From NCBI RefSeq assembly GCF_000818195.1, contig NZ_JTHL01000001.1:1515294-1579293 (forward strand): a stretch of DNA of 64,000 nucleotides, in the 5' to 3' direction. A program made the translations under genes and the position numbers. The notes under the pieces are model-generated. The model saw only the letters and a program-made list of their open reading frames with translations, did not search any database and was not told the DNA's origin. This document shows positions 1 to 64,000 of the stretch, piece after piece (position 1 is the first letter of the stretch; every line of letters begins with the position of its first letter). This stretch comes from Streptomyces sp. 150FB. GTDB lineage: Bacteria; Actinomycetota; Actinomycetes; Streptomycetales; Streptomycetaceae.

Positions 1-366
1 CGGCCCCAGGGCGCCGAGGCGCAGCGCGACGCCCACCGCGCGGGCGCGGTCGGCCAGGGTCAGGTGCGGCGGGTGCGCGCCCCGGGTGCGTACGGCGCCC
101 CACACGGTGCTCAGGGCCTCGGCTAGATCGCCCTCGATGTCGAGTTCGCCGGTGATGTAGGCCTGGGCGAGGCCGAGTTCGTTCGGCTGGTGGATCAGCC
201 GGCGCAGCGCGCGGCGCTTGCGGAGCACCACCGTCGGGGCGGCCCCCGGCCCGGCCGTACTGCCGTCCCAGGCGCGCAGCCGCAGCGGGAGCCGGGCACC
301 GAAGAGCTGCTCGGCGAGCGGGAAGAGCCGCTGGGCGGCGCCGGGGCGGGTGCGTGTGCCCGTCAT
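1..366 (-). CDS. CFA-type SAM methyltransferase, N-terminal part (runs off left edge)
   Basis: Only the first 122 codons are visible; the rest lies beyond the left edge. The protein begins MTGTRTRPG and contains LGLAQAYITGELDIEGD, the N-terminal signature of cyclopropane-fatty-acyl-phospholipid synthases and related lipid methyltransferases, ahead of the SAM-binding fold. Its ATG (366-364) overlaps the stop of the preceding CFA-type gene as ATGA, so the two are translationally coupled. It is therefore a second, non-identical paralogue in the same operon. Family knowledge: these enzymes transfer a methyl or methylene group from SAM to the double bond of an unsaturated phospholipid acyl chain at the membrane. 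Whether this copy cyclopropanates or methylates cannot be told from this fragment. Confidence 0.85.
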   Translation of the reverse strand, partial: MTGTRTRPGAAQRLFPLAEQLFGARLPLRLRAWDGSTAGPGAAPTVVLRKRRALRRLIHQPNELGLAQAYITGELDIEGDLAEALSTVWGAVRTRGAHPPHLTLADRARAVGVALRLGALGP

Positions 367-1676
367 CGGGGGGAGTCCTCCTTGGTGAGCAGCATCTGCC
401 GCACATCGAGATAGCCGGAGCGGAAGCCCGCTTCGGAGTAGGCGAAGTAGAAGGTCCACATCCGCCGGAAGACCTCGTCGAAGCCGAGCGCCCCGACCTC
501 GCCGGCCTGTTCCTGGAACCGCTCGCGCCACAGCCGCAGCGTCTGCGCGTAGTGCGGTCCGAAGCCGTCGCTCGCCGCGACGCGCAGCGCGGTGTGCTCG
601 GTGGTGATCTGCTCGACGGCCTCGGCCGACGGGATGAGTCCGCCGGGGAAGATGTACTTCTGTATCCAGGTGAAGGTGTCCTTGGTGGCGAGCATCCGCT
701 CGTGCGCCATGGTGATCGCCTGGAGGGCGACCCGGCCGCCGGGCGCGAGGAGCCGGTCCAGGGTCCGGAAGTACTCCGGCCAGAACTCGGCGCCGACGGC
801 CTCGATCATCTCGACGCTGACGACGGCGTCGAAGGTGCCCTGCACCCGCCGGTAGTCGAGGAGTTCGACGCGGACGCTGTCCTCGAATCCGGCCTCCTTG
901 ATCCGGCTCAGCGCCAGCTCCCGCTGTTCCCGCGACAGCGTCACGGTCGTCACGTCGGCGCCGCGCGCGGCGGCCCGGATCGCCAGCTCGCCCCAGCCGG
1001 TGCCGATCTCCAGCAGTTTCGTGCCGGATCCCACGCCCGCCTGGTCGAGCAGCCGGTCGATCTTGCGGCGCTGAGCGGCCGGCAGGAGCGTCCGGTCGGC
1101 GGGAAAGCCGCGGAAGAGCGCCGAGGAGTACGTCATGGTCTCGTCGAGGAAGAGCGCGAACATGTCGTTCGACAGGTCGTAGTGGTGGCTGATGTTGTCG
1201 CGTGAGCCCTCGGGTGTGTTGCGCTGGGCGGCCGGCTGCTTCGGCGCCCACACCGAGCGGAGCTTCTGGAGCGGGGCGGGGACGAGCGTCGCCGCGTTCT
1301 CGGCGAGTACGGTCAGCACGCCGACCAGGTCGGGGGTCTCCCACTCGCCCGCCATGTACGACTCGCCGAAGCCGATCAGGCCGGTGGCGCCGATCCTGCG
1401 GAAGAAGGCGCGCGGCTCGCGCACCTCCATCAGCGGTCCGCCGAGCCCGAGCGTGCCGGAAGCGGTACCGAGCCTGACGCGCAGGGGCAGCCTCCCGAGC
1501 GCGAGCCTGACGACCCGTTCGGCGATGGCTGTACGGGCCCAGGAAGCGGCGGGCGGGTGCGCCACGTCGGGCCAGCGGCGCGCGTCGACTGCGCTGTCGC
1601 GCGGCGCCGCCGAGGGCGCGGGAACAGCGGCTTTCGTCGGGGATTGTGACGGGGAAGACTGGGCGGAGACGCTCAC
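363..1676 (-). CDS. Cyclopropane-fatty-acyl-phospholipid synthase family methyltransferase (UfaA1-like)
   Basis: The 437-residue protein carries the full CFA-synthase layout: an N-terminal lipid-binding part (GFGESYMAGEWETPDLVGVL), the NISHHYDLSNDMFALFLD motif, SAM motif I (LLEIGTGWGELAI) and the C-terminal WxRF/FRRMWTFYFAYSEAGFR region. The start is taken as GTG at 1676, overlapping the DUF1365 stop as GTGA; longer readings run back into that gene. It likely modifies unsaturated phospholipid acyl chains with SAM. Gene order FAD oxidoreductase, DUF1365, CFA matches M. tuberculosis Rv0449c-Rv0448c-Rv0447c (ufaA1) as I recall it. Product chemistry (cyclopropane, methyl-branched or furan precursor) is not decided by the sequence. 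Confidence 0.9.
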   Translation of the reverse strand: MSVSAQSSPSQSPTKAAVPAPSAAPRDSAVDARRWPDVAHPPAASWARTAIAERVVRLALGRLPLRVRLGTASGTLGLGGPLMEVREPRAFFRRIGATGLIGFGESYMAGEWETPDLVGVLTVLAENAATLVPAPLQKLRSVWAPKQPAAQRNTPEGSRDNISHHYDLSNDMFALFLDETMTYSSALFRGFPADRTLLPAAQRRKIDRLLDQAGVGSGTKLLEIGTGWGELAIRAAARGADVTTVTLSREQRELALSRIKEAGFEDSVRVELLDYRRVQGTFDAVVSVEMIEAVGAEFWPEYFRTLDRLLAPGGRVALQAITMAHERMLATKDTFTWIQKYIFPGGLIPSAEAVEQITTEHTALRVAASDGFGPHYAQTLRLWRERFQEQAGEVGALGFDEVFRRMWTFYFAYSEAGFRSGYLDVRQMLLTKEDSPR

Positions 1677-2410
1677 TTCACACCCTCCTGGGGTCGGTGA
1701 CGGGGACGGGGACGCACGGGCAGGCCGCGCAGGTACAGCCGGATTCCGTGCAGCCGGATGCCGGCGGAGACAACAGCGGTGGACCACGGGTGGCGCAGCG
1801 CGGTGCGCAGCAGCGACCGGGCGGTGGCGGGGCGCCGTTCGCCGCGTACGGTCGCGGTGAACGGCCTGCCTCCCTGACGGTCCAGGTGCACCGTCAGGCT
1901 GAGCCGCTCACCGGGCTCCGGCACCCGCATCGTGTAACCACCGTCGACGGGGAAGAACGGCGAGACGTAGAACTCCTTGTCCACGACGGCTTTCCCCGAG
2001 TCGTCGGGGCGCAGCAGGTAGCAGTGCCGCTCGCCGTACGTGTTGTGCACCTCGGCGACGACGCACACCGGAGCGCCGTCGGGACCGTGGCACCAGAACA
2101 GGCTCAGCGGGTTGAACACATGGCCGAACACCCGGGCGTGGGCCAGCATCGTGACCGGCCCGCCGGCCAGGTCCACGCCCCGGGAGGCGAGGAAGGCGTC
2201 GAGCCCCGCGCGGATCGTCGGGGAGCCGCCGCCGAAGTGGTCGCGGGCGTCGAAGCCGGCGAGAGGGCGCAGCAACAGGGGCAGCCGCGGCGGCCGGTCG
2301 GGGTCGGTCAGCCACATGTACGTGCGCAGGCGCAGCCGGTAGCGGGTGGGCGCGGTCCGGACATGGCTGACCAGGCAGGTGTAGATGGCCGGTCGGGTGC
2401 TCACGCTCAC
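1673..2410 (-). CDS. DUF1365 family protein
   Basis: The 245-residue DUF1365 protein contains the conserved FGHVFNPLSLFWCH and EVHNTYGERHCYLL segments and ends with a basic tail. The start is GTG at 2410, giving a GTGA overlap with the FAD oxidoreductase upstream; its own stop overlaps the next gene in the same way, so three genes are read as one coupled block. The biochemical role of DUF1365 is unsettled. It consistently travels with flavin amine-oxidase-like proteins and CFA-type methyltransferases, also in alphaproteobacterial singlet-oxygen regulons, which suggests a role in making or handling an unusual membrane fatty acid. No signal peptide is evident. Confidence 0.88.
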   Translation of the reverse strand: MSVSTRPAIYTCLVSHVRTAPTRYRLRLRTYMWLTDPDRPPRLPLLLRPLAGFDARDHFGGGSPTIRAGLDAFLASRGVDLAGGPVTMLAHARVFGHVFNPLSLFWCHGPDGAPVCVVAEVHNTYGERHCYLLRPDDSGKAVVDKEFYVSPFFPVDGGYTMRVPEPGERLSLTVHLDRQGGRPFTATVRGERRPATARSLLRTALRHPWSTAVVSAGIRLHGIRLYLRGLPVRPRPRHRPQEGVK

Positions 2411-3681
2411 CACCGCACTCCGAGCGCCGCGGCGGCCTCGACACCGGAGCGGCAGCCGTCCTCGTGGAATCCCCAGCCGTGGTAGGCGCCGGCGAAGGCG
2501 GTGGTGGGGCCACTGAGTGCGGGCAGCCGCCGCTGGGCCTCGACGGACTCCGGTGTGTAGACGGGGTGTTCGTAGACCATGCGGTCGAGGACCCGCTCCT
2601 CGTCCACCCGGTCGGCGCCGTTCAGCGTGACGAGATAGGTCTCGGGCGCGTCGAGCCGCTGGAGGCGGTTCATGTCGTAGCTGACGCGTACGGCGTCGGA
2701 GCCCGCCTCGCAGGACGGCATCCACAGGTTCCAGGAGGCGCGGGCGCCCCGGTCGCGCGGCAGCACACCGGTGTCGGTGTGCAGCAGGGTCGGGTTGCGG
2801 GAGTAGCGGAAGGCGCCGAGGACCTGCCGCTCGTCGATCGTCGCGTCGGCGAGCAACCGCAGCGCCTGGGCGGGGTGTACGGCGATGACCACCGAGTCGT
2901 ACCGCCGGACCTCGCCGTCCTCGGCGGTGATCTCGACGCGGTCGGCGAAGCGCCGTACGGCCCTGACCGGGGTGGAGAGGTGGACGGCTGCGAGCTGTTT
3001 GCCGACGCGCTCGACGTACTCGCGCGACCCGCCGCTCACCGTGCGCCACACGGGCGATCCCTTGACCGACAGCATGCCGTGGTGGTCCATGAAGCGGAAC
3101 AGGTAGCGGGCGGGGTAGCGCGCCACCGTGGCGGCGTCGCACGACCAGACGGCCGAGACGAGCGGCGTCATGAAGTGCGCCACGAAGTACGGGGAGAAGC
3201 GGCCGGCGGCGAGGAACTCGCCCAGTGTCATGGCCGCTTCGCGGTGCCCGCGCGAGGCCAGCAGCGCGCGGGCCCGCCGGTGGAAGCGGGGGACCTCCGT
3301 GAGCATGCGCAGATAGCGGAGGCGGAGCGCCTGGCGCGGCCGGGGGAAGAGGCCGCGGAGGCCGCGCGCCCCGGCGTATTCGAGCCCGCAGCCCTCGCAC
3401 CGTACGGACATGCTCATCTCCGACTCCTGGGTGGTGACGCCCAGTTCGCCGAAGAGCCGCAGCAGGAGCGGGTAGGTGCGTTCGTTGTGCACGATGAAGC
3501 CGGAGTCGACGTGGTGCACCCGGCCGTCGGACGACGCGATGTCGTGGGTGTGCGCGTGGCCGCCGAGGCGGCTGTCCGCCTCGTACAGCTCCACGTCGTG
3601 TGCGCGCCGCAGTACGTACGCCGCGGTCAGCCCCGCCACTCCGCTGCCGATCACGGCCGTTCGGCGTCGTTCGCCGCTCAT
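2407..3681 (-). CDS. FAD-dependent oxidoreductase, amine oxidase / desaturase-like (Rv0449c-like)
   Basis: The 424-residue flavoprotein has an N-terminal dinucleotide-binding motif (AVIGSGVAGLTAAYVL, residues about 9-24) followed by LYEADSRLGGHAHTHD and HVDSGFIVHNERTYPLL, typical of the NAD(P)-binding amine-oxidase-like proteins that head CFA/DUF1365 clusters. The ATG at 3681 has a good ribosome site (GAGGGAG just upstream). It is the first gene of the minus-strand operon and is preceded by a SigK-like promoter at 3728-3755. The likely role is oxidation or desaturation of a lipid acyl chain together with the downstream methyltransferases; that is inference from context. The substrate is unknown. 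Confidence 0.88.
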   Translation of the reverse strand: MSGERRRTAVIGSGVAGLTAAYVLRRAHDVELYEADSRLGGHAHTHDIASSDGRVHHVDSGFIVHNERTYPLLLRLFGELGVTTQESEMSMSVRCEGCGLEYAGARGLRGLFPRPRQALRLRYLRMLTEVPRFHRRARALLASRGHREAAMTLGEFLAAGRFSPYFVAHFMTPLVSAVWSCDAATVARYPARYLFRFMDHHGMLSVKGSPVWRTVSGGSREYVERVGKQLAAVHLSTPVRAVRRFADRVEITAEDGEVRRYDSVVIAVHPAQALRLLADATIDERQVLGAFRYSRNPTLLHTDTGVLPRDRGARASWNLWMPSCEAGSDAVRVSYDMNRLQRLDAPETYLVTLNGADRVDEERVLDRMVYEHPVYTPESVEAQRRLPALSGPTTAFAGAYHGWGFHEDGCRSGVEAAAALGVRW

Positions 3682-3727
3682 ACAACTCCCTCGGACATCC
3701 GGCTCCGGGCGCAGCCCCTCACAGAAC

Positions 3728-3755
3728 CTTCGAGACGGGAGGGGCGGGGGATTGG
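3728..3755 (-). promoter_or_regulatory. SigK-like ECF promoter of the FAD oxidoreductase operon
   Basis: Read on the minus strand, CCAATC (3755-3750) is separated by 16 nt from TCGAAG (3733-3728), giving a predicted transcript start near 3721 and a leader of about 40 nt. The extended -35 ACCAATCC is identical to that of the divergent promoter at 3812-3839, with the same 16-nt spacer and a shared CGAA core in the -10. It resembles the mycobacterial SigK consensus as I remember it (CCATCC-N16/17-CCGAAT). Confidence 0.6.
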
Positions 3756-3811
3756 TGGAGTGGGCGATCTTTCTTTCCCCGGAGCCGACTTCAATTCCTT
3801 CGAGTGAATGA

Positions 3812-3839
3812 CCAATCCGCCTTGCATCCGGCACCGAAT
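3812..3839 (+). promoter_or_regulatory. SigK-like ECF promoter of the molybdopterin oxidoreductase gene
   Basis: CCAATC (3812-3817), a 16-nt spacer and CCGAAT (3834-3839) match the remembered mycobacterial SigK consensus closely. The expected transcript start falls at 3846-3847, exactly on an in-frame GTG, predicting a leaderless mRNA. The upstream ATG codons at 3808 and 3838 lie before or inside the promoter and are therefore unlikely starts. Confidence 0.62.
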
Positions 3840-3846
3840 GGCCGGT

Positions 3847-5556
3847 GTGAGCGAAGATCGGAAAGTACCTGCGTCGGACGGCGGTCATCAGCCGTGGCCG
3901 GCCCGTCTGCTGCGTGCCGCACTGGCCGCGGCGGGCGGGCTGATCGCGGGGTTCTCGGCGCTGGGCGTCGCCGAGCTGGTCTCGGCGGCGATCCGCCCCG
4001 AGGCGAGCCCGGTCACGGCTGTGGGCGGCGCGGTCATCGACCGCACTCCCCCGGCCCTGAAGGACTTCGCCGTACGGCACTTCGGGACCAACGACAAGCT
4101 GGTACTGCAACTCGGCATCCTGGCCCTCCTGGCGGTCTTCGCCATGGCGGTCGGAGTGGTCGCGCTGCGCTACCGGAAGGCCGGTTCCTCGGTGGTTCTG
4201 GTCTTCGGTGTGGTCGGGGCACTGGCGGCGGCGGAGCGACCTGACGGAGGCCCCCTCGACGCCGTGCCCTCGGTGGTCGGCGCCGTGCTGGCCTGCGGGG
4301 TTCTCTACCTGCTGGCCGGCCGGCTGACCGCCGGCGCCGCGCCGTTCCGGTTCCAGGCGCTCCGGCTCCCGGCGCCCCGTACGTCCCTTGCGGCCGGCGG
4401 GCCCCGGGAGACGGACGGGCCCGGGGAGACGGACGGCGTGGCCGGAACGGGCGGCGTCGCCGGGTCCTTCGACCGGCGCGGCTTCGTCATCGCCGCGACG
4501 GCCGCGGTGGCGGCTTCGGCCGGAGCCGGCGTCCTCGGACGTCAGCTCAACGCATCAGGGGCAGCCGAAGCCGCCGCCTCACGTGCGGACATCGTCCTGC
4601 CACGGGCCATGTCACCCGCGCGTCCCGTCCCGGCCGGCGCCGAACTGCGCATACCTGGCCTGAGTTCCTTCCACACGTCCAACAAGGACTTCTACCGGGT
4701 GGACACCGCGCTGGTCGTCCCGCGTGTCGACGCGGGCAGTTGGCGGCTGCGCATCCACGGCAAGGGCGTCGCGAAGCCGCTGACCGTCAGCTATCACGAC
4801 CTGCTCCGCCGGGAGTTGATCGAGCGTGACATCACCCTGACGTGCGTCTCGAACCAGGTCGGCGGTCCTTACGTGGGCAACGCCCGCTGGATCGGCGTAC
4901 GGCTGGCGGACCTGCTGCGTGAGGCCGGCGTACGTCCGCCGGCCGAGGGCGGCCCCGCCGACCAGCTCGTGGCCCGCTCGGTGGACGGCATGACCATCGG
5001 CTCACCGGTCGACACGGTCATGGACGGCCGTGACGCGCTGCTCGTGGTGGGCATGAACGGCGAGCCACTGCCCTTCGAACACGGCTTCCCCGTCCGGATG
5101 CTGGTGCCGGGCCTGTACGGCTATGTCTCGGCCTGCAAGTGGCTGGAGGACCTCGAACTCACCACGTTCGCCGAGTACGACCCGTACTGGGTCAAGCGGA
5201 CCTGGTCGAAGCAGGCTCCCATCAAGACCGAGTCCAGGATCGACACCCCCCGGCCCTTCGCGAGCCCCAAGGCGGGCACCGTGCCGGTCGCCGGGGTGGC
5301 CTGGGCGCAGCACCGCGGCATCACCCGCGTCGAGGTGCGTGTCGACGGCGGCAGGTGGAGCGAGGCGAAGCTCGCCGCCGAGGACACCCGCGACACCTGG
5401 CGGCAGTGGATGTGGCCGTGGGAGGCCACCTCGGGCAGTCACACGCTCGAAGTCCGCGCCACCGACAGGGACGGCTACACCCAGACGGACAAGCGCGTCG
5501 GAACCGTACCGAACGGCGCGACCGGCTGGCACTCGGTGGTGGTCGCAGTGACCTGA
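3847..5556 (+). CDS. Membrane-anchored molybdopterin-dependent (sulfite-oxidase-like) oxidoreductase
   Basis: The 569-residue protein (from GTG 3847) has about four N-terminal membrane helices, then a twin-arginine-like stretch (DRRGFVIAA) with a further hydrophobic segment, then an extracytoplasmic SUOX-fold Mo-cofactor domain. The Mo-ligating cysteine is Cys333 in TLTCVSNQVGG; the C-terminal part is a dimerisation-type beta domain ending in GTVPNGATGWHSVVV. It probably catalyses an oxotransfer reaction outside the cytoplasm; sulfite or an oxidised methionine or lipid are possible substrates. The start was chosen because the -10 of the promoter ends 7 nt upstream of the GTG. It is followed after 134 nt by the fasciclin lipoprotein and diverges from the lipid operon. 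Confidence 0.85.
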   Translation: MSEDRKVPASDGGHQPWPARLLRAALAAAGGLIAGFSALGVAELVSAAIRPEASPVTAVGGAVIDRTPPALKDFAVRHFGTNDKLVLQLGILALLAVFAMAVGVVALRYRKAGSSVVLVFGVVGALAAAERPDGGPLDAVPSVVGAVLACGVLYLLAGRLTAGAAPFRFQALRLPAPRTSLAAGGPRETDGPGETDGVAGTGGVAGSFDRRGFVIAATAAVAASAGAGVLGRQLNASGAAEAAASRADIVLPRAMSPARPVPAGAELRIPGLSSFHTSNKDFYRVDTALVVPRVDAGSWRLRIHGKGVAKPLTVSYHDLLRRELIERDITLTCVSNQVGGPYVGNARWIGVRLADLLREAGVRPPAEGGPADQLVARSVDGMTIGSPVDTVMDGRDALLVVGMNGEPLPFEHGFPVRMLVPGLYGYVSACKWLEDLELTTFAEYDPYWVKRTWSKQAPIKTESRIDTPRPFASPKAGTVPVAGVAWAQHRGITRVEVRVDGGRWSEAKLAAEDTRDTWRQWMWPWEATSGSHTLEVRATDRDGYTQTDKRVGTVPNGATGWHSVVVAVT

Positions 5557-5690
5557 CGCCCCCGTCCCCGCCCGGGCGTACGGGCCTGAGCACGCACCCA
5601 CGTACCGCGGCGGTTTTCACGCCAACACCCCCCATACCCGCCCCACCCGGCACGGCCTACACCCGTGCCTCATCTCTCAAGGAGAACCTC

Positions 5691-6338
5691 ATGACCGTCA
5701 ACCGTCTGCACCGCGCCGCCGTCGCCGTCGTCTCCCTCGCCGTCCTCCCGCTGGCGCTCAGCGCCTGCTCCAGCGACAGCAAGGACAGCAAGGACTCGTC
5801 GTCGAAGGCGGCGCCCGCCGCCCCGAAGCCCGCGGCGAGCACCCCCGACGCCGCCATGGGTGACCAGCCGTTCGGTACGGCGTGTGCGTCGGTGCCGAAG
5901 TCCGGCGCCGGCAGCTTCGACGGCATGTCGAAGGACCCGGTCGCGACCGCCGCTTCCAACAACCCCGACCTGTCCACCCTGGTCACAGCGGTCAAGAAGG
6001 CCGGCCTGGTCGACACGCTCAACAGCGCCCAGAACATCACCGTGTTCGCCCCGACCAACGAGGCCTTCGCGAAGATCCCGAAGGCCGACCTGGACAAGGT
6101 GCTGGCCGACAAGGCGACGCTGACCAAGATCCTCACGTACCACGTCGTGGGCCAGAAGCTCACCACCGACCAGCTCGCGAAGGGCACCTACCCGACGCTG
6201 GAGAAGTCGACGCTGATGACGGCGGGATCCGGTGAGGCGTACAAGGTCAACGGCACGGCCAACGTCGTCTGCGGCAATGTCTCCACCTCGAACGCCACGG
6301 TCGACATCATCGACACGGTCCTCATGCCGAAGATGTGA
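5691..6338 (+). CDS. Fasciclin-domain lipoprotein (MPT70/MPT83-like)
   Basis: The 215-residue lipoprotein has signal peptide and lipobox LALSAC (Cys near residue 23), then a Ser/Lys/Ala-rich linker and one FAS1 domain. DPVATAASNNPDLSTL, LVDTLN, ITVFAPTNEAFAKIP and ILTYHVVG align with mycobacterial MPT83/MPT70, which are SigK-controlled. Start ATG 5691 has AAGGAG at good spacing. Family knowledge: FAS1 domains mediate adhesion or protein-protein contacts at the cell surface. Context suggests an exported partner of the molybdopterin oxidoreductase. No separate SigK-like promoter was seen in the 134-nt gap, so co-transcription is likely. Confidence 0.92.
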   Translation: MTVNRLHRAAVAVVSLAVLPLALSACSSDSKDSKDSSSKAAPAAPKPAASTPDAAMGDQPFGTACASVPKSGAGSFDGMSKDPVATAASNNPDLSTLVTAVKKAGLVDTLNSAQNITVFAPTNEAFAKIPKADLDKVLADKATLTKILTYHVVGQKLTTDQLAKGTYPTLEKSTLMTAGSGEAYKVNGTANVVCGNVSTSNATVDIIDTVLMPKM

Positions 6339-6360
6339 CACCGGGGCAGCACCCGATACG

Positions 6361-6400
6361 GGAACCGGCCGGCGCGGAGCATTCGCGGCGGCCGGTTTCC
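6361..6400 (+). terminator. Hairpin terminator after the fasciclin gene
   Basis: A long imperfect inverted repeat, GGAACCGGCCGGCGCG paired with CGCGGCGGCCGGTTTCC, begins about 20 nt past the fasciclin stop. There is no U tract, as usual in Streptomyces. Confidence 0.6.
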
Positions 6401-6502
6401 GGCTGTCGCAGTATCCGCGACTTCCGGCGAAAGGGGCGGTGTCGCGGCTAATGTCGAGGGCCCGGGCGCCGTGCAACTCCCCCACCCTCAGAGGTGCTTT
6501 TC

Positions 6503-7426
6503 GTGGACCGTGCCAACAGAGCCGCCGGATCCGTTGTCGGATCCGCCGTCGGAGACGCGCTGGGCGCGCCGTTCGAGTTCGCCCGCGCCGGTGTCTACTC
6601 CGAGAAGTTCCCGGACGGCGTCGGCGAGATGAACGGGGGCGGCGGCTGGGATCCCGGGGAGGCCACCGACGACACACAGATGGCGGTGCTCGTCGGCGAG
6701 TCACTGCTGGAGCACGGCGGGCTCGAACTGCCCGACATCTTCGAGAGGTTCAGGCGCTGGGCCGGTGGGGAGCCCAAGGACATCGGACTCCAGACGGAGG
6801 ACGTCCTGACGAGCGGCGACACCTGGGACATCGCCGCAGCCCTTCACTTCCAGCGGACGGGGAGAGCCGCCGGCAACGGCTCCCTGATGCGCGCGGCCAC
6901 CTCCGCCGTGTACTTCGCGGCCGCCGGACAGGACGCCACCATGTCGGCGGCCCGCCGGATCGCCGCGCTCACCCATGGCGACCGCGCCGCCTGGGAGGGC
7001 ACGGCCGTCTTCCATGAACTGGTACGGGTGGCGCTGGAGGGCGGCGACGCCGTACGGGCCGTGCCCCGCGCCCTGGCCAGGGTCCATGAGGACCACCGGG
7101 CGCGCTGGGCGAGCGTACTCACCGCCGACTGGCACCCGGAGCGCGCCACGGAGTTCAACGGCGCGGTCTGGCCCTGCCTCGGCTCAGCCGTCTGGGCGCT
7201 GCGTACGACGGACTCGTACGAGAAGGCGGTGGCGGCCGCGGTCGACCTGGGCGGGGACACGGACACGGTGGCCGCCGTCACCGGCGGACTCGCCGGAGCG
7301 GTCTACGGCCTCGACGCGATCCCCCGGCGCTGGACCGAGCCGCTGCATGTGCCGCTGCCGGGGTACGGCGACCGGGTGCTGGACGCGGCCGAACTCGCCG
7401 CGCTGGCCCACGCGTTGGCCGGCTGA
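6503..7426 (+). CDS. ADP-ribosylglycohydrolase family protein (DraG-like)
   Basis: The 307-residue ADP-ribosylglycohydrolase has the family's metal-binding motifs in order: GSAVGDALGAPFEF, EATDDTQMAVL, GNGSLMRA and GGDTDTVAAVTGGLAGA. Such enzymes remove ADP-ribose from proteins or small molecules using two Mg2+ ions held by these Asp residues. The start is GTG 6503 with GAGGTG six nt upstream; the GTG at 6494 overlaps that ribosome site. It stands alone between a terminator hairpin and the protease gene and no ADP-ribosyltransferase is nearby, so the substrate cannot be inferred. Confidence 0.9.
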   Translation: MDRANRAAGSVVGSAVGDALGAPFEFARAGVYSEKFPDGVGEMNGGGGWDPGEATDDTQMAVLVGESLLEHGGLELPDIFERFRRWAGGEPKDIGLQTEDVLTSGDTWDIAAALHFQRTGRAAGNGSLMRAATSAVYFAAAGQDATMSAARRIAALTHGDRAAWEGTAVFHELVRVALEGGDAVRAVPRALARVHEDHRARWASVLTADWHPERATEFNGAVWPCLGSAVWALRTTDSYEKAVAAAVDLGGDTDTVAAVTGGLAGAVYGLDAIPRRWTEPLHVPLPGYGDRVLDAAELAALAHALAG

Positions 7427-7512
7427 GACGGTACCCCCGGATACGGGTCCGCGCTCCGGAGGCGGCGGAGGACCGGACACCGATACCGGATCGGGAGAAA
7501 TCGCATTTGGCA

Positions 7513-7524
7513 TGGACCTGACCA
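7513..7524. promoter_or_regulatory. DasR-like (dre) operator candidate upstream of the protease gene
   Basis: TGGACCTGACCA matches 9 of 12 positions of the dre core TGGTCTAGACCA bound by the GlcNAc-sensing regulator DasR. It lies about 95 nt upstream of the secreted protease start, a plausible operator position. TTGGCA overlaps its left end and could be a -35 element, but no convincing -10 was identified. Confidence 0.35.
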
Positions 7525-7618
7525 CGATCCTTGATTACGCTCCGGCACACACCACCTGAGAGCGCCCTCAGGCGCCTGCTCCTCCCCCACAGCGCAGGAA
7601 CACAGAAAGGGCACCTCC

Positions 7619-8764
7619 TTGAGACACCCGACAGCGATACGCACGGGCCTGTCCCTTCTTCTCGTCCTCGGCGGGGCGACGGCCGGACTGGTCCCGGCGG
7701 CCGCCGCCACCCCCTCCCCCACCTCCGAGGCTCCGGCGTCCGCCGGTCTGCTGACGGCGATGCGCCACGACCTCGGTCTGACAGCGAGCCAGGCCACGGC
7801 ACGGCTGGCCGCCGAGAAGAAGGCGACAAGCGTCGAGACCGAGGCGCGGCGCGCGGCGGGATCCTCGTACGCCGGCTCGTGGTTCAGCCCGGCCGACAAC
7901 TCCCTGACCGTCGCGGTCAGCAGTGACCGCGAGGCCGCCGCCGTACGGGCGACAGGCGCGACCGTACGTCTGGTGAAGCACAGCGCGCGGCAGCTCGACG
8001 CGGTCAAGGAACGGATCGACAAGCTGTCCGCCCCTGCCGGAGTGAGTAGTTGGCAGGTCGAGCCGAAGACCAACCGTGTCGTGGTGAACGTCGTCGCTTC
8101 GCAGAAGAATGACAACGCTGTCCGCGCCTTTGTCGACAAGGCGCTCAAGGCCGGTCCCGTCACGGTCCAGGAGACCGCCGAGGCACCGCGTACGACCGCG
8201 GCGGGCACCGTCGGGGGCGACCCGTTCTTCACCGGCAACGTGCGCTGCTCCATCGGCTTCTCGGTGCACGGCGGCTTCGTCACGGCCGGACACTGCGGGC
8301 AGGCCGGCGCTTCGGTGAGCGGCTGGGACGGCTCGTACGTCGGCAACTTCCAGGGGTCGACCTTCCCCGGCAACGACTTCGCGTGGGTGAACGTCGGCAG
8401 CGGCTGGTGGACGACTCCGGTGGTCCTCGGCTGGGGCACCATCTCCGACCAGCTCGTCCGGGGCTCCAACGAGGCACCCGTCGGCGCCTCCATCTGCCGC
8501 TCCGGCTCCACCACGCACTGGCACTGCGGAACCGTCCAGGGCAAGAACATCACGGTCAACTACGCCCAGGGCGCGGTGTTCTCGATGACGCAGACCGACG
8601 TCTGCGTCGAGGGAGGCGACTCCGGCGGCTCCTACATCAGCGGCGACCAGGCCCAGGGCGTCACCTCCGGTGGGTCCGGCAACTGCACCACGGGGGGCCA
8701 GTCCTTCTACCAGCCGGTCAACCCGATCCTGAGCCACTACGGTCTGACGCTCGAAACCGCCTGA
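7619..8764 (+). CDS. Secreted streptogrisin / alpha-lytic-type serine protease (S1E)
   Basis: The 381-residue preproenzyme has a signal peptide (ending near AAAA, residues 28-31), a pro-region of about 160 residues including the alpha-lytic-protease prodomain type, then the chymotrypsin-fold catalytic domain. The triad is visible: His225 in TAGHC, Asp253 in GNDFAWV and Ser335 in GGDSGGS; paired cysteines flank them. The start is TTG 7619, preceded by GAAAGGG. The exported enzyme degrades extracellular protein and needs its prodomain for folding. It is monocistronic, with a bidirectional hairpin after it and a DasR-like site before it. Substrate preference was not assigned. Confidence 0.93.
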   Translation: MRHPTAIRTGLSLLLVLGGATAGLVPAAAATPSPTSEAPASAGLLTAMRHDLGLTASQATARLAAEKKATSVETEARRAAGSSYAGSWFSPADNSLTVAVSSDREAAAVRATGATVRLVKHSARQLDAVKERIDKLSAPAGVSSWQVEPKTNRVVVNVVASQKNDNAVRAFVDKALKAGPVTVQETAEAPRTTAAGTVGGDPFFTGNVRCSIGFSVHGGFVTAGHCGQAGASVSGWDGSYVGNFQGSTFPGNDFAWVNVGSGWWTTPVVLGWGTISDQLVRGSNEAPVGASICRSGSTTHWHCGTVQGKNITVNYAQGAVFSMTQTDVCVEGGDSGGSYISGDQAQGVTSGGSGNCTTGGQSFYQPVNPILSHYGLTLETA

Positions 8765-8783
8765 CCGCGCGCACCACCACCGG

Positions 8784-8814
8784 CCGCCCGGAGTCCATGG
8801 CCGACTCCGGGCGG
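8784..8814. terminator. Bidirectional hairpin terminator
   Basis: CCGCCCGGAGTC and GACTCCGGGCGG form perfect 12-bp arms around a 7-nt loop, between the convergent protease and dicarboxylate transporter genes. Confidence 0.75.
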
Positions 8815-8826
8815 TCGGTGGCAGTT

Positions 8827-10206
8827 TCAGGTGTTGACCGTGGTGTCGGCCTCGTCAGGGGTGTTCAACTCGCTGGACTTGTTGGGCTCGTTGGGCTTGA
8901 TTGACTTGTTCGACAGGATGTTCACGGCGCGTTCGGAATCGAAGTCGTTCTCCCACTTCCCGATCACCACGGTCGCCACGGCGTTGCCCAGCACATTGAT
9001 GAACACCCGGCCCTCGTTGAGGATCCGGTCGACCCCGACGATGAGCGCGAGCGCGGCGATGGGGATGTGCCCGATCGCCGACAGGCTGCTGGCCAGCACG
9101 ATGAACGCGCCGCCGGTGACGCCCGCCGTACCCTTGCTCGTCAGCATCATGACGCCCACCATGGCCAGTTGCTGCGGCCAGGACAGATCGATACCGACGG
9201 CCTGGGCGAGGAACATCGACGACATGGTCAGGTAGATGGCCGACCCGTCGAGGTTGAACGAGAATCCCGCCGGGATGGTGATGCCCACGATCGACCGGCC
9301 GGCGCCGAGCACTTCGAGCTTGCGCACCAACTGGGGCAGGACCGCCTCGCTGGAACACGTACTCAGCGCGATGAGCAGCTCCTCCTTGAGGTACCGCACG
9401 AGTCCCAGCAGGCTGAGCCGGCACGCCGCCATGACCCCGCCGAGCACGATCACGATGTAGAGCACGCAGACGGCGGTGAAGAGCAGGATCAGGAAGCCCA
9501 ACTGCCGCAGGCTGGTGGCGCCGTAGGTGCTGACGACGACGGCCAGCGCGCCGAACGTGCCGAACGGCGCGAGCCGCATGACCCAGGAGACGATCCTGAA
9601 CACCACATCGGAGAGCGCCGAGATCCCCCGGGTGAGGGGGGCTGCCCGCTCGCCCGCCACGTTCAGGGCGAAGCCCATGAGGAGGGAGACGAACAGCGCG
9701 GCGAGGATGTTGTCGGTGAAGAACACACTGAACAAGGTGTCGGGGATCAGACTCGACACGAAGTCGGTGAATCCGTTGTGCCGTGCCCCCTGCACGCCCG
9801 GGACACTGCTCGCGTCGAGCGTGGACACATCGACGTGCAGGCCGCTCCCCGGCCGGAAGATGTCGGCCGCGACCAGGCCTATGAGCATCGAGAGCAGGGA
9901 CAGCACGACGAAGTAGGCCAGTGCCTTGACGCCGATCCGGCCTGCCCTGCGTACGTTGTCCATCGAGGCGATGCCGGTGGTGACGACGCAGAACACGACC
10001 GGCACCACGATCATCTTCACCAGGGAGATGAACCAGTCGCTCAGCGGGCCCAGTTCGAGGCCGACGCCCGGTGCCAGCAGGCCGACGGCGACACCCAGGA
10101 CGGCACCGACGACCACCTGGAACCAGAGTTCCTTCAGAAGACGCCCGGCGCGTCCGGAACGTTCAGGACGCCGTCCGGGTGTGTCGATGGTTGTGGGGAG
10201 GGACAT
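8827..10206 (-). CDS. Dicarboxylate:cation symporter (DctA / DAACS family)
   Basis: The 459-residue polytopic protein of the DAACS family has KMIVVPVVFCVVTTGIASM near TM3, the serine-rich CSSEAVLPQLVRK re-entrant loop and FNLDGSAIYL plus TSKGTAGVTGGAFIVLA in the transport core. It probably imports a C4-dicarboxylate with Na+ or H+. It is downstream of a D-tartrate dehydratase gene (88-nt gap), making tartrate or a related C4 acid the likely cargo. ATG 10206 has GGAG nine nt upstream. A polar tail (NKSIKPNEPNKSSELNTP) extends into the cytoplasm. Confidence 0.92.
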   Translation of the reverse strand: MSLPTTIDTPGRRPERSGRAGRLLKELWFQVVVGAVLGVAVGLLAPGVGLELGPLSDWFISLVKMIVVPVVFCVVTTGIASMDNVRRAGRIGVKALAYFVVLSLLSMLIGLVAADIFRPGSGLHVDVSTLDASSVPGVQGARHNGFTDFVSSLIPDTLFSVFFTDNILAALFVSLLMGFALNVAGERAAPLTRGISALSDVVFRIVSWVMRLAPFGTFGALAVVVSTYGATSLRQLGFLILLFTAVCVLYIVIVLGGVMAACRLSLLGLVRYLKEELLIALSTCSSEAVLPQLVRKLEVLGAGRSIVGITIPAGFSFNLDGSAIYLTMSSMFLAQAVGIDLSWPQQLAMVGVMMLTSKGTAGVTGGAFIVLASSLSAIGHIPIAALALIVGVDRILNEGRVFINVLGNAVATVVIGKWENDFDSERAVNILSNKSIKPNEPNKSSELNTPDEADTTVNT

Positions 10207-10219
10207 GGTGCGGGCTCCT

Positions 10220-10233
10220 TCACAGCGCTGTGA
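10220..10233. promoter_or_regulatory. Perfect 14-bp palindrome before the transporter gene
   Basis: TCACAGCGCTGTGA lies just upstream of the transporter ribosome-binding site, in the 88-nt gap after the tartrate dehydratase gene. It may be an operator or an mRNA hairpin near the start. It does not resemble the CTTATAAG palindrome at 11486. Confidence 0.4.
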
Positions 10234-10294
10234 GGACGGGTGGGGTGCCGCACGGGCCACACGGGGTCCCGCCGGCCCGGGCGGAGGGCATGAC

Positions 10295-11464
10295 TCAGGC
10301 GTGCAGCCGGCGGAGGACGTCGAAGAACCGCGCCTTGCCCTCGAAGCCGATGCCGGGTGTCTCGGTCAGCCCGACCCGCCCGTCCCGCACCACGGCGTCG
10401 TCGGCGAAGCCACCGGTCGGCTGGAACTCCCCGGGGTACGACTCGTTGCCGCCCAGCTTCAGGGCCGCCGCGATGTGCAGGGAGAACTGGTGCCCGCCGT
10501 GCGGAACGCAGCGACGCGACGACCAGCCGTGCCGGCTCAGCATCTCCTGGATACGGAGGTACTCCACGAGCCCGTAGCTCAGCGCCGGGTCGACCTGGAT
10601 GGTGTCGCGGTCGGGGCGCATCCCCGCGTAGCGCACCAGGTTGCGCGCGTCCTGGAGGGAGAAGAGGTTCTCGCCGGTGGCCAGCGGACCCCTGTAGTGC
10701 TCGGCGAGGGTGGCGTGCAGGGCGTAGTCGAGCGGGTCGCCGGGCTCCTCGTACCAGAAGAGGCCGTACGGCTCGATCGCCTCGCCGTAGGCGAGCGCGG
10801 TCCGCAGGTCGAAGCGCCCGTTGACGTCGACGGCGAGGCGTGAGCCGTCCCCGCCGAGCACGTCGATCACCGCTTCGATCCTGCGCAGGTCCTCGCTGAG
10901 GTCCGCCCCGCCGATCTTCATCTTCACGACGTTGTAGCCGAGGTCGAGGAAGCCCCTCATCTCGTCCTGGAGGTGGGCCGTCGTCTTACCAGGCGCGTAG
11001 TAGCCGCCCGCCGCGTAGACGAACACGGAGGGGTCGGGGTCTCCGTCGCCGTAGCGGTCCGAGAGGAAGCGGTACAGCGGCTGGCCCGCGATCTTCGACG
11101 CCAGATCGAAGAGGGCCATGTCGAGCACCCCGACGGCGACGGAACGTTCGCCGTGGCCGCCGGGCTTCTCGTTCCGCATCATGACCGCCCACGCCCGCGC
11201 CGGGTCGAAGTTCTCGCCGCCCTCGGTGAGCAGGGCGTCGGCGGGCGCTTCGAGCAGGCGGGGTATGAGCCGCCGCCGCAGGATCTCCCCCGCGCTGTAG
11301 CGGCCGTTGGAATTGAATCCGTAGCCGATCAGGGGCTCGCCGTCGCGGACGACATCACTGACGACGGCGACGATCGAGCAGTCCATGGCGCTGAAGTCGA
11401 TCCAGGCGTTGCGGATGGACGAGCTGATCGGGACGGTGCCCTCGTGAACGGACACGATCTTCAT
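10295..11464 (-). CDS. D(-)-tartrate dehydratase-like enolase-superfamily enzyme
   Basis: The 389-residue mandelate-racemase-subgroup enolase has the length of Bradyrhizobium TarD and closely recalls it: SSIRNAWIDFS at the N-terminus, NEKPGGHGERSVAVG, YAAGGYYAPGK, the catalytic KxK (VVKMKIGG), metal ligands in DVNGRF, WYEEPGDPLDY and TGENL, and RCVPHGGHQFSLHIAA with the catalytic His. The predicted reaction is Mg2+-dependent dehydration of tartrate to oxaloacetate in the cytoplasm. ATG 11464 has AGGGG at 6-nt spacing. It is the first gene of an operon with the DctA-type transporter and diverges from a GntR regulator across a short AT-rich operator. Confidence 0.88.
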   Translation of the reverse strand: MKIVSVHEGTVPISSSIRNAWIDFSAMDCSIVAVVSDVVRDGEPLIGYGFNSNGRYSAGEILRRRLIPRLLEAPADALLTEGGENFDPARAWAVMMRNEKPGGHGERSVAVGVLDMALFDLASKIAGQPLYRFLSDRYGDGDPDPSVFVYAAGGYYAPGKTTAHLQDEMRGFLDLGYNVVKMKIGGADLSEDLRRIEAVIDVLGGDGSRLAVDVNGRFDLRTALAYGEAIEPYGLFWYEEPGDPLDYALHATLAEHYRGPLATGENLFSLQDARNLVRYAGMRPDRDTIQVDPALSYGLVEYLRIQEMLSRHGWSSRRCVPHGGHQFSLHIAAALKLGGNESYPGEFQPTGGFADDAVVRDGRVGLTETPGIGFEGKARFFDVLRRLHA

Positions 11465-11485
11465 ACTGACCCCTGGAACTAATAA

Positions 11486-11493
11486 CTTATAAG
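11486..11493. promoter_or_regulatory. AT-rich palindromic operator between tartrate dehydratase and its GntR regulator
   Basis: CTTATAAG is a perfect palindrome inside an unusually AT-rich stretch (AATAACTTATAAGAT) in the divergent intergenic gap. This is the expected place for the operator of the FCD-type GntR protein encoded at 11548. Confidence 0.5.
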
Positions 11494-11547
11494 ATGTGTC
11501 GGCAGGCTACGATGTCGCTCGGCGTCGACACAAGGGGCGGGGAACGG

Positions 11548-12240
11548 GTGACCGGAAAGGCGGCTGAGGACATGGGCAGCCCGAACGTCTACCTGAGCAA
11601 GAGTGACGCGGCGTACGCGGAGGTCCGCCGGCAGATCCTCTCCGGTGTGCTGGCCCCGGGCTCACGCCTCGCGCAGTACGACCTCGCCGAGTCGCTGCAC
11701 ATGAGCATCACCCCGCTCCGCGAGGCGCTCCGCCGCCTCAGGGGCGAGGGGCTGATCGACCTGGACACGCACCGGGACGCGCGGGTCGCCGGCCTGGACG
11801 CGGCGGAGGCCAGGCAGCTCTTCGAGATCCGGCTCTCCCTCGACCCGCTCGCCGCGGAGCTGGCCGCCGACCGCCGTACCGACACCGACATCGCCGCCAT
11901 GCGCGGCACGGTGGAATCGCTGCTTCCGGTGACCAAGAAGTGGGGTGAGGAGGGGCTCGTCGCCCACCGCGCCTTCCACCAGGCCCTCTACCGGGCCTCG
12001 CACAACGACGCGCTGATCCATCTGCTCGACGACCTGTGGGACAAGTCCGACCGCTACCGCAGGATGGGTCTCCACCTGCCGCCGGGCGACGAGCCGCGCA
12101 TGCGCGACTTCGGCGAACACCGGGACGTGATGGAGCTGGTGATCGGGGGCGACTCCGCGGGCGCGGCGGCGCTCATGCGCTCCCACATCCAGCGCAGCCT
12201 GACCGCTTCCGCCATCGAGGCGCTGGAAGTACAGGACTGA
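11548..12240 (+). CDS. GntR-family (FCD-type) regulator of the tartrate module
   Basis: The protein has an N-terminal winged helix (YAEVRRQILSGVLAPGSRL, then SITPLREALRRLRGEGLI) and a C-terminal all-helical FCD ligand domain with metal-type residues in HRAFHQALYRASHND and FGEHRDVMELV. The start is uncertain: GTG 11548 is preferred (GGGG five nt upstream, 230 residues), with ATG 11572 and ATG 11513 possible. Divergent orientation from the dehydratase-transporter pair and a shared palindrome imply local repression relieved by tartrate or a related acid. That inducer is inference. Confidence 0.86.
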   Translation: MTGKAAEDMGSPNVYLSKSDAAYAEVRRQILSGVLAPGSRLAQYDLAESLHMSITPLREALRRLRGEGLIDLDTHRDARVAGLDAAEARQLFEIRLSLDPLAAELAADRRTDTDIAAMRGTVESLLPVTKKWGEEGLVAHRAFHQALYRASHNDALIHLLDDLWDKSDRYRRMGLHLPPGDEPRMRDFGEHRDVMELVIGGDSAGAAALMRSHIQRSLTASAIEALEVQD

Positions 12241-12243
12241 CAG

Positions 12244-12285
12244 CCCGTCGGCCGGCCCGGCGCGAGCCGGGGCCGACCGACGGGC
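12244..12285 (+). terminator. Imperfect hairpin between GntR and helicase genes
   Basis: CCCGTCGGCCGGCCCGGC pairs imperfectly with GCCGGGGCCGACCGACGGG in the convergent gap, consistent with a terminator. Confidence 0.5.
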
Positions 12286-12302
12286 GTCCCGCGGGACAGG
12301 GC

Positions 12303-15131
12303 CTAGCCGACCGAGCTGTACGCCACCACTCCGCGCAGCACCTCGTCGACCGCCTTGCGCGCGTTCTTCGCGACCGTGCTGTTCTCCCGGGGTGCCGCCG
12401 CCGCGATCTGGCCGAGCACATCGATGACCTGCTTGCACCAGCGCACGAAGTCGCCGGCCGGCATCTCCGCCTCGCGCAGCACCTCGTCGAGTCCCTTGCC
12501 CGAGGCCCACATGTACACGGGCCAGGCGAAGCCGAGATCGGGCTCGCGCTGCCCGACCCCTTCCGTCTGGCTGATCTTGAAGTCCTCCTCCAGGGTGTCG
12601 AGACGGCCCCAGATACGGACCATCTCGGCCAGCGCCACCTTCGACTTGCCCGAGGGGACCTTGGGCGCCACAGCGTCGTCGGACTGCCTGGCCTCGTACA
12701 CCAGGGCCGAGGCGCATGCCGCCAGCTCGGCCGGGCCGAGCCCCTCCCAGACGCCGTCCCGCAGGCACTCGCTGGCGAGGAGGTCCAGTTCGCCGTAGAG
12801 CCGGGCGAGCCGCCTGCCGTGCTCGGTGACCTCGTTGCCCCGGAGGTAGTCCATCTCGGTGAGGAGCGCGACGATACGGTCGAAGGTGCGGGCGATGGTG
12901 TTCGTCCGGCCCTCGATGCGCCGCTCCAGTTGCTGGGTGTCGCGCTGGAGCCGGTGGTAGCGCTCGGCCCAGCGCGCGTGGTCCTCGCGCTCGTCGCAGC
13001 CGTGGCACGGATGCGCGCGCAGTTCCGTACGCAGCCGGGCGATCTCCCGGTCGTCGGCGGCCTCGGCACGCTGCTTGCGGTGCCGCTCGGGCACGATGTG
13101 CCCGGCCTTCGAGCGCAGCGCGGACGCGAGGTCGCGGCGCGACTGGGGCGAACGGGCGTTGAAGGTCTTCGGGATACGCATCCGCTCCAGCGCCTCCACG
13201 GGCACCGGGAAGTCCATCGAGGCGAGCCGCTTGACCTGCCGCTCCGACGTCAGGACGAGCGGGCGCGGCCCCTCCTGGTACTCAGCACCGCGGTGTCCGT
13301 TGGAACGGCCCGCCGGCACACCGGGGTCGAGCACCAGCGCGAGCCCGGCGAACTTGCCTGTCGGTACGTGGATCACGTCGCCCGGCTTGAGCTTCTCCAG
13401 CGACGAGGCTGCGGCGGCCCGCCGCTGCACCGCGCCCTGCTTCGCCAGGTCGTTCTCCCGGTCCTTGAGGTCGCGGCGCAGCCGCGCGTACTCCCCGAAG
13501 TCGCCGAGGTGGCAGGTCATGCCCTCGCGGTAGCCGTCGAGCCCTTCCTCGTTCCGCTGGACCTGGCGGGAGATGCCGACGACCGACTTGTCGGCCTGGA
13601 ACTGGGCGAACGACGTCTCCAGCAGCTCGCGCGAGCGGTGCCTGCCGAACTGCTGGACCAGGTTGACCGCCATGTTGTACGAGGGGCGGAAGCTGGAGCG
13701 GAGCGGATACGTCCGGGTCCCGGCCAGCCCGGCGAGGGCGCCCGGGTCCATGCCGCGCTGCCAGAGGACCACGGCGTGTCCCTCGACATCGATACCGCGC
13801 CGCCCGGCCCGCCCGGTGAGCTGGGTGTACTCGCCGGGGGTGATGTCGGCGTGCTGTTCGCCGTTCCACTTGACCAGCTTCTCCAGGACCACGGACCTGG
13901 CCGGCATGTTGATGCCGAGCGCCAGGGTCTCCGTGGCGAAGACCGCCTTGACGAGGCCCCGTACGAACAGTTCCTCGACGACCTCCTTGAACGTGGGCAG
14001 CATGCCCGCGTGGTGCGCGGCGACCCCGCGCTCCAGGCCTTCGAGCCATTCGTAGTACCCGAGGACATGCAGGTCGTCCCGGGGGATGGAGGCGGTGCGC
14101 GCCTCGACGATCTCGCGCACCCGGCCGCGCGCCTCGTCGTTGTTGAGCCGCAGCCCGGCGAACATGCACTGCTGCACGGCCGCCTCACAGGCGGCCCTGC
14201 TGAAGATGAAGGTGATCGCCGGCAGCAGGTCCTCGGCCTCGAGACGCGCGATGACCTCGGGCCTCGACGGCGTCCAGACGCGGCTGCGGGACCTGCGCTC
14301 CCGCTCCCTGTCGGCCTCGCGGATCATCTTTCCGCGCCGCCGCTCGCGGGGGTTGTACGTGCGCTGGTTCTCCATCCGGGCCATCCGGACGAGATCGGGG
14401 TTCGTCTCGCGCTTCGCGACGCCACGGCCGCCGTGGTCGCTCTCCTCCTCGAAGAGGTCGTACATCCGGCGCCCGGCGAGCACGTGCTGCCACAGCGGCA
14501 CGGGCCGGTGCTCGGAGACGATCACTTCGGTGTCGCCACGGACGGTGTCCAGCCAGTCGCCGAACTCCTCCGCGTTCGAGACCGTCGCGGAGAGTGAGAC
14601 CAGCGTCACCGACTCGGGCAGGTGGATGATCACCTCTTCCCAGACCGCGCCCCTGAAGCGGTCGGAGAGGTAGTGCACCTCGTCCATCACCACATAGCCG
14701 AGCCCGAGCAGCGACCGGGAGCCCGCGTACAGCATGTTGCGGAGCACCTCGGTGGTCATGACGACCACCGGCGCGTCCGAATTGACGCTGTTGTCCCCGG
14801 TCAGCAGGCCGACCTTGTCGGCGCCGTAGCGCTTGACCAGGTCGGCGTACTTCTGGTTGGAGAGCGCCTTGATCGGCGTGGTGTAGAAACACTTGCGGCC
14901 CTTGGTCAGGGCCAGGTGCACGGCGAACTCGCCGACGATGGTCTTGCCGGAACCGGTGGGCGCCGCGACCAGCACGCCCTTTCCGGCTTCGAGCGCCTGG
15001 CAGGCCTCGATCTGGAACGGGTCCAGGCCGAAGTCGTACATCTCGCGGAAGGGTGCCAGCGCCGTGGCCTGCTCGACGGCGCGGGTCCTGGCAGCGGCGT
15101 ACCGCTCGGCTGGTGAGAGGTCCTCTGTCAT
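12303..15131 (-). CDS. helY: Ski2/HelY-type DEVH-box helicase
   Basis: The 942-residue superfamily 2 helicase has Walker A APTGSGKT (about residues 52-60), motif Ia TTPIKALSNQKY, DEVH box (VMDEVHYLSD, about residue 148), SLSATVSN, and in the second RecA domain VFATETLALGINMPA and TGRAGRRGID. The C-terminal DSHCT-like region ends in RWCKQVIDVLGQIAAA. The architecture is that of actinobacterial HelY and Mtr4/Ski2 RNA helicases, so it probably unwinds RNA or DNA with ATP. ATG 15131 has no clear ribosome site; a RecA-NDp-like promoter at 15141-15163 would start transcription close to the ATG, suggesting induction by DNA damage. Confidence 0.9.
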   Translation of the reverse strand: MTEDLSPAERYAAARTRAVEQATALAPFREMYDFGLDPFQIEACQALEAGKGVLVAAPTGSGKTIVGEFAVHLALTKGRKCFYTTPIKALSNQKYADLVKRYGADKVGLLTGDNSVNSDAPVVVMTTEVLRNMLYAGSRSLLGLGYVVMDEVHYLSDRFRGAVWEEVIIHLPESVTLVSLSATVSNAEEFGDWLDTVRGDTEVIVSEHRPVPLWQHVLAGRRMYDLFEEESDHGGRGVAKRETNPDLVRMARMENQRTYNPRERRRGKMIREADRERERRSRSRVWTPSRPEVIARLEAEDLLPAITFIFSRAACEAAVQQCMFAGLRLNNDEARGRVREIVEARTASIPRDDLHVLGYYEWLEGLERGVAAHHAGMLPTFKEVVEELFVRGLVKAVFATETLALGINMPARSVVLEKLVKWNGEQHADITPGEYTQLTGRAGRRGIDVEGHAVVLWQRGMDPGALAGLAGTRTYPLRSSFRPSYNMAVNLVQQFGRHRSRELLETSFAQFQADKSVVGISRQVQRNEEGLDGYREGMTCHLGDFGEYARLRRDLKDRENDLAKQGAVQRRAAAASSLEKLKPGDVIHVPTGKFAGLALVLDPGVPAGRSNGHRGAEYQEGPRPLVLTSERQVKRLASMDFPVPVEALERMRIPKTFNARSPQSRRDLASALRSKAGHIVPERHRKQRAEAADDREIARLRTELRAHPCHGCDEREDHARWAERYHRLQRDTQQLERRIEGRTNTIARTFDRIVALLTEMDYLRGNEVTEHGRRLARLYGELDLLASECLRDGVWEGLGPAELAACASALVYEARQSDDAVAPKVPSGKSKVALAEMVRIWGRLDTLEEDFKISQTEGVGQREPDLGFAWPVYMWASGKGLDEVLREAEMPAGDFVRWCKQVIDVLGQIAAAAPRENSTVAKNARKAVDEVLRGVVAYSSVG

Positions 15132-15140
15132 CTTGCTTCG

Positions 15141-15163
15141 AGCCTACCCGTCAGCTCTGACAG
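15141..15163 (-). promoter_or_regulatory. RecA-NDp-like (PafBC-type) promoter of the helicase gene
   Basis: On the minus strand CTGTCAGAG (15163-15155), exactly 8 nt, then TAGGCT (15146-15141). The actinobacterial RecA-NDp consensus is TTGTCRGTG-N8-TANNNT; there is one core mismatch (A for T). The predicted start lies within a few nt of the helicase ATG at 15131. Confidence 0.5.
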
Positions 15164-15223
15164 TCAGCGCGATCTTTTACCGGCCCCGGTAACGCGAGGC
15201 AGCGCCCCGCGTGCCGCACCGGC

Positions 15224-16177
15224 TCAGGTGACGTCGTCGTAGCCGTTCACCTTGGTCGACCGGGTGCCGTCGGCCTGCTCAGGCAGGAGCGGCGAGGCGG
15301 AGACCGGCTCGATGCTCTCGACCTCGTCGGGGCTCAGATCCAGCTCGGAGGCCTCGTCGTCGTCGGGTCCGGCCGCTGCCCGCAGGGCCTTGCGGCGGTC
15401 GTTGAAGAGCGAGACGACGACGGCGACGAAGTACAGCACCCAGATCGGGCCTGCCAGCGCCAGCATCGACAGCGGATCGGTACTGGGGGTGGCGACCGCG
15501 GCGAACACCGTGATCCCCATGATCATGATCCGCCACCAGCCGAGCATCCGCTTTCCGGTGATGACCCCGATGAAGTTGAGCATCACCAGCAGGAGTGGCA
15601 GTTCGAAGGAGAGGCCGAAGACGACCACCATGCGCGTGATCAGGTCCAGCAGCTCGTCCAGCGGTAGCTGGTTGTCCACATCGGCGGGCGAGAGCTGGAG
15701 GAGCACCTTCGCCATGGTCGGCAGCGCTTCGTAGGCGATGAAGCCGCCGAGCAGGAAGAGGGGGACGCCGGCTCCCACGAAGCTGAGCGAGTACCGCCGC
15801 TCGTGCTTGTGCAGTCCGGGCGCGACGAAGGCCCAGAGCTGGTAGAGCCAGATCGGGGACGACCCCACGACGCCGGCCATGAGCGAGACCTTCAGCGCCA
15901 GGGTGAACGGCGCGAGAAGGCCGTTCAGGACGATGCGCGCGCAGTTGACGTCCCTCTGCTGCGCCAGCTCCGAGAAGCTCGACTTGCAGCCGACGGCGTG
16001 CAGCACGGGGTTGGTGAAGAACTCGATGATCTGCGTGTAGAAGAAGGCGGCGATGATGGTGATCAAGATGATCGCCAGCAGCGCCTTCGCGACGCGGTTG
16101 CGCAGCTCACGCAAGTGCGCGACGAGGGGCATGCGCCCCTCGGGGTCGGTCTGCTGTTTGCGAGCAGGCTTAAGCAA
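15224..16177 (-). CDS. tatC: Sec-independent translocase subunit TatC
   Basis: The 317-residue integral membrane protein has six predicted helices and the TatC signature regions PLVAHLRELRNRVAKALL near the N-terminus and FGLSFELPLLLVML with the conserved Glu in the fourth helix region. It is the core receptor for twin-arginine signal peptides in the cytoplasmic membrane. The start is TTG 16177 (LLKPARK), matching the usual Streptomyces N-terminus. The tail is acidic (DDDEASELDLS). It lies 62 nt downstream of tatA in the same orientation, so they form a tatAC unit. Confidence 0.95.
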   Translation of the reverse strand: MLKPARKQQTDPEGRMPLVAHLRELRNRVAKALLAIILITIIAAFFYTQIIEFFTNPVLHAVGCKSSFSELAQQRDVNCARIVLNGLLAPFTLALKVSLMAGVVGSSPIWLYQLWAFVAPGLHKHERRYSLSFVGAGVPLFLLGGFIAYEALPTMAKVLLQLSPADVDNQLPLDELLDLITRMVVVFGLSFELPLLLVMLNFIGVITGKRMLGWWRIMIMGITVFAAVATPSTDPLSMLALAGPIWVLYFVAVVVSLFNDRRKALRAAAGPDDDEASELDLSPDEVESIEPVSASPLLPEQADGTRSTKVNGYDDVT

Positions 16178-16239
16178 CCCACGTCCTCATCTCGTGCGGC
16201 GGACAGCCGGTGACAGCGGTGTCCGTTCCGGCCCTGGGG

Positions 16240-16545
16240 TCAGCGCTGTGCCGAGTCCGTGGGCTCGTTCACCGGGCGCGCGCTGGTCACGTCACCGGGC
16301 GAGGCCTGGATCGTACGCGGCGGTGCCTGGTCCTGAGCGGCGGTGCCGGTGTTCTGCTGAGGCGGGTCGGCCGGGGCGGAGGCCTGTGCGCCGCCCTCCG
16401 ACTTCATGGCTTTGGCCTCGCTCTTGAGGATGCGGGCCGACTTGCCGAGCGAACGCGCCATGTCAGGAAGCTTCTTCGCGCCGAACAGCAGGACGATCAC
16501 CACGAGGATCAGAATGATCTCGGGGGCTCCGAGTCGTCCGAACAT
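16240..16545 (-). CDS. tatA: Sec-independent translocase subunit TatA
   Basis: The 101-residue protein begins [20 protein letters not shown] (one membrane helix), followed by the [25 protein letters not shown] hinge and amphipathic helix, the classic TatA/E layout. A Pro/Gln/Ala-rich tail follows. It oligomerises to form the translocation pore or weakened membrane patch for folded proteins brought by TatC. ATG 16545 has GAGAAGG about nine nt upstream. It precedes tatC. A TatB partner is not in the window. Confidence 0.95.
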
Positions 16546-16768
16546 AAGCGTTTACCTTCTCACCGAGGCGGCATGGGGCGGGCCTGTACCGACTGTGGCC
16601 GGACTCTGGACTGATGTCCGGCTCAGGCACGTGCAGCGATCGTAACGCGAGGGGGTAAACAGTGGGCAATCCCCTTGCGTCGTTCCGTCGACGGCCCGTG
16701 CCTCGCTACCTGGGCCGCGCACAGCAGCGTACCCCGCGGAAGCTCCTGGCAGGAGGGGGCGTGGGCCA

Positions 16769-16963
16769 TCACAATGCCCCGCCGGTCGCCGCGAGTCGGG
16801 TGGCGGCGTGTTCGAGGTCCTCCGCGGCCCGGTTGATCCGGTCGGTGGTGGCGGCCACTTGGCGGGCCAGCCGCTGGGCTTCGAGGAAGACACGGATCGC
16901 GAGAACACCGAGTACGGCGATACCGGCGAACCCCAGGGCGACGGCGAGCATGGGCCAGAACAT
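16769..16963 (-). CDS. Small single-pass membrane protein of unknown function
   Basis: The 64-residue protein begins with a long hydrophobic segment (LAVALGFAGIAVLGVLAIRVF, residues about 6-26) and continues as an amphipathic, probably coiled-coil helix (LARQVAATTDRINRAAEDLEHAA). The family is not recognised. It lies between tatA and the zinc-ribbon gene in the same orientation as both. The membrane helix plus coiled-coil pattern resembles small division-associated or scaffold proteins, but no function is claimed. Confidence 0.65.
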   Translation of the reverse strand: MFWPMLAVALGFAGIAVLGVLAIRVFLEAQRLARQVAATTDRINRAAEDLEHAATRLAATGGAL

Positions 16964-17036
16964 GGGAGGAGCCTAGTAGTTCCCGCGCGGCTCCCGGACC
17001 CGGCCCGGACCCGGCTCAGCCCGGTCCTGACCCGGC

Positions 17037-17261
17037 TCAGACCCGTGAGTGGAGGCGCAGCGTCCGTACCCCGCCGCCGGTGAGGAGTTCCACGATCCGC
17101 TCGCCGGCCGGCTTGCGTACCGCTGTGTCGCACTCCGGACAGGTGAAGGAGTAGAAGGTCGTCTTGTGAGTGGCGCCGATCGCCAGCCGCAGTGCCCCCG
17201 CCGAGAGTTCGAAGCGGGCACGGCACTGCGGGCAGGCAGCCTTGAAGAGAACAGGGCCCAT
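17037..17261 (-). CDS. Small zinc-ribbon-like protein
   Basis: The 74-residue protein has two CxxC knuckles, CPQC (near residue 10) and CPEC (near residue 41), spaced as in a zinc ribbon, followed by a short alpha/beta tail. ATG 17261. The stop-to-start distance from pafC (stop 17277) is 15 nt, so it is probably translated from the pafBC transcript. A role in nucleic-acid binding or in the PafBC pathway is possible but only inferred from position. Confidence 0.75.
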   Translation of the reverse strand: MGPVLFKAACPQCRARFELSAGALRLAIGATHKTTFYSFTCPECDTAVRKPAGERIVELLTGGGVRTLRLHSRV

Positions 17262-17276
17262 GTGTTGTGGATCTCC

Positions 17277-18233
17277 TTATTCCTGGCCGTCGTACGCCAT
17301 GAGGGCCTCACGCGCCGCCGAGCGCGCGCTGTCGGCGAGATCTGCCGGGGAGACGATCCGGCCGTCCCCGCCCAGCCGGAGCGCGAGCCGTCTCAGCGAG
17401 GCGGGCGCCGGGGTGCGCAGCGTGATCCGCAGCCCTCCGTCGGGCCGTTCGACGGCGCTGTCGTGCGGGTAGTACTCCGCCACCCACCGGCCACCGGGAC
17501 CGACGTCGACGACCACCTCGGGGTCGTCGGCCGAGGGCTGCACGAGCCCCTCCGACAGGTCCCGGAGCTCCAGCTCCGGCGGTGCGGCGGGCGCGTCGAG
17601 CAGTCTGATCTCGGCGACCCGGTCGAGCCGGAAGGTGCGCCGCGCCTCGGAGAGCCGGCACCAGCCCTCCAGATAGGTGTGGCCCACGGCGAACAGCCGG
17701 ATCGGATCGACCTCGCGCTCGGTGAGTTCGTCGCGGGCCGGCGAGTAGTAGCGCAGCCAGAGCCTGCGCCGCTCGGAGATCGCCCGGTCGACGTCGGCGA
17801 ACACGCCGCCCTCGGACTCGAAGGTCACCGAGAGCCGCGAGCTGGCCCCCGCCGCCTCCCCCGCCGCCGCCTCCAGCTTCGCCGTGGCGCGCAGCAGCGC
17901 CTGCCGGTCGCTCTCGCGCAGCCCCGGCAGGGTCGCGACAGCGCGGGCGGCGACGAGCAGCGCCGTCGCCTCGTCGGCGGCCAGCCGCAGCGGTTCGGCG
18001 ACGTCGTCGGCGTTGTGCCACCAGATCCGGTCGCCGTCGGTGTCGATGTCGAGCAGGTCGCCGCCCCGGAAGCTCGTCCCGCACATCGGCAGCACGTCGA
18101 GGTCGGAGATGAGTTCGTCCTCGGTGATGCCGAACGCCCGGGCGACATCGGTGACATGGGCGCCGGGGCGCTCCCGCAGATAGGTCACCAGCGAGAGCAT
18201 CCGCCGGGTCTGGTCGATGGCGTTGGCTGCCAT
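17277..18233 (-). CDS. pafC: WYL-domain transcriptional regulator PafC
   Basis: The 318-residue protein has an N-terminal HTH-type region (RPGAHVTDVARAFGITEDELISDLDVLPM) and a C-terminal WYL domain (LWLRYYSPARDELTEREVDPIRL, GHTYLEGWCRL). It forms a heterodimer with PafB. Family knowledge: in mycobacteria PafBC activates LexA-independent DNA-damage genes from RecA-NDp promoters. ATG 18233 lies 10 nt after the pafB stop, so the two are co-translated. In this window two RecA-NDp-like promoters were found (helicase and RecB-like nuclease), plausible targets of this regulator. Confidence 0.92.
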   Translation of the reverse strand: MAANAIDQTRRMLSLVTYLRERPGAHVTDVARAFGITEDELISDLDVLPMCGTSFRGGDLLDIDTDGDRIWWHNADDVAEPLRLAADEATALLVAARAVATLPGLRESDRQALLRATAKLEAAAGEAAGASSRLSVTFESEGGVFADVDRAISERRRLWLRYYSPARDELTEREVDPIRLFAVGHTYLEGWCRLSEARRTFRLDRVAEIRLLDAPAAPPELELRDLSEGLVQPSADDPEVVVDVGPGGRWVAEYYPHDSAVERPDGGLRITLRTPAPASLRRLALRLGGDGRIVSPADLADSARSAAREALMAYDGQE

Positions 18234-18243
18234 GTGTGCCCCC

Positions 18244-19200
18244 TCAGCCCTTGGCCACGGCGCGCAGCCGCTCCACGACGTCGGCCCGCAGGTCAGCGGG
18301 CTCCAGTACGACCACATCGGGGCCGAACTCCACCAGCCAGGCGTCGAGCCCGTGCCCGTACGGCACTTCCAGCTCGTCCCAGCCGTTGCCCAGCTCACGC
18401 GACGACAGCGCCTTGGCGCGCAGCGGGTAGCCGCACCCCGCGCGCAGTCGGATCAGGGCGGATCGGGTCGCCGTCTCCCCGGCCCAGCTCTCCACGGTCT
18501 CGCGTACGGTCACCACATCGGGCACCGGCGCCACGAACTGCCCGGCCCTGGAACGGACCCGGCCGCTGATCCGCGACAGCCTGAAGACCCGCTCGGCCCC
18601 CCGGTCACGGTCCCAGCCCGCCAGGTACCAGTGGCCGCGCCAGCACTCCAGCGTCCACGGCTCCACCTGGCGCTGTTCCGGGCGCGCCGAGTTGGCCTTG
18701 CGGTAGTCGAAGGCGACGGGGCGACGGTCGCGGCAGGCCAGCATCAGCGGTTCGAAGGCGGCCTCGTGGACGGGGATGCGGGGTTCGAGGGCGCTGTGGT
18801 GCGCCTCGTACGAGTCCTCGGCCTCCGGCATCCCGGCGGCGCGCAGCTTCTGCAGGGCCCCGCTCGCGGCGCCCGCGAGACGGGCCTGCTGCCACACCTT
18901 GGCCGCGAGGCCGAGCGCTGCTGCCTCCTCGCCGTCGAGGGTGATGGGAGGCAGTCTGTTGCTGTCCCTGCGGGCGACGTAGCCGGTCTCGCCGTCGAGG
19001 TTCTCGACCGTCTCGATGACCAGGCCGAGTTCGCGGAGATCGTCCTTGTCCCGCTCGAACATCCGGTTGAACGCGTCGTCGGAGCCCGCTTCGAGGTAGG
19101 CCTCGATCGAGCCGCGCAGCTCACGCTTGCTGAGCGGGCGCCCGGTACCGAGCAGGCACAGCGCCAGATTCATCAGCCGCTCAGCCTTGGCAATCGCCAT
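18244..19200 (-). CDS. pafB: WYL-domain transcriptional regulator PafB
   Basis: The 318-residue partner of PafC has an N-terminal winged-helix region (ERLMNLALCLLGTGRPLSKRELR, then FNRMFERDKDDLRELGL) and a C-terminal WYL domain (VAFDYRKANS, ECWRGHWYLAGWDRD, VFRLSRI). It probably senses damage-derived nucleic acid through the WYL domain and recruits RNA polymerase with PafC. It begins at ATG 19200. Unlike in mycobacteria it is separated from pafA by two FKBP genes. No RecA-NDp motif was seen upstream, so it is not obviously self-induced. Confidence 0.92.
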   Translation of the reverse strand: MAIAKAERLMNLALCLLGTGRPLSKRELRGSIEAYLEAGSDDAFNRMFERDKDDLRELGLVIETVENLDGETGYVARRDSNRLPPITLDGEEAAALGLAAKVWQQARLAGAASGALQKLRAAGMPEAEDSYEAHHSALEPRIPVHEAAFEPLMLACRDRRPVAFDYRKANSARPEQRQVEPWTLECWRGHWYLAGWDRDRGAERVFRLSRISGRVRSRAGQFVAPVPDVVTVRETVESWAGETATRSALIRLRAGCGYPLRAKALSSRELGNGWDELEVPYGHGLDAWLVEFGPDVVVLEPADLRADVVERLRAVAKG

Positions 19201-19272
19201 CGACGCTCCGCACCCCTTTGATCGTGCCGCTCCGCGCCTGACCGTACCGCCCCGCGGGGCCCCGGCAAAGCC

Positions 19273-19302
19273 GAGGGCCCATGCCGGACAGCATGGGCCC
19301 TC
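19273..19302 (-). terminator. Hairpin terminator after the FKBP gene
   Basis: GAGGGCCCATGC and GCATGGGCCCTC form perfect 12-bp arms with a 6-nt loop, 17 nt past the FKBP stop and upstream of pafB. Confidence 0.75.
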
Positions 19303-19318
19303 AGGTGTCTCGATGTGA

Positions 19319-19693
19319 TCAGACGGAGACCAGATCGCAGACGAAAATCAGCGTCTCGCCCGGGGCGATGGCGCCGCCGCCGGCGCCGCGGTCGCCGTAC
19401 GCGAGGTGCGCGGGGATGGTGAGCCGGCGGCGGCCGCCGACCTTCATCCCCTGCACGCCCTGGTCCCAGCCCGCGATGACCTGTCCGGCGCCGAGCTGGA
19501 ACGGGAGCGGGTTGCCGCGGTTCCACGAGGCGTCGAACTCCTCGCCCGTGGAGAACGCCACGCCCACGTAGTGGACCTTGACGTTGTCGCCGGCCTTGGC
19601 GACGGGCCCGTCGCCCTCCCAGATGTCGACGATCTCCAGATCGGCGGGCGCCGGGCCCTCAGGGAAGTCGATCTCGGGCTTCTCGATGCTCAC
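19319..19693 (-). CDS. FKBP-type peptidyl-prolyl isomerase, cytoplasmic
   Basis: The 124-residue single FKBP domain contains VKVHYVGVAFSTGEEFDASW, VIAGWDQGVQGMKVGGRRRLTIP and AYGDRGAGGGAIAPGETLIF, the complete ligand-pocket set. It catalyses cis-trans isomerisation of Xaa-Pro bonds. GTG 19693 is preferred because GAGGAG sits seven nt upstream; an ATG at 19711 would swallow that site. It has no signal peptide and so is cytoplasmic. It follows the double-FKBP lipoprotein gene by 79 nt. Confidence 0.93.
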   Translation of the reverse strand: MSIEKPEIDFPEGPAPADLEIVDIWEGDGPVAKAGDNVKVHYVGVAFSTGEEFDASWNRGNPLPFQLGAGQVIAGWDQGVQGMKVGGRRRLTIPAHLAYGDRGAGGGAIAPGETLIFVCDLVSV

Positions 19694-19772
19694 TGAACTG
19701 CTCCTCAACATGATGTACGGACAACCGGGACAGTCTTACACCGTCACCGGACCGGTGCGTGCGGCCGCCCGC

Positions 19773-20795
19773 TCAGGCGATGCCGAGGATGTCGGCGACG
19801 AAGACCAGCGTGGAGTTGGCCGGGATGGGGCCCTGGGCCTTGTCCTGGTAGCCCATCGCGGACGGGATGACGAGCAGTACGCGGCTGCCGACCTTCTTGC
19901 CGACCAGGCCCTTGTCCCAGCCCTCGATGACCTTCTTCGTGCCGATCTCGGTGATGAACGGCGCGCCGGTCTTCCACGAGTCGTCGAACAGCGTGGCGCT
20001 GGGCTTGCCCTCGTTGGGCTTCCAGGTCGCGCCGCTGTACTGCATGTAGATGGTCTGTCCCGCCTTGACCGTGTCGCCCTTGCCCTGGATCAGCACCTGG
20101 TCGACCAGTCCGGCCGGCGGGTCGTTCTTCGGTACGGAGATGGTGGCGGCGGCGTCCTTGTCGGCCTTGATCTGCGGGAGGTTCTTCGGGATCGACGCCT
20201 GGCTGCCCTGCGCCCGCTTCGGCATGACCTCGAGGTCGAAGACGAAGACGAGCGTGTCCTTCTTGCCCACCCCGAGCTGCGGGTTGCCCTGGGTGCCGAA
20301 GGCCGCGGCGGGCGGGGCCACCACGAGGATCCGGCTGCCGTCCTTCTTGCCTTTGACGGCCTCGGAGAAGGCCGGGATGGTGGTGTTCTGGCCGGCGGTG
20401 ATGAACTGGCGGTGACCGCCCTTGTCGTACGAGCTGCCGAGGTCCTTGCCGCTCTGCCAGATCTTCGCCGTGTAGTGCGCCTGCACGTAGTCGCCCGACT
20501 TGATCGTCGCGCCCTTGCCCTCACTGAGCGTGCTGACGACGAACTTGTCGGTCGGGGCGGTCTTGGGGAGCGTGATCGTGGCCCGCTTCCCCTCCGCTCC
20601 CGCGATCTGGGGCATGGGGCTGGCCGAGGCGACAGGGGTGGGAACCGGCGCCTGCGGCGGGGTCGAAGGAGCGGCCGAGGCGGACGCCGTGGGAGCTGAG
20701 GCCCCGTCGTCCTTCTTCTTGGAATCGCCACCGCCTCCGCAAGCGGTCAGCACCAGTGCCGGCAGGATGAGCAGGGCTGCAAGACGGCGTCGCAC
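19773..20795 (-). CDS. Lipoprotein with two FKBP-type isomerase domains
   Basis: The 340-residue exported protein has a signal peptide with lipobox LTAC (Cys near residue 18), a Ser/Ala/Pro linker and two tandem FKBP folds. The first (DYVQAHYTAKIWQSGKDLGSSY to KKDTLVFVFDLEV) is less canonical; the second (QTIYMQYSGATWKPNEGK to NSTLVFVADIL) keeps VIEGWDKGLVGKKVGSRVLLVIP. It probably folds secreted or Tat-exported proteins at the membrane surface. GTG 20795 has GAGGAC just upstream. It precedes the cytoplasmic FKBP gene and follows pafA. Confidence 0.9.
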   Translation of the reverse strand: MRRRLAALLILPALVLTACGGGGDSKKKDDGASAPTASASAAPSTPPQAPVPTPVASASPMPQIAGAEGKRATITLPKTAPTDKFVVSTLSEGKGATIKSGDYVQAHYTAKIWQSGKDLGSSYDKGGHRQFITAGQNTTIPAFSEAVKGKKDGSRILVVAPPAAAFGTQGNPQLGVGKKDTLVFVFDLEVMPKRAQGSQASIPKNLPQIKADKDAAATISVPKNDPPAGLVDQVLIQGKGDTVKAGQTIYMQYSGATWKPNEGKPSATLFDDSWKTGAPFITEIGTKKVIEGWDKGLVGKKVGSRVLLVIPSAMGYQDKAQGPIPANSTLVFVADILGIA

Positions 20796-20996
20796 AGTTG
20801 TCCTCGTGGGGTAGGCGGGATGTCGGGTGGCCGCCACTCTACGACCCCCCGAGCGACACGCCCGGGTACGGCATGCGAGCGGGCCCCGTACAGAACTCGT
20901 ACGAGGCCCGCGCACCCGTGGCGGAGCGGCGCGGCCGGAAACCGCCCGATCCGGTGAATCCCGCGCCCTCCGCCACCTACCGCCAGATACCGGCGG

Positions 20997-22358
20997 TCAC
21001 ATACCGGCGATCAGCTTCTCCACCCGGTCGTCGACCGACCGGAAGGGGTCCTTGCACAGTACGGTGCGCTGCGCCTGGTCGTTGAGCTTGAGATGCACCC
21101 AGTCGACGGTGAAGTCCCTGCGCTGTTCCTGGGCCCTGCGGATGAAGTCACCGCGCAGCCGTGCCCTGGTGGTCTGCGGGGGCACCGACTTGCCCTCGAA
21201 GATCTTCAGGTCGTTGCAGATCCGGGCGGCCTGGCCCTTCCTCTCCAGGAGGTAGTACAGCCCGCGCCGGCGGTGGATGTCGTGGTAGGCGAGGTCTATC
21301 TGCGCGACACGCGGATGCGACATGGTCATGTTGTGCTTCGCCCGGTACCGCTCGATGAGCTTGTACTTCATGACCCAGTCGATCTCCGTGTCGATACGGT
21401 CGAGGTCTTCCGCCTCGATCGCGTCGAGTGTGCGGCCCCAGAGCTCCAGGACCTGCTCCACGACGCCGGTGCGGATGCCCCGGCGGTCCACGAAGTCCAC
21501 GGCCTTCTCGTAGTACTCCCGCTGGACCTCGATGGCGGACGCCTCACGTCCGCTCGCCAGGCGCACCTTGCGCTGGCCGGTGATGTCGTGGCTGACCTCA
21601 CGGATCGCCCGGATCGGGTTCTCCAGCGTGAGGTCGCGCATCACCGTGCCCGCCTCGATCATGCGCAGCACGAGGTCGGTGGCACCGACCTTCAGCAGCA
21701 TGGTCGTCTCGGACATGTTCGAGTCGCCGACGATGACGTGGAGGCGGCGGTAACGCTCCGCGTCGGCGTGCGGCTCGTCACGGGTGTTGATGATCGGACG
21801 GGAGCGGGTGGTCGCTGAGCTGACACCCTCCCAGATGTGCTCGGCACGCTGGCTGACGCAGTAGACCGCGCCGCGCGGCGTCTGCAGCACCTTTCCGGCT
21901 CCGCAGAGCAACTGCCGCGTGACGAGGAAGGGAATCAGGATGTCCGCCAGCCGGGAGAACTCTCCGTGGCGGGCCACAAGATAGTTCTCATGGCATCCGT
22001 AGGAGTTTCCGGCGGAGTCGGTGTTGTTCTTGAAGAGATAGACGTCGCCCGCGATTCCCTCCTCGTGCAGGCGGCGTTCGGCGTCGACGAGCAGGCCTTC
22101 GAGAATGCGCTCGCCGGCTTTGTCGTGGGTGACCAGCTCAGTCAGATTGTCGCATTCGGGAGTTGCGTATTCCGGATGCGAACCCACGTCGAGGTAGAGG
22201 CGGGCGCCGTTCCGCAGGAAGACATTGCTGCTGCGGCCCCATGAGACAACACGGCGGAAGAGGTAGCGCGCCACTTCGTCAGGTGACAGTCGGCGCTGTC
22301 CCCTGAACGTGCACGTGACGCCGTACTCGTTCTCCAGCCCGAAGATGCGGCGGTCCAT
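20997..22358 (-). CDS. pafA: Pup-protein ligase PafA
   Basis: The 453-residue carboxylate-amine ligase of the glutamine-synthetase-like Pup ligase family begins [13 protein letters not shown], followed by [15 protein letters not shown] (nucleotide and metal site with the conserved catalytic Asp), [22 protein letters not shown] and [28 protein letters not shown]. It uses ATP to join the C-terminal Glu of deamidated Pup to substrate lysines for proteasomal delivery. ATG 22358 lies nine nt after the stop of the MFS gene, suggesting read-through from it. It is separated from prcA by the MFS/LacI pair. Confidence 0.97.
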
Positions 22359-22367
22359 GACTGAACA

Positions 22368-23726
22368 TTACGCCTGATGGCCTGAGCTGAAACCGGGTTC
22401 GGCCGCCTCACTTGGATCATTTTCCTTTCCGGGCGTGGCATTCGAACGACTGCCGGGAACTGCGAGTACCCGCTGGGTGGCCAGCAGCACGAGCAGCGCG
22501 GCGATGCCGCCCCCGCCGGCGACCGCGAAGCTCGCTGCCGTACCGCCGAGTTCGACGGCCGGACCCGCCAGGGCCGTCCCCAGCGCGGCGCCGACCCCGA
22601 AGGTCGTCACGAGCCAGGAGAACGCCTCGGTGACCGTGCCGCGCGGGGCGTGCCGGTCGACGACGATGAACGCGCAGGCGATCGCCGGTGCGAGGAACAG
22701 TCCGGCGACGACGCTCAGCACGGTCATCGCGGCCACCCCCGGGGTGAGCGCCAGCGGCAGATAGCCGAGCGCGAGCAGCGCGACGATGGCCCTGAGCCTG
22801 CGTTCGGGGGCGCCGGTCCACCTGATGGCGCCGTACACGGCTCCGCCGATCAGCGCACCCAGACCGAGCGCGGCCATCAGCCACCCGTACACCGACTCCC
22901 GGCCGTGGTCGTCGGCGTACGCCACACCGGCGACCGTGATCGAGCCGAGCGCGACCCCGACGAAGAGGAAGGCGGCCAGCAGAGCGAGCAGGCCCGGCGC
23001 GCGCAGGGCGCCGAGCCAGTGGGCCTCGCGGGGCGCCGAACGCCAGACACGGGAGGGCTCGGAGAGGGCCACGGAGAGCGCGCCGAGCACGCCCATGGCG
23101 TTGATGACGATCAGTGCGGTGCCCGGGGACCAGAGGGCGACCAGCAGCGTCACCAGCAGCGGGCCCGCCGTGAACATGACTTCCTGCGCCACGGCGTCCA
23201 TGGCGTAGGCCCGGTGCACCCGCTCCTCACGGCCGAGGACGCTGGGCCACAGCGCGCGCAGACCGCCTTCGAGGGGCGGGGTGAAGAGTCCGGAGACGAT
23301 GACGGCCGCGTAGGCGAGCGGCTCCACGCCGGTGCCCACGGTCACCAGCACCACCACGCCGAGGGCGGAGAGGACGGCGGTCGGGATGTACACGCGCGGC
23401 TGGCCGTGCAGGTCGACGGCCCGGCCCAGCAGCGGCTGTCCGACGGCGTTGGAGATCCCGTACACGGCGGCGAGCGCGCCGGCGAAGCTGTAGCTGCCGC
23501 CGGCCGCCCGGACGAGCAGCACGATGGCGATCGGGGCGGTGGCGTTGGGCAGCCGGCCGAGGAGCGTGCCGGCGAGCAGCCGGGCGGCGCTCGGCGCCCT
23601 GAGGATGTCCGCGTACCCCGTGGTGCCTGTGGTGCCGGTCGTGTCCGTGGTGGCGGTGATGCCGGTGCTCGCGGTCTCCCCCGGCTCTCCGACGGCTCCG
23701 GTCTCGCCGGTCGGTCCTGCGGCCAT
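22368..23726 (-). CDS. Major facilitator superfamily transporter
   Basis: The 452-residue protein has about twelve hydrophobic helices and MFS features, including NAVGQPLLGRAVDLHGQPRV at the loop 2-3 region. The N-terminal 40 residues are unusual: a Thr/Gly-rich low-complexity tract (ITATTDTTGTTGTTGY). ATG 23726 is preceded by GGGAGGGGGAG. Substrate unknown; the fold resembles drug or sugar efflux transporters. It diverges from a LacI-type regulator across an inverted repeat, so is probably controlled by it, and leads into pafA. Confidence 0.85.
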   Translation of the reverse strand: MAAGPTGETGAVGEPGETASTGITATTDTTGTTGTTGYADILRAPSAARLLAGTLLGRLPNATAPIAIVLLVRAAGGSYSFAGALAAVYGISNAVGQPLLGRAVDLHGQPRVYIPTAVLSALGVVVLVTVGTGVEPLAYAAVIVSGLFTPPLEGGLRALWPSVLGREERVHRAYAMDAVAQEVMFTAGPLLVTLLVALWSPGTALIVINAMGVLGALSVALSEPSRVWRSAPREAHWLGALRAPGLLALLAAFLFVGVALGSITVAGVAYADDHGRESVYGWLMAALGLGALIGGAVYGAIRWTGAPERRLRAIVALLALGYLPLALTPGVAAMTVLSVVAGLFLAPAIACAFIVVDRHAPRGTVTEAFSWLVTTFGVGAALGTALAGPAVELGGTAASFAVAGGGGIAALLVLLATQRVLAVPGSRSNATPGKENDPSEAAEPGFSSGHQA

Positions 23727-23761
23727 GTCCCACTCCCCCTCCCGGGACCACCCGGGGGTTT

Positions 23762-23787
23762 TACGTATAACGTCGCCGTCATACGTA
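23762..23787. promoter_or_regulatory. Inverted repeat operator between MFS and LacI genes
   Basis: TACGTAT (23762-23768) and ATACGTA (23781-23787) form perfect 7-bp inverted arms with a 12-nt spacer in the divergent gap, the expected place for the LacI-family operator. The stretch is AT-rich for this genome. Confidence 0.5.
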
Positions 23788-23865
23788 CCATGAGCGCAGT
23801 CCGCCGGTCCACAGCGACGACGGCGAGCACGGCGACCACAGACCGGACGACGGGGAGCGAGGGCC

Positions 23866-24882
23866 ATGACGGAGCAGGCGGCCAGGCCCACCAGCAGAGA
23901 CGTGGCGCGCGCCGCCGGTGTGTCGCAGGCCACCGTCTCGCTCGTCCTCGGCGACAAGTGGCACGGCCGGGTCTCCGAGCGGACGGCCGGGCTCGTACGG
24001 GACACCGCGCGGCAGCTCGCCTACCGGCCCAACCTCGCCGCCCGTAACCTGCGGCTCGGCCGGACCAGGACCGCCCTGCTCGTCGTGCCCGCGCTCACCA
24101 ACGAGTTCTTCGCCCGCGTGTACACCGGCGCCGCCGAGGTCGCCGCCCGGCACGACTTCGGGGTGGTCCTCTACCCCTCACCGGCCGGGGTGGGCCCGGC
24201 CAAGGACCCTTTCGCGTCGGCGCGCGCCGCCCTCGACGGCGTCATCGCCTCCTCGATGGCGACGGAGGCGCTGGCCGCGATCAGCGACGCGGATCTGCCG
24301 CTCGTCATGCTCGACAGCGATCCGGTGGGCCGCGGCGCCGCCGCGCGGGTGAATCTCGACATCGCCGACGGAATGCGGCAGGTGACGGACCATCTGCTCG
24401 GCCTCGGCCACCGCCGGATCGTGCACCTCGCCTCGTCCATCGACTCGTGGACCTTCGACGTACGGGCCGAGACCCTGGCCGAAGCGGTACGGGAGGTGCC
24501 GGGCGCGTCCGTGACGACGGTCCGCTCCCCCCTGGAGGTGGGCGCCGCGCGCGCCGCCGCCGTACGGGCGATCACCGGCCCCGGGCCGCGCCCCACGGCG
24601 CTGGTCTGCGACGACGACGTCCTGGCCGCCGGCGCCTGCAAGGCGGTACGGCGGCTCGGTCTGCGGGTGCCCGAGGACCTCTCCGTCACCGGTTTCGACG
24701 ACCTCGCGCTGGCGACGGCGGTCGAACCGGAGCTGACCACCGTACGGCTCCCCGCCGAACGGGTCGGCGAGCGCGGCATGTCGGCGCTGCTGGCGGTCCT
24801 GGACGGCCGCGAGCCGGAGGCCGGCGACCTCCCGGTCACCCTGATGGTGCGCGGCTCCACAGCGGCCCCACAGGTCCCCTGA
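23866..24882 (+). CDS. LacI-family transcriptional regulator
   Basis: The 338-residue protein has an N-terminal LacI HTH (TSRDVARAAGVSQATVSLVL, then SERTAGLVRDTARQLAYRPN with the hinge NLAARNLRLGRT) and a periplasmic-binding-protein-like effector domain (VRLGLRVPEDLSVTGFDD-type region near residues 270-290). ATG 23866 has GAGG just upstream. It is divergent from the MFS transporter and probably represses it. The effector, presumably a small sugar-like molecule, is not identifiable. Confidence 0.92.
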   Translation: MTEQAARPTSRDVARAAGVSQATVSLVLGDKWHGRVSERTAGLVRDTARQLAYRPNLAARNLRLGRTRTALLVVPALTNEFFARVYTGAAEVAARHDFGVVLYPSPAGVGPAKDPFASARAALDGVIASSMATEALAAISDADLPLVMLDSDPVGRGAAARVNLDIADGMRQVTDHLLGLGHRRIVHLASSIDSWTFDVRAETLAEAVREVPGASVTTVRSPLEVGAARAAAVRAITGPGPRPTALVCDDDVLAAGACKAVRRLGLRVPEDLSVTGFDDLALATAVEPELTTVRLPAERVGERGMSALLAVLDGREPEAGDLPVTLMVRGSTAAPQVP

Positions 24883-24892
24883 GCCACTCTCT

Positions 24893-24948
24893 CCCCGAAC
24901 CCCGAACCCCGAACCCCGGACGTCACCGCGCCCCCGGACGTCACTGCG
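24893..24948. repeat. Short tandem repeats in the lacI-prcA gap
   Basis: Three 7-bp CCCCGAA units (24893-24913) are followed by two 17-bp CCCCGGACGTCACYGCG units (24914-24930 and 24932-24948). No coding function seen. Confidence 0.7.
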
Positions 24949-24977
24949 CCCCGGTCCGCACGACGGCGGGCCGGGGC
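24948..24977. terminator. Hairpin terminator between lacI and prcA
   Basis: GCCCCGGTCCGC pairs with GCGGGCCGGGGC (11 of 12) around a 6-nt loop, between convergent genes. Confidence 0.6.
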
Positions 24978-25005
24978 ACAGCGGAGAGGACAGGCGACCA
25001 CCCGT

Positions 25006-25776
25006 CTACTCGTCGGTGGCGGTGTCCTCCGACTCCTCGGTGTCCGAGGGGGCGTCCGTCGGGGTGGACGCCGCTCCGTCCGCCTCCAGCAGGCGGGAGA
25101 GCTGGCGGCCGACGATCCGCTTGAACTTCCGCTGCTGCGGACGCTCACGATCCAGGACCGCCACCTCCAGCCGCTCGGCGGGAATCTCCCGCTCGCTGCC
25201 GTTGGTGTCCCTGGACAGCGCCTGGACGGCCAGCTTCAGCGCCTCGGCGAGCGACATGGCCTCGCGGTGCTGCTGGTCCAGATAGGTGCTGATCTGCTCC
25301 GAGCTGCCACCGACGGCGACCGAGCCGTGCTCGTCCACGATGGAACCGTCGTGCGGCAGCCGGTAGATCTGGTCGCCCTCCGGGGTGGCACCCACCTCGG
25401 CGACGACCAGCTCGACCTCGTACGGCTTCTCGCCGGCGCTGGAGAAGATGGTGCCGAGCGTCTGCGCGTAGACGTTGGCCAGACCACGCGCCGTCACATC
25501 GGCGCGGTCGTAGGTGTATCCCCGCAGATCGGCGTAGCGCACACCGCCGATCCGCAGATTCTCGTACTCGTTGTACTTGCCGGCGGCGGCGAAGCCGATC
25601 CGGTCGTAGATCTCGCTGAACTTGTGCAGCGCGCGGGACGGGTTCTCGCCGACGAAGACGATGCCGTCGGCGTACTGCAGCACGACCAGGCTGCGACCAC
25701 GGGCGATGCCCTTGCGGGCGTACTCCGCCCGGTCGGCCATCGCCTGCTGGGGTGAGACATAGAACGGCGTCGACAC
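25006..25776 (-). CDS. prcA: 20S proteasome alpha subunit
   Basis: The 256-residue alpha-type subunit contains [22 protein letters not shown] (H0 gate helix), [29 protein letters not shown] and VELVVAEVG. It forms the outer heptameric rings and the gate of the 20S core, and binds the C-terminus of ARC. Start GTG 25776 has AAAGGGACGG upstream. The C-terminal tail is acidic ([12 protein letters not shown]). It lies 51 nt downstream of prcB in one operon with pup. Confidence 0.96.
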
Positions 25777-25827
25777 CGGCTATCCGTCCCTTTCTGTCAG
25801 TGGCATGTCGGGTTCAGAACAGGGGCG

Positions 25828-26673
25828 TCAGAGCAGCGCGGCGCGCGGGCCGTCGGGCTGCTGCAACCGGCGCTCGAGGATCGAGCGGGCGATCTCGGCT
25901 GACTCCTCGTCGCCGATACGGCGGAAGCCGTCGTCGGTGATGACGGTGACGATCGGGTAGATCCGGCGGGCCACGTCGGGGCCGCCCGTCGCCGAGTCGT
26001 CGTCCGCCGCGTCGTAGAGCGCCTGGATGACCAGCGTCGTGGCCTCCTGCTCCGTCAGCTCCTCGTGGTAGAGCTTCTTCATCGCCCCGCGGGCGAAGAT
26101 CGAGCCGGACCCGGTGGACGCGTAGCCGCTCTCCTCGGAGCGCCCGCCCGTCACGTCGTACGAGAAGATGCGGCCCTTCTCGCGGTCCACGTCGTAGCCC
26201 GCGAAGAGCGGGACGACGGCCAGGCCCTGCATGGCCATGGCGAGGTTGGAGCGGATCATCGTGGAGAGCCGGTTGGCCTTGCCCTCCAGGGAGAGCTGGG
26301 CACCTTCGACCTTCTCGAAGTGCTCCAGTTCGAGCTGGAAGAGCTTGACCATCTCCACGGCGAGACCGGCGGTGCCGGCGATGCCCACGGCCGAGTACTC
26401 GTCGGCCGGGAAGACCTTCTCGATGTCGCGCTGCGCGATCATGTTGCCCATCGTCGCCCGGCGGTCACCGGCGAGGACGACCCCGCCGGGGAACGTGACG
26501 GCGACGATCGTCGTGCCGTGCGGTGCCTCGATGGCGCCCTGAAGCGGCGGCAGCGAACGCTTCCCGGGCAGCATGTCCGGTGAGTGGTCCGACAGGAAGT
26601 CCATGAACGAGGACGAGCCGGGCGTCAGGAAGGCAGCCGGCAGACGCCCGGTGCTACGAGTGTTGGCTTCCAC
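25828..26673 (-). CDS. prcB: 20S proteasome beta subunit
   Basis: The 281-residue beta subunit has a 53-residue propeptide ending in APHG; autocleavage before Thr54 exposes the catalytic [11 protein letters not shown] nucleophile. DRRATMG and [18 protein letters not shown] follow with the conserved active-site Lys. It builds the inner proteolytic rings. ATG 26673 lies inside the tail of the upstream pseudogene, whose reading frame ends at 26625, so prcB initiation overlaps that remnant by about 49 nt. It lies upstream of prcA and downstream of pup in one transcript. Confidence 0.96.
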
Positions 26674-27028
26674 GCGTTTCCCTCCAGGTAGGCGATGGCC
26701 CGACGCAGAGTGTCAGGATCATCTCCCAACTTGCCGATGGCCGAATTGCAGTTGAAGCACAGTACGCCACGGACCCTACCCGTCCCGTGGCACTGATCCA
26801 CATGTACCTCGGGACGGGACTGACGGATCGTACGGACACCCGTCAGGGACGGAATCGTCTCGTCGCGCACAGCTTCGGTGATGCCGTATCCGCGCACGCT
26901 CTCCCGGGAGTATCCGGAAGAACATCCTCCTGGTACGCCTGAAGTCCGTCACAAAGGGACCTGTCGCGACCGGACGTCTGATGGCACGGCGTCCGCCCGC
27001 GACAGGAATGGCTCCCTCGGACATTCAC
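26625..27028 (-). pseudogene. Decayed endonuclease VII (HNH) gene between pup and prcB
   Basis: The frame ending at 26625 encodes RGYGITEAVRDE, VHVDQCHGTGRVRGVLCFNCN and [17 protein letters not shown], the C-terminal signature of recombination endonuclease VII-type HNH proteins. The N-terminal half (SLCDGLQAY) is in another frame, so there is a frameshift near 26930. The usual CxxC knuckle reads R-T-I-R and the catalytic HVDH reads HVDQ; both changes remove metal or active-site residues. The gene therefore looks dead, but its 3' end still overlaps the prcB start. Streptomyces generally carries an endonuclease VII-like gene here (from memory), so this is decay in place rather than insertion. 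Confidence 0.7.
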
Positions 27029-27036
27029 ATGCGCGA

Positions 27037-27255
27037 CTACTGTCCGCCCTTTTGCACGAAGGAACGCACGAAGTCCTCGGCATTCTCTTCGAGCACGTCG
27101 TCGATTTCGTCGAGAACCGAGTCCACGTCGTCCGACAGCTTCTCCTGTCGCTCCTTGAGGTCCTCGGAGCCCTGCGCGTCCTGCGCCTGCTCCTCAACCT
27201 CCTCCGTGGAATGCGTGGCCTTCTGCTGTCCGCCGCCGGTGTCCTTGGTCGCCAT
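27037..27255 (-). CDS. pup: Prokaryotic ubiquitin-like protein Pup
   Basis: The 72-residue, highly acidic, intrinsically disordered protein has the central helix region EDLKERQEKLSDDVDSVLDEI and the C-terminus VRSFVQKGGQ. The terminal Gln means Dop must deamidate it to Glu before PafA can ligate it. ATG 27255. It is followed by the endonuclease VII remnant, prcB and prcA, and preceded by dop, the standard actinobacterial order. Confidence 0.97.
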   Translation of the reverse strand: MATKDTGGGQQKATHSTEEVEEQAQDAQGSEDLKERQEKLSDDVDSVLDEIDDVLEENAEDFVRSFVQKGGQ

Positions 27256-27390
27256 ATCCCTCACCCCGCTCGGTTCGCCCCGCTCGATGTGACCTTCAAG
27301 ATCAGACCCTACAAGCCGGGTCCGACATCGGCCCGGCACTTTGGTACAACGTCCGGAGCCTGCCCCGATCATTCCCTGACCGGGGTCGTT

Positions 27391-28902
27391 TCAGCCTCCG
27401 GACAGCACCCGGACCAGGTCTTCCGCCGTACGGCACCGGTCCAGCAGCTCCTTCACGTGGTTGCGTGTACCACGCAGCGGTTCCAGAGTCGGCACCCGTT
27501 GCAGTGAGTCGCGTCCGGGCAGGTCGAAGATGACCGAGTCCCAGGACGCGGCGGCCACGTCGTCCGCGTACTGCTCGAGGCAGCGGCCGCGGAAGTAGGC
27601 CCTGGTGTCCTCAGGAGGCTTTGTCCTGGCCCGTTCGACGTCCCTGTCGTCCAGCAGACGCCGCATCTTGCCGCGCGCGACCAGACGGTTGTAGACGCCC
27701 TTGTCGGGGCGCACGTCGGAGTACTGGAGATCCACCAGGTGCAGCCTCGGGGCGTCCCAGTCCAGGCTGTCCCTGCGGCGGTAGCCCTCAAGAACTTCGC
27801 GCTTGGTGATCCAGTCGAGTTCCCCCGACAGGCTCATCGGGTCGTTCTCCAGCCGGTTGAGCGTGTCCTCCCAGCGGGCCAGGACGTCCCTGGTCTGCTC
27901 GTCGGCGTCGGCGCCGTACCGCTCCTCGACGTACTTCCTCGCCAGCTCGAAGTACTCCATCTGGAGCTGTACCGCGGTGAGTGTCCGGCCGCTGCGGAGC
28001 GTGACGAGCTGGTGCAGCGTCGGGTCGTGCGAGACCTGGTGCAGCGTCCGTACCGGCTGGTCGACGGCCAGATCCACATTGATGAAGCCGTCCTCGATCA
28101 TCGCGAGGACCAGCGAGGTCGTGCCCAGCTTGAGGTAGGTGGAGATCTCTGACAGGTTCGCGTCGCCGATGATCACATGGAGCCTGCGGTACCGCTCGGC
28201 GTCCGAGTGCGGTTCGTCGCGGGTGTTGATGATGGGGCGCTTGAGCGTGGTCTCCAGGCCGACCTCGACCTCAAAGTAGTCCGCGCGCTGGCTGATCTGG
28301 AAGCCGTGCTCGTGGCCGTCCTGGCCGATGCCGACCCGGCCGGCGCCGGTCACGACCTGCCGGGACACGAAGAACGGCGTCAGGTGGCGCACGATGTCCG
28401 AGAAGGGGGTCTCCCGCTTCATCAGGTAGTTCTCGTGCGTGCCGTAGGACGCGCCCTTGTTGTCGGTGTTGTTCTTGTACAGATGGATCGGCTGGGCGCC
28501 CGGCAACTGGGCGGCCCGCTCGGCCGCCTCCGCCATGATCCGTTCACCGGCCTTGTCCCAGAGGACCGCGTCCCGGGGGTTGGTGATCTCGGGAGAGGCG
28601 TACTCCGGGTGCGCGTGGTCCACGTACAGCCGTGCGCCGTTCGTGAGGATCACGTTGGCCAGGCCGATGTCCTCGTCGGTGAGCTGCGTGGAATCGGCGG
28701 TCTCGCGGGCGAGGTCGAAGCCACGCGCGTCCCGCAGTGGGTTCTCCTCCTCGAAGTCCCAGCGGGCGCGGCGCGCCCTCTGCATCGCTGCCGCGTAGGC
28801 GTTGACGATCTGGGATGAGGTGAGCATGGCATTGGCGTTCGGGTGCCCCGGGACGGAGATTCCGTACTCCGTCTCGATGCCCATTACTCGCCGTACGGTC
28901 AT
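27391..28902 (-). CDS. dop: Pup deamidase/depupylase Dop
   Basis: The 503-residue homologue of PafA has [68 protein letters not shown] and [31 protein letters not shown]. The Dop-specific insertion after the first motif ([19 protein letters not shown]) separates it from PafA. It converts Pup-Gln to Pup-Glu and also removes Pup from substrates. ATG 28902 has GGAGGG just upstream. It lies 135 nt upstream of pup and downstream of arc. Confidence 0.97.
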
Positions 28903-29097
28903 GCGGCCCTCCTTGCCCGGCGGTGCTCCCCTTCGGGAGCGCCGCTCAAGTACCGCTGTCTCTCCGGTGCGTGTGCGGTGCCCGTCCCCGCACTGCGTGA
29001 CTCGGCGGTACCGAAGAGCCTAGAACGCCGTAGCGCTGGTGGGGAGATCAATTTCGTCATTGCTTCGGAGTCGTGGAACGTGCGGGGGAAAAGAACC

Positions 29098-29129
29098 GGC
29101 TGCGGATGCCCTCGCGGACATCCGCAGCC
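29098..29129 (-). terminator. Hairpin terminator after arc
   Basis: GGCTGCGGATG and CATCCGCAGCC form perfect 11-bp arms with a 10-nt loop immediately after the arc stop (29141), implying dop-pup-prcBA has its own promoter in the 238-nt gap. Confidence 0.75.
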
Positions 29130-29140
29130 GCCTCTTCGAA

Positions 29141-30907
29141 CTACAGGTACTGACCCGTGTTCGCCACTGTGTCGATGGAGCGTCCGGTGTCCGCGCCCTG
29201 CTTTCCGGTCACCAGGGTACGGATGAACACGATCCGCTCGCCCTTCTTACCGGAGATACGGGCCCAGTCGTCGGGGTTGGTGGTGTTGGGCAGGTCCTCG
29301 TTCTCCTTGAACTCGTCCACACATGCCTGGAGGAGATGGGAGACCCGCAGACCCTTCTGATTCTGGTCGAGGAAGTCCTTGATGGCCATTTTCTTGGCCC
29401 GGTCGACGATGTTCTGAATCATCGCGCCGGAGTTGAAGTCCTTGAAATAGAGGACTTCCTTGTCCCCGTTGGCGTACGTGACCTCGAGGAAGCGGTTTTC
29501 CTCGGACTCGGTGTACATCCTCTCCACAACCGTCTGGATCATGCCCGCCACCGCGTCCTCACGGGAGTCGCGGTGTTCGGCCAGGTCGTCCGTGTGGAGC
29601 GGCAGCGAGGACCTGAGGTACTTGGCGAAGATGTCCTTCGCGGCCTCCGCGTCCGGGCGCTCGATCTTGATCTTCACATCGAGTCGTCCGGGGCGCAGGA
29701 TCGCGGGGTCGATCATGTCCTCCCGGTTGGAGGCGCCGATGACGATCACGTTCTCCAGGCCCTCCACACCGTCGATCTCGGCGAGGAGCTGCGGGACGAT
29801 GGTGTTCTCCACGTCCGAGCTGACACCGGATCCGCGGGTGCGGAAGAGGGATTCCATCTCGTCGAAGAAGACGATGACGGGCGTTCCCTCGCTCGCCTTC
29901 TCCCGGGCACGCTGGAAGACCAGGCGGATGTGCCGCTCGGTCTCACCGACGTACTTGTTGAGGAGCTCGGGTCCCTTGATGTTGAGGAAGTAGCTCTTCC
30001 CCGCGGGCCGGCCGCTGACCTCGGCGACCTTCTTGGCAAGGGAGTTGGCCACGGCCTTGGCGATGAGCGTCTTGCCGCAGCCGGGGGGGCCGTAGAGCAG
30101 GATGCCCTTCGGCGGACGCAGTTCGTGCTCCTTGAAGAGGTCCGGGTGGAGGTACGGAAGCTCGACCGCGTCGCGGATCATCTCGATCTGGCCGCCCAGA
30201 CCGCCGATCTTGTCGTAGTCGACGTCCGGGACCTCTTCGAGGACGAGCTCCTCGACCTCGCTCTTGGGGACCACTTCGTAGACGTAACCGGAGCGGGAGT
30301 CGAGCAGCAGGGCATCACCGGAGCGGATGGTGATGTCCAGCAGCGGCTCCGCGAGCCGCACCACCCGTTCCTCGTCGGTGTGCCCGACCACCAGGGCACG
30401 CTCGCCGTCCTCAAGGATCTCCTTGAGGGTGACGATGTCCCCGGCACGCTCGTACTCCATGGCCTCGACCACGTTGAGCGCTTCGTTGAGCATGACTTCC
30501 TGGCCACGCCTGAGCTCTTCGAGCTCGACGCTGGGACTGACGTTCACCCGGAGCTTTCGGCCCCCGGTGAAGATGTCAGCCGTACCGTCCTCATTGGCCT
30601 GCAGAAAAACCCCGAAACCGGCCGGCGGCTGAGCGAGCCGGTCGACTTCTTCCTTGAGGGCCACGATCTGGTCGCGGGCCTCACGGAGCGTATTGGCGAG
30701 CCGCTCATTCTGAGCGGACACACCCGCCAGGTTCGTCTGCAACTCGACGATCCGCTCTTCGAGAATCCTCGTGTGACGCGGAGAGTCGGCGAGCTTGCGT
30801 CGCAGGACGGCGATTTCCTGCTCGAGATAGGCAACCTGGCCGGCTGGGTCTTCTGACCCCCGCCCGGGCCGGATGCCGCGGTTGATGTCGTCGTCGTGGG
30901 CTGCCAC
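29141..30907 (-). CDS. arc: Proteasomal AAA+ ATPase ARC/Mpa
   Basis: The 588-residue ATPase has an N-terminal coiled coil (about residues 25-85) that captures Pup, two OB domains, then one AAA+ module with Walker A GPPGCGKT (about residue 275), Walker [11 protein letters not shown] and the second region of homology [14 protein letters not shown], and the C-terminal GQYL. That penultimate Tyr docks into the 20S alpha ring. It unfolds pupylated proteins. GTG 30907 is chosen, with AAHDDD as the family N-terminus and GAGG just upstream. It diverges from the ferredoxin gene. Confidence 0.97.
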
Positions 30908-31162
30908 GGTCCTCACCTCCTCCAAGGGGAGCTGGACGCTTCCTGACCCTACCTGGGTGGGTGGGTGTTGAAACCCCTAGATCACAAAGACTGTCGGGGT
31001 GTGTCCGATCTTCACCCTTGCGCTCTCCCCTCACGCCAGGGGAATACCCACCGTTCAACATCGGAAAGCAGCCGGTTGTATCGTCGAAGTGTTCAACACC
31101 CGTCAGGGTTGGCGCGACTTACTCCATAGTGCATCACCCGACGCAGAAAACGGCAGGAGAAA

Positions 31163-31483
31163 ATGACCGTGCAGCAGGAGGCCACCGCCGACGGCGCCAC
31201 CGAGGCCCAGGAGCCGCTGGAGGTCTGGATCGACCAGGACCTGTGTACCGGGGACGGGATCTGCGTCCAGTACGCCCCCGAGGTCTTCGAGCTGGACATC
31301 GACGGGCTCGCCTATGTGAAGAGCCCGGAGGACGAGCTGCTCCAGTCCCCGGGTGCCACCACGCGGGTGCCGCTGCCGCTGCTGACGGACGTCAGGGACT
31401 CGGCGAAGGAGTGTCCGGGCGACTGCATCCACGTACGCCGGGTTTCGGACAGCGTCGAGGTGTACGGCCCCGACGCGGAGTGA
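31163..31483 (+). CDS. Ferredoxin, [3Fe-4S] or [4Fe-4S] type
   Basis: The 106-residue acidic ferredoxin has DLCTGDGICVQYAPEVFEL (Cys ligands 5 apart in CTGDGIC) and later CPGDCIHV. The missing second cysteine in the first cluster motif suggests a 3Fe-4S cluster, as in P450-partner ferredoxins, but no P450 is nearby. It is probably a cytoplasmic electron carrier. ATG 31163 has AGGAG just upstream. It is divergent from arc, and a hairpin follows it. Confidence 0.88.
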   Translation: MTVQQEATADGATEAQEPLEVWIDQDLCTGDGICVQYAPEVFELDIDGLAYVKSPEDELLQSPGATTRVPLPLLTDVRDSAKECPGDCIHVRRVSDSVEVYGPDAE

Positions 31484-31492
31484 CATCGGCGC

Positions 31493-31519
31493 CCGGGCGT
31501 TACGGAGAGTAACGCCCGG
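31493..31519. terminator. Bidirectional hairpin terminator
   Basis: CCGGGCGTTAC and GTAACGCCCGG are perfect 11-bp arms with a 5-nt loop (GGAGA) just past the ferredoxin stop and near the end of the convergent hypothetical gene. Confidence 0.75.
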
Positions 31520-31559
31520 CGGGCGAGGGTGGAAGCGAGGGCCTACGGTCGGCGGTGGG

Positions 31560-32207
31560 TCATACGCTGCGGCCGTCGGCCAGGTCGCTGCGGACGAACG
31601 CGCCGCCCTTCCACTGCCACGACACCCGCTGCTTCTCGTCCGGGCAGCACCTCGGCACGTCGGGCGTCGAGTAGCCGAGCAGGGTCGCGAGCACGACACC
31701 GCCCTTTATGCCGAATCCGTCGCCGACGCTCTCCTTGTCCTGCGGCGTGACCAGGGTGGCGACTATGCGGGCCGGCGGGGCGGCGGAGGCGCCGCTTCCG
31801 GTGCCGGTCGAACCCCGCGTACCGGTGGCGCCGCCGCCGCTCCCGGCGGCCCTGGTCAGTACGTACACGGCGCTCGGCGGGGTGCCGGAGCCACCGTCGC
31901 AGCGGACCACGGCGGCCGTCTCCGGATTGCCGTCCCCGTCGAGATCGCCGGACGCCTTCTCCGTCACGACGCTGCCGACCCCGCCGCACTCCAGCGGGAA
32001 GTCCACACCGGCGGTGCCGGGGGCGGGAAGCGGTGAGTGGTCACGGGTGGTGGCCGTGGCCACCCCCTGGCCGGACCGTGGTGCGCCGGCGCCCGGCTGA
32101 AGCAGACCCGCCAGCCCCACCACTCCCACCATCACGGTGGCGGTGGCGAGCCAGTGCATCGCGTGGGGGCGGGTGTGCGCGAGGTCCGGGACGTCGGAGA
32201 GCTGCAC
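31560..32207 (-). CDS. Secreted or membrane-anchored hypothetical protein with a calcium-type repeat
   Basis: The 215-residue protein has a short basic N-terminus and hydrophobic segment (LATATVMVGVVGLAGLL) that could be a signal anchor, a Ser/Gly/Thr-rich stretch and a GDLDGDGNPETAAVVRCDG segment, which matches an FG-GAP/EF-type D-x-D-x-D-G calcium loop. The C-terminus contains CCPDEKQRVSWQWKGGAFV. GTG 32207 has GGAG nine nt upstream. Not recognised beyond this; probably extracytoplasmic. Confidence 0.7.
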   Translation of the reverse strand: MQLSDVPDLAHTRPHAMHWLATATVMVGVVGLAGLLQPGAGAPRSGQGVATATTRDHSPLPAPGTAGVDFPLECGGVGSVVTEKASGDLDGDGNPETAAVVRCDGGSGTPPSAVYVLTRAAGSGGGATGTRGSTGTGSGASAAPPARIVATLVTPQDKESVGDGFGIKGGVVLATLLGYSTPDVPRCCPDEKQRVSWQWKGGAFVRSDLADGRSV

Positions 32208-32351
32208 GCGGAGTGTCTCCTGTGAAGGCGGTGCCGGGGGGATATTCCGAGGTGGGAGGGAGACAGCATCGTGCCACACGTCACAGCGGGGTGGAACAGC
32301 CGGGGTGGAACAGCGGCGTTCGGAAGACCGCGGTGCGGCCGACACGAAGAA

Positions 32352-32397
32352 GCTGCCGTCCAGTTCCCCGTCCGGGGACGGGGAACTGGACGGCAGC
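32352..32397 (-). terminator. Perfect 22-bp-arm hairpin terminator
   Basis: An uninterrupted inverted repeat (left arm 32352-32373, right arm 32376-32397, 2-nt gap) lies downstream of trmI. It is the longest perfect hairpin found in the window, and the likely trmI terminator. Confidence 0.75.
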
Positions 32398-32468
32398 GGC
32401 ATGGCGTTGGCGGCCCGTACGCCGGGCCGGGCGGTGACCTGGGGGCTCTCGGCCGTCAGGTCGTCGGA

Positions 32469-33470
32469 TCAACCGTCCGTCGGTCCGTCCGACACTTCCT
32501 CGGAGGCCACGGGCTGATCGGACACGGCGGACGCTGCGGACTCTCCGGAGCGGTCGGCCTTGCCCGACCGGCCGCGGGAGCCGCTGGTGCTCCCCGGACC
32601 GTCGTAGTCGTCGCCGTACGCGCCCTTGGAGGGACGGCGGCGGCGCAGCGGGGGCTCGACACCGTCGGCGAGACGGCGGGCCGTCACCAGGAAGCCTGTG
32701 TGGCCGATCATCCGGTGGTCGGGCCGGACGGCCAGACCCTCGACGTGCCAGTTGCGGATCATCGACTCCCACGCGGCCGGCTCGTTGAACGTACCGAACT
32801 CGCGGATCGTCTCCACGGTGCGGGCGAGCTGGGTGGTGGTCGCGACGTACGCGCAGAGGATGCCGCCGGGAACCAGGGCCTTGGAGACGGCCTCCATGCA
32901 CTCCCAGGGGGCGAGCATGTCCAGGATCACGCGGTCGACATCCGTGTCCGACAGGTTGTCCTGGAGGTCACCCACGGTGAGCTGCCAGGCCGGGTGCGGT
33001 TCGCCGAAGTAGCGCTCCACGTTGTTCCTGGCGATGTCGGCGAAGTCCTCGCGGCGCTCGTAGGAGTGCAGCATGCCCTGGTCACCGATGACCCGCAGCA
33101 GGAAGGCGCTGAGCGAGCCGGAGCCCACACCGGCCTCGACGACACGTGCGCCGGGGAAGATGTCGGCGAAGGCCAGGATCTGGCCGGCGTCCTTCGGGTA
33201 GACCACGGCGGCGCCGCGGGGCATGGACAGGACGTAGTCGGGGAGCAGGGGGCGCAGCGCGAGATAGGCGACGTTCCCCGTGGTACGGACAACACTGCCC
33301 TCGGGAGCACCGATCAGCTCGTCGTGCGGGAAGGACCCTTTGTGGGTGTGGAAATTCTTCCCGGCTTCGAGCGTGAAGGTGTAGTGGCGTCCCTTGGGAT
33401 CTGTGAGCTGGACCTGGTCCCCGACCTTGAAGGGCCCGCGTCGGCGGGCGGCACCGGTCGGTTCGGACAT
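32469..33470 (-). CDS. trmI: tRNA (adenine-N1)-methyltransferase TrmI
   Basis: The 333-residue SAM-dependent methyltransferase has the TrmI N-terminal beta domain (KVGDQVQLTDPKGRHYTFTLE), SAM motif I VVEAGVGSGSLSAFLLR, YERREDFADIARNN and the catalytic LDMLAPWECMEAV. It makes m1A58 in the T-loop of tRNA as a homotetramer. The C-terminal 70 residues are an arginine/glycine/serine-rich low-complexity tail. ATG 33470. Synteny with the M50 protease and the RecB-like nuclease follows mycobacteria (Rv2118c, Rv2119) as I recall it. Confidence 0.93.
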   Translation of the reverse strand: MSEPTGAARRRGPFKVGDQVQLTDPKGRHYTFTLEAGKNFHTHKGSFPHDELIGAPEGSVVRTTGNVAYLALRPLLPDYVLSMPRGAAVVYPKDAGQILAFADIFPGARVVEAGVGSGSLSAFLLRVIGDQGMLHSYERREDFADIARNNVERYFGEPHPAWQLTVGDLQDNLSDTDVDRVILDMLAPWECMEAVSKALVPGGILCAYVATTTQLARTVETIREFGTFNEPAAWESMIRNWHVEGLAVRPDHRMIGHTGFLVTARRLADGVEPPLRRRRPSKGAYGDDYDGPGSTSGSRGRSGKADRSGESAASAVSDQPVASEEVSDGPTDG

Positions 33471-33558
33471 GCCCTCACACTAGCGTCTTTTTTCGATGGT
33501 CCTGTTTGAGCCGCCGGGGCGGCCGGACGCCCCTCCTGCCACGGGGCGACTCCGAGCG

Positions 33559-34806
33559 TCAGTTCGACTGCGGTCGGGCCATCGCCGCCACGAAGGCGCG
33601 CTCCACGTCCGTCGTGGACAGCACCCCGTAGATCTCCCCCGACTCCTCCACGACCAGGTACTCCGTGGCCGGGCTCGCCCTGAGGCGTTCCAGGAGCGCT
33701 TCCCCGGCCAGCTCGGCGGAGACCCTCATTCCCTCCGTCAGATCCTGGGCCAGGGTGCTCACCGCGACCCAGGGCCGGCGGTGCTGGGGGACGCCGGCGA
33801 TCGCCGTCTCCCGGACCAGCGCCCTCGGTTCGCCCTGGCTGTCCACGACGACCAGGGCCCTGGCCCCGGCCTCGTTGGCCCGGCGCAGCGCCTCGGAGAG
33901 CGGGGTGTGGGCCTCGACCGGTACGGCACGGCGGGTGAGCGCGCGGGCCTCCAGCTCCGGGAGGTGTTCCCTGAGCCGGGCCATCCGCAGGCTGTTGCCG
34001 GCGCCGGTCCACATGATCGCGGCGAGGATGGCGGCGAGCAGGGCGTCGGTGACGGTCTCGACTCCGCCGATGTCCTCGCTGGTCCTGCCGAATCCGCCTG
34101 TCTGGGTGAGCAGCGGCAGGCCGACGAGGACGATGACGGCCAGTGCCCTGCCGACCCACGCGGCGGCGACGGTACCGCTCATGGGCTTTCCGGTGATCTT
34201 CCAGACGACGGCGCGCAGCATCCGGCCGCCGTCGAGCGGCAGTCCTGGGAGCAGGTTGAAGGCGGCGACGAGGAGGTTGGAGACCATCAGCCCCGCGAGC
34301 AGGACGCCGGGGATGGAGGAGCCGTCGACAGCGAGCAGGACGAGGTAGAAGACGCCGGCGAGCACCAGGGAGAGCAGCGGGCCGACAAAGGCGAGGACGA
34401 ACTCCCGGCCCGGGGTCTCGGTCTCCTTCTCGATCTCGGAGACGCCGCCGAAGAACTGGAGCTGGATGCGGCGCACCGGCAGTTTGAAGCGCAGCGCGGC
34501 GACGGTGTGGGCCAGTTCGTGGACGAGTACGGAGGCGTAGAAGGCGACGGCGAAGAACAGGGCCACCAGGTAGCGGGCCCCGCCGAGTCCCGGGAGGACC
34601 CGGTCGAGCTGGCCGCCGAAGATCCAGGTGATGAGGGCGGCCACCAGGAACCAACTGGGAGCGACGTAGACGGGCACGCCGAAGGGCCGGCCCATGAGGA
34701 TGCCGCCGCCGGGGTCGGCGGGACGCTCGGGCTTGCCGCCGGGCGTGGGGCCCTCCGTACCGGACCGACGCTGCTCGCTCCCGCCGCTCTCGTCGTCCTC
34801 TTTCAC
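33559..34806 (-). CDS. Site-2 protease family (M50) membrane peptidase with CBS pair
   Basis: The 415-residue integral membrane metalloprotease has the zinc motif HELAH (residues 96-100) in a transmembrane helix and the second active-site motif NLLPGLPLDGG (about 182-192); the C-terminal soluble part (from about 290) carries two CBS domains ending in GVLSTTDVERAFVAA. It probably cleaves within the membrane to release a regulatory fragment; CBS domains may sense nucleotides. GTG 34806 with AAGGG upstream. The substrate is not identifiable; it neighbours trmI and the RecB-like gene. Confidence 0.88.
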   Translation of the reverse strand: MKEDDESGGSEQRRSGTEGPTPGGKPERPADPGGGILMGRPFGVPVYVAPSWFLVAALITWIFGGQLDRVLPGLGGARYLVALFFAVAFYASVLVHELAHTVAALRFKLPVRRIQLQFFGGVSEIEKETETPGREFVLAFVGPLLSLVLAGVFYLVLLAVDGSSIPGVLLAGLMVSNLLVAAFNLLPGLPLDGGRMLRAVVWKITGKPMSGTVAAAWVGRALAVIVLVGLPLLTQTGGFGRTSEDIGGVETVTDALLAAILAAIMWTGAGNSLRMARLREHLPELEARALTRRAVPVEAHTPLSEALRRANEAGARALVVVDSQGEPRALVRETAIAGVPQHRRPWVAVSTLAQDLTEGMRVSAELAGEALLERLRASPATEYLVVEESGEIYGVLSTTDVERAFVAAMARPQSN

Positions 34807-34885
34807 GTGTTCCCTTCGTTGGCGACAGCGTCACTCGCTCGGTCATCCGCCGCGAGAGGCTCTGTGGTCGATGGTATTCCGATCG

Positions 34886-34908
34886 CTGTCGGTGTCGGGT
34901 CGTAGGGT
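34886..34908 (+). promoter_or_regulatory. RecA-NDp (PafBC-type) promoter of the RecB-like nuclease
   Basis: CTGTCGGTG (34886-34894), 8 nt, TAGGGT (34903-34908) fits the actinobacterial RecA-NDp consensus TTGTCRGTG-N8-TANNNT, and TAGGGT is the commonest -10 form in Streptomyces. The expected transcript start is at or next to the ATG at 34916, i.e. leaderless. Confidence 0.65.
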
Positions 34909-34915
34909 CTGCGTC

Positions 34916-35788
34916 ATGAGTACCAGCCTGCCGCCCTCTTCGCTGTCACCCTCGCGTGCGAACGACTTCATGCAGTGTCCCCTGTTGTACCGGTTCAGGG
35001 TGATCGACAAGTTGCCGGAGAAGCCGAGCGAGGCCGCGACGCGCGGCACGCTGGTGCACGCCGTGCTGGAGCGGCTCTTCGACGATCCGGCGGTCGACCG
35101 TACGGCGCCGCGCGCCAGGGCGATGGTGCCAGGGCAGTGGGACCGGCTGCTGGAGTCCAGGCCGGAACTGGCCGGATTGTTCGACGGGGACGCGGAGGGC
35201 GAGCGGCTGACGCGCTGGCTGGGTGAGGCCGAGCGGCTGGTCGAGCGGTGGTTCTCGCTGGAGGATCCGACGCGTCTCGAGCCCGCCGAGCGGGAGCTGT
35301 TCGTGGAGACGGAACTCGATTCGGGGCTCCGGCTGCGCGGGGTGATCGACCGGGTGGACGTGGCGCCGACGGGTGAGGTGCGGATCGTCGACTACAAGAC
35401 GGGGAAGGCGCCGCGTCCGGAGTACGCGGAGAGTGCGCTGTTCCAGATGAAGTTCTACGCCTTGGTGGTGTGGCGGTGGAAGCGCGTCGTACCCCGCCGG
35501 CTCCAGTTGGTGTATCTCGGCAGTGGCGAGGTCGTGACGTACGACCCGGTGGAAGCGGACCTGGAGCGGGTGGAGCGCAAGCTGCTCGCGCTGTGGGAGG
35601 CGATCAAGCTGGCCACCGAGACGGGTGAGTGGCTGCCTCGGCCCACGAAGCTGTGCGGCTGGTGCGACCACAAGGCTTTCTGTCCGGAATTCGGCGGCAC
35701 CCTCCCGGTCTACCCGCTGACGGTCGCCCCGGCGGCCGCGCCGGCCGGGGCGGTGGCCGGGGCGGTGGAGGTCCAGGAAAGCGTCTAG
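34916..35788 (+). CDS. RecB-family nuclease with Fe-S cluster (Cas4/AddB-like)
   Basis: The 290-residue single-domain PD-(D/E)XK exonuclease has GVIDRVDV and VDYKTGK (metal ligands and catalytic Lys) in the core, and Cys21 (FMQCPLLYRF) with C-terminal CGWCDHKAFCPEF, the four-cysteine 4Fe-4S staple of AddB and Cas4. It probably processes DNA ends in damage repair. Start at ATG 34916 with no ribosome site; a RecA-NDp promoter directly in front predicts a leaderless, DNA-damage-induced transcript. Homologous to mycobacterial Rv2119 by gene context. Confidence 0.9.
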   Translation: MSTSLPPSSLSPSRANDFMQCPLLYRFRVIDKLPEKPSEAATRGTLVHAVLERLFDDPAVDRTAPRARAMVPGQWDRLLESRPELAGLFDGDAEGERLTRWLGEAERLVERWFSLEDPTRLEPAERELFVETELDSGLRLRGVIDRVDVAPTGEVRIVDYKTGKAPRPEYAESALFQMKFYALVVWRWKRVVPRRLQLVYLGSGEVVTYDPVEADLERVERKLLALWEAIKLATETGEWLPRPTKLCGWCDHKAFCPEFGGTLPVYPLTVAPAAAPAGAVAGAVEVQESV

Positions 35789-35895
35789 GGCCCGCTCCTG
35801 AGCGGCGGGGGACCCCGGGGGCCCCGTCGGCTCCCGGCCACCTGGGACCGGGGGTGTCAGGGCAGAATGGGGCCGGTCTATTGAAGGAGTTCCCT

Positions 35896-36567
35896 GTGAC
35901 TGTCCGCGTCCTACTGGTCGACGACCAGCCGCTGCTGCGCACCGGTTTCCGGATGATTCTGGAGGCCGAGCAGGACATCGCGGTCGTGGGCGAGGCCGGG
36001 GACGGCCTCCAGGCCATCGATCAGGTGCGGGCGCTCCAGCCCGATGTGGTGCTGATGGACATCCGGATGCCCCGGATGGACGGGGTCGAGGCGACCCGGC
36101 AGATCACCGGTCCCGGCCGGGACGGTCCGGCGAAGGTGCTGGTCCTGACGACGTTCGATCTGGACGAGTACGTGGTGGAGGCGCTGCGGGCGGGGGCCAG
36201 CGGCTTCCTGCTCAAGGACGCGCCGGCCAACGAACTGGTGCAGGCCATCCGGGTGGTGGCGGCGGGCGAGGCGATGCTGGCGCCGAGCATCACGCGCCGG
36301 CTGCTCGACAAGTACGCGGACCACCTGCCGTCCGGCGAGGACCCGGTGCCCGACGCCCTGCACACGCTGACCGAGCGTGAGGTGGAGGTGCTGAAGCTGG
36401 TGGCGCGCGGTCTCTCGAACGCGGAGATCGCGGCGGACCTCTTCGTCAGCGAGACCACCGTCAAGACGCATGTGGGGCACGTGCTGACGAAGCTGGGGCT
36501 GCGGGACCGGGTGCAGGCCGCGGTGTACGCGTACGAGAGCGGGCTGGTGCGCCCCGGCGCCCAGTAG
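35896..36567 (+). CDS. NarL/LuxR-type response regulator
   Basis: The 223-residue regulator has an N-terminal receiver (VLLVDDQPLLRTG, phosphoacceptor Asp55 in LMDIRMP, TTFD, LLKDAP) and a C-terminal LuxR-type HTH (TEREVEVLKLVARGLSNAEIA, TTVKTHVGHVLTKLGLRDR). GTG 35896 has AAGGAG just upstream. No histidine kinase is adjacent on either side, so it appears to be an orphan whose sensor lies elsewhere. Confidence 0.93.
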   Translation: MTVRVLLVDDQPLLRTGFRMILEAEQDIAVVGEAGDGLQAIDQVRALQPDVVLMDIRMPRMDGVEATRQITGPGRDGPAKVLVLTTFDLDEYVVEALRAGASGFLLKDAPANELVQAIRVVAAGEAMLAPSITRRLLDKYADHLPSGEDPVPDALHTLTEREVEVLKLVARGLSNAEIAADLFVSETTVKTHVGHVLTKLGLRDRVQAAVYAYESGLVRPGAQ

Positions 36568-36647
36568 GGCGCCGACAACACGGGTGCGCCGCTCCCGCTC
36601 CGGAGCGGTGCTTCCGTGCCCGGTACGCCCGGCTCAGCGCGCCCCGC

Positions 36648-38243
36648 TCAGCCGGTGTCCTTGCTGATCTCCCAGAACCGGAAGACGGTCGAGGCGTCCA
36701 GCGTCCACTCCAGCCCCGAGATGTTGTCGTAGGCGACCGCGTACTGCTTGCCCTGCCAGAGCGGCAGGATCGGCAGTTGCTGGGCCACCTCGTCCTGGAG
36801 TTCACCGAAGTCCTTCTCGGTGAGGCCCCGGTCGGTCTGGGCCGAGGTCTCCGGGATGATGCGGCCGGTGATGTCGTTGTTCGTGTAGTTGTTCTCCAGG
36901 ACGTTGTCCTTGCCGAAGAACGGCTGGGTGAAGTTGTCCGGGTCGGGGTAGTCCGGCACCCAGCCCTTCACATAGACGCCGTACTTGCCGGCCGCGATGT
37001 CCTTCTCGTACTGGTCGAAGGCGACGGATTTCACCGAGGCGTCGAAGAGCCCGCTGGAGTTGAGCTGTTTCGCGATGGCCTTGAACTCGAGGTCCGTCGC
37101 CGGGCCGTAGCGGCTCGGCGTGGACCAGAGGGTCAGCTTCACCTTGCCGGTGATGCCCGCGGCGCGCAGCGCGCTCTCGGCCTTGGAGGGCTGCGGGCTG
37201 CCCCCGTACAGGTCGAAGAACGCGGTGTTGTGGCCGGTGATCCCGGCTGGCACGATCGAGTACAGCGGGGTGGCGGTGGACTGGTAGACCTGGCTGACCA
37301 GGGCGTCGCGGTCGACCAGATAGGCGATGGCCTTGCGTACGGCCAGCTTGCCGACGACCGGGTCCTTCATGTTGAACACCAGGTGCTGCACCTCGGCGCT
37401 GGTGCCCTCGACGACGTCGATGCCCTTCTTCTGGGCGCTGGCCGAGTCCTCCAGCTTCGCGTTGTCCTGCGCCGTGAGTCCCCGGTAGGCGATGTCGACG
37501 GTGCCCTTTTCGAGCGCGGCAGCCAGCGCCTTCTGGTCGCCACGGAAGAAGCTGAGTGTCACGCCGGAGTTCTTGACCACCGCGGTGCCCTGGTAGTCGG
37601 AGTTGACCGAGAAGACGGCCTTCTGCTTGGTGATCGAGTCCAGCTTGTACGGGCCTGAGCCGACCGCGCCGCTGTCCTTGCGCAGCGCCCCGCTGGGGTA
37701 CGAGCGGTGGTCCACGATGGAGCCGGCACCGGAGGCTATCTTGCTGGGGAACGTGGCGTCGGGGACGTTGAGGTGGAAGACCACCGTGGACGCGGTCGGG
37801 GTGTCGATCGTACGGATGGTGGAGAGCAGCGGCGCGGGCCCGGCCGGGTCGTCGATCTTGATCGCCCGGTCGAAGGAGTACTTCACGTCCTGGGACGTGA
37901 GGCTGTCCCCGTTGCTGAAGGTCAGGCCCGCGCGCAGGGTGCACCGGTAGGTCGTACTGCCACCCTGCTCGAACGCGCACGACTTGGCCGCCTCCGGCTG
38001 GGGTGTCGAACTGCCCTTGGGAAAGCTCATCAAGGACTGGAACACGTTGTTGAACAGCAGCCAGGACCCAGGGTCGTAACCCGCGGCGGGATCGGTCGCC
38101 AGGACGTCGTCCGACATGCCGACGACGATGGACCCGCCGGTGTCGGCGGTTCCCCCCTGGGTCTCGGTGCCGCAGCCACTCAGCAGCGCCGCTGCGAGCC
38201 CCGCCGCCGAGGGGATGGTCAACCACCTGCTGGGTGCCTTCAC
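36648..38243 (-). CDS. Lipoprotein solute-binding protein, SBP_bac_5 family (second of tandem pair)
   Basis: The 531-residue family-5 (oligopeptide/dipeptide) binding protein has a signal peptide with lipobox LLSGC and the SBP_bac_5 landmarks CTLRAGLTFSNGDSLTSQDVKYSFDRAI, VVFHLNVPDATFPSKI and KGWVPDYPDPDNFTQPF. GTG 38243 has GAGG seven nt upstream. It lies 59 nt downstream of a close paralogue. No ABC permease or ATPase genes are adjacent, so it must work with permeases encoded elsewhere or act as a receptor. Probably binds peptides. Confidence 0.9.
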   Translation of the reverse strand: MKAPSRWLTIPSAAGLAAALLSGCGTETQGGTADTGGSIVVGMSDDVLATDPAAGYDPGSWLLFNNVFQSLMSFPKGSSTPQPEAAKSCAFEQGGSTTYRCTLRAGLTFSNGDSLTSQDVKYSFDRAIKIDDPAGPAPLLSTIRTIDTPTASTVVFHLNVPDATFPSKIASGAGSIVDHRSYPSGALRKDSGAVGSGPYKLDSITKQKAVFSVNSDYQGTAVVKNSGVTLSFFRGDQKALAAALEKGTVDIAYRGLTAQDNAKLEDSASAQKKGIDVVEGTSAEVQHLVFNMKDPVVGKLAVRKAIAYLVDRDALVSQVYQSTATPLYSIVPAGITGHNTAFFDLYGGSPQPSKAESALRAAGITGKVKLTLWSTPSRYGPATDLEFKAIAKQLNSSGLFDASVKSVAFDQYEKDIAAGKYGVYVKGWVPDYPDPDNFTQPFFGKDNVLENNYTNNDITGRIIPETSAQTDRGLTEKDFGELQDEVAQQLPILPLWQGKQYAVAYDNISGLEWTLDASTVFRFWEISKDTG

Positions 38244-38302
38244 TGAACTGCCTCGTGCTCTCTGCCGGCCACCGTGGCGAACCACGGCGGCCGGACGGTG
38301 GA

Positions 38303-39904
38303 TCAAGATGTGCCGCGTCCCAGTTCCCACAGGTGCAGGGTCGCGCCGGAGTCGAGCGCCCACTCGGCGCCCGTGATGTCGTCCCGGGCCGCGATGTACT
38401 GCTTTCCCTGCCACAGCGGGAGCATCGGTACATCGTCCGCCACGATGTCCTGCAACGTCGCGAAAGTATCGGAAGCAGCGCTGCGATCCGCCTCACGGCG
38501 CGAAGCGGGAATCAGCTCCTTCTGCGCTTCCTCACTGACGTACGGGGTGTGGAGGATGTTGTCCTTGTCCAGGAACGGAGCTATGTAGTTGTCGGGGTCC
38601 GGGAAGTCCGGGAACCAGCCGAGGCCGAAGACCGGGTATTTGCCGGTGTTCTTCTTGGGCAGGAACGTCGCCCACTTCTCGCCGTTGAGGCTGATGTCGA
38701 AGAGCCCCGTGGCGTTGAGCTGGTCCCGGAGATTCGCGAACTCCTTGGCCGTGGCAGCACCGTAGTGGTCGGTGGTGTAGTTCAGGGTGAGTTTTACCGG
38801 CGTGTTGATGCCGGCGTTCTGCAACAGTTGCTTGGCCTTGGCGGCGCTGGGCTGGCCGTACTTGTTGAAGAACGAGTTGGTGTGACCGCTGATGCCGGCC
38901 GGGATGACCGAGTAGAGCGGGTCGGCCACCCCGTCGTAGACCTTGCTGATGAGGTCGCCCCGGTCGATGGAGGCCGCCATCGCCTGGCGTACGGCCTTCT
39001 CCTTCACCACGGGCGCGTTGGTGTTGAACGCCAGATAGCGGATTTCCTGGCCAGGCAGCTCGGTGAGGTTGATGCCGTCGATCGGCTTGACCTGCATGTC
39101 GCGGATCTGCTGCGGCGTGATCGAACGGTTCATCACATCGATGTCGCCCTTCTTGAGGGCCGCCATCATCTTCTCGGCGCTCGGGAAGTACTTCATCTCG
39201 ACCTTGTCGTTGGCGACCTTGAGGGCGCCCTTGTAGGTCGGGTTCTTCGTGTATGTCGCCGTCATCATCTGGCCGTTGGTGACCTCGGCCTGGAAGGTGT
39301 ACGGGCCGGAGCCGTCGATGGCGAAGCCGTTGCGCTCCTTCTTCGGCGCGTACAGCTTCGGGTCGATGATCCCGGCGATGGGGGTGGACAGCTTGTAAGG
39401 GAAGGTCGCGTCCGCCGTCTTGAGGTGGAAGACGAGTCCGGTGTCACCCTTGACGTCGATCGTGTCGATGTTCGACAGCAGACCGACGGCGCCGTTGGGG
39501 TCGCTGATGTTGAGCACGCGCTCGATGGAGTACTTGACGTCGGCCGCGGTGACCGGGTCGCCGGAGGCGAACTTCAGCCCGCTGCGCAGGGTGCAGCGGT
39601 AGCTCTCGCTGCTGGTGTCCGTGAAGCCACACTCGCTGGCCGCGTCGGGCTCGGGAGCGCCGCCGCCGCGCGGTATGTAGAGCAGTGACTGGATGGTCTG
39701 GCGGAGCAGGTTCCAGGTGTTGGTGTCGTACGTGTACGCCGGGTCGACAGGCGCGGGTGCTTTCGCTGTCGCGACGAACGGGTCGGTGGTGCCCACGACG
39801 ATGACGTCACTGCTGTCCGACCCCGAGCCCGGGCCGCCACAGCCTGCGAGTACGGACGCGAGCACGGCGACCACGGCCGACAGCACCAAGGTCTTGCGGT
39901 TCAT
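38303..39904 (-). CDS. Lipoprotein solute-binding protein, SBP_bac_5 family (first of tandem pair)
   Basis: The 533-residue paralogue of the gene at 36648-38243 has lipobox LAGC (near residue 22), CTLRSGLKFASGDPVTAADVKYSIERVL, LVFHLKTADATFPYKL and LGWFPDFPDPDNYIAPF. ATG 39904 has GAGGAG upstream; ATG 39922 is possible but less well placed. The pair is probably a tandem duplication, diverged throughout. Probably binds an oligopeptide at the cell surface. It is preceded by a long non-coding region containing its promoter. Confidence 0.9.
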   Translation of the reverse strand: MNRKTLVLSAVVAVLASVLAGCGGPGSGSDSSDVIVVGTTDPFVATAKAPAPVDPAYTYDTNTWNLLRQTIQSLLYIPRGGGAPEPDAASECGFTDTSSESYRCTLRSGLKFASGDPVTAADVKYSIERVLNISDPNGAVGLLSNIDTIDVKGDTGLVFHLKTADATFPYKLSTPIAGIIDPKLYAPKKERNGFAIDGSGPYTFQAEVTNGQMMTATYTKNPTYKGALKVANDKVEMKYFPSAEKMMAALKKGDIDVMNRSITPQQIRDMQVKPIDGINLTELPGQEIRYLAFNTNAPVVKEKAVRQAMAASIDRGDLISKVYDGVADPLYSVIPAGISGHTNSFFNKYGQPSAAKAKQLLQNAGINTPVKLTLNYTTDHYGAATAKEFANLRDQLNATGLFDISLNGEKWATFLPKKNTGKYPVFGLGWFPDFPDPDNYIAPFLDKDNILHTPYVSEEAQKELIPASRREADRSAASDTFATLQDIVADDVPMLPLWQGKQYIAARDDITGAEWALDSGATLHLWELGRGTS

Positions 39905-40420
39905 CCTGGACGTACTCCTCATCCGGCACTGGGGGTACAGATGTGCACATGGGAGACCCGCCGCGACCGCCCGGTCGGGGCAGTGCGACCGGGCCGGGAT
40001 TCAGGCTGTCTGTCCTGCTGTTCATGGCGACTTGAGAGTCGCCGGGACACAACATTGAACGCGACGAAGTACCCGCGACGAGATTAGACGGCAGCGCGGG
40101 TAATACGGGAACTGGCCTGCTGCGAACCGTAATCACAAAGTGATACGCAATAGCGTCCCGCCGATATCGGGGTGCGGGCATGTTTCGTACAGGACTTCAG
40201 GAATCAGGACACAAGGGAACGGCTGGGCACGCTCTGGGCGCGCCTGGATCAGCACTCCTCGCCGCTGTCGATGACGCGGGGCGTGACAAAGCTCACGCTT
40301 GACGCCTTTTTCCGAGATCACGTTCGCAGACGGCGGATGTGACGGAAAATACACGCCCATATGCGAGGAGTTTCGACGAGTTTAGATTGTATTCAATCCT
40401 GGCCACGCTGGGTAGGTCTC
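39905..40420. other. 516-bp intergenic region, no gene seen
   Basis: This gap separates the solute-binding gene from the HAD gene; both run leftwards. It is less GC-rich than its surroundings with several A/T runs. I find no plausible coding frame, tRNA or riboswitch. A 6-bp-arm inverted repeat (GCGTGA, CAAAGC, TCACGC; 40281-40298) is followed on the plus strand by CTTTTT, so it may be a weak terminator or an operator. Promoter elements of the solute-binding operon should lie here but I cannot single them out. Confidence 0.55.
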
Positions 40421-41122
40421 TCAGTTGCTCCGTGTCAGCAGACCGCGCAGAAATACCAGGTCGACTTCTTCGAGAGACCGGACAACGGTCCGGCCGGGCG
40501 CGGCGGCGATGGGTGCGACGGACGGTACGGCCACCACCCGGCAGCCGGCCGCCTCGGCGGAAGCGACGCCGGTGGCCGTGTCCTCGACGACGACGCAGCG
40601 GGTGGGGTCCACGCCCAGGCCGCTCGCCGCGAGGAGGTACGGGTCCGGGTGCGGCTTCGTACGGGCCACCTCGTCGCCCGCGATGCTCAGCCCGAAGTTC
40701 TCGGGGCCCAGCGAGACCAGCACCTGGTCGATGATGCGCCGGTGCGAGGCGGAGACCAGGGCGGTCGGCACCTCGTGTGCGGCGAGTTCGGTCAGGAGTC
40801 TCGCCGCGCCCGGCATGAGCGGGACGCCGGACCCGATGCGCTCCTCGAACTTCTCGTTGAGCAGTACGGTCAGTTCCGCCACGTCGATGTCGGCGCCGGT
40901 GACCTCGATGAGGAATCCGGCGCTGCGGGTCATGGGGCCGCCGACGACGACGTCACGCCAGGCCTCGTCGAGGACGTGGCCGAGGTCCTTGAAGACCTCC
41001 ACCTCCGCGTCCCACCAGAACCCCTCGGAGTCGACGAGTGTGCCGTCCATGTCGAGGAAGACCGCCTGAAGGGCGGAGCCTTCGGCCGTTCGGGGCAAGG
41101 ACGCGGGGACCGTACTGGTCAT
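40421..41122 (-). CDS. HAD-superfamily phosphatase, beta-phosphoglucomutase-like
   Basis: The 233-residue HAD hydrolase has all four motifs: I FLDMDGTLVDSEGFWWD (nucleophile Asp), II ALVSASHR, III Lys in RTKPHPDPYL, IV VVVEDTATGVASAEAAG. The cap domain lies between I and II as in the beta-phosphoglucomutase/phosphoglycolate subfamily. It removes phosphate from a small sugar or alcohol phosphate; the substrate is unknown. ATG 41122 has GGAGGTG at 6-nt spacing. It is separated from metH by a terminator hairpin. Confidence 0.92.
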   Translation of the reverse strand: MTSTVPASLPRTAEGSALQAVFLDMDGTLVDSEGFWWDAEVEVFKDLGHVLDEAWRDVVVGGPMTRSAGFLIEVTGADIDVAELTVLLNEKFEERIGSGVPLMPGAARLLTELAAHEVPTALVSASHRRIIDQVLVSLGPENFGLSIAGDEVARTKPHPDPYLLAASGLGVDPTRCVVVEDTATGVASAEAAGCRVVAVPSVAPIAAAPGRTVVRSLEEVDLVFLRGLLTRSN

Positions 41123-41147
41123 CGGCACACCTCCGTGAGGGACGAGA

Positions 41148-41199
41148 AGGCCGGCCACCTGCCCGGGAGGGATTTCCCTCCAGGACGGGCGACCGGCCT
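41148..41199 (-). terminator. Large hairpin between metH and the HAD gene
   Basis: AGGCCGG to CCGGCCT, with inner pairs CCCG/CGGG and AGGGA/TCCCT, folds as one long interrupted stem around 41148-41199, consistent with the metH terminator. Confidence 0.6.
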
Positions 41200-41315
41200 G
41201 CGCTGGACCGATAAGTGTACGACTCGTCCGTGTGTCGCGCTCGCCGGACGGCCGACGGGTCACCCGGCGCCCCGGAACCCCGGCCGCCCGGTGACCCGGT
41301 CAGCGTGTCACCGGG

Positions 41316-44300
41316 TCAGCGGGCGTTGAAGTACTTCGCCTCGGGGTGGTGGATGATGATCGCGTCGGTGGACTGCTCCGGGTGGAGCTGGAACTCCTCG
41401 GAGAGCTGCACGCCGATCCGCTCGGGCTGGAGCAGCTCCGCGATCTTCGCGCGGTCCTCCAGGTTGGGGCAGGCCCCGTAGCCGAGTGAGAACCGGGCGC
41501 CCCGGTACTTCAGCGCGAACATGTCCTCGACCTGGTCCGGGTCCTCCCCCGCGTACCCCAGCTCGGAACGGACCCTGGCGTGCCAGTACTCGGCCAGTGC
41601 CTCGGCGAGCTGGACGGACAGCCCGTGGAGTTCGAGGTAGTCGCGGTAGGCGTTCTTCTCGAACAACTCGGCGGTCGTTCCGCCGATCTTGGAGCCGACG
41701 GTGACGACCTGGAGGCCGACGACATCGGTCTCGCCGGATTCCTCCGGGCGGAAGAAGTCGGCGAGGCACAGGCGGCGCCCGCGGCGCTGGCGGGGGAAGG
41801 TGAAGCGGGTGCGCTCGGAGCCGTCCTCGCCCAGCAGGATGAGGTCGTCGCCCTTGGACACGCAGGGGAAGTAGCCGTAGACCACGGCGGCCTCCAGCAG
41901 GTTCCCGGTGTGCAACTGGTCGAGCCAGCCGCGCAGATGGGGGCGGCCCTCGGTCTCGACCAGCTCCTCGTAGCTGGGGCCGCCCTTGCGGGCTTCCTTG
42001 AGGCCCCACTGCCCCTTGAAGAGGGCTCCCTCGTCCAGCCAGGACGCGTAGTCCTTGAGCGGGATGCCCTTGATGACGCGGGTGCCCCAGAACGGCGGTG
42101 TGGGTACGGGCGTGTCGATGGCGACGTCCGAGCGGGCCGGGCCGTCCTCGTCGCGCTCCTCGACGACCACGGCCGGCGCCGCCTTGACGCGGCGCTGCTT
42201 CAGCTCCGGGAGTACGGCGCCGGGCACGCCGCGCTTGAGGCCGATCAGGGCGTCCATGAGCCGCAGCCCCTCGAACGCGTCGCGGGCGTAGCGCACTTCG
42301 CCCTCGTAGATCTCGTGCAGGTCCTGTTCGACGTACGCCCTGGTCAGGGCGGCGCCGCCGAGGATGACCGGGAAGTCGGCCGCCATCTTGCGCTGGTTGA
42401 GCTCCTGGAGGTTCTCCTTCATGATCACCGTCGACTTCACCAGCAGGCCCGACATGCCGATGACGTCCGCCTTGTGTTCCTCGGCGGCCTCCAGGATCGC
42501 GGAGACGGGCTGCTTGATGCCGAGGTTGACCACGGTGTAGCCGTTGTTGGAGAGGATGATGTCGACGAGGTTCTTGCCGATGTCGTGGACGTCGCCACGG
42601 ACGGTGGCGAGCACGATGGTGCCCTTGCCGTCGTCGTCGGTCTTCTCCATGTGCGGTTCCAGGTAGGCCACGGCGGTCTTCATGACCTCGGCGGACTGCA
42701 GCACGAACGGCAGTTGCATCTGTCCTGAGCCGAACAGTTCGCCGACGACCTTCATGCCGGCCAGCAGTGTGTCGTTGACGATGGCCAGCGCGGGCCGGGT
42801 CTGGAGCGCCTCGTCGAGGTCGCCCTCCAGGCCCTTCTTCTCGCCGTCGATGATGCGGCGCTGGAGGCGCTCGTCGAGCGGGAGGGCGAGCAGTTCCTCG
42901 GCCCTGCCGTCCTTCATGGACTTGGTGTTGACGCCCTCGAACAGCTCCATCAGCTTCTGGAGCGGGTCGTAGCCCTCTTCGCGCCGGTCGTAGATCAAGT
43001 CGTGCGCCGCCTTGACCTGTTCGGCGTCCAGCCGCGCGATCGGCAGGATCTTCGAGGCGTGCACGATCGCCGAGTCCAGTCCGGCCTTGACGCACTCGTC
43101 GAGGAAGACGGAGTTGAGGACGATACGGGCGGCCGGGTTGAGGCCGAAGGAGATGTTGGACAGGCCCAGCGTGGTCTGCACGTCCGGGTGCCGGCGCTTC
43201 AGCTCGCGGATCGCCTCGATGGTGGCGATGCCGTCCTTGCGGGACTCCTCCTGGCCGGTGCAGATGGTGAAGGTCAGGGTGTCGATGAGGATGTCGGACT
43301 CGTGGACGCCCCAGGTACCGGTCAGGTCGTTGATCAGCCGTTCGGCGATGGCGACCTTGTGCTCGGAGGTACGGGCCTGGCCCTCCTCGTCGATGGTCAG
43401 CGCGATCAGCGCGGCGCCGTGCTCGACGGCGAGTTCGGTGACCTTCGTGAAGCGGGACTCGGGTCCGTCGCCGTCCTCGTAGTTGACGGAGTTGATGACG
43501 GCGCGGCCGCCGAGCTTCTCCAGTCCGGCGCGCAGCACGGGGAGTTCGGTGGAGTCGAGGACCAGCGGCAGGGTGGAGGCGGTGGCGAAGCGGCCGGCGA
43601 GTTCGGCCATGTCGGCGACGCCGTCGCGGCCCACGTAGTCGACGCACAGGTCGAGGAGGTGGGCGCCCTCGCGGATCTGGTCGCGGGCCATCTCCACGCA
43701 GTCGTCCCAGCGGCCTTCGAGCATGGCCTCGCGGAACTTCTTGGAGCCGTTGGCGTTCGTACGCTCGCCGATGGCGAGGAACGCGGCGTCCTGGCGGAAG
43801 GGGACCGTCTGGTAGAGGGAGGCGGCGCCGGGCTCGGGCTGCGGCTCGCGGGCGGCGAGTTCCTTGCCGCGGACGCGCTCGACGACCTGGCGCAGGTGCT
43901 CCGGGGTCGTACCGCAGCAGCCGCCGACCAGGGAGAGGCCGTATTCGCTGACGAAGTTCTCCTGCGCGTCGGCCAGTTCACCCGCCGTCAGGGGGTAGTG
44001 CGCCCCGTTCTTGCCGAGCACCGGGAGGCCGGCGTTCGGCATGGCCGAGATCGGGATGCGGGAGTGGCGGGCCAGGTAGCGCAGGTGCTCGCTCATCTCG
44101 GCCGGGCCGGTGGCGCAGTTGAGGCCGATCATGTCGATGCCGAGCGGTTCCAGCGCGGTGAGCGCGGCGCCGATCTCGGAGCCCAGCAGCATGGTGCCGG
44201 TCGTCTCGACGGTCACCGAGCAGATGATCGGCAGGTTGGTGCCGGTGGCCTTCAGGGCCCGCTGCGCGCCGAGGACGGCAGCCTTGGTCTGCAGCAGGTC

Positions 44301-44825
44301 CTGGGTGGTCTCCACGAGCAGCGCGTCGGCGCCGCCGGCGATCATGCCCTCGGCGTTCTGCTGGTAGGCGTCGCGCAGCGTGAGGTACGGGGCGTGGCCC
44401 AGCGTGGGCAGCTTGGTGCCGGGGCCCATCGAGCCGAGCACCCAGCGCTGCTGTCCGGTGGAGGCGGTGAACTCGTCCGCCACCTCGCGGGCGATCCTGG
44501 CGCCCGACTCGGAGAGCTCGAAGACCCGCTCGGGAATGTCGTACTCGGCGAGCGCCGCGAAGTTGGCGCCGAAGGTGTTGGTCTCGACGCAGTCGACGCC
44601 GACCGCGAAGTACTCCTGGTGCACGGAGCGGACGATGTCCGGGCGGGTCACGTTCAGGACCTCGTTGCAGCCTTCCAGGTCCTGGAAGTCCTCCATCGTG
44701 GGGTCCTGGGCCTGGAGCATCGTGCCCATCGCGCCGTCGGCCACCACCACCCGGGTGGCGAGTGCCTCGCGAAAGGCTTCGATACGGGTCCGGCTGTCGG
44801 TGGAGGAATTCGGCGACGAGGACAT
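41316..44825 (-). CDS. metH: Cobalamin-dependent methionine synthase
   Basis: The 1169-residue multidomain enzyme has, in order: the homocysteine domain with zinc ligands (GLNCATG and GGCCGTTPEHL near residue 300), the methyl-tetrahydrofolate barrel (VNYEDGDG), the cap, the cobalamin domain with DVHDIGKNLVDIIL (B12-ligating His, about residue 746) and the C-terminal AdoMet reactivation domain (RFSLGYGACPNLEDR). It methylates homocysteine from 5-methyl-THF using B12. ATG 44825 has GGGAG at 8 nt. No cobalamin riboswitch is recognisable in the 248-nt upstream gap. Confidence 0.97.
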   Translation of the reverse strand: MSSSPNSSTDSRTRIEAFREALATRVVVADGAMGTMLQAQDPTMEDFQDLEGCNEVLNVTRPDIVRSVHQEYFAVGVDCVETNTFGANFAALAEYDIPERVFELSESGARIAREVADEFTASTGQQRWVLGSMGPGTKLPTLGHAPYLTLRDAYQQNAEGMIAGGADALLVETTQDLLQTKAAVLGAQRALKATGTNLPIICSVTVETTGTMLLGSEIGAALTALEPLGIDMIGLNCATGPAEMSEHLRYLARHSRIPISAMPNAGLPVLGKNGAHYPLTAGELADAQENFVSEYGLSLVGGCCGTTPEHLRQVVERVRGKELAAREPQPEPGAASLYQTVPFRQDAAFLAIGERTNANGSKKFREAMLEGRWDDCVEMARDQIREGAHLLDLCVDYVGRDGVADMAELAGRFATASTLPLVLDSTELPVLRAGLEKLGGRAVINSVNYEDGDGPESRFTKVTELAVEHGAALIALTIDEEGQARTSEHKVAIAERLINDLTGTWGVHESDILIDTLTFTICTGQEESRKDGIATIEAIRELKRRHPDVQTTLGLSNISFGLNPAARIVLNSVFLDECVKAGLDSAIVHASKILPIARLDAEQVKAAHDLIYDRREEGYDPLQKLMELFEGVNTKSMKDGRAEELLALPLDERLQRRIIDGEKKGLEGDLDEALQTRPALAIVNDTLLAGMKVVGELFGSGQMQLPFVLQSAEVMKTAVAYLEPHMEKTDDDGKGTIVLATVRGDVHDIGKNLVDIILSNNGYTVVNLGIKQPVSAILEAAEEHKADVIGMSGLLVKSTVIMKENLQELNQRKMAADFPVILGGAALTRAYVEQDLHEIYEGEVRYARDAFEGLRLMDALIGLKRGVPGAVLPELKQRRVKAAPAVVVEERDEDGPARSDVAIDTPVPTPPFWGTRVIKGIPLKDYASWLDEGALFKGQWGLKEARKGGPSYEELVETEGRPHLRGWLDQLHTGNLLEAAVVYGYFPCVSKGDDLILLGEDGSERTRFTFPRQRRGRRLCLADFFRPEESGETDVVGLQVVTVGSKIGGTTAELFEKNAYRDYLELHGLSVQLAEALAEYWHARVRSELGYAGEDPDQVEDMFALKYRGARFSLGYGACPNLEDRAKIAELLQPERIGVQLSEEFQLHPEQSTDAIIIHHPEAKYFNAR

Positions 44826-44938
44826 AAACGTACTCCCGGGGCTGCGACGGCTGTCGGCTTTGCGCCTTCTGGAGGAAGGGGCACCCGGCAAGGGTAGCGG
44901 GGAGCACCCCGGAGCGCCGTTTCATACCAGGGGACGGA

Positions 44939-44986
44939 CTCCATCCGGGCTCCATCCGGCTCCATCCGGGGGGCGCCGCCCCCGGA
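44939..44986. repeat. CTCCATCCGG direct repeats and a GC hairpin in the metH-gylR gap
   Basis: Three copies of CTCCATCCGG start at 44939, 44950 and 44960, directly followed by an inverted repeat (TCCGGGGG, 6-nt loop, CCCCCGGA; 44965-44986). They lie between divergent metH and gylR. Possible regulatory role; none assigned. Confidence 0.6.
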
Positions 44987-45037
44987 AGGCGGGTCCGTCG
45001 TGTCACGGACATGCTCGGCATAAGCGGATACTGTTCA

Positions 45038-45049
45038 GCATTGTCGAAC
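45038..45049 (+). promoter_or_regulatory. GylR box candidate at the gylR promoter
   Basis: GCATTGTCGAAC, 24 nt before the gylR ATG, is identical to a box at 46032-46043 in front of glpF. This is consistent with autoregulation. Confidence 0.55.
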
Positions 45050-45073
45050 TGTGTGAGGGAGGTCTGTCCTCTG

Positions 45074-45838
45074 ATGGCGAAGAACATCCAGTCGCTGGAG
45101 CGCGCCGCGGCGATGCTCCGGCTGCTCGCCGGCGGTGAGCGGCGGCTCGGTCTGTCCGACATCGCCTCCTCGCTCGACCTGGCCAAGGGCACGGCCCACG
45201 GGATTCTGCGCACCCTCCAGGCTGAGGGCTTCGTCGAGCAGGACGCGGCTTCGGGCCGCTACCAGCTCGGCGCCGAGCTGCTGCGGCTCGGGAACAGCTA
45301 CCTGGACGTGCACGAGCTGCGTTCGCGCGCCGTCGTCTGGACGGACGACCTGGCGCGCTCCAGCGGCGAGAGCGTCCATCTCGGGGTCGTGCACCAGCAG
45401 GGCGTACTGATCGTCCACCACGTCTTCCGCCCCGACGACAGCCGGCAGGTGCTGGAGGTGGGCGCCATGCAGCCGCTGCACTCGACGGCGCTGGGCAAGG
45501 TCCTCTGCGCGTACGACCCGGTGGCGCACAGCGAGGCGGTCGAGGGGAAGCGGGACAGTTTCACCGGGCGGACCGTGACGGACCTGGAGGAGTTCGAGAT
45601 GTCTCTCGCACTGACCCGGGCGCGCGGCTGGGCGGTCGACATGGAGGAGACCTGGGAGGGGGTCGCCGCCGTGGCCGCCCCCATCCACGACCGGCGCCGG
45701 ATGCCGGTCGGCGCCATAGCCATCACCGGTGCGGTGGAGCGGCTCCGTACGGGGGACGAGCTGCGTCCCGAGCTGATCGCGGCCGTCCGGGAATGCGCCC
45801 GCTCGGTGTCCAGAGAGGTCGGCGCCGGGCGGTTTTGA
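45074..45838 (+). CDS. gylR: IclR-family regulator of the glycerol operon (GylR)
   Basis: The 254-residue regulator has an N-terminal IclR winged helix (SLERAAAMLRLLAGGERRLGLSDIASSLDLAKGTAHGILRTLQAEGFV) and the C-terminal effector domain (STALGKVLCA, EGVAAVAAPI, GAIAITGAVERL). Length and N-terminus match S. coelicolor GylR as I recall. It lies directly upstream of glpF-glpK-glpD. Represses the glycerol genes and its own gene, probably released by glycerol or glycerol-3-phosphate. A shared 12-bp box marks both promoters. Confidence 0.93.
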   Translation: MAKNIQSLERAAAMLRLLAGGERRLGLSDIASSLDLAKGTAHGILRTLQAEGFVEQDAASGRYQLGAELLRLGNSYLDVHELRSRAVVWTDDLARSSGESVHLGVVHQQGVLIVHHVFRPDDSRQVLEVGAMQPLHSTALGKVLCAYDPVAHSEAVEGKRDSFTGRTVTDLEEFEMSLALTRARGWAVDMEETWEGVAAVAAPIHDRRRMPVGAIAITGAVERLRTGDELRPELIAAVRECARSVSREVGAGRF

Positions 45839-46170
45839 CCGGAAAGGCGGATCATCGGGGGTAGTGACCCGATCCGCGCTGGAGAGCGGGTCGGCGGAAG
45901 TCGCGGGACGCCGGGGGCCCGTCCGCCGAGGTGGCCGGGCCGTATGCCGCGGTCACGCCGTGAGCGAGGTTCCGGTGACCGAACCCTTGACGCCGGGTTC
46001 GGCTCAGGACGACACTGCCGATCACCGGTCGGCATTGTCGAACACTTGACGATAATGCGAGTTATGGTGTGACAGTGCCAGCGGCCGGTAGAGCCCCCAC
46101 CCGGGGGCGCGGGCCGATGGCACCAGTCGGAGGTCCGCCATTCACTGGACGAAGGACAAAGGAGTCTCGG
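45839..46170 (+). other. 332-bp gylR-glpF intergenic region
   Basis: No gene is seen. The left part contains an inverted repeat (GACCCG to CGGGTC, 45866-45892), a possible gylR terminator. The right part contains the GylR box at 46032-46043, then TTGACG and an AT-rich stretch, the likely glpF promoter, and a leader of roughly 100 nt to the glpF start. Confidence 0.6.
46032..46043 (+). promoter_or_regulatory. GylR box candidate at the glpF promoter
   Basis: GCATTGTCGAAC is identical to the box in front of gylR. It overlaps a larger imperfect inverted repeat GCATT to AATGC (46032-46058) and precedes TTGACG, so a bound regulator would block the promoter. Confidence 0.6.
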
Positions 46171-46962
46171 GTGTCCAGCCTCGATATCTTCATAGGCGAG
46201 ACCACAGGTACCGCCATCCTGATCCTGCTCGGCGGCGGCGTTGTAGCCGCTGTCACTCTCAAACGCTCGAAGGCACTCGGCGCCGGCTGGCTCGCCATCA
46301 GCTTCGGATGGGGCTTCGCTGTCCTGACCGGCGCGTATCTCTCGGCGGGCGTCTCCGGCGCCCAGCTCAACCCCGCCGTCACCCTGGGTCTCGCGATCGA
46401 GGGCGGCACCAAGTGGAGCGACGTACCGCTCTACCTCGGCTCCGAACTGCTTGGCGCGATCATCGGCGCCTTCCTGGTCTGGGTGGTCTACATGGGTCAG
46501 TTCACCGCACATCTGACAGACCCCGAGGTCCTCGCCGCACAGCCGGCTGTGGACGGCCTCGTCGACCAGCGGACGGCGCCGAAGGCGGGTCCGGTCCTCG
46601 GAATCTTCTCCACGGGCCCCGAGGTCCGCAATGTCGTGCAGAACGTACTGACGGAGGTCATCGCCACATTCGTCCTCGTCATCGCGATCCTGACGCAGGG
46701 ACTCAACGACAAGGGCAACGGCCTCGGCACGCTGGGTGTGCTGATCACCGCCCTCGTCGTGGTCGCCATCGGTCTCTCGCTGGGCGGACCCACGGGGTAC
46801 GCCATCAACCCGGCGCGTGACCTCGGTCCCCGCATCGTGCACGCGCTCCTGCCGCTGCCCAACAAAGGCGGCTCGGACTGGTCGTACGCGTGGATTCCGG
46901 TGGTCGCTCCGCTGATCGGCGGCGCGGCGGCGGGCGGCTTCTACAACCTCGCCTTCAAATGA
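46171..46962 (+). CDS. glpF: Glycerol uptake facilitator (aquaglyceroporin)
   Basis: The 263-residue MIP-family channel has the two pore motifs LNPAV (about residue 70) and INPARD (about residue 212), with six predicted helices. The second motif NPAR and flanking Asp are typical of glycerol facilitators. It lets glycerol diffuse in for trapping by GlpK. GTG 46171 has AAAGGAG just upstream. First gene of glpFKD (37-nt gap to glpK). Confidence 0.94.
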
Positions 46963-46999
46963 CCCCCGTACCCCTTCGCACAGAGCAGGAGCAGACACC

Positions 47000-48550
47000 G
47001 TGAGTGAAGCGCAGACCACCGGAATTTCCTCCCACGGGACGGGGCCGTTCATCGCGGCCATCGACCAGGGCACGACATCGAGCCGCTGCGTCGTCTTCGA
47101 CAAGGACGGCCGGATCGTCGCCGTCGACCAGAAGGAGCACGAGCAGATCTTCCCCAAGCCGGGGTGGGTCGAACACAACGCCAACGAGATCTGGACCAAT
47201 GTCCAGGAAGTCGTGGCGAACGCCATCGAGAAGGCCGGCATCACCAAGGCCGACGTCCTGGCGATCGGCATCACCAACCAGCGCGAGACCACCATGCTCT
47301 GGGACAAGAACACCGGTGAGCAGGTGCACAACGCCATCGTCTGGCAGGACACCCGCACCAGCGGGCTCGTCAAGGAGCTGGGCCGCAACGTCGGCCAGGA
47401 CCGCTTCAGGCGCGACACCGGTCTGCCGCTGGCCACCTACTTCGCCGGGCCCAAGGCCCGCTGGCTGCTGGACAACGTGGAGGGGCTGCGCGAGCGCGCC
47501 GAGAACGGCGACATCCTCTTCGGCACCATGGACTCCTGGGTCATCTGGAACCTGACCGGCGGCGTCAACGGCGGCGTGCACGTCACGGACGTCACCAACG
47601 CCTCCCGTACGATGCTGATGCGCCTGGACACGCTCCAGTGGGACCCGAAGATCTGCGCGTCGATCGGCGTTCCGATGGCCATGCTGCCGGAGATCCGTTC
47701 CTCGGCGGAGGTGTACGGAACCGTCAAGGGCGGCGTCCTGGACGGCATCCCCGTCGCTTCCGCGCTCGGTGACCAGCAGGCGGCCCTGTTCGGCCAGACC
47801 TGTTTCGCCGAGGGCGAGGCCAAGTCGACGTACGGCACCGGCACGTTCATGCTGATGAACACCGCCAACAAGCCGATCAACTCCTACAACGGCCTGCTGA
47901 CCACGGTCGGTTACCGCATCGGCGACAAGCCGGCGGTGTACGCCCTGGAAGGCTCCATCGCCGTCACCGGCGCGCTCGTGCAGTGGATGCGCGACCAGAT
48001 GGGGCTGATCAACTCGGCGGCCGAGATCGAGACCCTGGCGTCGTCGGTCGAGGACAACGGCGGCGCGTACTTCGTACCCGCCTTCTCCGGGCTCTTCGCA
48101 CCGCACTGGGACTCCGGCGCGCGCGGCGTGATCGCCGGCCTCACGGGCTACGTCACCAAGGCGCACATCGCCCGTGCCGTGCTGGAGGCGACGGCCTGGC
48201 AGACCCGCGAGATCAGCGACGCCATGACCAAGGACTCGGGGGTCGAGCTGACTTCCCTCAAGGTCGACGGCGGCATGACCTCCAACAACCTGCTGATGCA
48301 GAAGCTCGCCGACGTACTCGACGCACCCGTGGTGCGCCCGATGGTCGCCGAGACCACCGTCCTCGGCGCGGCCTATGCCGCCGGTCTCGCCGTCGGCTTC
48401 TGGCCGGACACGGACGCGCTGCGCGCCAACTGGCGCAGGGCTGCCGAGTGGACGCCGGACATGGAGCCGGCGGAGCGCGACCGCGAGTACAAGAAGTGGC
48501 TCAAGGCCGTCGAGCGGACCAAGGGCTGGATCGACGAGGACGAAAGCTGA
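47000..48550 (+). CDS. glpK: Glycerol kinase
   Basis: The 516-residue FGGY kinase has [16 protein letters not shown] (phosphate loop), [23 protein letters not shown], the FGGY-type [10 protein letters not shown] and C-terminal [15 protein letters not shown]. It phosphorylates glycerol to glycerol-3-phosphate in the cytoplasm. GTG 47000 has AGGAG upstream. Middle gene of the glpFKD operon. Confidence 0.96.
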
Positions 48551-48610
48551 CGGAGCGGCGCGGCTGAAGAGTTCCGCCGCCGCCCGGCACGACAAGCACG
48601 AGGAGTGAGA

Positions 48611-50227
48611 ATGAGCATCCTGCAGAGCGCCCCCGCCCTGGGGACGCACCCCGCCGGCGGTTCGCTGCCGAGCCGCGCCGAGACCCGGGACCAGATGTCA
48701 CGGGCGACATACGACCTCCTGGTGATCGGAGGCGGCATCCTGGGCATCTCCACCGCCTGGCATGCCTCCCAGTCGGGTCTGCGGGTGGCCCTGGTGGACG
48801 GTGGCGACTTCGCCGGCGCCACGTCCTCCGCCTCCTCCAAACTGCTCCACGGCGGTCTGCGCTACCTGCAGACCGGCGCGGTGAAACTCGTCGCCGAGAA
48901 CCACTTCGAACGGCGGGCCGTCTCCCGCCAGGTGGCCCCCCACCTGGCGAACCCGCTCACCTTCTACCTGCCGGTCTACAAGGGCGGACCGCACGGCGCG
49001 GCCAAGCTCGGCGCCGGCGTCTTCGCCTACTCGGCGCTCTCCGCCTTCGGCGACGGCGTCGGCCACGTCATCAGCCCGGCGAAGGCGCGGCGCGCCGTAC
49101 CCGAACTCCGTACGGACAACCTCAAGGCCGTGGCCGTCTACGGCGACGACCAGATGAACGACGCCAGGATGGCGCTGATGACGGTGCGCGCCGCCGTAGA
49201 GTCCGGCGCCACCGTCCTCAACCACGCCTCGGTCACCGGGCTGCGCTTCACCCAGGGACGGGTGACGGGCGCCGAACTCCGGGACAACATGGACGGCTCC
49301 GAGTTCGGCGTCGACGCGCGCCTCGTCCTCAACGCCACCGGCCCGTGGGTCGACCACCTGCGGAAGATGGAGGACCCGGGCGCCGACCCCTCCATCCGGC
49401 TCTCCAAGGGCGCGCACCTCGTACTGAAGCGCAGCGCCCCCTGGCAGGCGGCGCTCGCCACGCCCATCGACAAGTACCGCATCACCTTCGCCCTCCCCTG
49501 GGAGGACATGCTGCTGCTCGGCACGACGGACGAGTCGTACGAGGGTGAGCCGGCCGATGTCTCCGTCACCGAGAAGGACATCCACCAGATCCTGGACGAG
49601 GCCTCGCTGTCCGTGCGCGACCAGCAGCTCTCGCGTGATCTGATCACGTACTCCTTCGCGGGTCTGCGGGTGCTGCCCGGCGGTCCCGGTGACACCTCGA
49701 CCGCCAAGCGCGAGACGGTGGTGACCGAGGGCAGGGGCGGCATGCTGTCGGTGGCCGGCGGCAAGTGGACGACGTTCCGTCATATCGGCCGTACGGTCAT
49801 GAACAAGCTGGCCGATCTGCCGGGGCATCCGCTCTCCGACCACATGGAGCCGATCGCCGATCTGCCGAAGAAGCTCCCGCTGCCGGGCATATCCAACCCG
49901 AAGGCGGTCGCGCACCGGCTGATGATCGACGGCGGCGGCGCCGGGCCCTCGATGGCCGAGGACACCGCGCACCACCTCGCGACGCACTACGGTTCGCTGG
50001 CGTTCGACATCGTGCGCCTCGCGAACGAGCACCCCGAGCTGGGCGAGCGCATGCATCCGCAGGCGCCCGAGATATGGGCGCAGGCCGTGTACGCCCGCGA
50101 CCACGAGTGGGCCGAGACGGTGGACGACGTGCTGCGCCGCCGTACGACCCTGACGATCAGGGGGCTCGACACGGACGCCGTCCGCGCCAGGGTCGAGGAG
50201 CTGCTGGCACAGCCCCGGCGGAGCTGA
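48611..50227 (+). CDS. glpD: Glycerol-3-phosphate dehydrogenase (FAD, GlpD)
   Basis: The 538-residue flavoprotein has the FAD-binding motif LLVIGGGILGIS (near residue 38), SSASSKLLHGGLRYLQTGAVKLV, DDQMNDARM and the GTTDESYEG/GGKWTTFRHIG regions; the C-terminal cap holds the quinone-facing part. It oxidises glycerol-3-phosphate to dihydroxyacetone phosphate at the membrane. ATG 48611 has AGGAG just upstream. Last gene of the operon; a hairpin follows. Confidence 0.95.
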   Translation: MSILQSAPALGTHPAGGSLPSRAETRDQMSRATYDLLVIGGGILGISTAWHASQSGLRVALVDGGDFAGATSSASSKLLHGGLRYLQTGAVKLVAENHFERRAVSRQVAPHLANPLTFYLPVYKGGPHGAAKLGAGVFAYSALSAFGDGVGHVISPAKARRAVPELRTDNLKAVAVYGDDQMNDARMALMTVRAAVESGATVLNHASVTGLRFTQGRVTGAELRDNMDGSEFGVDARLVLNATGPWVDHLRKMEDPGADPSIRLSKGAHLVLKRSAPWQAALATPIDKYRITFALPWEDMLLLGTTDESYEGEPADVSVTEKDIHQILDEASLSVRDQQLSRDLITYSFAGLRVLPGGPGDTSTAKRETVVTEGRGGMLSVAGGKWTTFRHIGRTVMNKLADLPGHPLSDHMEPIADLPKKLPLPGISNPKAVAHRLMIDGGGAGPSMAEDTAHHLATHYGSLAFDIVRLANEHPELGERMHPQAPEIWAQAVYARDHEWAETVDDVLRRRTTLTIRGLDTDAVRARVEELLAQPRRS

Positions 50228-50271
50228 CGGCCGCCGAGCGCTGAGCGCCTTTTGGCCGCTGTCTGACGGAT

Positions 50272-50304
50272 GAGGGACGGTTCCTTGACCTGGAGCCGTC
50301 CCTC
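50272..50304 (+). terminator. Hairpin terminator of the glycerol operon
   Basis: GAGGGACGG and CCGTCCCTC are perfect 9-bp arms around a 15-nt loop, followed by TTT, about 45 nt past the glpD stop. Confidence 0.65.
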
Positions 50305-50337
50305 TTTCGCGTCCGGCGACGCATAATGGGGGCCGAT

Positions 50338-50348
50338 ACATCGGATGT
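50338..50348. promoter_or_regulatory. Palindromic operator ACATCGGATGT before the island GntR gene
   Basis: A perfect 11-bp palindrome just before the gntR ribosome site. The 12-mer ATACATCGGATG (50336-50347) recurs exactly, inverted, at 56994-57005 in the fuconate operon promoter. Confidence 0.65.
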
Positions 50349-50361
50349 CTGGAGGTCGCCC

Positions 50362-51033
50362 ATGGCTGTCACCGACGAGGCCATAGAGAAGATCAAGGGA
50401 ATGATCGTCTCCGGCGCGCTGCGCCCCGGCGACCGCCTCCCCAAGGAGAGCGAACTCGCCGCCGACCTCGGTCTGTCCCGCAACTCGCTCCGCGAGGCGG
50501 TACGGGCGCTGTCGCTCATCCGCATCCTGGATGTGCGGCAGGGCGACGGTACGTATGTCACCAGCCTCGACCCGCAGCTCCTGCTCGAAGCGCTCAGCTT
50601 CGTCGTGGACTTCCACCGGGACGACACGGTGCTGGAGTTCCTCGCGGTGCGCAGGATCCTGGAGCCGGCGGCGACGGCGATGGCGAGCGGCCTGATCACC
50701 GCGGAGGCGCTCGACACGCTGAGCGGGCAGCTCGACGCGCTCGGCGAGGACCCCTCGGTGGAGCAACTGGTCGCCTCCGACCTGGAGTTCCACCGGGGCA
50801 TCGTCCAGTCGTCGGGCAACTCGGTGCTGTGCTCGCTGCTGGACGGCCTCTCCGGGCCGACGACCAGGGCGCGGATCTGGCGCGGGCTGACCCAGGAGGA
50901 CGCGGTCAGCCGTACGCTCCACGAGCACCGGGCGATCCTCGCCGCGCTGCGCGACCGTGACGCCGACGCCGCCAGATCCTGGGCCACGGTGCATATCGCG
51001 AGTGTGGAGATGTGGCTGCGCTCGACGCTGTGA
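50362..51033 (+). CDS. GntR-family (FCD) regulator of the fuconate island
   Basis: The 223-residue FadR/FCD-type regulator has the winged helix LRPGDRLPKESELAADLGLSRNSLREAVRALSLIRILDVRQGDGTYV and an FCD effector domain with metal-type residues in DLEFHRGIVQ and LHEHRAILAAL. ATG 50362 has GGAGGT just upstream. The palindrome in its own promoter recurs at the dehydratase-operon promoter 6.6 kb away, so it probably controls that operon and itself. Its effector may be L-fuconate or a breakdown product. Confidence 0.9.
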   Translation: MAVTDEAIEKIKGMIVSGALRPGDRLPKESELAADLGLSRNSLREAVRALSLIRILDVRQGDGTYVTSLDPQLLLEALSFVVDFHRDDTVLEFLAVRRILEPAATAMASGLITAEALDTLSGQLDALGEDPSVEQLVASDLEFHRGIVQSSGNSVLCSLLDGLSGPTTRARIWRGLTQEDAVSRTLHEHRAILAALRDRDADAARSWATVHIASVEMWLRSTL

Positions 51034-51038
51034 ACGCG

Positions 51039-51084
51039 CTCCGGCCCCCGGCTCCGTGATCCTCTACGGAGCGGGGGGCCGGAG
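51039..51084. terminator. Bidirectional hairpin terminator
   Basis: CTCCGGCCCCCGGCTCCG pairs with CGGAGCGGGGGGCCGGAG (17 of 18) between the convergent GntR and permease genes. Confidence 0.75.
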
Positions 51085-51122
51085 CCGGGGCCGGCAGTGG
51101 GTCCGGGGCGTCCCCGGCGCTG

Positions 51123-52151
51123 TCAGTCCTGTTTCTCGCCGCTCGCGAAGCGCGAGATGACCAGCGCGACGATGATGATCGCGCCGTTGAGGAACTGGTT
51201 CCAGAGCGCGGGCACCCCGCCGAGTGTCATCACGTTCACCACGAGCTGGAGGGTCAGCACACCCGTCAGCGCGCCGAAGAGCGTGCCGCGCCCGCCCTTC
51301 AGGCTGATCCCGCCGATGACGGCGGCGGCGAAGACCTGGAAGATCCAGCCGTTGCCCTGGTTGGCGGCGACCGAGCCGTAGTGGCCGGTGTAGAGCACAC
51401 CGGCGAAGCCGGCCAGCAGCCCGCCGACGGCGAGGACGACCCAGGTGATCCGGTCCACCCGGATACCGGCGGCGCGCGCCGCCTCCGGGTTGCCGCCGAT
51501 GGCGTACAGCGCCCGTCCGTGCCGCAGCCAGGCCAGGACGCAGCCGCCGATGGCGAAGAGCGCGAGGCAGATCCAGACCGCCGCCGGCACCCCCAGCCAG
51601 GAGGTCTTGCCCAAGTAGCGGAAGGAGTCCGGGACTTCGGTGATCGACTTGCCCTCGGTGATGCCGATCTGAAGGCCGCGCAGCATGGTCAGCATGCCGA
51701 GCGTGGCGATGAAGCCGTTGACCCGCAGTTTGAGCATCAGGAAGCCGTTGACGACCCCGACGGCGAGACCGGCCAGCAGGCACAGCGGGATCGCCGACCA
51801 GGTGGGCAGCAGGCCGAGACCGGTGAACCGCCCGCCGGAGGACGGCAGTACGAGCCACATCGCGATGACCGGAGCGATGCCGATCGTCGACTCCAGCGAC
51901 AGGTCCATCCGCCCGGTGATGAGGATCAGCGCCTCACCGAGCACCAGCAGGCTCAGCTCGGACGACTGCTGGACCACACTGATCAGGTTGTTGGAGGTGA
52001 GGAAGACCGGCGAGACGATGAAGCCGATCACCATCAGCACAAGGATCACCGGCACGAGCGAGAAGTCGCTCCACCTGATGAGTTTGAGCCTGCCGCGCGG
52101 ACCCGGTTCCGTGGTCCGCTCCGCCACCGGCGGACGTATCGTGTCGGTCAT
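51123..52151 (-). CDS. ABC sugar importer permease (RbsC/AraH family)
   Basis: The 342-residue polytopic permease has family landmarks VLGEALILITGRMDLSLES and GRALYAIGGNPEAARAAGI, with GGISLKGGRGTLFGALTGVL in the conserved coupling region. About ten helices are predicted. It forms the membrane pore, as a homodimer, for sugar or sugar-acid uptake. ATG 52151 overlaps the ATPase stop as ATGA, so they are translationally coupled. Last gene of the island operon. Confidence 0.93.
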   Translation of the reverse strand: MTDTIRPPVAERTTEPGPRGRLKLIRWSDFSLVPVILVLMVIGFIVSPVFLTSNNLISVVQQSSELSLLVLGEALILITGRMDLSLESTIGIAPVIAMWLVLPSSGGRFTGLGLLPTWSAIPLCLLAGLAVGVVNGFLMLKLRVNGFIATLGMLTMLRGLQIGITEGKSITEVPDSFRYLGKTSWLGVPAAVWICLALFAIGGCVLAWLRHGRALYAIGGNPEAARAAGIRVDRITWVVLAVGGLLAGFAGVLYTGHYGSVAANQGNGWIFQVFAAAVIGGISLKGGRGTLFGALTGVLTLQLVVNVMTLGGVPALWNQFLNGAIIIVALVISRFASGEKQD

Positions 52152-53674
52152 TCCCTTTCCCCCACACCTTCCATGGCGGCGACCAGTTCCTGGTCGGACC
52201 ACCCACTGCCGAACGTGGCCACCACACGGCCGTGGAACAGGGCAAGCACCCGGTCGCACACCCGCAGATCGTCCAGCTCGTCCGAGATGATCACGGCGGC
52301 GCTGCCTTCGTCGGCCACCGTGCGAACCACGCCGAGCAGCGAGTCCTTCGACTTCACGTCGACGCCCGCCGTGGGGCGTACGGCCACCAGCGCGCTGGGG
52401 CCCCGGGCCAGCGCCCGGGCGACGACGACCTTCTGCTGATTGCCGCCGGACAGACCGGAGACCGGCTGCTCGGGTCCGGTGGTCTTGATGTCCAGCGAGT
52501 CGATCATGGACCGCGCGAACTCCCGTGTCCGGGAGGGCAGTACGGTCCCCCACGGGCCGAGCTGGTCGGCGACCGTGAGCGTGGCGTTCTCGGCCACACT
52601 GCGCTGCATGACGAGCCCCTGGAGGTGCCGGTCCTCGGGGATGTAGCCGATCCCGGCGTCGAGGGCGTGCGGGACGCTGCCCGGTTTCACGGTGGCGCCC
52701 CGCATGGAGATCCGCCCCGAGGTCGCCTTCCGCATCCCGACGAGGATCTCGCCGAGCGCGGTGTTGCCGCTGGCGGCTCCTCCGGCGACACCGAGCACCT
52801 CACCGGGCCGTACCGCGAGGTCGATCGGCTCGAACTCCCCCTCAAGGGCGAGCCCTTCGGTACGCAGTACGGGCTCCACGCTCTCGTCGGGCGCGGTGTT
52901 GTGCGCGGCGTGCCAGGCGGCCGCCGTGCCCGCCGACTCCCCCGTCATCGCCGTCACCAGCTCCGTCTTGCTCAGCTCGGCGACCGGGGCGGTCAGCACA
53001 TGCCGGGCGTCGCGGTAGACGGTGACGGTGGTGCACAGCTCGTACACCTCTTGCAGATGGTGCGAGATGAAGAGGAACGCCACTCCCTGGCCCTGGAGTT
53101 CGCGGAGTTTGTCGAAGAGCCGCTCGATGCCGCGCGCGTCGAGCTGCGCCGTCGGCTCGTCCAGGATGATCAGCCGGGCACCGAAGGACAGCGCCCGGGC
53201 GATCTCGACGAACTGCCGCTGCTCGACCGGGAGATCCTTCGCGCGGACGCCCGGGTCGACGTCCACGCCGTATCCGGCGAGCAGGTCCTGGGCTCGTTTG
53301 CGCAGCCCCCGCCAACTGATGAAGCGGCTGCCGGACCCTTCGAGGCCGTAGTTGTTCAGGAACAGGTTCTCGGCGACGGTGAGGTCCGGCACGACCATCG
53401 ACTTCTGGTAGACACACGCGACCTTGGACTGCCAGGCCGTGGTGTCGCCGTAGGCGGGCGCGGGCTCGCCGCCGAAGGTCACCTGTCCCTCGTCGGGGCT
53501 GTGCAGCCCGGTGAGGACGCTGACGAGAGTGGACTTGCCCGCTCCGTTGCGCCCGACGAGGGCGTGTGACTCGCCGGCGTGGACCGTGAGCCGGACACCG
53601 TCGAGCGCGACGGTGGGACCGAAGCGCTTGACGATGCCTTCCGCGTGTACCGCGGCGGGTGCTGCCTGATCCAT
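52148..53674 (-). CDS. ABC sugar importer ATPase, two nucleotide-binding domains (RbsA-like)
   Basis: The 508-residue fused protein has two ABC ATPase domains. The first is intact: Walker A GRNGAGKST, LPVEQRQFVEIARAL signature and Walker B LIILDEPTAQLD. The second has a weak Walker A (GVAGGAASGNTALGE), LSGGNQQKVVVARAL intact, and a Walker B reading LVAVRPTAGVD, where the usual D-E is V-R. Hence only one site probably hydrolyses ATP. ATG 53674 lies 2 nt after the binding-protein stop; its own stop overlaps the permease start. Confidence 0.92.
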   Translation of the reverse strand: MDQAAPAAVHAEGIVKRFGPTVALDGVRLTVHAGESHALVGRNGAGKSTLVSVLTGLHSPDEGQVTFGGEPAPAYGDTTAWQSKVACVYQKSMVVPDLTVAENLFLNNYGLEGSGSRFISWRGLRKRAQDLLAGYGVDVDPGVRAKDLPVEQRQFVEIARALSFGARLIILDEPTAQLDARGIERLFDKLRELQGQGVAFLFISHHLQEVYELCTTVTVYRDARHVLTAPVAELSKTELVTAMTGESAGTAAAWHAAHNTAPDESVEPVLRTEGLALEGEFEPIDLAVRPGEVLGVAGGAASGNTALGEILVGMRKATSGRISMRGATVKPGSVPHALDAGIGYIPEDRHLQGLVMQRSVAENATLTVADQLGPWGTVLPSRTREFARSMIDSLDIKTTGPEQPVSGLSGGNQQKVVVARALARGPSALVAVRPTAGVDVKSKDSLLGVVRTVADEGSAAVIISDELDDLRVCDRVLALFHGRVVATFGSGWSDQELVAAMEGVGERE

Positions 53675-53676
53675 GG

Positions 53677-54753
53677 CTAGTTCTTCTTGTCCAGTTGGTT
53701 GGCCCACAGCTTCGCGTCGTCCACGTTGTCCTTGGTCACGAGCGGCGCGGGGAGCTGGTCCTCCAAGCCGTTCGGGATCTTGATGATGTTGGAGTCGTGG
53801 TCCGTCGGGCCGACCTTCTGCTTCTTGCCGGCCAGCGCGTCCTTGGCGTACTGGAGCGCGTACTTGGCGTACAGGTCGGCCGGCTGCGAGACGGTGGCGT
53901 CGATCTTGCCCTGCCGGATCGCGTCGAACTCCTGCGGGATGCCGTCGTTGGAGATGATCGTGATGTGTCCGGGGGTGCCGGGGGCCTTCAGGAGCTTCTT
54001 CTGCTCCAGCAGGGCCAGGGTCGGCTGGAGGAAGACGCCGCCCGCCTGCATGTAGATCCCGTTGAGGTCGGGGTTGGCCGCCAGTGTGGACTGGAGCTTG
54101 GCCGAGGCGACGTCGCCGGCCCAGTTGGTGACCAGCTCGAAGACCTTGATGCCGGGGAAGTTCTTGTCCATGCAGGACTTGAACGCCTCGGACCGGTCAC
54201 GGCCGTTGATGGAGGACAGGTCGCCCTGGAACTCGGCGACCTTGCCCTTGCCCTTGAGCTGCTTGCCGAGGAACTGGCAGGCCTGCTCGCCGTAGGCGCG
54301 GTTGTCGGCGCGTACGACCATGTAGACCTGACCCTTGTCGGGCCGGGTGTCGACGCTGATCACGGGTATCTTCTTCTCGTTCAGCGTGTTGAGCGCCTCG
54401 GTCACGGCGCCCGTGTCCTGCGGGGCCATGACAATCGCTTTGGCGCCCTGCTCCTGGAACGCCTGCACGTTGGCGACCAGTTTGCCGATGTCGTTCTGCG
54501 AGTTGGACAGCGGGAGCGCGTCGACCACGCCGTCCTTCACGCCCTGTTCGACGTATCCCTGGTAGGAGTTCCAGAAGTCGCTGTCGCTGCGCGGCAGATC
54601 GATGCCCACCTTGCCGCCGCTGCCCGAAGCGCCCTTCGATTCCTCGCGGTTGCAGCCCGCCAGCGCCGTGACGGCGAGCAGCACGGCGCAGGCCGCCGCG
54701 CTCGTCGTACGGATTCTGCCGAGTGGGCGTCGCCCCACGGAGTTTCGCAGCAT
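53677..54753 (-). CDS. ABC sugar importer substrate-binding lipoprotein
   Basis: The 358-residue binding protein has lipobox LAGC (Cys near residue 34), then a Peripla_BP_4-type fold: VGIDLPRSDSDFWNSYQGYVEQG, FQEQGAKAIVMAPQDTGAV, IPVISVDTRPD and VSQPADLYAKYALQYAKDAL. It captures a sugar or sugar acid at the cell surface for the downstream ATPase and permease. ATG 54753 with GGACGGG upstream. Gene context points to L-fucose or L-fuconate as ligand. Confidence 0.92.
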   Translation of the reverse strand: MLRNSVGRRPLGRIRTTSAAACAVLLAVTALAGCNREESKGASGSGGKVGIDLPRSDSDFWNSYQGYVEQGVKDGVVDALPLSNSQNDIGKLVANVQAFQEQGAKAIVMAPQDTGAVTEALNTLNEKKIPVISVDTRPDKGQVYMVVRADNRAYGEQACQFLGKQLKGKGKVAEFQGDLSSINGRDRSEAFKSCMDKNFPGIKVFELVTNWAGDVASAKLQSTLAANPDLNGIYMQAGGVFLQPTLALLEQKKLLKAPGTPGHITIISNDGIPQEFDAIRQGKIDATVSQPADLYAKYALQYAKDALAGKKQKVGPTDHDSNIIKIPNGLEDQLPAPLVTKDNVDDAKLWANQLDKKN

Positions 54754-54809
54754 GGATGTCCCGTCCTTAGGCTTGGTGTTGTCGGCTCTGGTGTGTCGGC
54801 TCGTGGGGC

Positions 54810-54870
54810 GCGTCAGTTGTGGGGTGTGTCAGCTTGTGGTGTGTCAGTTCGGGCTGTGTCAGCTTGTGGG
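54810..54870. repeat. 15-bp tandem repeats in the SDR-to-binding-protein gap
   Basis: Three units starting GTGTCAG at 54826, 54841 and 54856 (GTGTCAGCTTGTGG-type) and at least one weaker copy at 54810. The last copies run into the 3' end of the SDR coding frame (stop 54859), so the SDR C-terminus is shaped by the repeat. Confidence 0.65.
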
Positions 54871-55641
54871 GCGCAGGCGCAGGCCCTGCATTCCACCGTC
54901 GACGGCGAGCGCCGTCCCCGTGACGGCGGCGGCCGCCGGGCTCGCGAGGTAGACGACGGCGGCGGCGACCTCGTCGGCGCTGACCAGCCGGCCCGTGGGC
55001 TGGCGTGCGGCGAGCGCGGCGCGTTCGGCCGCCGGATCGGGTGCGCTGTCCAGCAGCCGGCCGATCCAGGGTGTGTCGGCGGTGCCGGGGTTGACGCAGT
55101 TGACGCGGATGCCTTCGCGGATGTGGTCGGCCGCCATCGCCAGGGTCAGCGAGAGTACCGCGCCCTTGCTGGCGCTGTAGAGGGCGCGTTGGGGCAGGCC
55201 GGCCGTGGCGGCGATGGAGCAGGTCTGGGTGATCGAGACGCAGCCGGGCCGCTCGGCGGCTGAGCGGCGCAGGTGGGGTACGGCGTGGCGCGCGGTGCGG
55301 ACCATGCCGAGGACGTTGATGTCGAGGACCCGGTGCCACTCGTCGTCGGCGTTGTCGAGGACGGTGCCCTGGGCGCCGATGCCCGCGTTCGACACGACCG
55401 TGTGCAGGGCGCCGAACTCGGCGGCGGCGGCGTCGACCGCCGCCTTGACCGCCGCGTCGTCGGTGACGTCCGCCTTGAGCGCCAGCGTCCCTTCCGGCGC
55501 GCCCGCGGTCTCCCGGTCGAGTACGGCGACCCGGGCGCCGCGCGCGACGAGCAGCGTCGCGATGGCCGCCCCGATGCCGGAGGCGCCGCCGGTCACCAGG
55601 GCGCCGAGCCCTTCGAAGTCGGGTATCTGTGCTGCCGTCAC
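54859..55641 (-). CDS. Short-chain dehydrogenase, probable 2-keto-3-deoxy-L-fuconate dehydrogenase
   Basis: The 260-residue classical SDR has cofactor motif [14 protein letters not shown], an acidic NAD-selecting position in VLDRE, NAGIG, catalytic Ser region ([10 protein letters not shown]), YSASK (Tyr and Lys) and [13 protein letters not shown] 55641 overlaps the dehydratase stop as GTGA, tying it to that pathway. It most likely oxidises 2-keto-3-deoxy-L-fuconate with NAD. Other SDR activities cannot be excluded. Its 3' end runs into the tandem repeats. Confidence 0.82.
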
Positions 55642-56957
55642 GAACTGACCTCCTGGGTGGTGCGACGGGCCCGCCAGACGGGTCCGTCGGGATAGCTGTA
55701 CTCGGCGATGGACTCCGGGAGCATCCGGGCGGAGAAGCCGGGTGCCGACGGGGTCTCGTAACGCCCGTTCACGATCACGGCGGGGTCGGCGAAGTGCTCG
55801 TGGAGGTGGTCGACGTACTCGATGACCCGGTCCTCCCACTCCCCCGACACGGCGACGTAGTCGAACATCGACAGGTGCTGGACCAGCTCGCAGAGCCCGA
55901 CGCCGCCCGCGTGCGGGCAGACGGGCACGCCGTACTTGGCGGCGAGCAGCAGGATCGCCACGTTCTCGTTGACCCCGGCGACCCTGGCCGCGTCGATCTG
56001 TACGAAGTCGACGGCCCCGGCCTGGAGGAGCTGCTTGAAGACGACCCGGTTGGCGACGTGCTCACCGGTGGCGACCTTGACCGGCTGGCCGGCCCTGATG
56101 GCGGCGTGGCCGAGGATGTCGTCGGGGCTGGTGGGCTCCTCGATCCAGTGCGGTTCGTACGGCGCGAGCGCGGACATCCAGCGCAGCGCCTCCGCCACGT
56201 CCCAGCGCTGGTTGGCGTCGACGGCGATCCGGATGTCGGGGCCGACGGCGGAGCGCGCGAGCTTCATCCGGCGTACGTCGTCGTCGAGGTCTCCGCCGAC
56301 CTTCAGCTTGATCTGCTCGAAGCCGTCGGCGACGGCCTGCTTGGCGAGCGTGACGAGCTTGGTGTCGGAGTAGCCGAGCCAGCCGGGCGACGTGGTGTAC
56401 GCGGCGTAGCCCCGCTCCCGCAGGCTCTCGGCGCGCCCGGCCCTGCCCGGTTCGGCGGCGCGGAGGATCTCCAGCGCCTCGTCGGGGGTGAGCGCGTCCG
56501 TCAGGTAGCGGAAGTCGACGAGCGAGACCAGTTCCTCGGGTGTCATCGAAGCGAGGAACTCCCAGACGGGCTTTCCCGCCTGCTTGGCCGCCAGGTCCCA
56601 GGCCGCGTTGACGACGGCGCCCGCCGCCATGTGCATGACGCCCTTCTCGGGGCCGAGCCAGCGGAGCTGCGAGTCATGGGTGAGCTCGAAGTAGAGCGCG
56701 GCGAGGCCGGCCGCGCCGACCGGTGCCGGGCGCCCCACGACGTAGGGCCGAAGCGCCTCGATGGCGGCGGCGGTGACCTCATTGCCGCGCCCGATGGTGA
56801 AGCAGAAGCCGTGACCCTCGGAGCCGTCCGTGGTACGCAGGACCACATAGGCGGCCGAGTAGTCGGGGTCCGGGTTCATGGCGTCGGAGCCGTCGAGCTG
56901 TTCCGAGGTGGGAAAACGGATGTCGTGAACCTCGAACCCCGTGACGGTCTGACTCAT
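55638..56957 (-). CDS. fucD: L-fuconate dehydratase
   Basis: The 439-residue enolase-superfamily enzyme matches the FucD subgroup in length and motifs: [29 protein letters not shown] near the N-terminus, [11 protein letters not shown], catalytic KxK (IKLKVGGD), metal ligands [16 protein letters not shown] and GEH, and [11 protein letters not shown] with the general base His. It dehydrates L-fuconate to 2-keto-3-deoxy-L-fuconate. ATG 56957 has AAGGGGG at 7 nt. First gene of the operon; the operator is just upstream. Confidence 0.9.
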
Positions 56958-56974
56958 GCACGCCCCCTTGAAGA

Positions 56975-57005
56975 ACATCGGATCTCTTTCGGTCATCCGA
57001 TGTAT
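56975..57005. promoter_or_regulatory. Operator region of the fuconate dehydratase operon
   Basis: ACATCGGAT (56975-56983) and ATCCGATGT (56995-57003) form an inverted pair with 11-nt spacing. The right copy extends to the 12-mer CATCCGATGTAT (56994-57005), the exact complement of the site before gntR (50336-50347). The left copy overlaps the leader of the dehydratase gene. Confidence 0.65.
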
Positions 57006-57209
57006 AGCGCCGCAACCGGCTAAACGTCCAGGGCTGAGCAGAAAATAACCCGTACAGCTCGGATGAATATGGGGATGCACACCCCAGCGCGCCGATCCGT
57101 GCAGCACCACCCCGAAGTTCACCCGGGTGAGGACAGTGACTGCGGACCGCCAGGTGGAAAGCCGTAAGGTTGGTCCGGAGATTAAGGGAACTTCGGAAGG
57201 AGGCACTGG

Positions 57210-58259
57210 GTGATCGAGCTCGAGGGGGTACCCGAGCTGATCGACCCGGTCATGGTGGCCGCGTTCGAGGGCTGGAACGACGCGGGCGACGCAGCCTCCA
57301 CGGCGGTCGGCCATCTGGACCGGGAGTGGAAGGGCGAGGTGTTCGCGGCGCTCGACGCCGAGGACTACTACGACTTCCAGGTCAACCGGCCCACGGTGCA
57401 TCTGGACGGCGGTACGCGGAAGGTCGTCTGGCCGACGACCAGACTCTCGGTGGTCCGGGTCGGCGGCGACACCCCGCGCGACCTGGTGCTGGTCCGCGGC
57501 ATCGAGCCGTCCATGCGGTGGCGCTCCTTCTGCAACGAGATCCTGGGCTTCGCCCATGAGCTGGGTGTGGAGATGGTCGTCATCCTGGGAGCGCTGCTGG
57601 GCGACACCCCGCACACCCGCCCCGTACCGGTCAGCGGGGTGACCTCGGACGCGGACCTGGCCAGGACGATGGACCTGGAGGAGACGCGGTACGAGGGGCC
57701 GACCGGCATCGTCGGCATCCTCCAGGAGGCCTGTACGCACGCGGGTGTTCCGGCGGTGAGCCTGTGGGCGGCCGTGCCGCACTACGTGTCCCAGCCGCCC
57801 AACCCGAAGGCGACGCTGGCGCTCCTCAACCGTCTTGAGGACCTGATCGGTCTGCGCATCCCGCAGGGCGAACTGGCCGAGGACGCGCGGGCCTGGCAGC
57901 TCGGTGTGGACCAACTGGCCGCCGAGGACAGCGAGGTGGCGGAGTACGTCCAGTCGCTGGAGGAGGCGCGGGACACCGCGGAGCTTCCGGAGGCTTCCGG
58001 CGAGGCCATCGCCCGGGAGTTCGAGAGGTATCTGCGGCGGCGTGACGGCGGTCCCGGGCAGCCGGGGAGCGGTACCGCCGGGGCCGGCGGCCATGCCACG
58101 GAGAGCGGCGAGGGGCCGTACCGGCGTGACGCACCCGGCGGCAAGGGCCGGCCGCCGAAGGCACAGCGCAGCGGTCCCGAGCCGGGCGCCGAGCCCGAGC
58201 AGGGGCCGCAGGAGCCCGGACCTGAGCCGGACGACGGGGAAGATTCATCCGAGGACTGA
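57210..58259 (+). CDS. parJ: PAC2-family protein (ParJ-like)
   Basis: The 349-residue protein has the PAC2 fold: [20 protein letters not shown] at the start, [46 protein letters not shown] and [21 protein letters not shown]. The N-terminal part belongs to the proteasome-assembly-chaperone-like family. As I recall, the S. coelicolor orthologue (SCO1662) is ParJ, which interacts with ParA in sporulation chromosome segregation. The C-terminal 70 residues are a low-complexity Pro/Gly/Glu tail. GTG 57210 has GGAAGGAGG upstream. No partner gene is adjacent. Confidence 0.88.
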
Positions 58260-58340
58260 GAGCGCCTCAGGTACGAAGCGGGGCCGGGGTCTTGAGCGGG
58301 CGTCAGGTGTCTTGAGGGGCCCCGGCATTACGCGGGCCCC

Positions 58341-58406
58341 AGGTGTGAAGCAGGCCCCGGGTATGAAGCAGGCCCAGGTGTGAAGCAGGCCGAGGTAAGA
58401 AGCAGG
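58341..58406. repeat. 17-bp tandem repeats downstream of the ParJ-like gene
   Basis: Four imperfect units of the type AGGTGTGAAGCAGGCC follow one another at about 17-19 bp spacing, with a weaker copy at 58271. They lie in the convergent gap before a terminator. Confidence 0.7.
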
Positions 58407-58408
58407 AG

Positions 58409-58437
58409 GGGGGCGGCGCCGGTCCGGCGCCGCCCCC
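58409..58437. terminator. Bidirectional terminator with perfect 14-bp arms
   Basis: GGGGGCGGCGCCGG, one T, then CCGGCGCCGCCCCC, between the convergent ParJ-like and mshC genes. Confidence 0.8.
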
Positions 58438-58454
58438 TCCTGTCGTACGCCGTT

Positions 58455-59684
58455 CTAGAGCGCGACGCCCATGAGCGCGTCGACGGCGCGTGACACCACG
58501 CCGGGCGCGCCCTCCTCCGTACCCCCACCGGACTGCTGGAGCGCCGCCCAGCGGTCGACGGCGGCCAGCGCCGCCGGGGAGTCCAGGTCGTCCGACAGGG
58601 CCGCCCTGATCTCCTCGACGAGCGCGTCGGCGGAGGGCCCGTCGGGCCGGGACACGGCGGCACGCCAGCGGCCGAGGCGGTCGACGGCGTCCTGGAGCAC
58701 CTGGTCGGTCCACTCCCAGTCCGACCGGTAGTGGTGGGCGAGGAGCGCGAGGCGGATGGCCGCCGGGTCCACGCCGTCCCGCCGCAGCGTCGAGACGAAT
58801 ACCAGGTTGCCCCTGGACTTGGACATCTTCTCGCCGTCCAGGCCCACCATCCCGGCGTGCACGTACGCCTGGGCGAAGGGGTGCTCGCCGGTCAGCACCT
58901 GCGCGTGGGAGGCGCCCATCTCGTGGTGCGGGAAGGCCAGATCGCTGCCGCCGCCCTGGACGTCGAAGCCCATGCCGAGATGGTCGAGGGCGATGGCCAC
59001 ACACTCGATGTGCCAGCCGGGCCTGCCACGCCCCAGCGTGCCCCCGTCCCAGCTCGGCTGGTCGGGGCGGGCCGCCATCCAGAGCATCGGGTCGAGGGGG
59101 TTCTTCTTGCCGGGCCGGTCCGGGTCGCCGCCGCGCTCGGCCGACAGCAGCCGCATGGCCGCGGCGTCGAGCCGGGAGACCTCACCGAAGTGCGGGTCGG
59201 CGGCGACCGAGAAGTAGACGTCCCCTTCGAGGTCGTACGCGGCTCCGGCGTCCCGCAGCCGCTCGACGAGCGGCACGATGCCCGGTATCGCCTCGACGGC
59301 GCCGATGTAGTGCTTGGGCGGCAGCATCCGGAGCGCGGTCATGTCCTCGCGGAACAGCTTCGTCTCGCGCTCGGCGAGAGCCACCCAGTCCTCGCCGTCC
59401 CGCTGCGCGCGCTCCAGCAGCGGATCGTCGACATCGGTCACGTTCTGTACGTAGTGAACCTGCCGCCTCGTGTCGAGCCAGATCCTCTGGACGAGGTCGA
59501 ACGCGTTGTAGGTCGCCGCGTGCCCCATATGGGTCGCGTCGTACGGCGTGATGCCGCAGACATAGATTCGGGCGACAGGACCGGGCTCGAGGGTGACTCG
59601 GCCACCTGTCGAGCTGTCATGGATCCTCAGGTCGCGGCCCTTGCCAGGCAGGGCGGGAACCTCGGAAGCGGGCCAAGCATGCAT
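58455..59684 (-). CDS. mshC: Mycothiol ligase MshC
   Basis: The 409-residue class I tRNA-synthetase-like ligase has the HIGH-like motif [17 protein letters not shown], the zinc and cysteine-binding region GWHIECVA and [12 protein letters not shown], and KMSKSRGN. It joins cysteine to glucosaminyl-inositol in mycothiol biosynthesis using ATP. ATG 59684 shows no clear ribosome site. Its neighbours (SCO1664-like, DUF3090 and the phosphatase) form a conserved actinobacterial block. The hairpin after it is shared with the ParJ-like gene. Confidence 0.95.
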
Positions 59685-59741
59685 GTCATGAGCGTAACCG
59701 GACCACAGTTCTGAGACCGAACCGGATACGGAATACGTCTC

Positions 59742-60602
59742 TCAGACCGGCGGCCAGGGGATGGCGGGCCACTGTCCTGACGGCTCCGGGTGGCATCCCG
59801 TGTGGCGCAGCTCACGCACCCGCGCCCTCACCGCTTCGGTCTCGGCGGGCGTGATCAGGGCGGCCAGCCGGGTGGCGAGCGGCTCGCCCTCGGCCAGCTC
59901 CTTCTCCAGCCGCGCCAGCACGTCCTTGGCCTCGTCGGTCAGCGGGTCGCCCGCCCAACCCCACAGCAGGGTGCGCAGTTTGTCGTCCACGTTGAACGTG
60001 ACGCCGTGGTCGATGGCGTAGAGCCCCCCGCCGGGTGCCGGGAGGAGATGCCCGCCCTTGCGGTCGCCGTTGTTGATCACCGCGTCGAGCACGGCGAGGC
60101 GGCGCAGCCGCTCGTCGTCCGCGTGCACCAGCAGGGCCGTCCGCCCCTCGCCGACCTCGGCGAAGCCGACCGCCTTCCACCCCTCGGAGGGCTCCTCCTC
60201 CTCGACGAGCGCCAGCAGCGCGGGGGCGGCTTCGGCCTCGCCGTCGCCGTCATCGCCCTCGTCGCCGCCGTCGGGTGCCTCGATCCAGAGCTGGCACATG
60301 CCCTCGCCGTACGGTCCTTCGCGCAGCACGGTGGGCGGTACGAGCCCCCAGCCGGTCGCCTCGGACACCTCGTACGCCGCCACCTCGCGCTGGGCGAGCG
60401 TGCCGTCGGGGAAGTCCCAGAGCGGCCGCTCCCCCGCGACGGGCTTGTAGACGCAGTGCGCCTCCTGGCCCTCGTACGAGACGGAGCAGTAGAGCACCGC
60501 GTTGGACGCCTCGGCGACGCGTCCGAGTACGGCCAGCTCGCCCTTGGTGAGCAGATCCACCGTGGTCAGGCTCCGCGGCGGTATCCGTTCTGGCGCGGGC
60601 AT
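59742..60602 (-). CDS. SCO1664-family protein (kinase-like fold)
   Basis: The 286-residue protein belongs to the actinobacterial SCO1664 family of unknown function. It contains YKPVAGERPLWDFPDGTLAQREVAAYEVSEATGW and DAVINNGDRKGGHLL, followed by DHGVTFNVDDKLRTLLWGW, reminiscent of the catalytic Asp-Asn and metal motif of phosphatidylinositol-kinase-like proteins. ATG 60602 has AAGGA at 6 nt and lies 37 nt inside the end of the DUF3090 gene, a coupled overlap; GTG 60560 is a possible shorter start. Adjacent to mshC. Confidence 0.85.
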   Translation of the reverse strand: MPAPERIPPRSLTTVDLLTKGELAVLGRVAEASNAVLYCSVSYEGQEAHCVYKPVAGERPLWDFPDGTLAQREVAAYEVSEATGWGLVPPTVLREGPYGEGMCQLWIEAPDGGDEGDDGDGEAEAAPALLALVEEEEPSEGWKAVGFAEVGEGRTALLVHADDERLRRLAVLDAVINNGDRKGGHLLPAPGGGLYAIDHGVTFNVDDKLRTLLWGWAGDPLTDEAKDVLARLEKELAEGEPLATRLAALITPAETEAVRARVRELRHTGCHPEPSGQWPAIPWPPV

Positions 60603-61156
60603 ACGTGTCCTTCCGGATCGAGCGGCAGGCTGCACAGCGGACACGGCGGCCGGCCCGCGTTCACGACGTCGAGGGCGCGCTTGGCGAAGGCCCGCGCCTG
60701 GGAGCCCGAGAGCCGTACGCGGAGCATCGGCGGACCGTTCTCCTCGTCCTGGAGCAGGCGCTCCTCGGCGTCGGCGAGATCCTCGTCGGTGTCGGCGTCG
60801 AGTTCGACCAGCGCCTGCGCCTCGACGATCATGCGCTGCTCGTCACCGTCCCAGGCCAGCGCCATGGTGCCGACCCGGAACTCCTCCTCGACGGGGGCGT
60901 CGAGCGGAGCCGAGTCGGCGACGTCGGGGGGCGCTACGGCCGGGACCGGGGCGTTGCCGCCGGTACGGCGCACCACCTCGTCGAGCAGTTCGTCGATGCG
61001 TTCGGCGAGGGCGGCCACCTGCGTCTTCTCCAGGGCGACGCTGGTGACACGCCCCGCCGCTGAAGCCTGCAGGAAGAACGTACGGCGTCCAGGCAGCCCG
61101 ACCGTGCCGGCCACGAAGCGGTCCGGCGGATCGTAGAGGTACACCTGACGGGACAC
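60566..61156 (-). CDS. DUF3090 family protein (SCO1665-like)
   Basis: The 196-residue protein begins VSRQVYLYDPPDRFVAGTVG and has FFLQASAAGRVTSVALEK and GTMALAWDGDEQRMIVEAQ, DUF3090 family features. The C-terminus holds a zinc-ribbon-like knuckle CPLC and HVCP. Function unknown. GTG 61156. It overlaps the next gene by 37 nt. Part of the mshC neighbourhood conserved in actinobacteria. Confidence 0.88.
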   Translation of the reverse strand: MSRQVYLYDPPDRFVAGTVGLPGRRTFFLQASAAGRVTSVALEKTQVAALAERIDELLDEVVRRTGGNAPVPAVAPPDVADSAPLDAPVEEEFRVGTMALAWDGDEQRMIVEAQALVELDADTDEDLADAEERLLQDEENGPPMLRVRLSGSQARAFAKRALDVVNAGRPPCPLCSLPLDPEGHVCPRQNGYRRGA

Positions 61157-61296
61157 GTCCTGTCTCCCTTGGAAATTGGTGTGGGGACGGATGGATGAGG
61201 AAGTGCGGAAGAACAAAAGAGGCAAAGGGCGGACCGTGGCTCCGGGAGGTTCCCCGGATCACACGGACGGCGCGTCCACCCTACTGCGCGGAGCGA

Positions 61297-61983
61297 TCAC
61301 GGTGCTCCCGCACCGCCCCCTACGACGCCGGTCCCGGCACCCGACTCCTCGCGCGGGGCGAGGCCGCTGAGGTCGCCGGTGTCGCCGACCCGCATCACGA
61401 AGGGGCTCAGCCGGGTGTAGCGGATGACCGTCACCGAACAGGGGTCGACGTGGATCCGCTGGAAGTGGTCGAGGTGGGTGCCGAGGGCGTCGGCGACGAT
61501 CGACTTGATGATGTCGCCGTGCGAGCACATGACGAAGACGGCGTTCTCGCCGTGCTCCTCCTCGACGCGCGCGTTCCACTCCCGTACGGCCTCGACGGAG
61601 CGTGCCTGCATCGCGCGCATGGATTCGCCGCCGGGGAACGCCGCCGCCGAGGGCTGCCGCTGGACGACCTCCATCAGCGGTTCGTCGTTCAGCTCGGAGA
61701 GTTTGCGGCCCGTCCACTCGCCGTAGTCGCACTCACCGATGCGCTCGTCGGGGTGGACCTGGAGTTCGGGCCTGGCGTCGAGCAGCGGCCGCAGGGTCTC
61801 CCGGCAGCGCTGGAGCGGGCTGGTGACCGCGGTGACAATGGGCACACCGTCCAGCCGCCGCCGCAGCGCGGCTGCCTGCTCGGCGCCGCGCTCGTCGAGG
61901 GCGACGCCCGGTGTCCAGCCCGCGAGCAGCCCTGCGGTGTTGGCGGTGGACCGCCCGTGACGTACGAGTATCAGCGTGGCCAT
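61297..61983 (-). CDS. Histidine phosphatase superfamily protein (MSMEG_4193-like)
   Basis: The 228-residue branch-1 phosphatase has the RHG motif LILVRHGRSTANTAG with the nucleophile His, the SPLQRCRETL pocket and catalytic SHGDIIKS. It belongs to the family linked to the mshC block. The substrate is unknown. ATG 61983. It is divergent from corA. The C-terminal tail is glycine-rich. Confidence 0.9.
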   Translation of the reverse strand: MATLILVRHGRSTANTAGLLAGWTPGVALDERGAEQAAALRRRLDGVPIVTAVTSPLQRCRETLRPLLDARPELQVHPDERIGECDYGEWTGRKLSELNDEPLMEVVQRQPSAAAFPGGESMRAMQARSVEAVREWNARVEEEHGENAVFVMCSHGDIIKSIVADALGTHLDHFQRIHVDPCSVTVIRYTRLSPFVMRVGDTGDLSGLAPREESGAGTGVVGGGAGAP

Positions 61984-62045
61984 GCCGGTCAGCCTAAGCC
62001 GCGGTGGGGTGCCGCTGGTGCGTAGGGGGCAGGGACGGGGGAAGA

Positions 62046-63071
62046 ATGGCGGCCGTGATCGTGGACTGTGCCATTTACCGCGACGGACACCGCACCGCCG
62101 GGCCCGCCGACTTCTCCGACGCCCTCACCGAGGCACGCTCCTCGGGGGACACCTTTCTCTGGCTCGGGCTCCACGAGCCGACGCGGGAGGAGTTCTCGCT
62201 CGTCAGCAGCGAGTTCGGACTGCATCCGCTGGCCGTCGAGGACGCGCTCAGCGCCCATCAGCGGCCCAAGCTGGAGATCTACGACGACTCGCTGTTCGTG
62301 GTGCTCAAGCCCGTGTCGTACGAGCCCGAATCCGACACGGTCAGCACGGGCGAGCTGATGGTGTTCATTGGTGATTCGTTCGTGGTGACGGTCAGGCACG
62401 GCGAGGGCGCCCCGCTCGGCGACGTACGCAGGCGGCTGGAGACGCAGCCCGAGGTTCTGGAGAAGGGGCCGACTGCGGTCCTGTACGCGGTCAGCGACTC
62501 GATCGTGGACGACTACATCGACATCGCCGGGGAGCTCCAGGTCGACCTGGAGGAGCTGGAGGCCGCGGTGTTCGCGCCCGACGGGGGCGACGCGGGGCGC
62601 GGGGCTTCGGGCAAGAACGCCTATCCCACGTCGACCGCCGCCAAGATCTACAACTTCAAGCGGCAGGTGCAGGAGTTCCGCCGGGCGACCGGGCCGCTGA
62701 CCGCGCCCATGACGCGGCTGGCGGGCCAGGGGGTGCCCTTCGTGCACGATCAGGCACGGCCGTTCTTCCGGGACGTCAACGACCATCTCGCGCACGCCAA
62801 CGAGCAGGTGGAGTCGCTGGACCGGCTGCTGTCGGACATCCTGTCGGCGCATCTCGCGCAGATGGGCGTCCGGCAGAACGACGACATGCGGAAGATCTCG
62901 GCGTGGGCGGCGATGGCCGCCGTGCCCACGCTGGTCGCGGGGATCTACGGGATGAACTTCGAGCACATGCCGGAGCTGACATGGACGTGGGGCTACCCGG
63001 CCGTGATCGCGCTGATGATCTCGGTGGTGTTCGGCCTGTACCGCCAGTTCAAACGGCGTGGCTGGCTCTGA
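62046..63071 (+). CDS. corA: CorA-type magnesium/cobalt transporter
   Basis: The 341-residue protein has a large cytoplasmic N-terminal domain (LHPLAVEDALSAHQRPKLEIYDDSLFVVLK-type region) and two C-terminal transmembrane helices with the signature GMN in IYGMNFEHMPE. It forms a pentameric Mg2+ channel. ATG 62046, shorter than a 5' extended reading. A hairpin follows. Confidence 0.93.
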   Translation: MAAVIVDCAIYRDGHRTAGPADFSDALTEARSSGDTFLWLGLHEPTREEFSLVSSEFGLHPLAVEDALSAHQRPKLEIYDDSLFVVLKPVSYEPESDTVSTGELMVFIGDSFVVTVRHGEGAPLGDVRRRLETQPEVLEKGPTAVLYAVSDSIVDDYIDIAGELQVDLEELEAAVFAPDGGDAGRGASGKNAYPTSTAAKIYNFKRQVQEFRRATGPLTAPMTRLAGQGVPFVHDQARPFFRDVNDHLAHANEQVESLDRLLSDILSAHLAQMGVRQNDDMRKISAWAAMAAVPTLVAGIYGMNFEHMPELTWTWGYPAVIALMISVVFGLYRQFKRRGWL

Positions 63072-63138
63072 GGGGCTTGAGAGGTCTGAGCGGCCTGAGG
63101 GCCCTGAGACAGGCTCCTGAGACAGGCTGAGGAGGCTT

Positions 63139-63173
63139 TCCGGGCCCCCGGGGAGTCCTGCCGGGGGCCCGGA
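63139..63173. terminator. Bidirectional hairpin terminator
   Basis: TCCGGGCCCCCGG and CCGGGGGCCCGGA are perfect 13-bp arms around a 9-nt loop, between the convergent corA and ferritin-like genes. A 13-bp direct repeat CCTGAGACAGGCT (63103 and 63116) precedes it. Confidence 0.75.
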
Positions 63174-63178
63174 GGCTC

Positions 63179-63964
63179 TCAGACCGCGGGGGCGGCGGTC
63201 ACCGGGGCGTTGAGGGCGTCGAGTCGCTCCGGCATCGCGAGCCCCACCATCCGGCGCCAGCCGCCGGCCCGCTCGTACCCGTACATCGCGTTGATGCCGG
63301 TGACGAGCAGCGCCGACTTCGCGGCCGGCCAGCACAGGATGTCGCCCATGTAGCCCATCACCGCGAGGCTCACCTGCCGGTAGACGGCGATCTCGGACTT
63401 GGCGCACTCCTGGAGGGTGCGGTGGATGAGCCGGCCGTGGCCCGCCTTGGCCAGCCGCAGCAACTCCTCGTTGCAGTAGGCGAGGTGGTTGTCCTCGTCG
63501 CTGCTGATCATCCGGACGGCCCTGCCGACCTCGGGGTCGTCGCCGAAGTACTTCCGCAGCATCACCATCTGGTCGGCGGCCCGCTGCTCGGTGACCCTGC
63601 TGTGCGAGAGGTAGACGACGATGTCCTGCTCGGTGAGCTGTTCGTCGGCGCGCAGCTTCTCGTGCGCGAGGCCGATCCCGCGCGCCTCCAGCAGAGCCGT
63701 GTAGTCGGTCTCGAAGGGGACGGCGACGGGGTCGAGTTCGCGCTTCTTCAGCAGGGCATTGAAGAGCCGGCCGTGCTTGTCCTCGTCCGCGCCGTGCCGG
63801 ACGATCTTGGGGGCGAGGTCGCGCATGCTCGTGGGGACGAGCGCGGCGATACGGCCGTTCTCCCAGCCTCCCTGGGTCTCGCCGCTGGCCGCGATGGAGC
63901 AGAAAAGCTGGAAGGAACGATCGTCGTCCAGGATCTCCTGGAACAGGCTTCGGGCCGAAAGCAT
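63179..63964 (-). CDS. Ferritin-like domain protein
   Basis: The 261-residue all-helical protein has two ExxH-type metal motifs, ADEDKHGRLF and SSDEDNHLAYC, spaced as in a four-helix di-iron bundle. It could be a di-iron oxidase or hydroxylase rather than an iron store; the substrate is unknown. ATG 63964 has GGAGGT at 6-nt spacing, favoured over the GTG three nt upstream. Nearest genes give no clear functional context. Confidence 0.8.
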   Translation of the reverse strand: MLSARSLFQEILDDDRSFQLFCSIAASGETQGGWENGRIAALVPTSMRDLAPKIVRHGADEDKHGRLFNALLKKRELDPVAVPFETDYTALLEARGIGLAHEKLRADEQLTEQDIVVYLSHSRVTEQRAADQMVMLRKYFGDDPEVGRAVRMISSDEDNHLAYCNEELLRLAKAGHGRLIHRTLQECAKSEIAVYRQVSLAVMGYMGDILCWPAAKSALLVTGINAMYGYERAGGWRRMVGLAMPERLDALNAPVTAAPAV

Positions 63965-64000
63965 CACTGCACCTCCATACAGACGTCCGCAGAAAATGAG

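Follow-up and report, generated by a model that had tools for sequence, protein, structure and literature searches.

Does a nuclease gene that lies divergently from pafBC belong to the DNA damage response governed by these regulators, and is it transcribed from a promoter placed to start the message at its own ATG? The question is raised by a 64,000-nucleotide stretch of the Streptomyces sp. 150FB genome (hereafter the window), which is of Streptomyces type and holds a Pup-proteasome cluster together with a gene for a nuclease whose best relatives are 80 named Streptomyces loci. PafBC acts through the promoter type known as RecA-NDp (stated in the accessible text of PMC6789036); its mode of transcription activation is sigma adaptation, and single-stranded DNA is the signal that switches it on (accessible text of PMC11804915). 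We consider it probable, at roughly four chances in five, that the nuclease gene has a real RecA-NDp promoter, at which RNA polymerase with the housekeeping sigma factor would be activated by PafBC and would produce a leaderless mRNA beginning at the nuclease ATG.

Pfam searches recognised in the cluster two Pup-ligase-type genes, two proteasome subunits, a proteasomal ATPase, pafB and pafC. Which of the Pup-ligase-type genes is pafA and which is dop we assume from position. A first-pass annotation of this DNA had placed pafBC in the same window as the nuclease, and both genes are present there and intact by Pfam. The features discussed below are listed in Table 1.

Table 1 Features of the nuclease locus and of the pafBC region, in window coordinates
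Feature	Position	Strand	Basis or remark
DSHCT/DEAD helicase downstream of the second motif	12303..15131	-	Pfam
Second RecA-NDp-like motif, 2 mismatches	15141..15163	-	9 nt before the ATG of the DSHCT helicase, beside pafBC
pafC (HTH_PafC + WYL + WCX)	17277..18233	-	Pfam
pafB (WYL + WCX)	18244..19200	-	Pfam
TrmI-type tRNA methyltransferase	32469..33470	-	Pfam; a similar gene adjoins the nuclease in two small genomes (L269, L270)
M50-type protease with CBS domain, divergent upstream neighbour of the nuclease	33559..34806	-	Pfam
Upstream element CTGTCGGTG, RecA-NDp/PafBC-type	34886..34894	+	Exact match; TGTC nearly invariant in matching orthologues
-10 element TAGGGT after an 8-nt spacer	34903..34908	+	Matching orthologues retain TA...T; the bases in between differ outside the family
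ATG start codon and predicted start of a leaderless transcript	34916..34918	+	Gap conserved in orthologues
290-aa RecB/Cas4/AddB-type PD-(D/E)XK nuclease; four Cys conserved	34916..35788	+	PF12705, 139.5 bits; invariant residues; model; Foldseek

A search of the window sequence located CTGTCGGTGTCGGGTCGTAGGGT exactly at 34886-34908 on the plus strand. The site has the layout CTGTCGGTG-TCGGGTCG-TAGGGT, with a spacer of 8 nt, and the T that closes TAGGGT (34908) is followed by 7 nt and then by the ATG. The published RecA-NDp consensus is tTGTCRgtg-8nt-TannnT (accessible text of PMC5656591). Written as TTGTCRGTG - 8 nt - TANNNT, this consensus differs from the nuclease promoter at 1 of 12 positions, the first T being replaced by C, so that the motif and its spacing fit as the first-pass annotation had proposed. 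No sigma-70-like promoter or terminator was found between 34700 and 35950. An in-frame ATG at 34694 was set aside as a start, as it lies upstream of the motif and inside the divergent M50 frame (33559-34806). In the window alone, the literal sequence has four matches at up to three mismatches versus 1.82 expected; such a count is weak evidence, and the strong evidence for the putative promoter is comparative.

Upstream regions of 129 hand-picked orthologues were compared, comprising 70 from Streptomycetaceae (of 100 positive genomes) and 59 from other genomes of the class, the latter drawn from 112 strong nuclease matches outside the genus. The scan accepted an in-frame ATG, GTG or TTG at a gap of 4-10 nt, and the start picked in an orthologue may differ from the one that aligns with the window ATG, lying up to 801 nt upstream (L042). 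The motif was present at no more than 3 mismatches in 12, and 5-8 nt before an in-frame start, in 111 of the 129 regions (65/70 in Streptomycetaceae and 46/59 in the rest of the class), versus 0.85 of 129 expected from dinucleotide shuffles of each upstream region in which the real start-codon positions were retained. When starts were restricted to those within 360 nt of the place aligning with the window ATG, the count was 110/129 versus 0.775 in the shuffles. Among the named Streptomyces, 79 of 80 loci have the motif at no more than two mismatches with an ATG 6-8 nt downstream; the single exception (L263) has just 73 nt of upstream sequence. At the first consensus position, C is the commonest base before the nuclease gene (77% of 78 named Streptomyces, the tally covering 78 of the 79 matching loci). 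Outside Streptomycetaceae, the spacer bases drift and TGTC and TA...T stay, as tallied over motif-matching rows only.

The first-pass annotation had placed the transcript start at the ATG, and the start-codon geometry beside the motif is indeed conserved across the class, as the counts above indicate; the putative promoter signature at the start of the nuclease gene is deeply conserved. For a leaderless transcript, the -10 element has to stand at a constant distance from the start codon, and the distance conserved here suggests that the mRNA would begin at the nuclease ATG. Relatives show TACAGT, TAGAGT or TAACCT in place of TAGGGT, which makes a ribosome-binding site in disguise improbable.

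More than three mismatches were counted in 18 of the 129 orthologues, one of them (L049) truncated where its contig ends, and several of these poor matches retain only a -10-like box and the ATG. The site could be a plain leaderless housekeeping promoter, in which just the -10 element and the start codon matter and TGTC is not used by PafBC. Four orthologues (L109, L110, L136 and L138) have TANNNT at 6/7 nt from the ATG and lack TGTC, and a -10 element plus start codon alone would give basal leaderless expression. We nevertheless find this explanation distinctly unlikely, given that TGTC hardly varies among the matching orthologues although the spacer drifts outside the family, that no sigma-70-type promoter was detected at the site, and that the motif with both of its elements is met again in front of repair genes.

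The recurrence of the motif was measured against the same pattern read backwards. TGTCRGTG-N8-TANNNT occurs at 49 sites in this genome, versus one for the backward pattern, and the fuller consensus at no more than one mismatch has 89 matches genome-wide versus 9. Across 148 genomes of the class there are 1904 motif sites versus 72 for the control; taken genome by genome, the motif count is higher in 134, equal in 9 and lower in 5. The 11 genomes of the genus of the window contain 539 sites versus 9, and five named Streptomyces genomes contain 37 to 56 sites versus 0 to 3. S. zaomyceticus, which we take to be a close relative of S. venezuelae and which was searched in its place, has 39 sites versus 2. 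Every one of the 11 genus genomes and the five named Streptomyces genomes searched thus has a strong excess of the motif. A chance match was considered as an explanation of the nuclease site and is rejected on the orthologue, named-Streptomyces and genome-wide counts, set against the shuffles and backward controls.

The genes behind the 49 sites include recA, uvrB, ruvC, ung, rarA, thyX and uvrD, a DNA polymerase III beta-subunit gene, phoH, rpsF, and genes for a RadA-like ATPase, an AlkZ-like glycosylase and an HhH-GPD glycosylase. The names DinG, RadA, ssb and 'dnaN paralogue' for genes of this set are our assumption. Some sites precede genes without a known repair role, for instance those for seryl-tRNA synthetase and moaA, and two (L009 and L172) have no convincing gene behind them. 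The proteins scanned with Pfam were 30 chosen by eye from the 48 sites with a reading frame, and the share of repair genes in the set is therefore biased upward; L015 and a further five of the 30 remained without a Pfam match at the thresholds applied. At 17 of the 49 sites, the chosen frame has its first start 5-9 nt downstream of the motif, a count that includes weak frames (L013) and that takes the first start in frame where a later one is possible (in recA too).

Individual sites of this set include one 7 nt from the ATG of the gene for the AlkZ-like glycosylase (L166) and one before an intein-bearing thyX (L018). A third (L181) precedes a gene that by eye resembles a nucleotidyltransferase and that has no Pfam match at 1e-10.

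Within the window, the second RecA-NDp-like motif precedes the DSHCT helicase gene. It is found in 23 of 30 Streptomycetaceae orthologues of the helicase, at no more than three mismatches and with the start 8-10 nt downstream. A weak RecA-NDp-like site with three mismatches also occurs at 27306-27328 on the minus strand, some 50 nt upstream of where pup probably starts; chance alone would give many 3-mismatch matches of this kind in a window of this size.

The nuclease gene is linked to pafBC well beyond this genome. Among the 148 genomes of the class, a strong nuclease match was obtained in 123 (out of 139 nuclease-positive genomes, the 16 with weak matches being dropped), a PafB match in 138, and both in 114. 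The nuclease gene and pafB lie on one contig in 76 genomes and are divergent in 76/76. The distance between them ranges from 0.9 to 68 kb and is below 50 kb in 75 genomes; in nine genomes of one family, 1.3 to 2.2 Mb in size, the gap is just 0.9 kb. The link is not obligatory, because 24 of the 138 genomes with PafB have no strong nuclease match.

Two of these nine genomes were read by eye at this locus (L269 and L270, from genomes G124 and G207). The nuclease gene there adjoins a TrmI-like gene in back-to-back orientation, pafB and pafC follow immediately, and a TatC-like gene also stays with this group. PafB and PafC of L269 were identified by BLAST. Among the frames of at least 90 aa in these stretches of 16-17 kb, a limit that pup would escape, inspection by eye revealed neither a Pup-ligase nor a proteasome gene. 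The divergent linkage between the nuclease gene and pafBC, kept in these two small genomes, points to a putative working relationship between regulator and enzyme. A further genome has a single 650-aa frame (L272:2604-4556, minus strand) that starts like PafB and is apparently a natural PafB-PafC fusion; its nuclease promoter has one mismatch, and the genome-wide motif count is 0 versus 2 for the control.

The motif may alternatively be read by another regulator, such as ClgR, instead of PafBC. In mycobacteria, recognition of the P1/RecA-NDp promoter by ClgR has been reported (cited in the accessible text of PMC5656591), and a partial motif at the nuclease gene is kept in two near-complete genomes of one family, G128 (3 mismatches) and G176 (2 mismatches, by eye), where no PafB match was detected even at E 0.001. 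Both genomes carry WYL proteins, of which two in G128 lie close together and weakly resemble PafB or PafC, and neither has a genome-wide excess of the motif (1 versus 1 and 0 versus 0, respectively). PafBC has been found at RecA-NDp in vivo by cross-linking and immunoprecipitation, as stated in the accessible text of PMC6789036. Together with the linkage of the nuclease gene to pafB in all 76 testable genomes, this makes a regulator other than PafBC very improbable.

The LexA box has the consensus GAAC-N4-GTTC. Membership of the nuclease in the LexA/RecA SOS regulon, which its resemblance to a DNA-repair enzyme might suggest, is hardly credible, as no such box occurs at up to one mismatch between 33565 and 35243, matches across the whole window are at chance level (22 versus 20.6), and Rv2119 of M. 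tuberculosis is over-expressed in delta-recA cells (accessible text of PMC8151990).

The enzyme that a PafBC-activated promoter would deliver was examined through its conserved residues and a structural model. Residues H48, D145, D159/K161, Q177 and Y181 are invariant in 51/51 aligned orthologues, as are C21, C247, C250 and C256. We take H-D-DxK-QxxxY and C-n-C-x2-C-x5-C to be the catalytic set and the ligand pattern, respectively, of Fe-S RecB-like nucleases. With all of the expected residues present, the description of the protein as a single-domain Fe-S nuclease of the RecB/Cas4/AddB type, made earlier from the letters alone, is supported at the level of residues.

The AlphaFold2 model of the nuclease has a mean pLDDT of 90.5. 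Its best Foldseek match is chain A of the AdnAB complex, presumably AdnA (query TM 0.58-0.65), followed by the Cas4-family ACE1 (0.55-0.63); lower matches include AddB (about 0.5), Dna2 (0.54-0.59) and EXO5 (0.33-0.40), and further lower-scoring ones are RecE, a putative exonuclease, Cas4 and MGME1. A PDB sequence search with the nuclease returned four chains up to E 1, all of them named helicases and of the AdnAB type by entry. Pfam and NCBIfam profiles detected no helicase domain in the stand-alone 290-aa nuclease. Assignment to Cas4 (NCBIfam TIGR00372) was rejected at 51.3 bits, below the cut-off of 65, and assignment to AddB (NCBIfam TIGR02786) at 54.4 bits, far below the cut-off of 486.5, with residues 30-174 only being matched. 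Because many nucleases of the AdnA/Cas4/AddB/Dna2 fold act on single strands or DNA ends, the most likely role, judged from the model and by analogy, would be that of a repair nuclease acting on single strands or trimming ends.

The analysis establishes the sequence elements with their spacing and conservation, the predicted nuclease fold and catalytic residues, the linkage to pafBC, and a genome-wide gene set behind the motif. We infer PafBC binding, induction, the transcript start, the Fe-S cluster and the substrate for this nuclease, and the proposed events would run as follows. DNA damage would expose single-stranded DNA, which would bind PafBC. PafBC would let the polymerase recognise TGTCRGTG plus a -10 box (here TGTCGGTG and TAGGGT), and the nuclease would be translated directly from the 5' AUG. 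The stand-alone Fe-S PD-(D/E)XK nuclease would then trim single strands, flaps or ends during repair.

A more speculative extension, to which we give only a small chance, is that the nuclease may be a built-in feedback part that removes (or makes) the single-stranded DNA signal of PafBC and would thus set the duration of the response. The nuclease would be induced from the divergent end of PafBC's own cluster, and its partner may be the DSHCT helicase, whose gene flanks pafBC on the opposite side and has a similar putative promoter.

A PafBC-activated RecA-NDp promoter at the nuclease gene would have a bearing on Streptomyces in general. Stratton 2022 noted that an initial search suggested a lack of conservation of the M. 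smegmatis PafBC motif in S. venezuelae (accessible text of PMC9380542), and a RecA/LexA-independent damage response in Streptomyces was left open at that time for this reason. The motif excess found in Streptomyces genomes sits ill with that remark, S. venezuelae itself lying outside the genomes counted. The excess is in line with published RecA-NDp promoters of two S. coelicolor genes, recA and SCO6735 (accessible text of PMC5087735), and with the remark in a review that the RecA-NDp promoter extends to other Actinobacteria (accessible text of PMC8223512). The data suggest that a PafBC-type damage response may exist in Streptomyces, and the occurrence of the motif before core repair genes bears on the question left open in 2022 (PMC9380542, accessible text). 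The nuclease would provide a clean single-gene reporter for testing such a response.

The view that the nuclease is a new candidate for the mycobacterial-type response holds in part. Rv2119 is listed as a RecB-family exonuclease (accessible text of PMC2587704), and its over-expression was recorded in delta-recA M. tuberculosis treated with mitomycin (accessible text of PMC8151990), so that there is a precedent for a nuclease of this sort being induced by damage. It is likewise already known that RecA-NDp promoters occur beyond the mycobacteria, in Streptomyces and other Actinobacteria. In the accessible portions of the open-access literature examined, we saw no account of the conserved start-codon promoter of the nuclease, of its constant divergence from pafBC, or of a genome-wide PafBC regulon in Streptomyces.

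The Streptomyces sites have their elements and 8-nt spacing in common with the RecA-NDp/PafBC promoters of mycobacteria; the set likewise includes recA along with further repair genes, and the genome has pafBC. They differ in that the first position at the Streptomyces nuclease gene is usually C, not T, and in that dependence on PafBC is here a prediction from sequence elements. By description, the nuclease resembles Rv2119, which is called a RecB-family exonuclease and was over-expressed after mitomycin C in cells lacking RecA. Like the macrodomain gene SCO6735 of S. coelicolor, which is UV-inducible (accessible text of PMC5087735), it is a Streptomyces gene behind a RecA-NDp promoter; unlike SCO6735, it encodes a different enzyme, and the accessible text describes no link of SCO6735 to the position of pafBC. 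With AdnAB chain A, the Cas4-family ACE1, AddB, Dna2 and EXO5, the nuclease shares the fold by Foldseek, the H-D-DxK-QxxxY residues and the four-Cys pattern, and it is set apart from these Fe-S RecB-like relatives as a stand-alone protein of 290 aa that scores below the equivalog cut-offs of both Cas4 and AddB.
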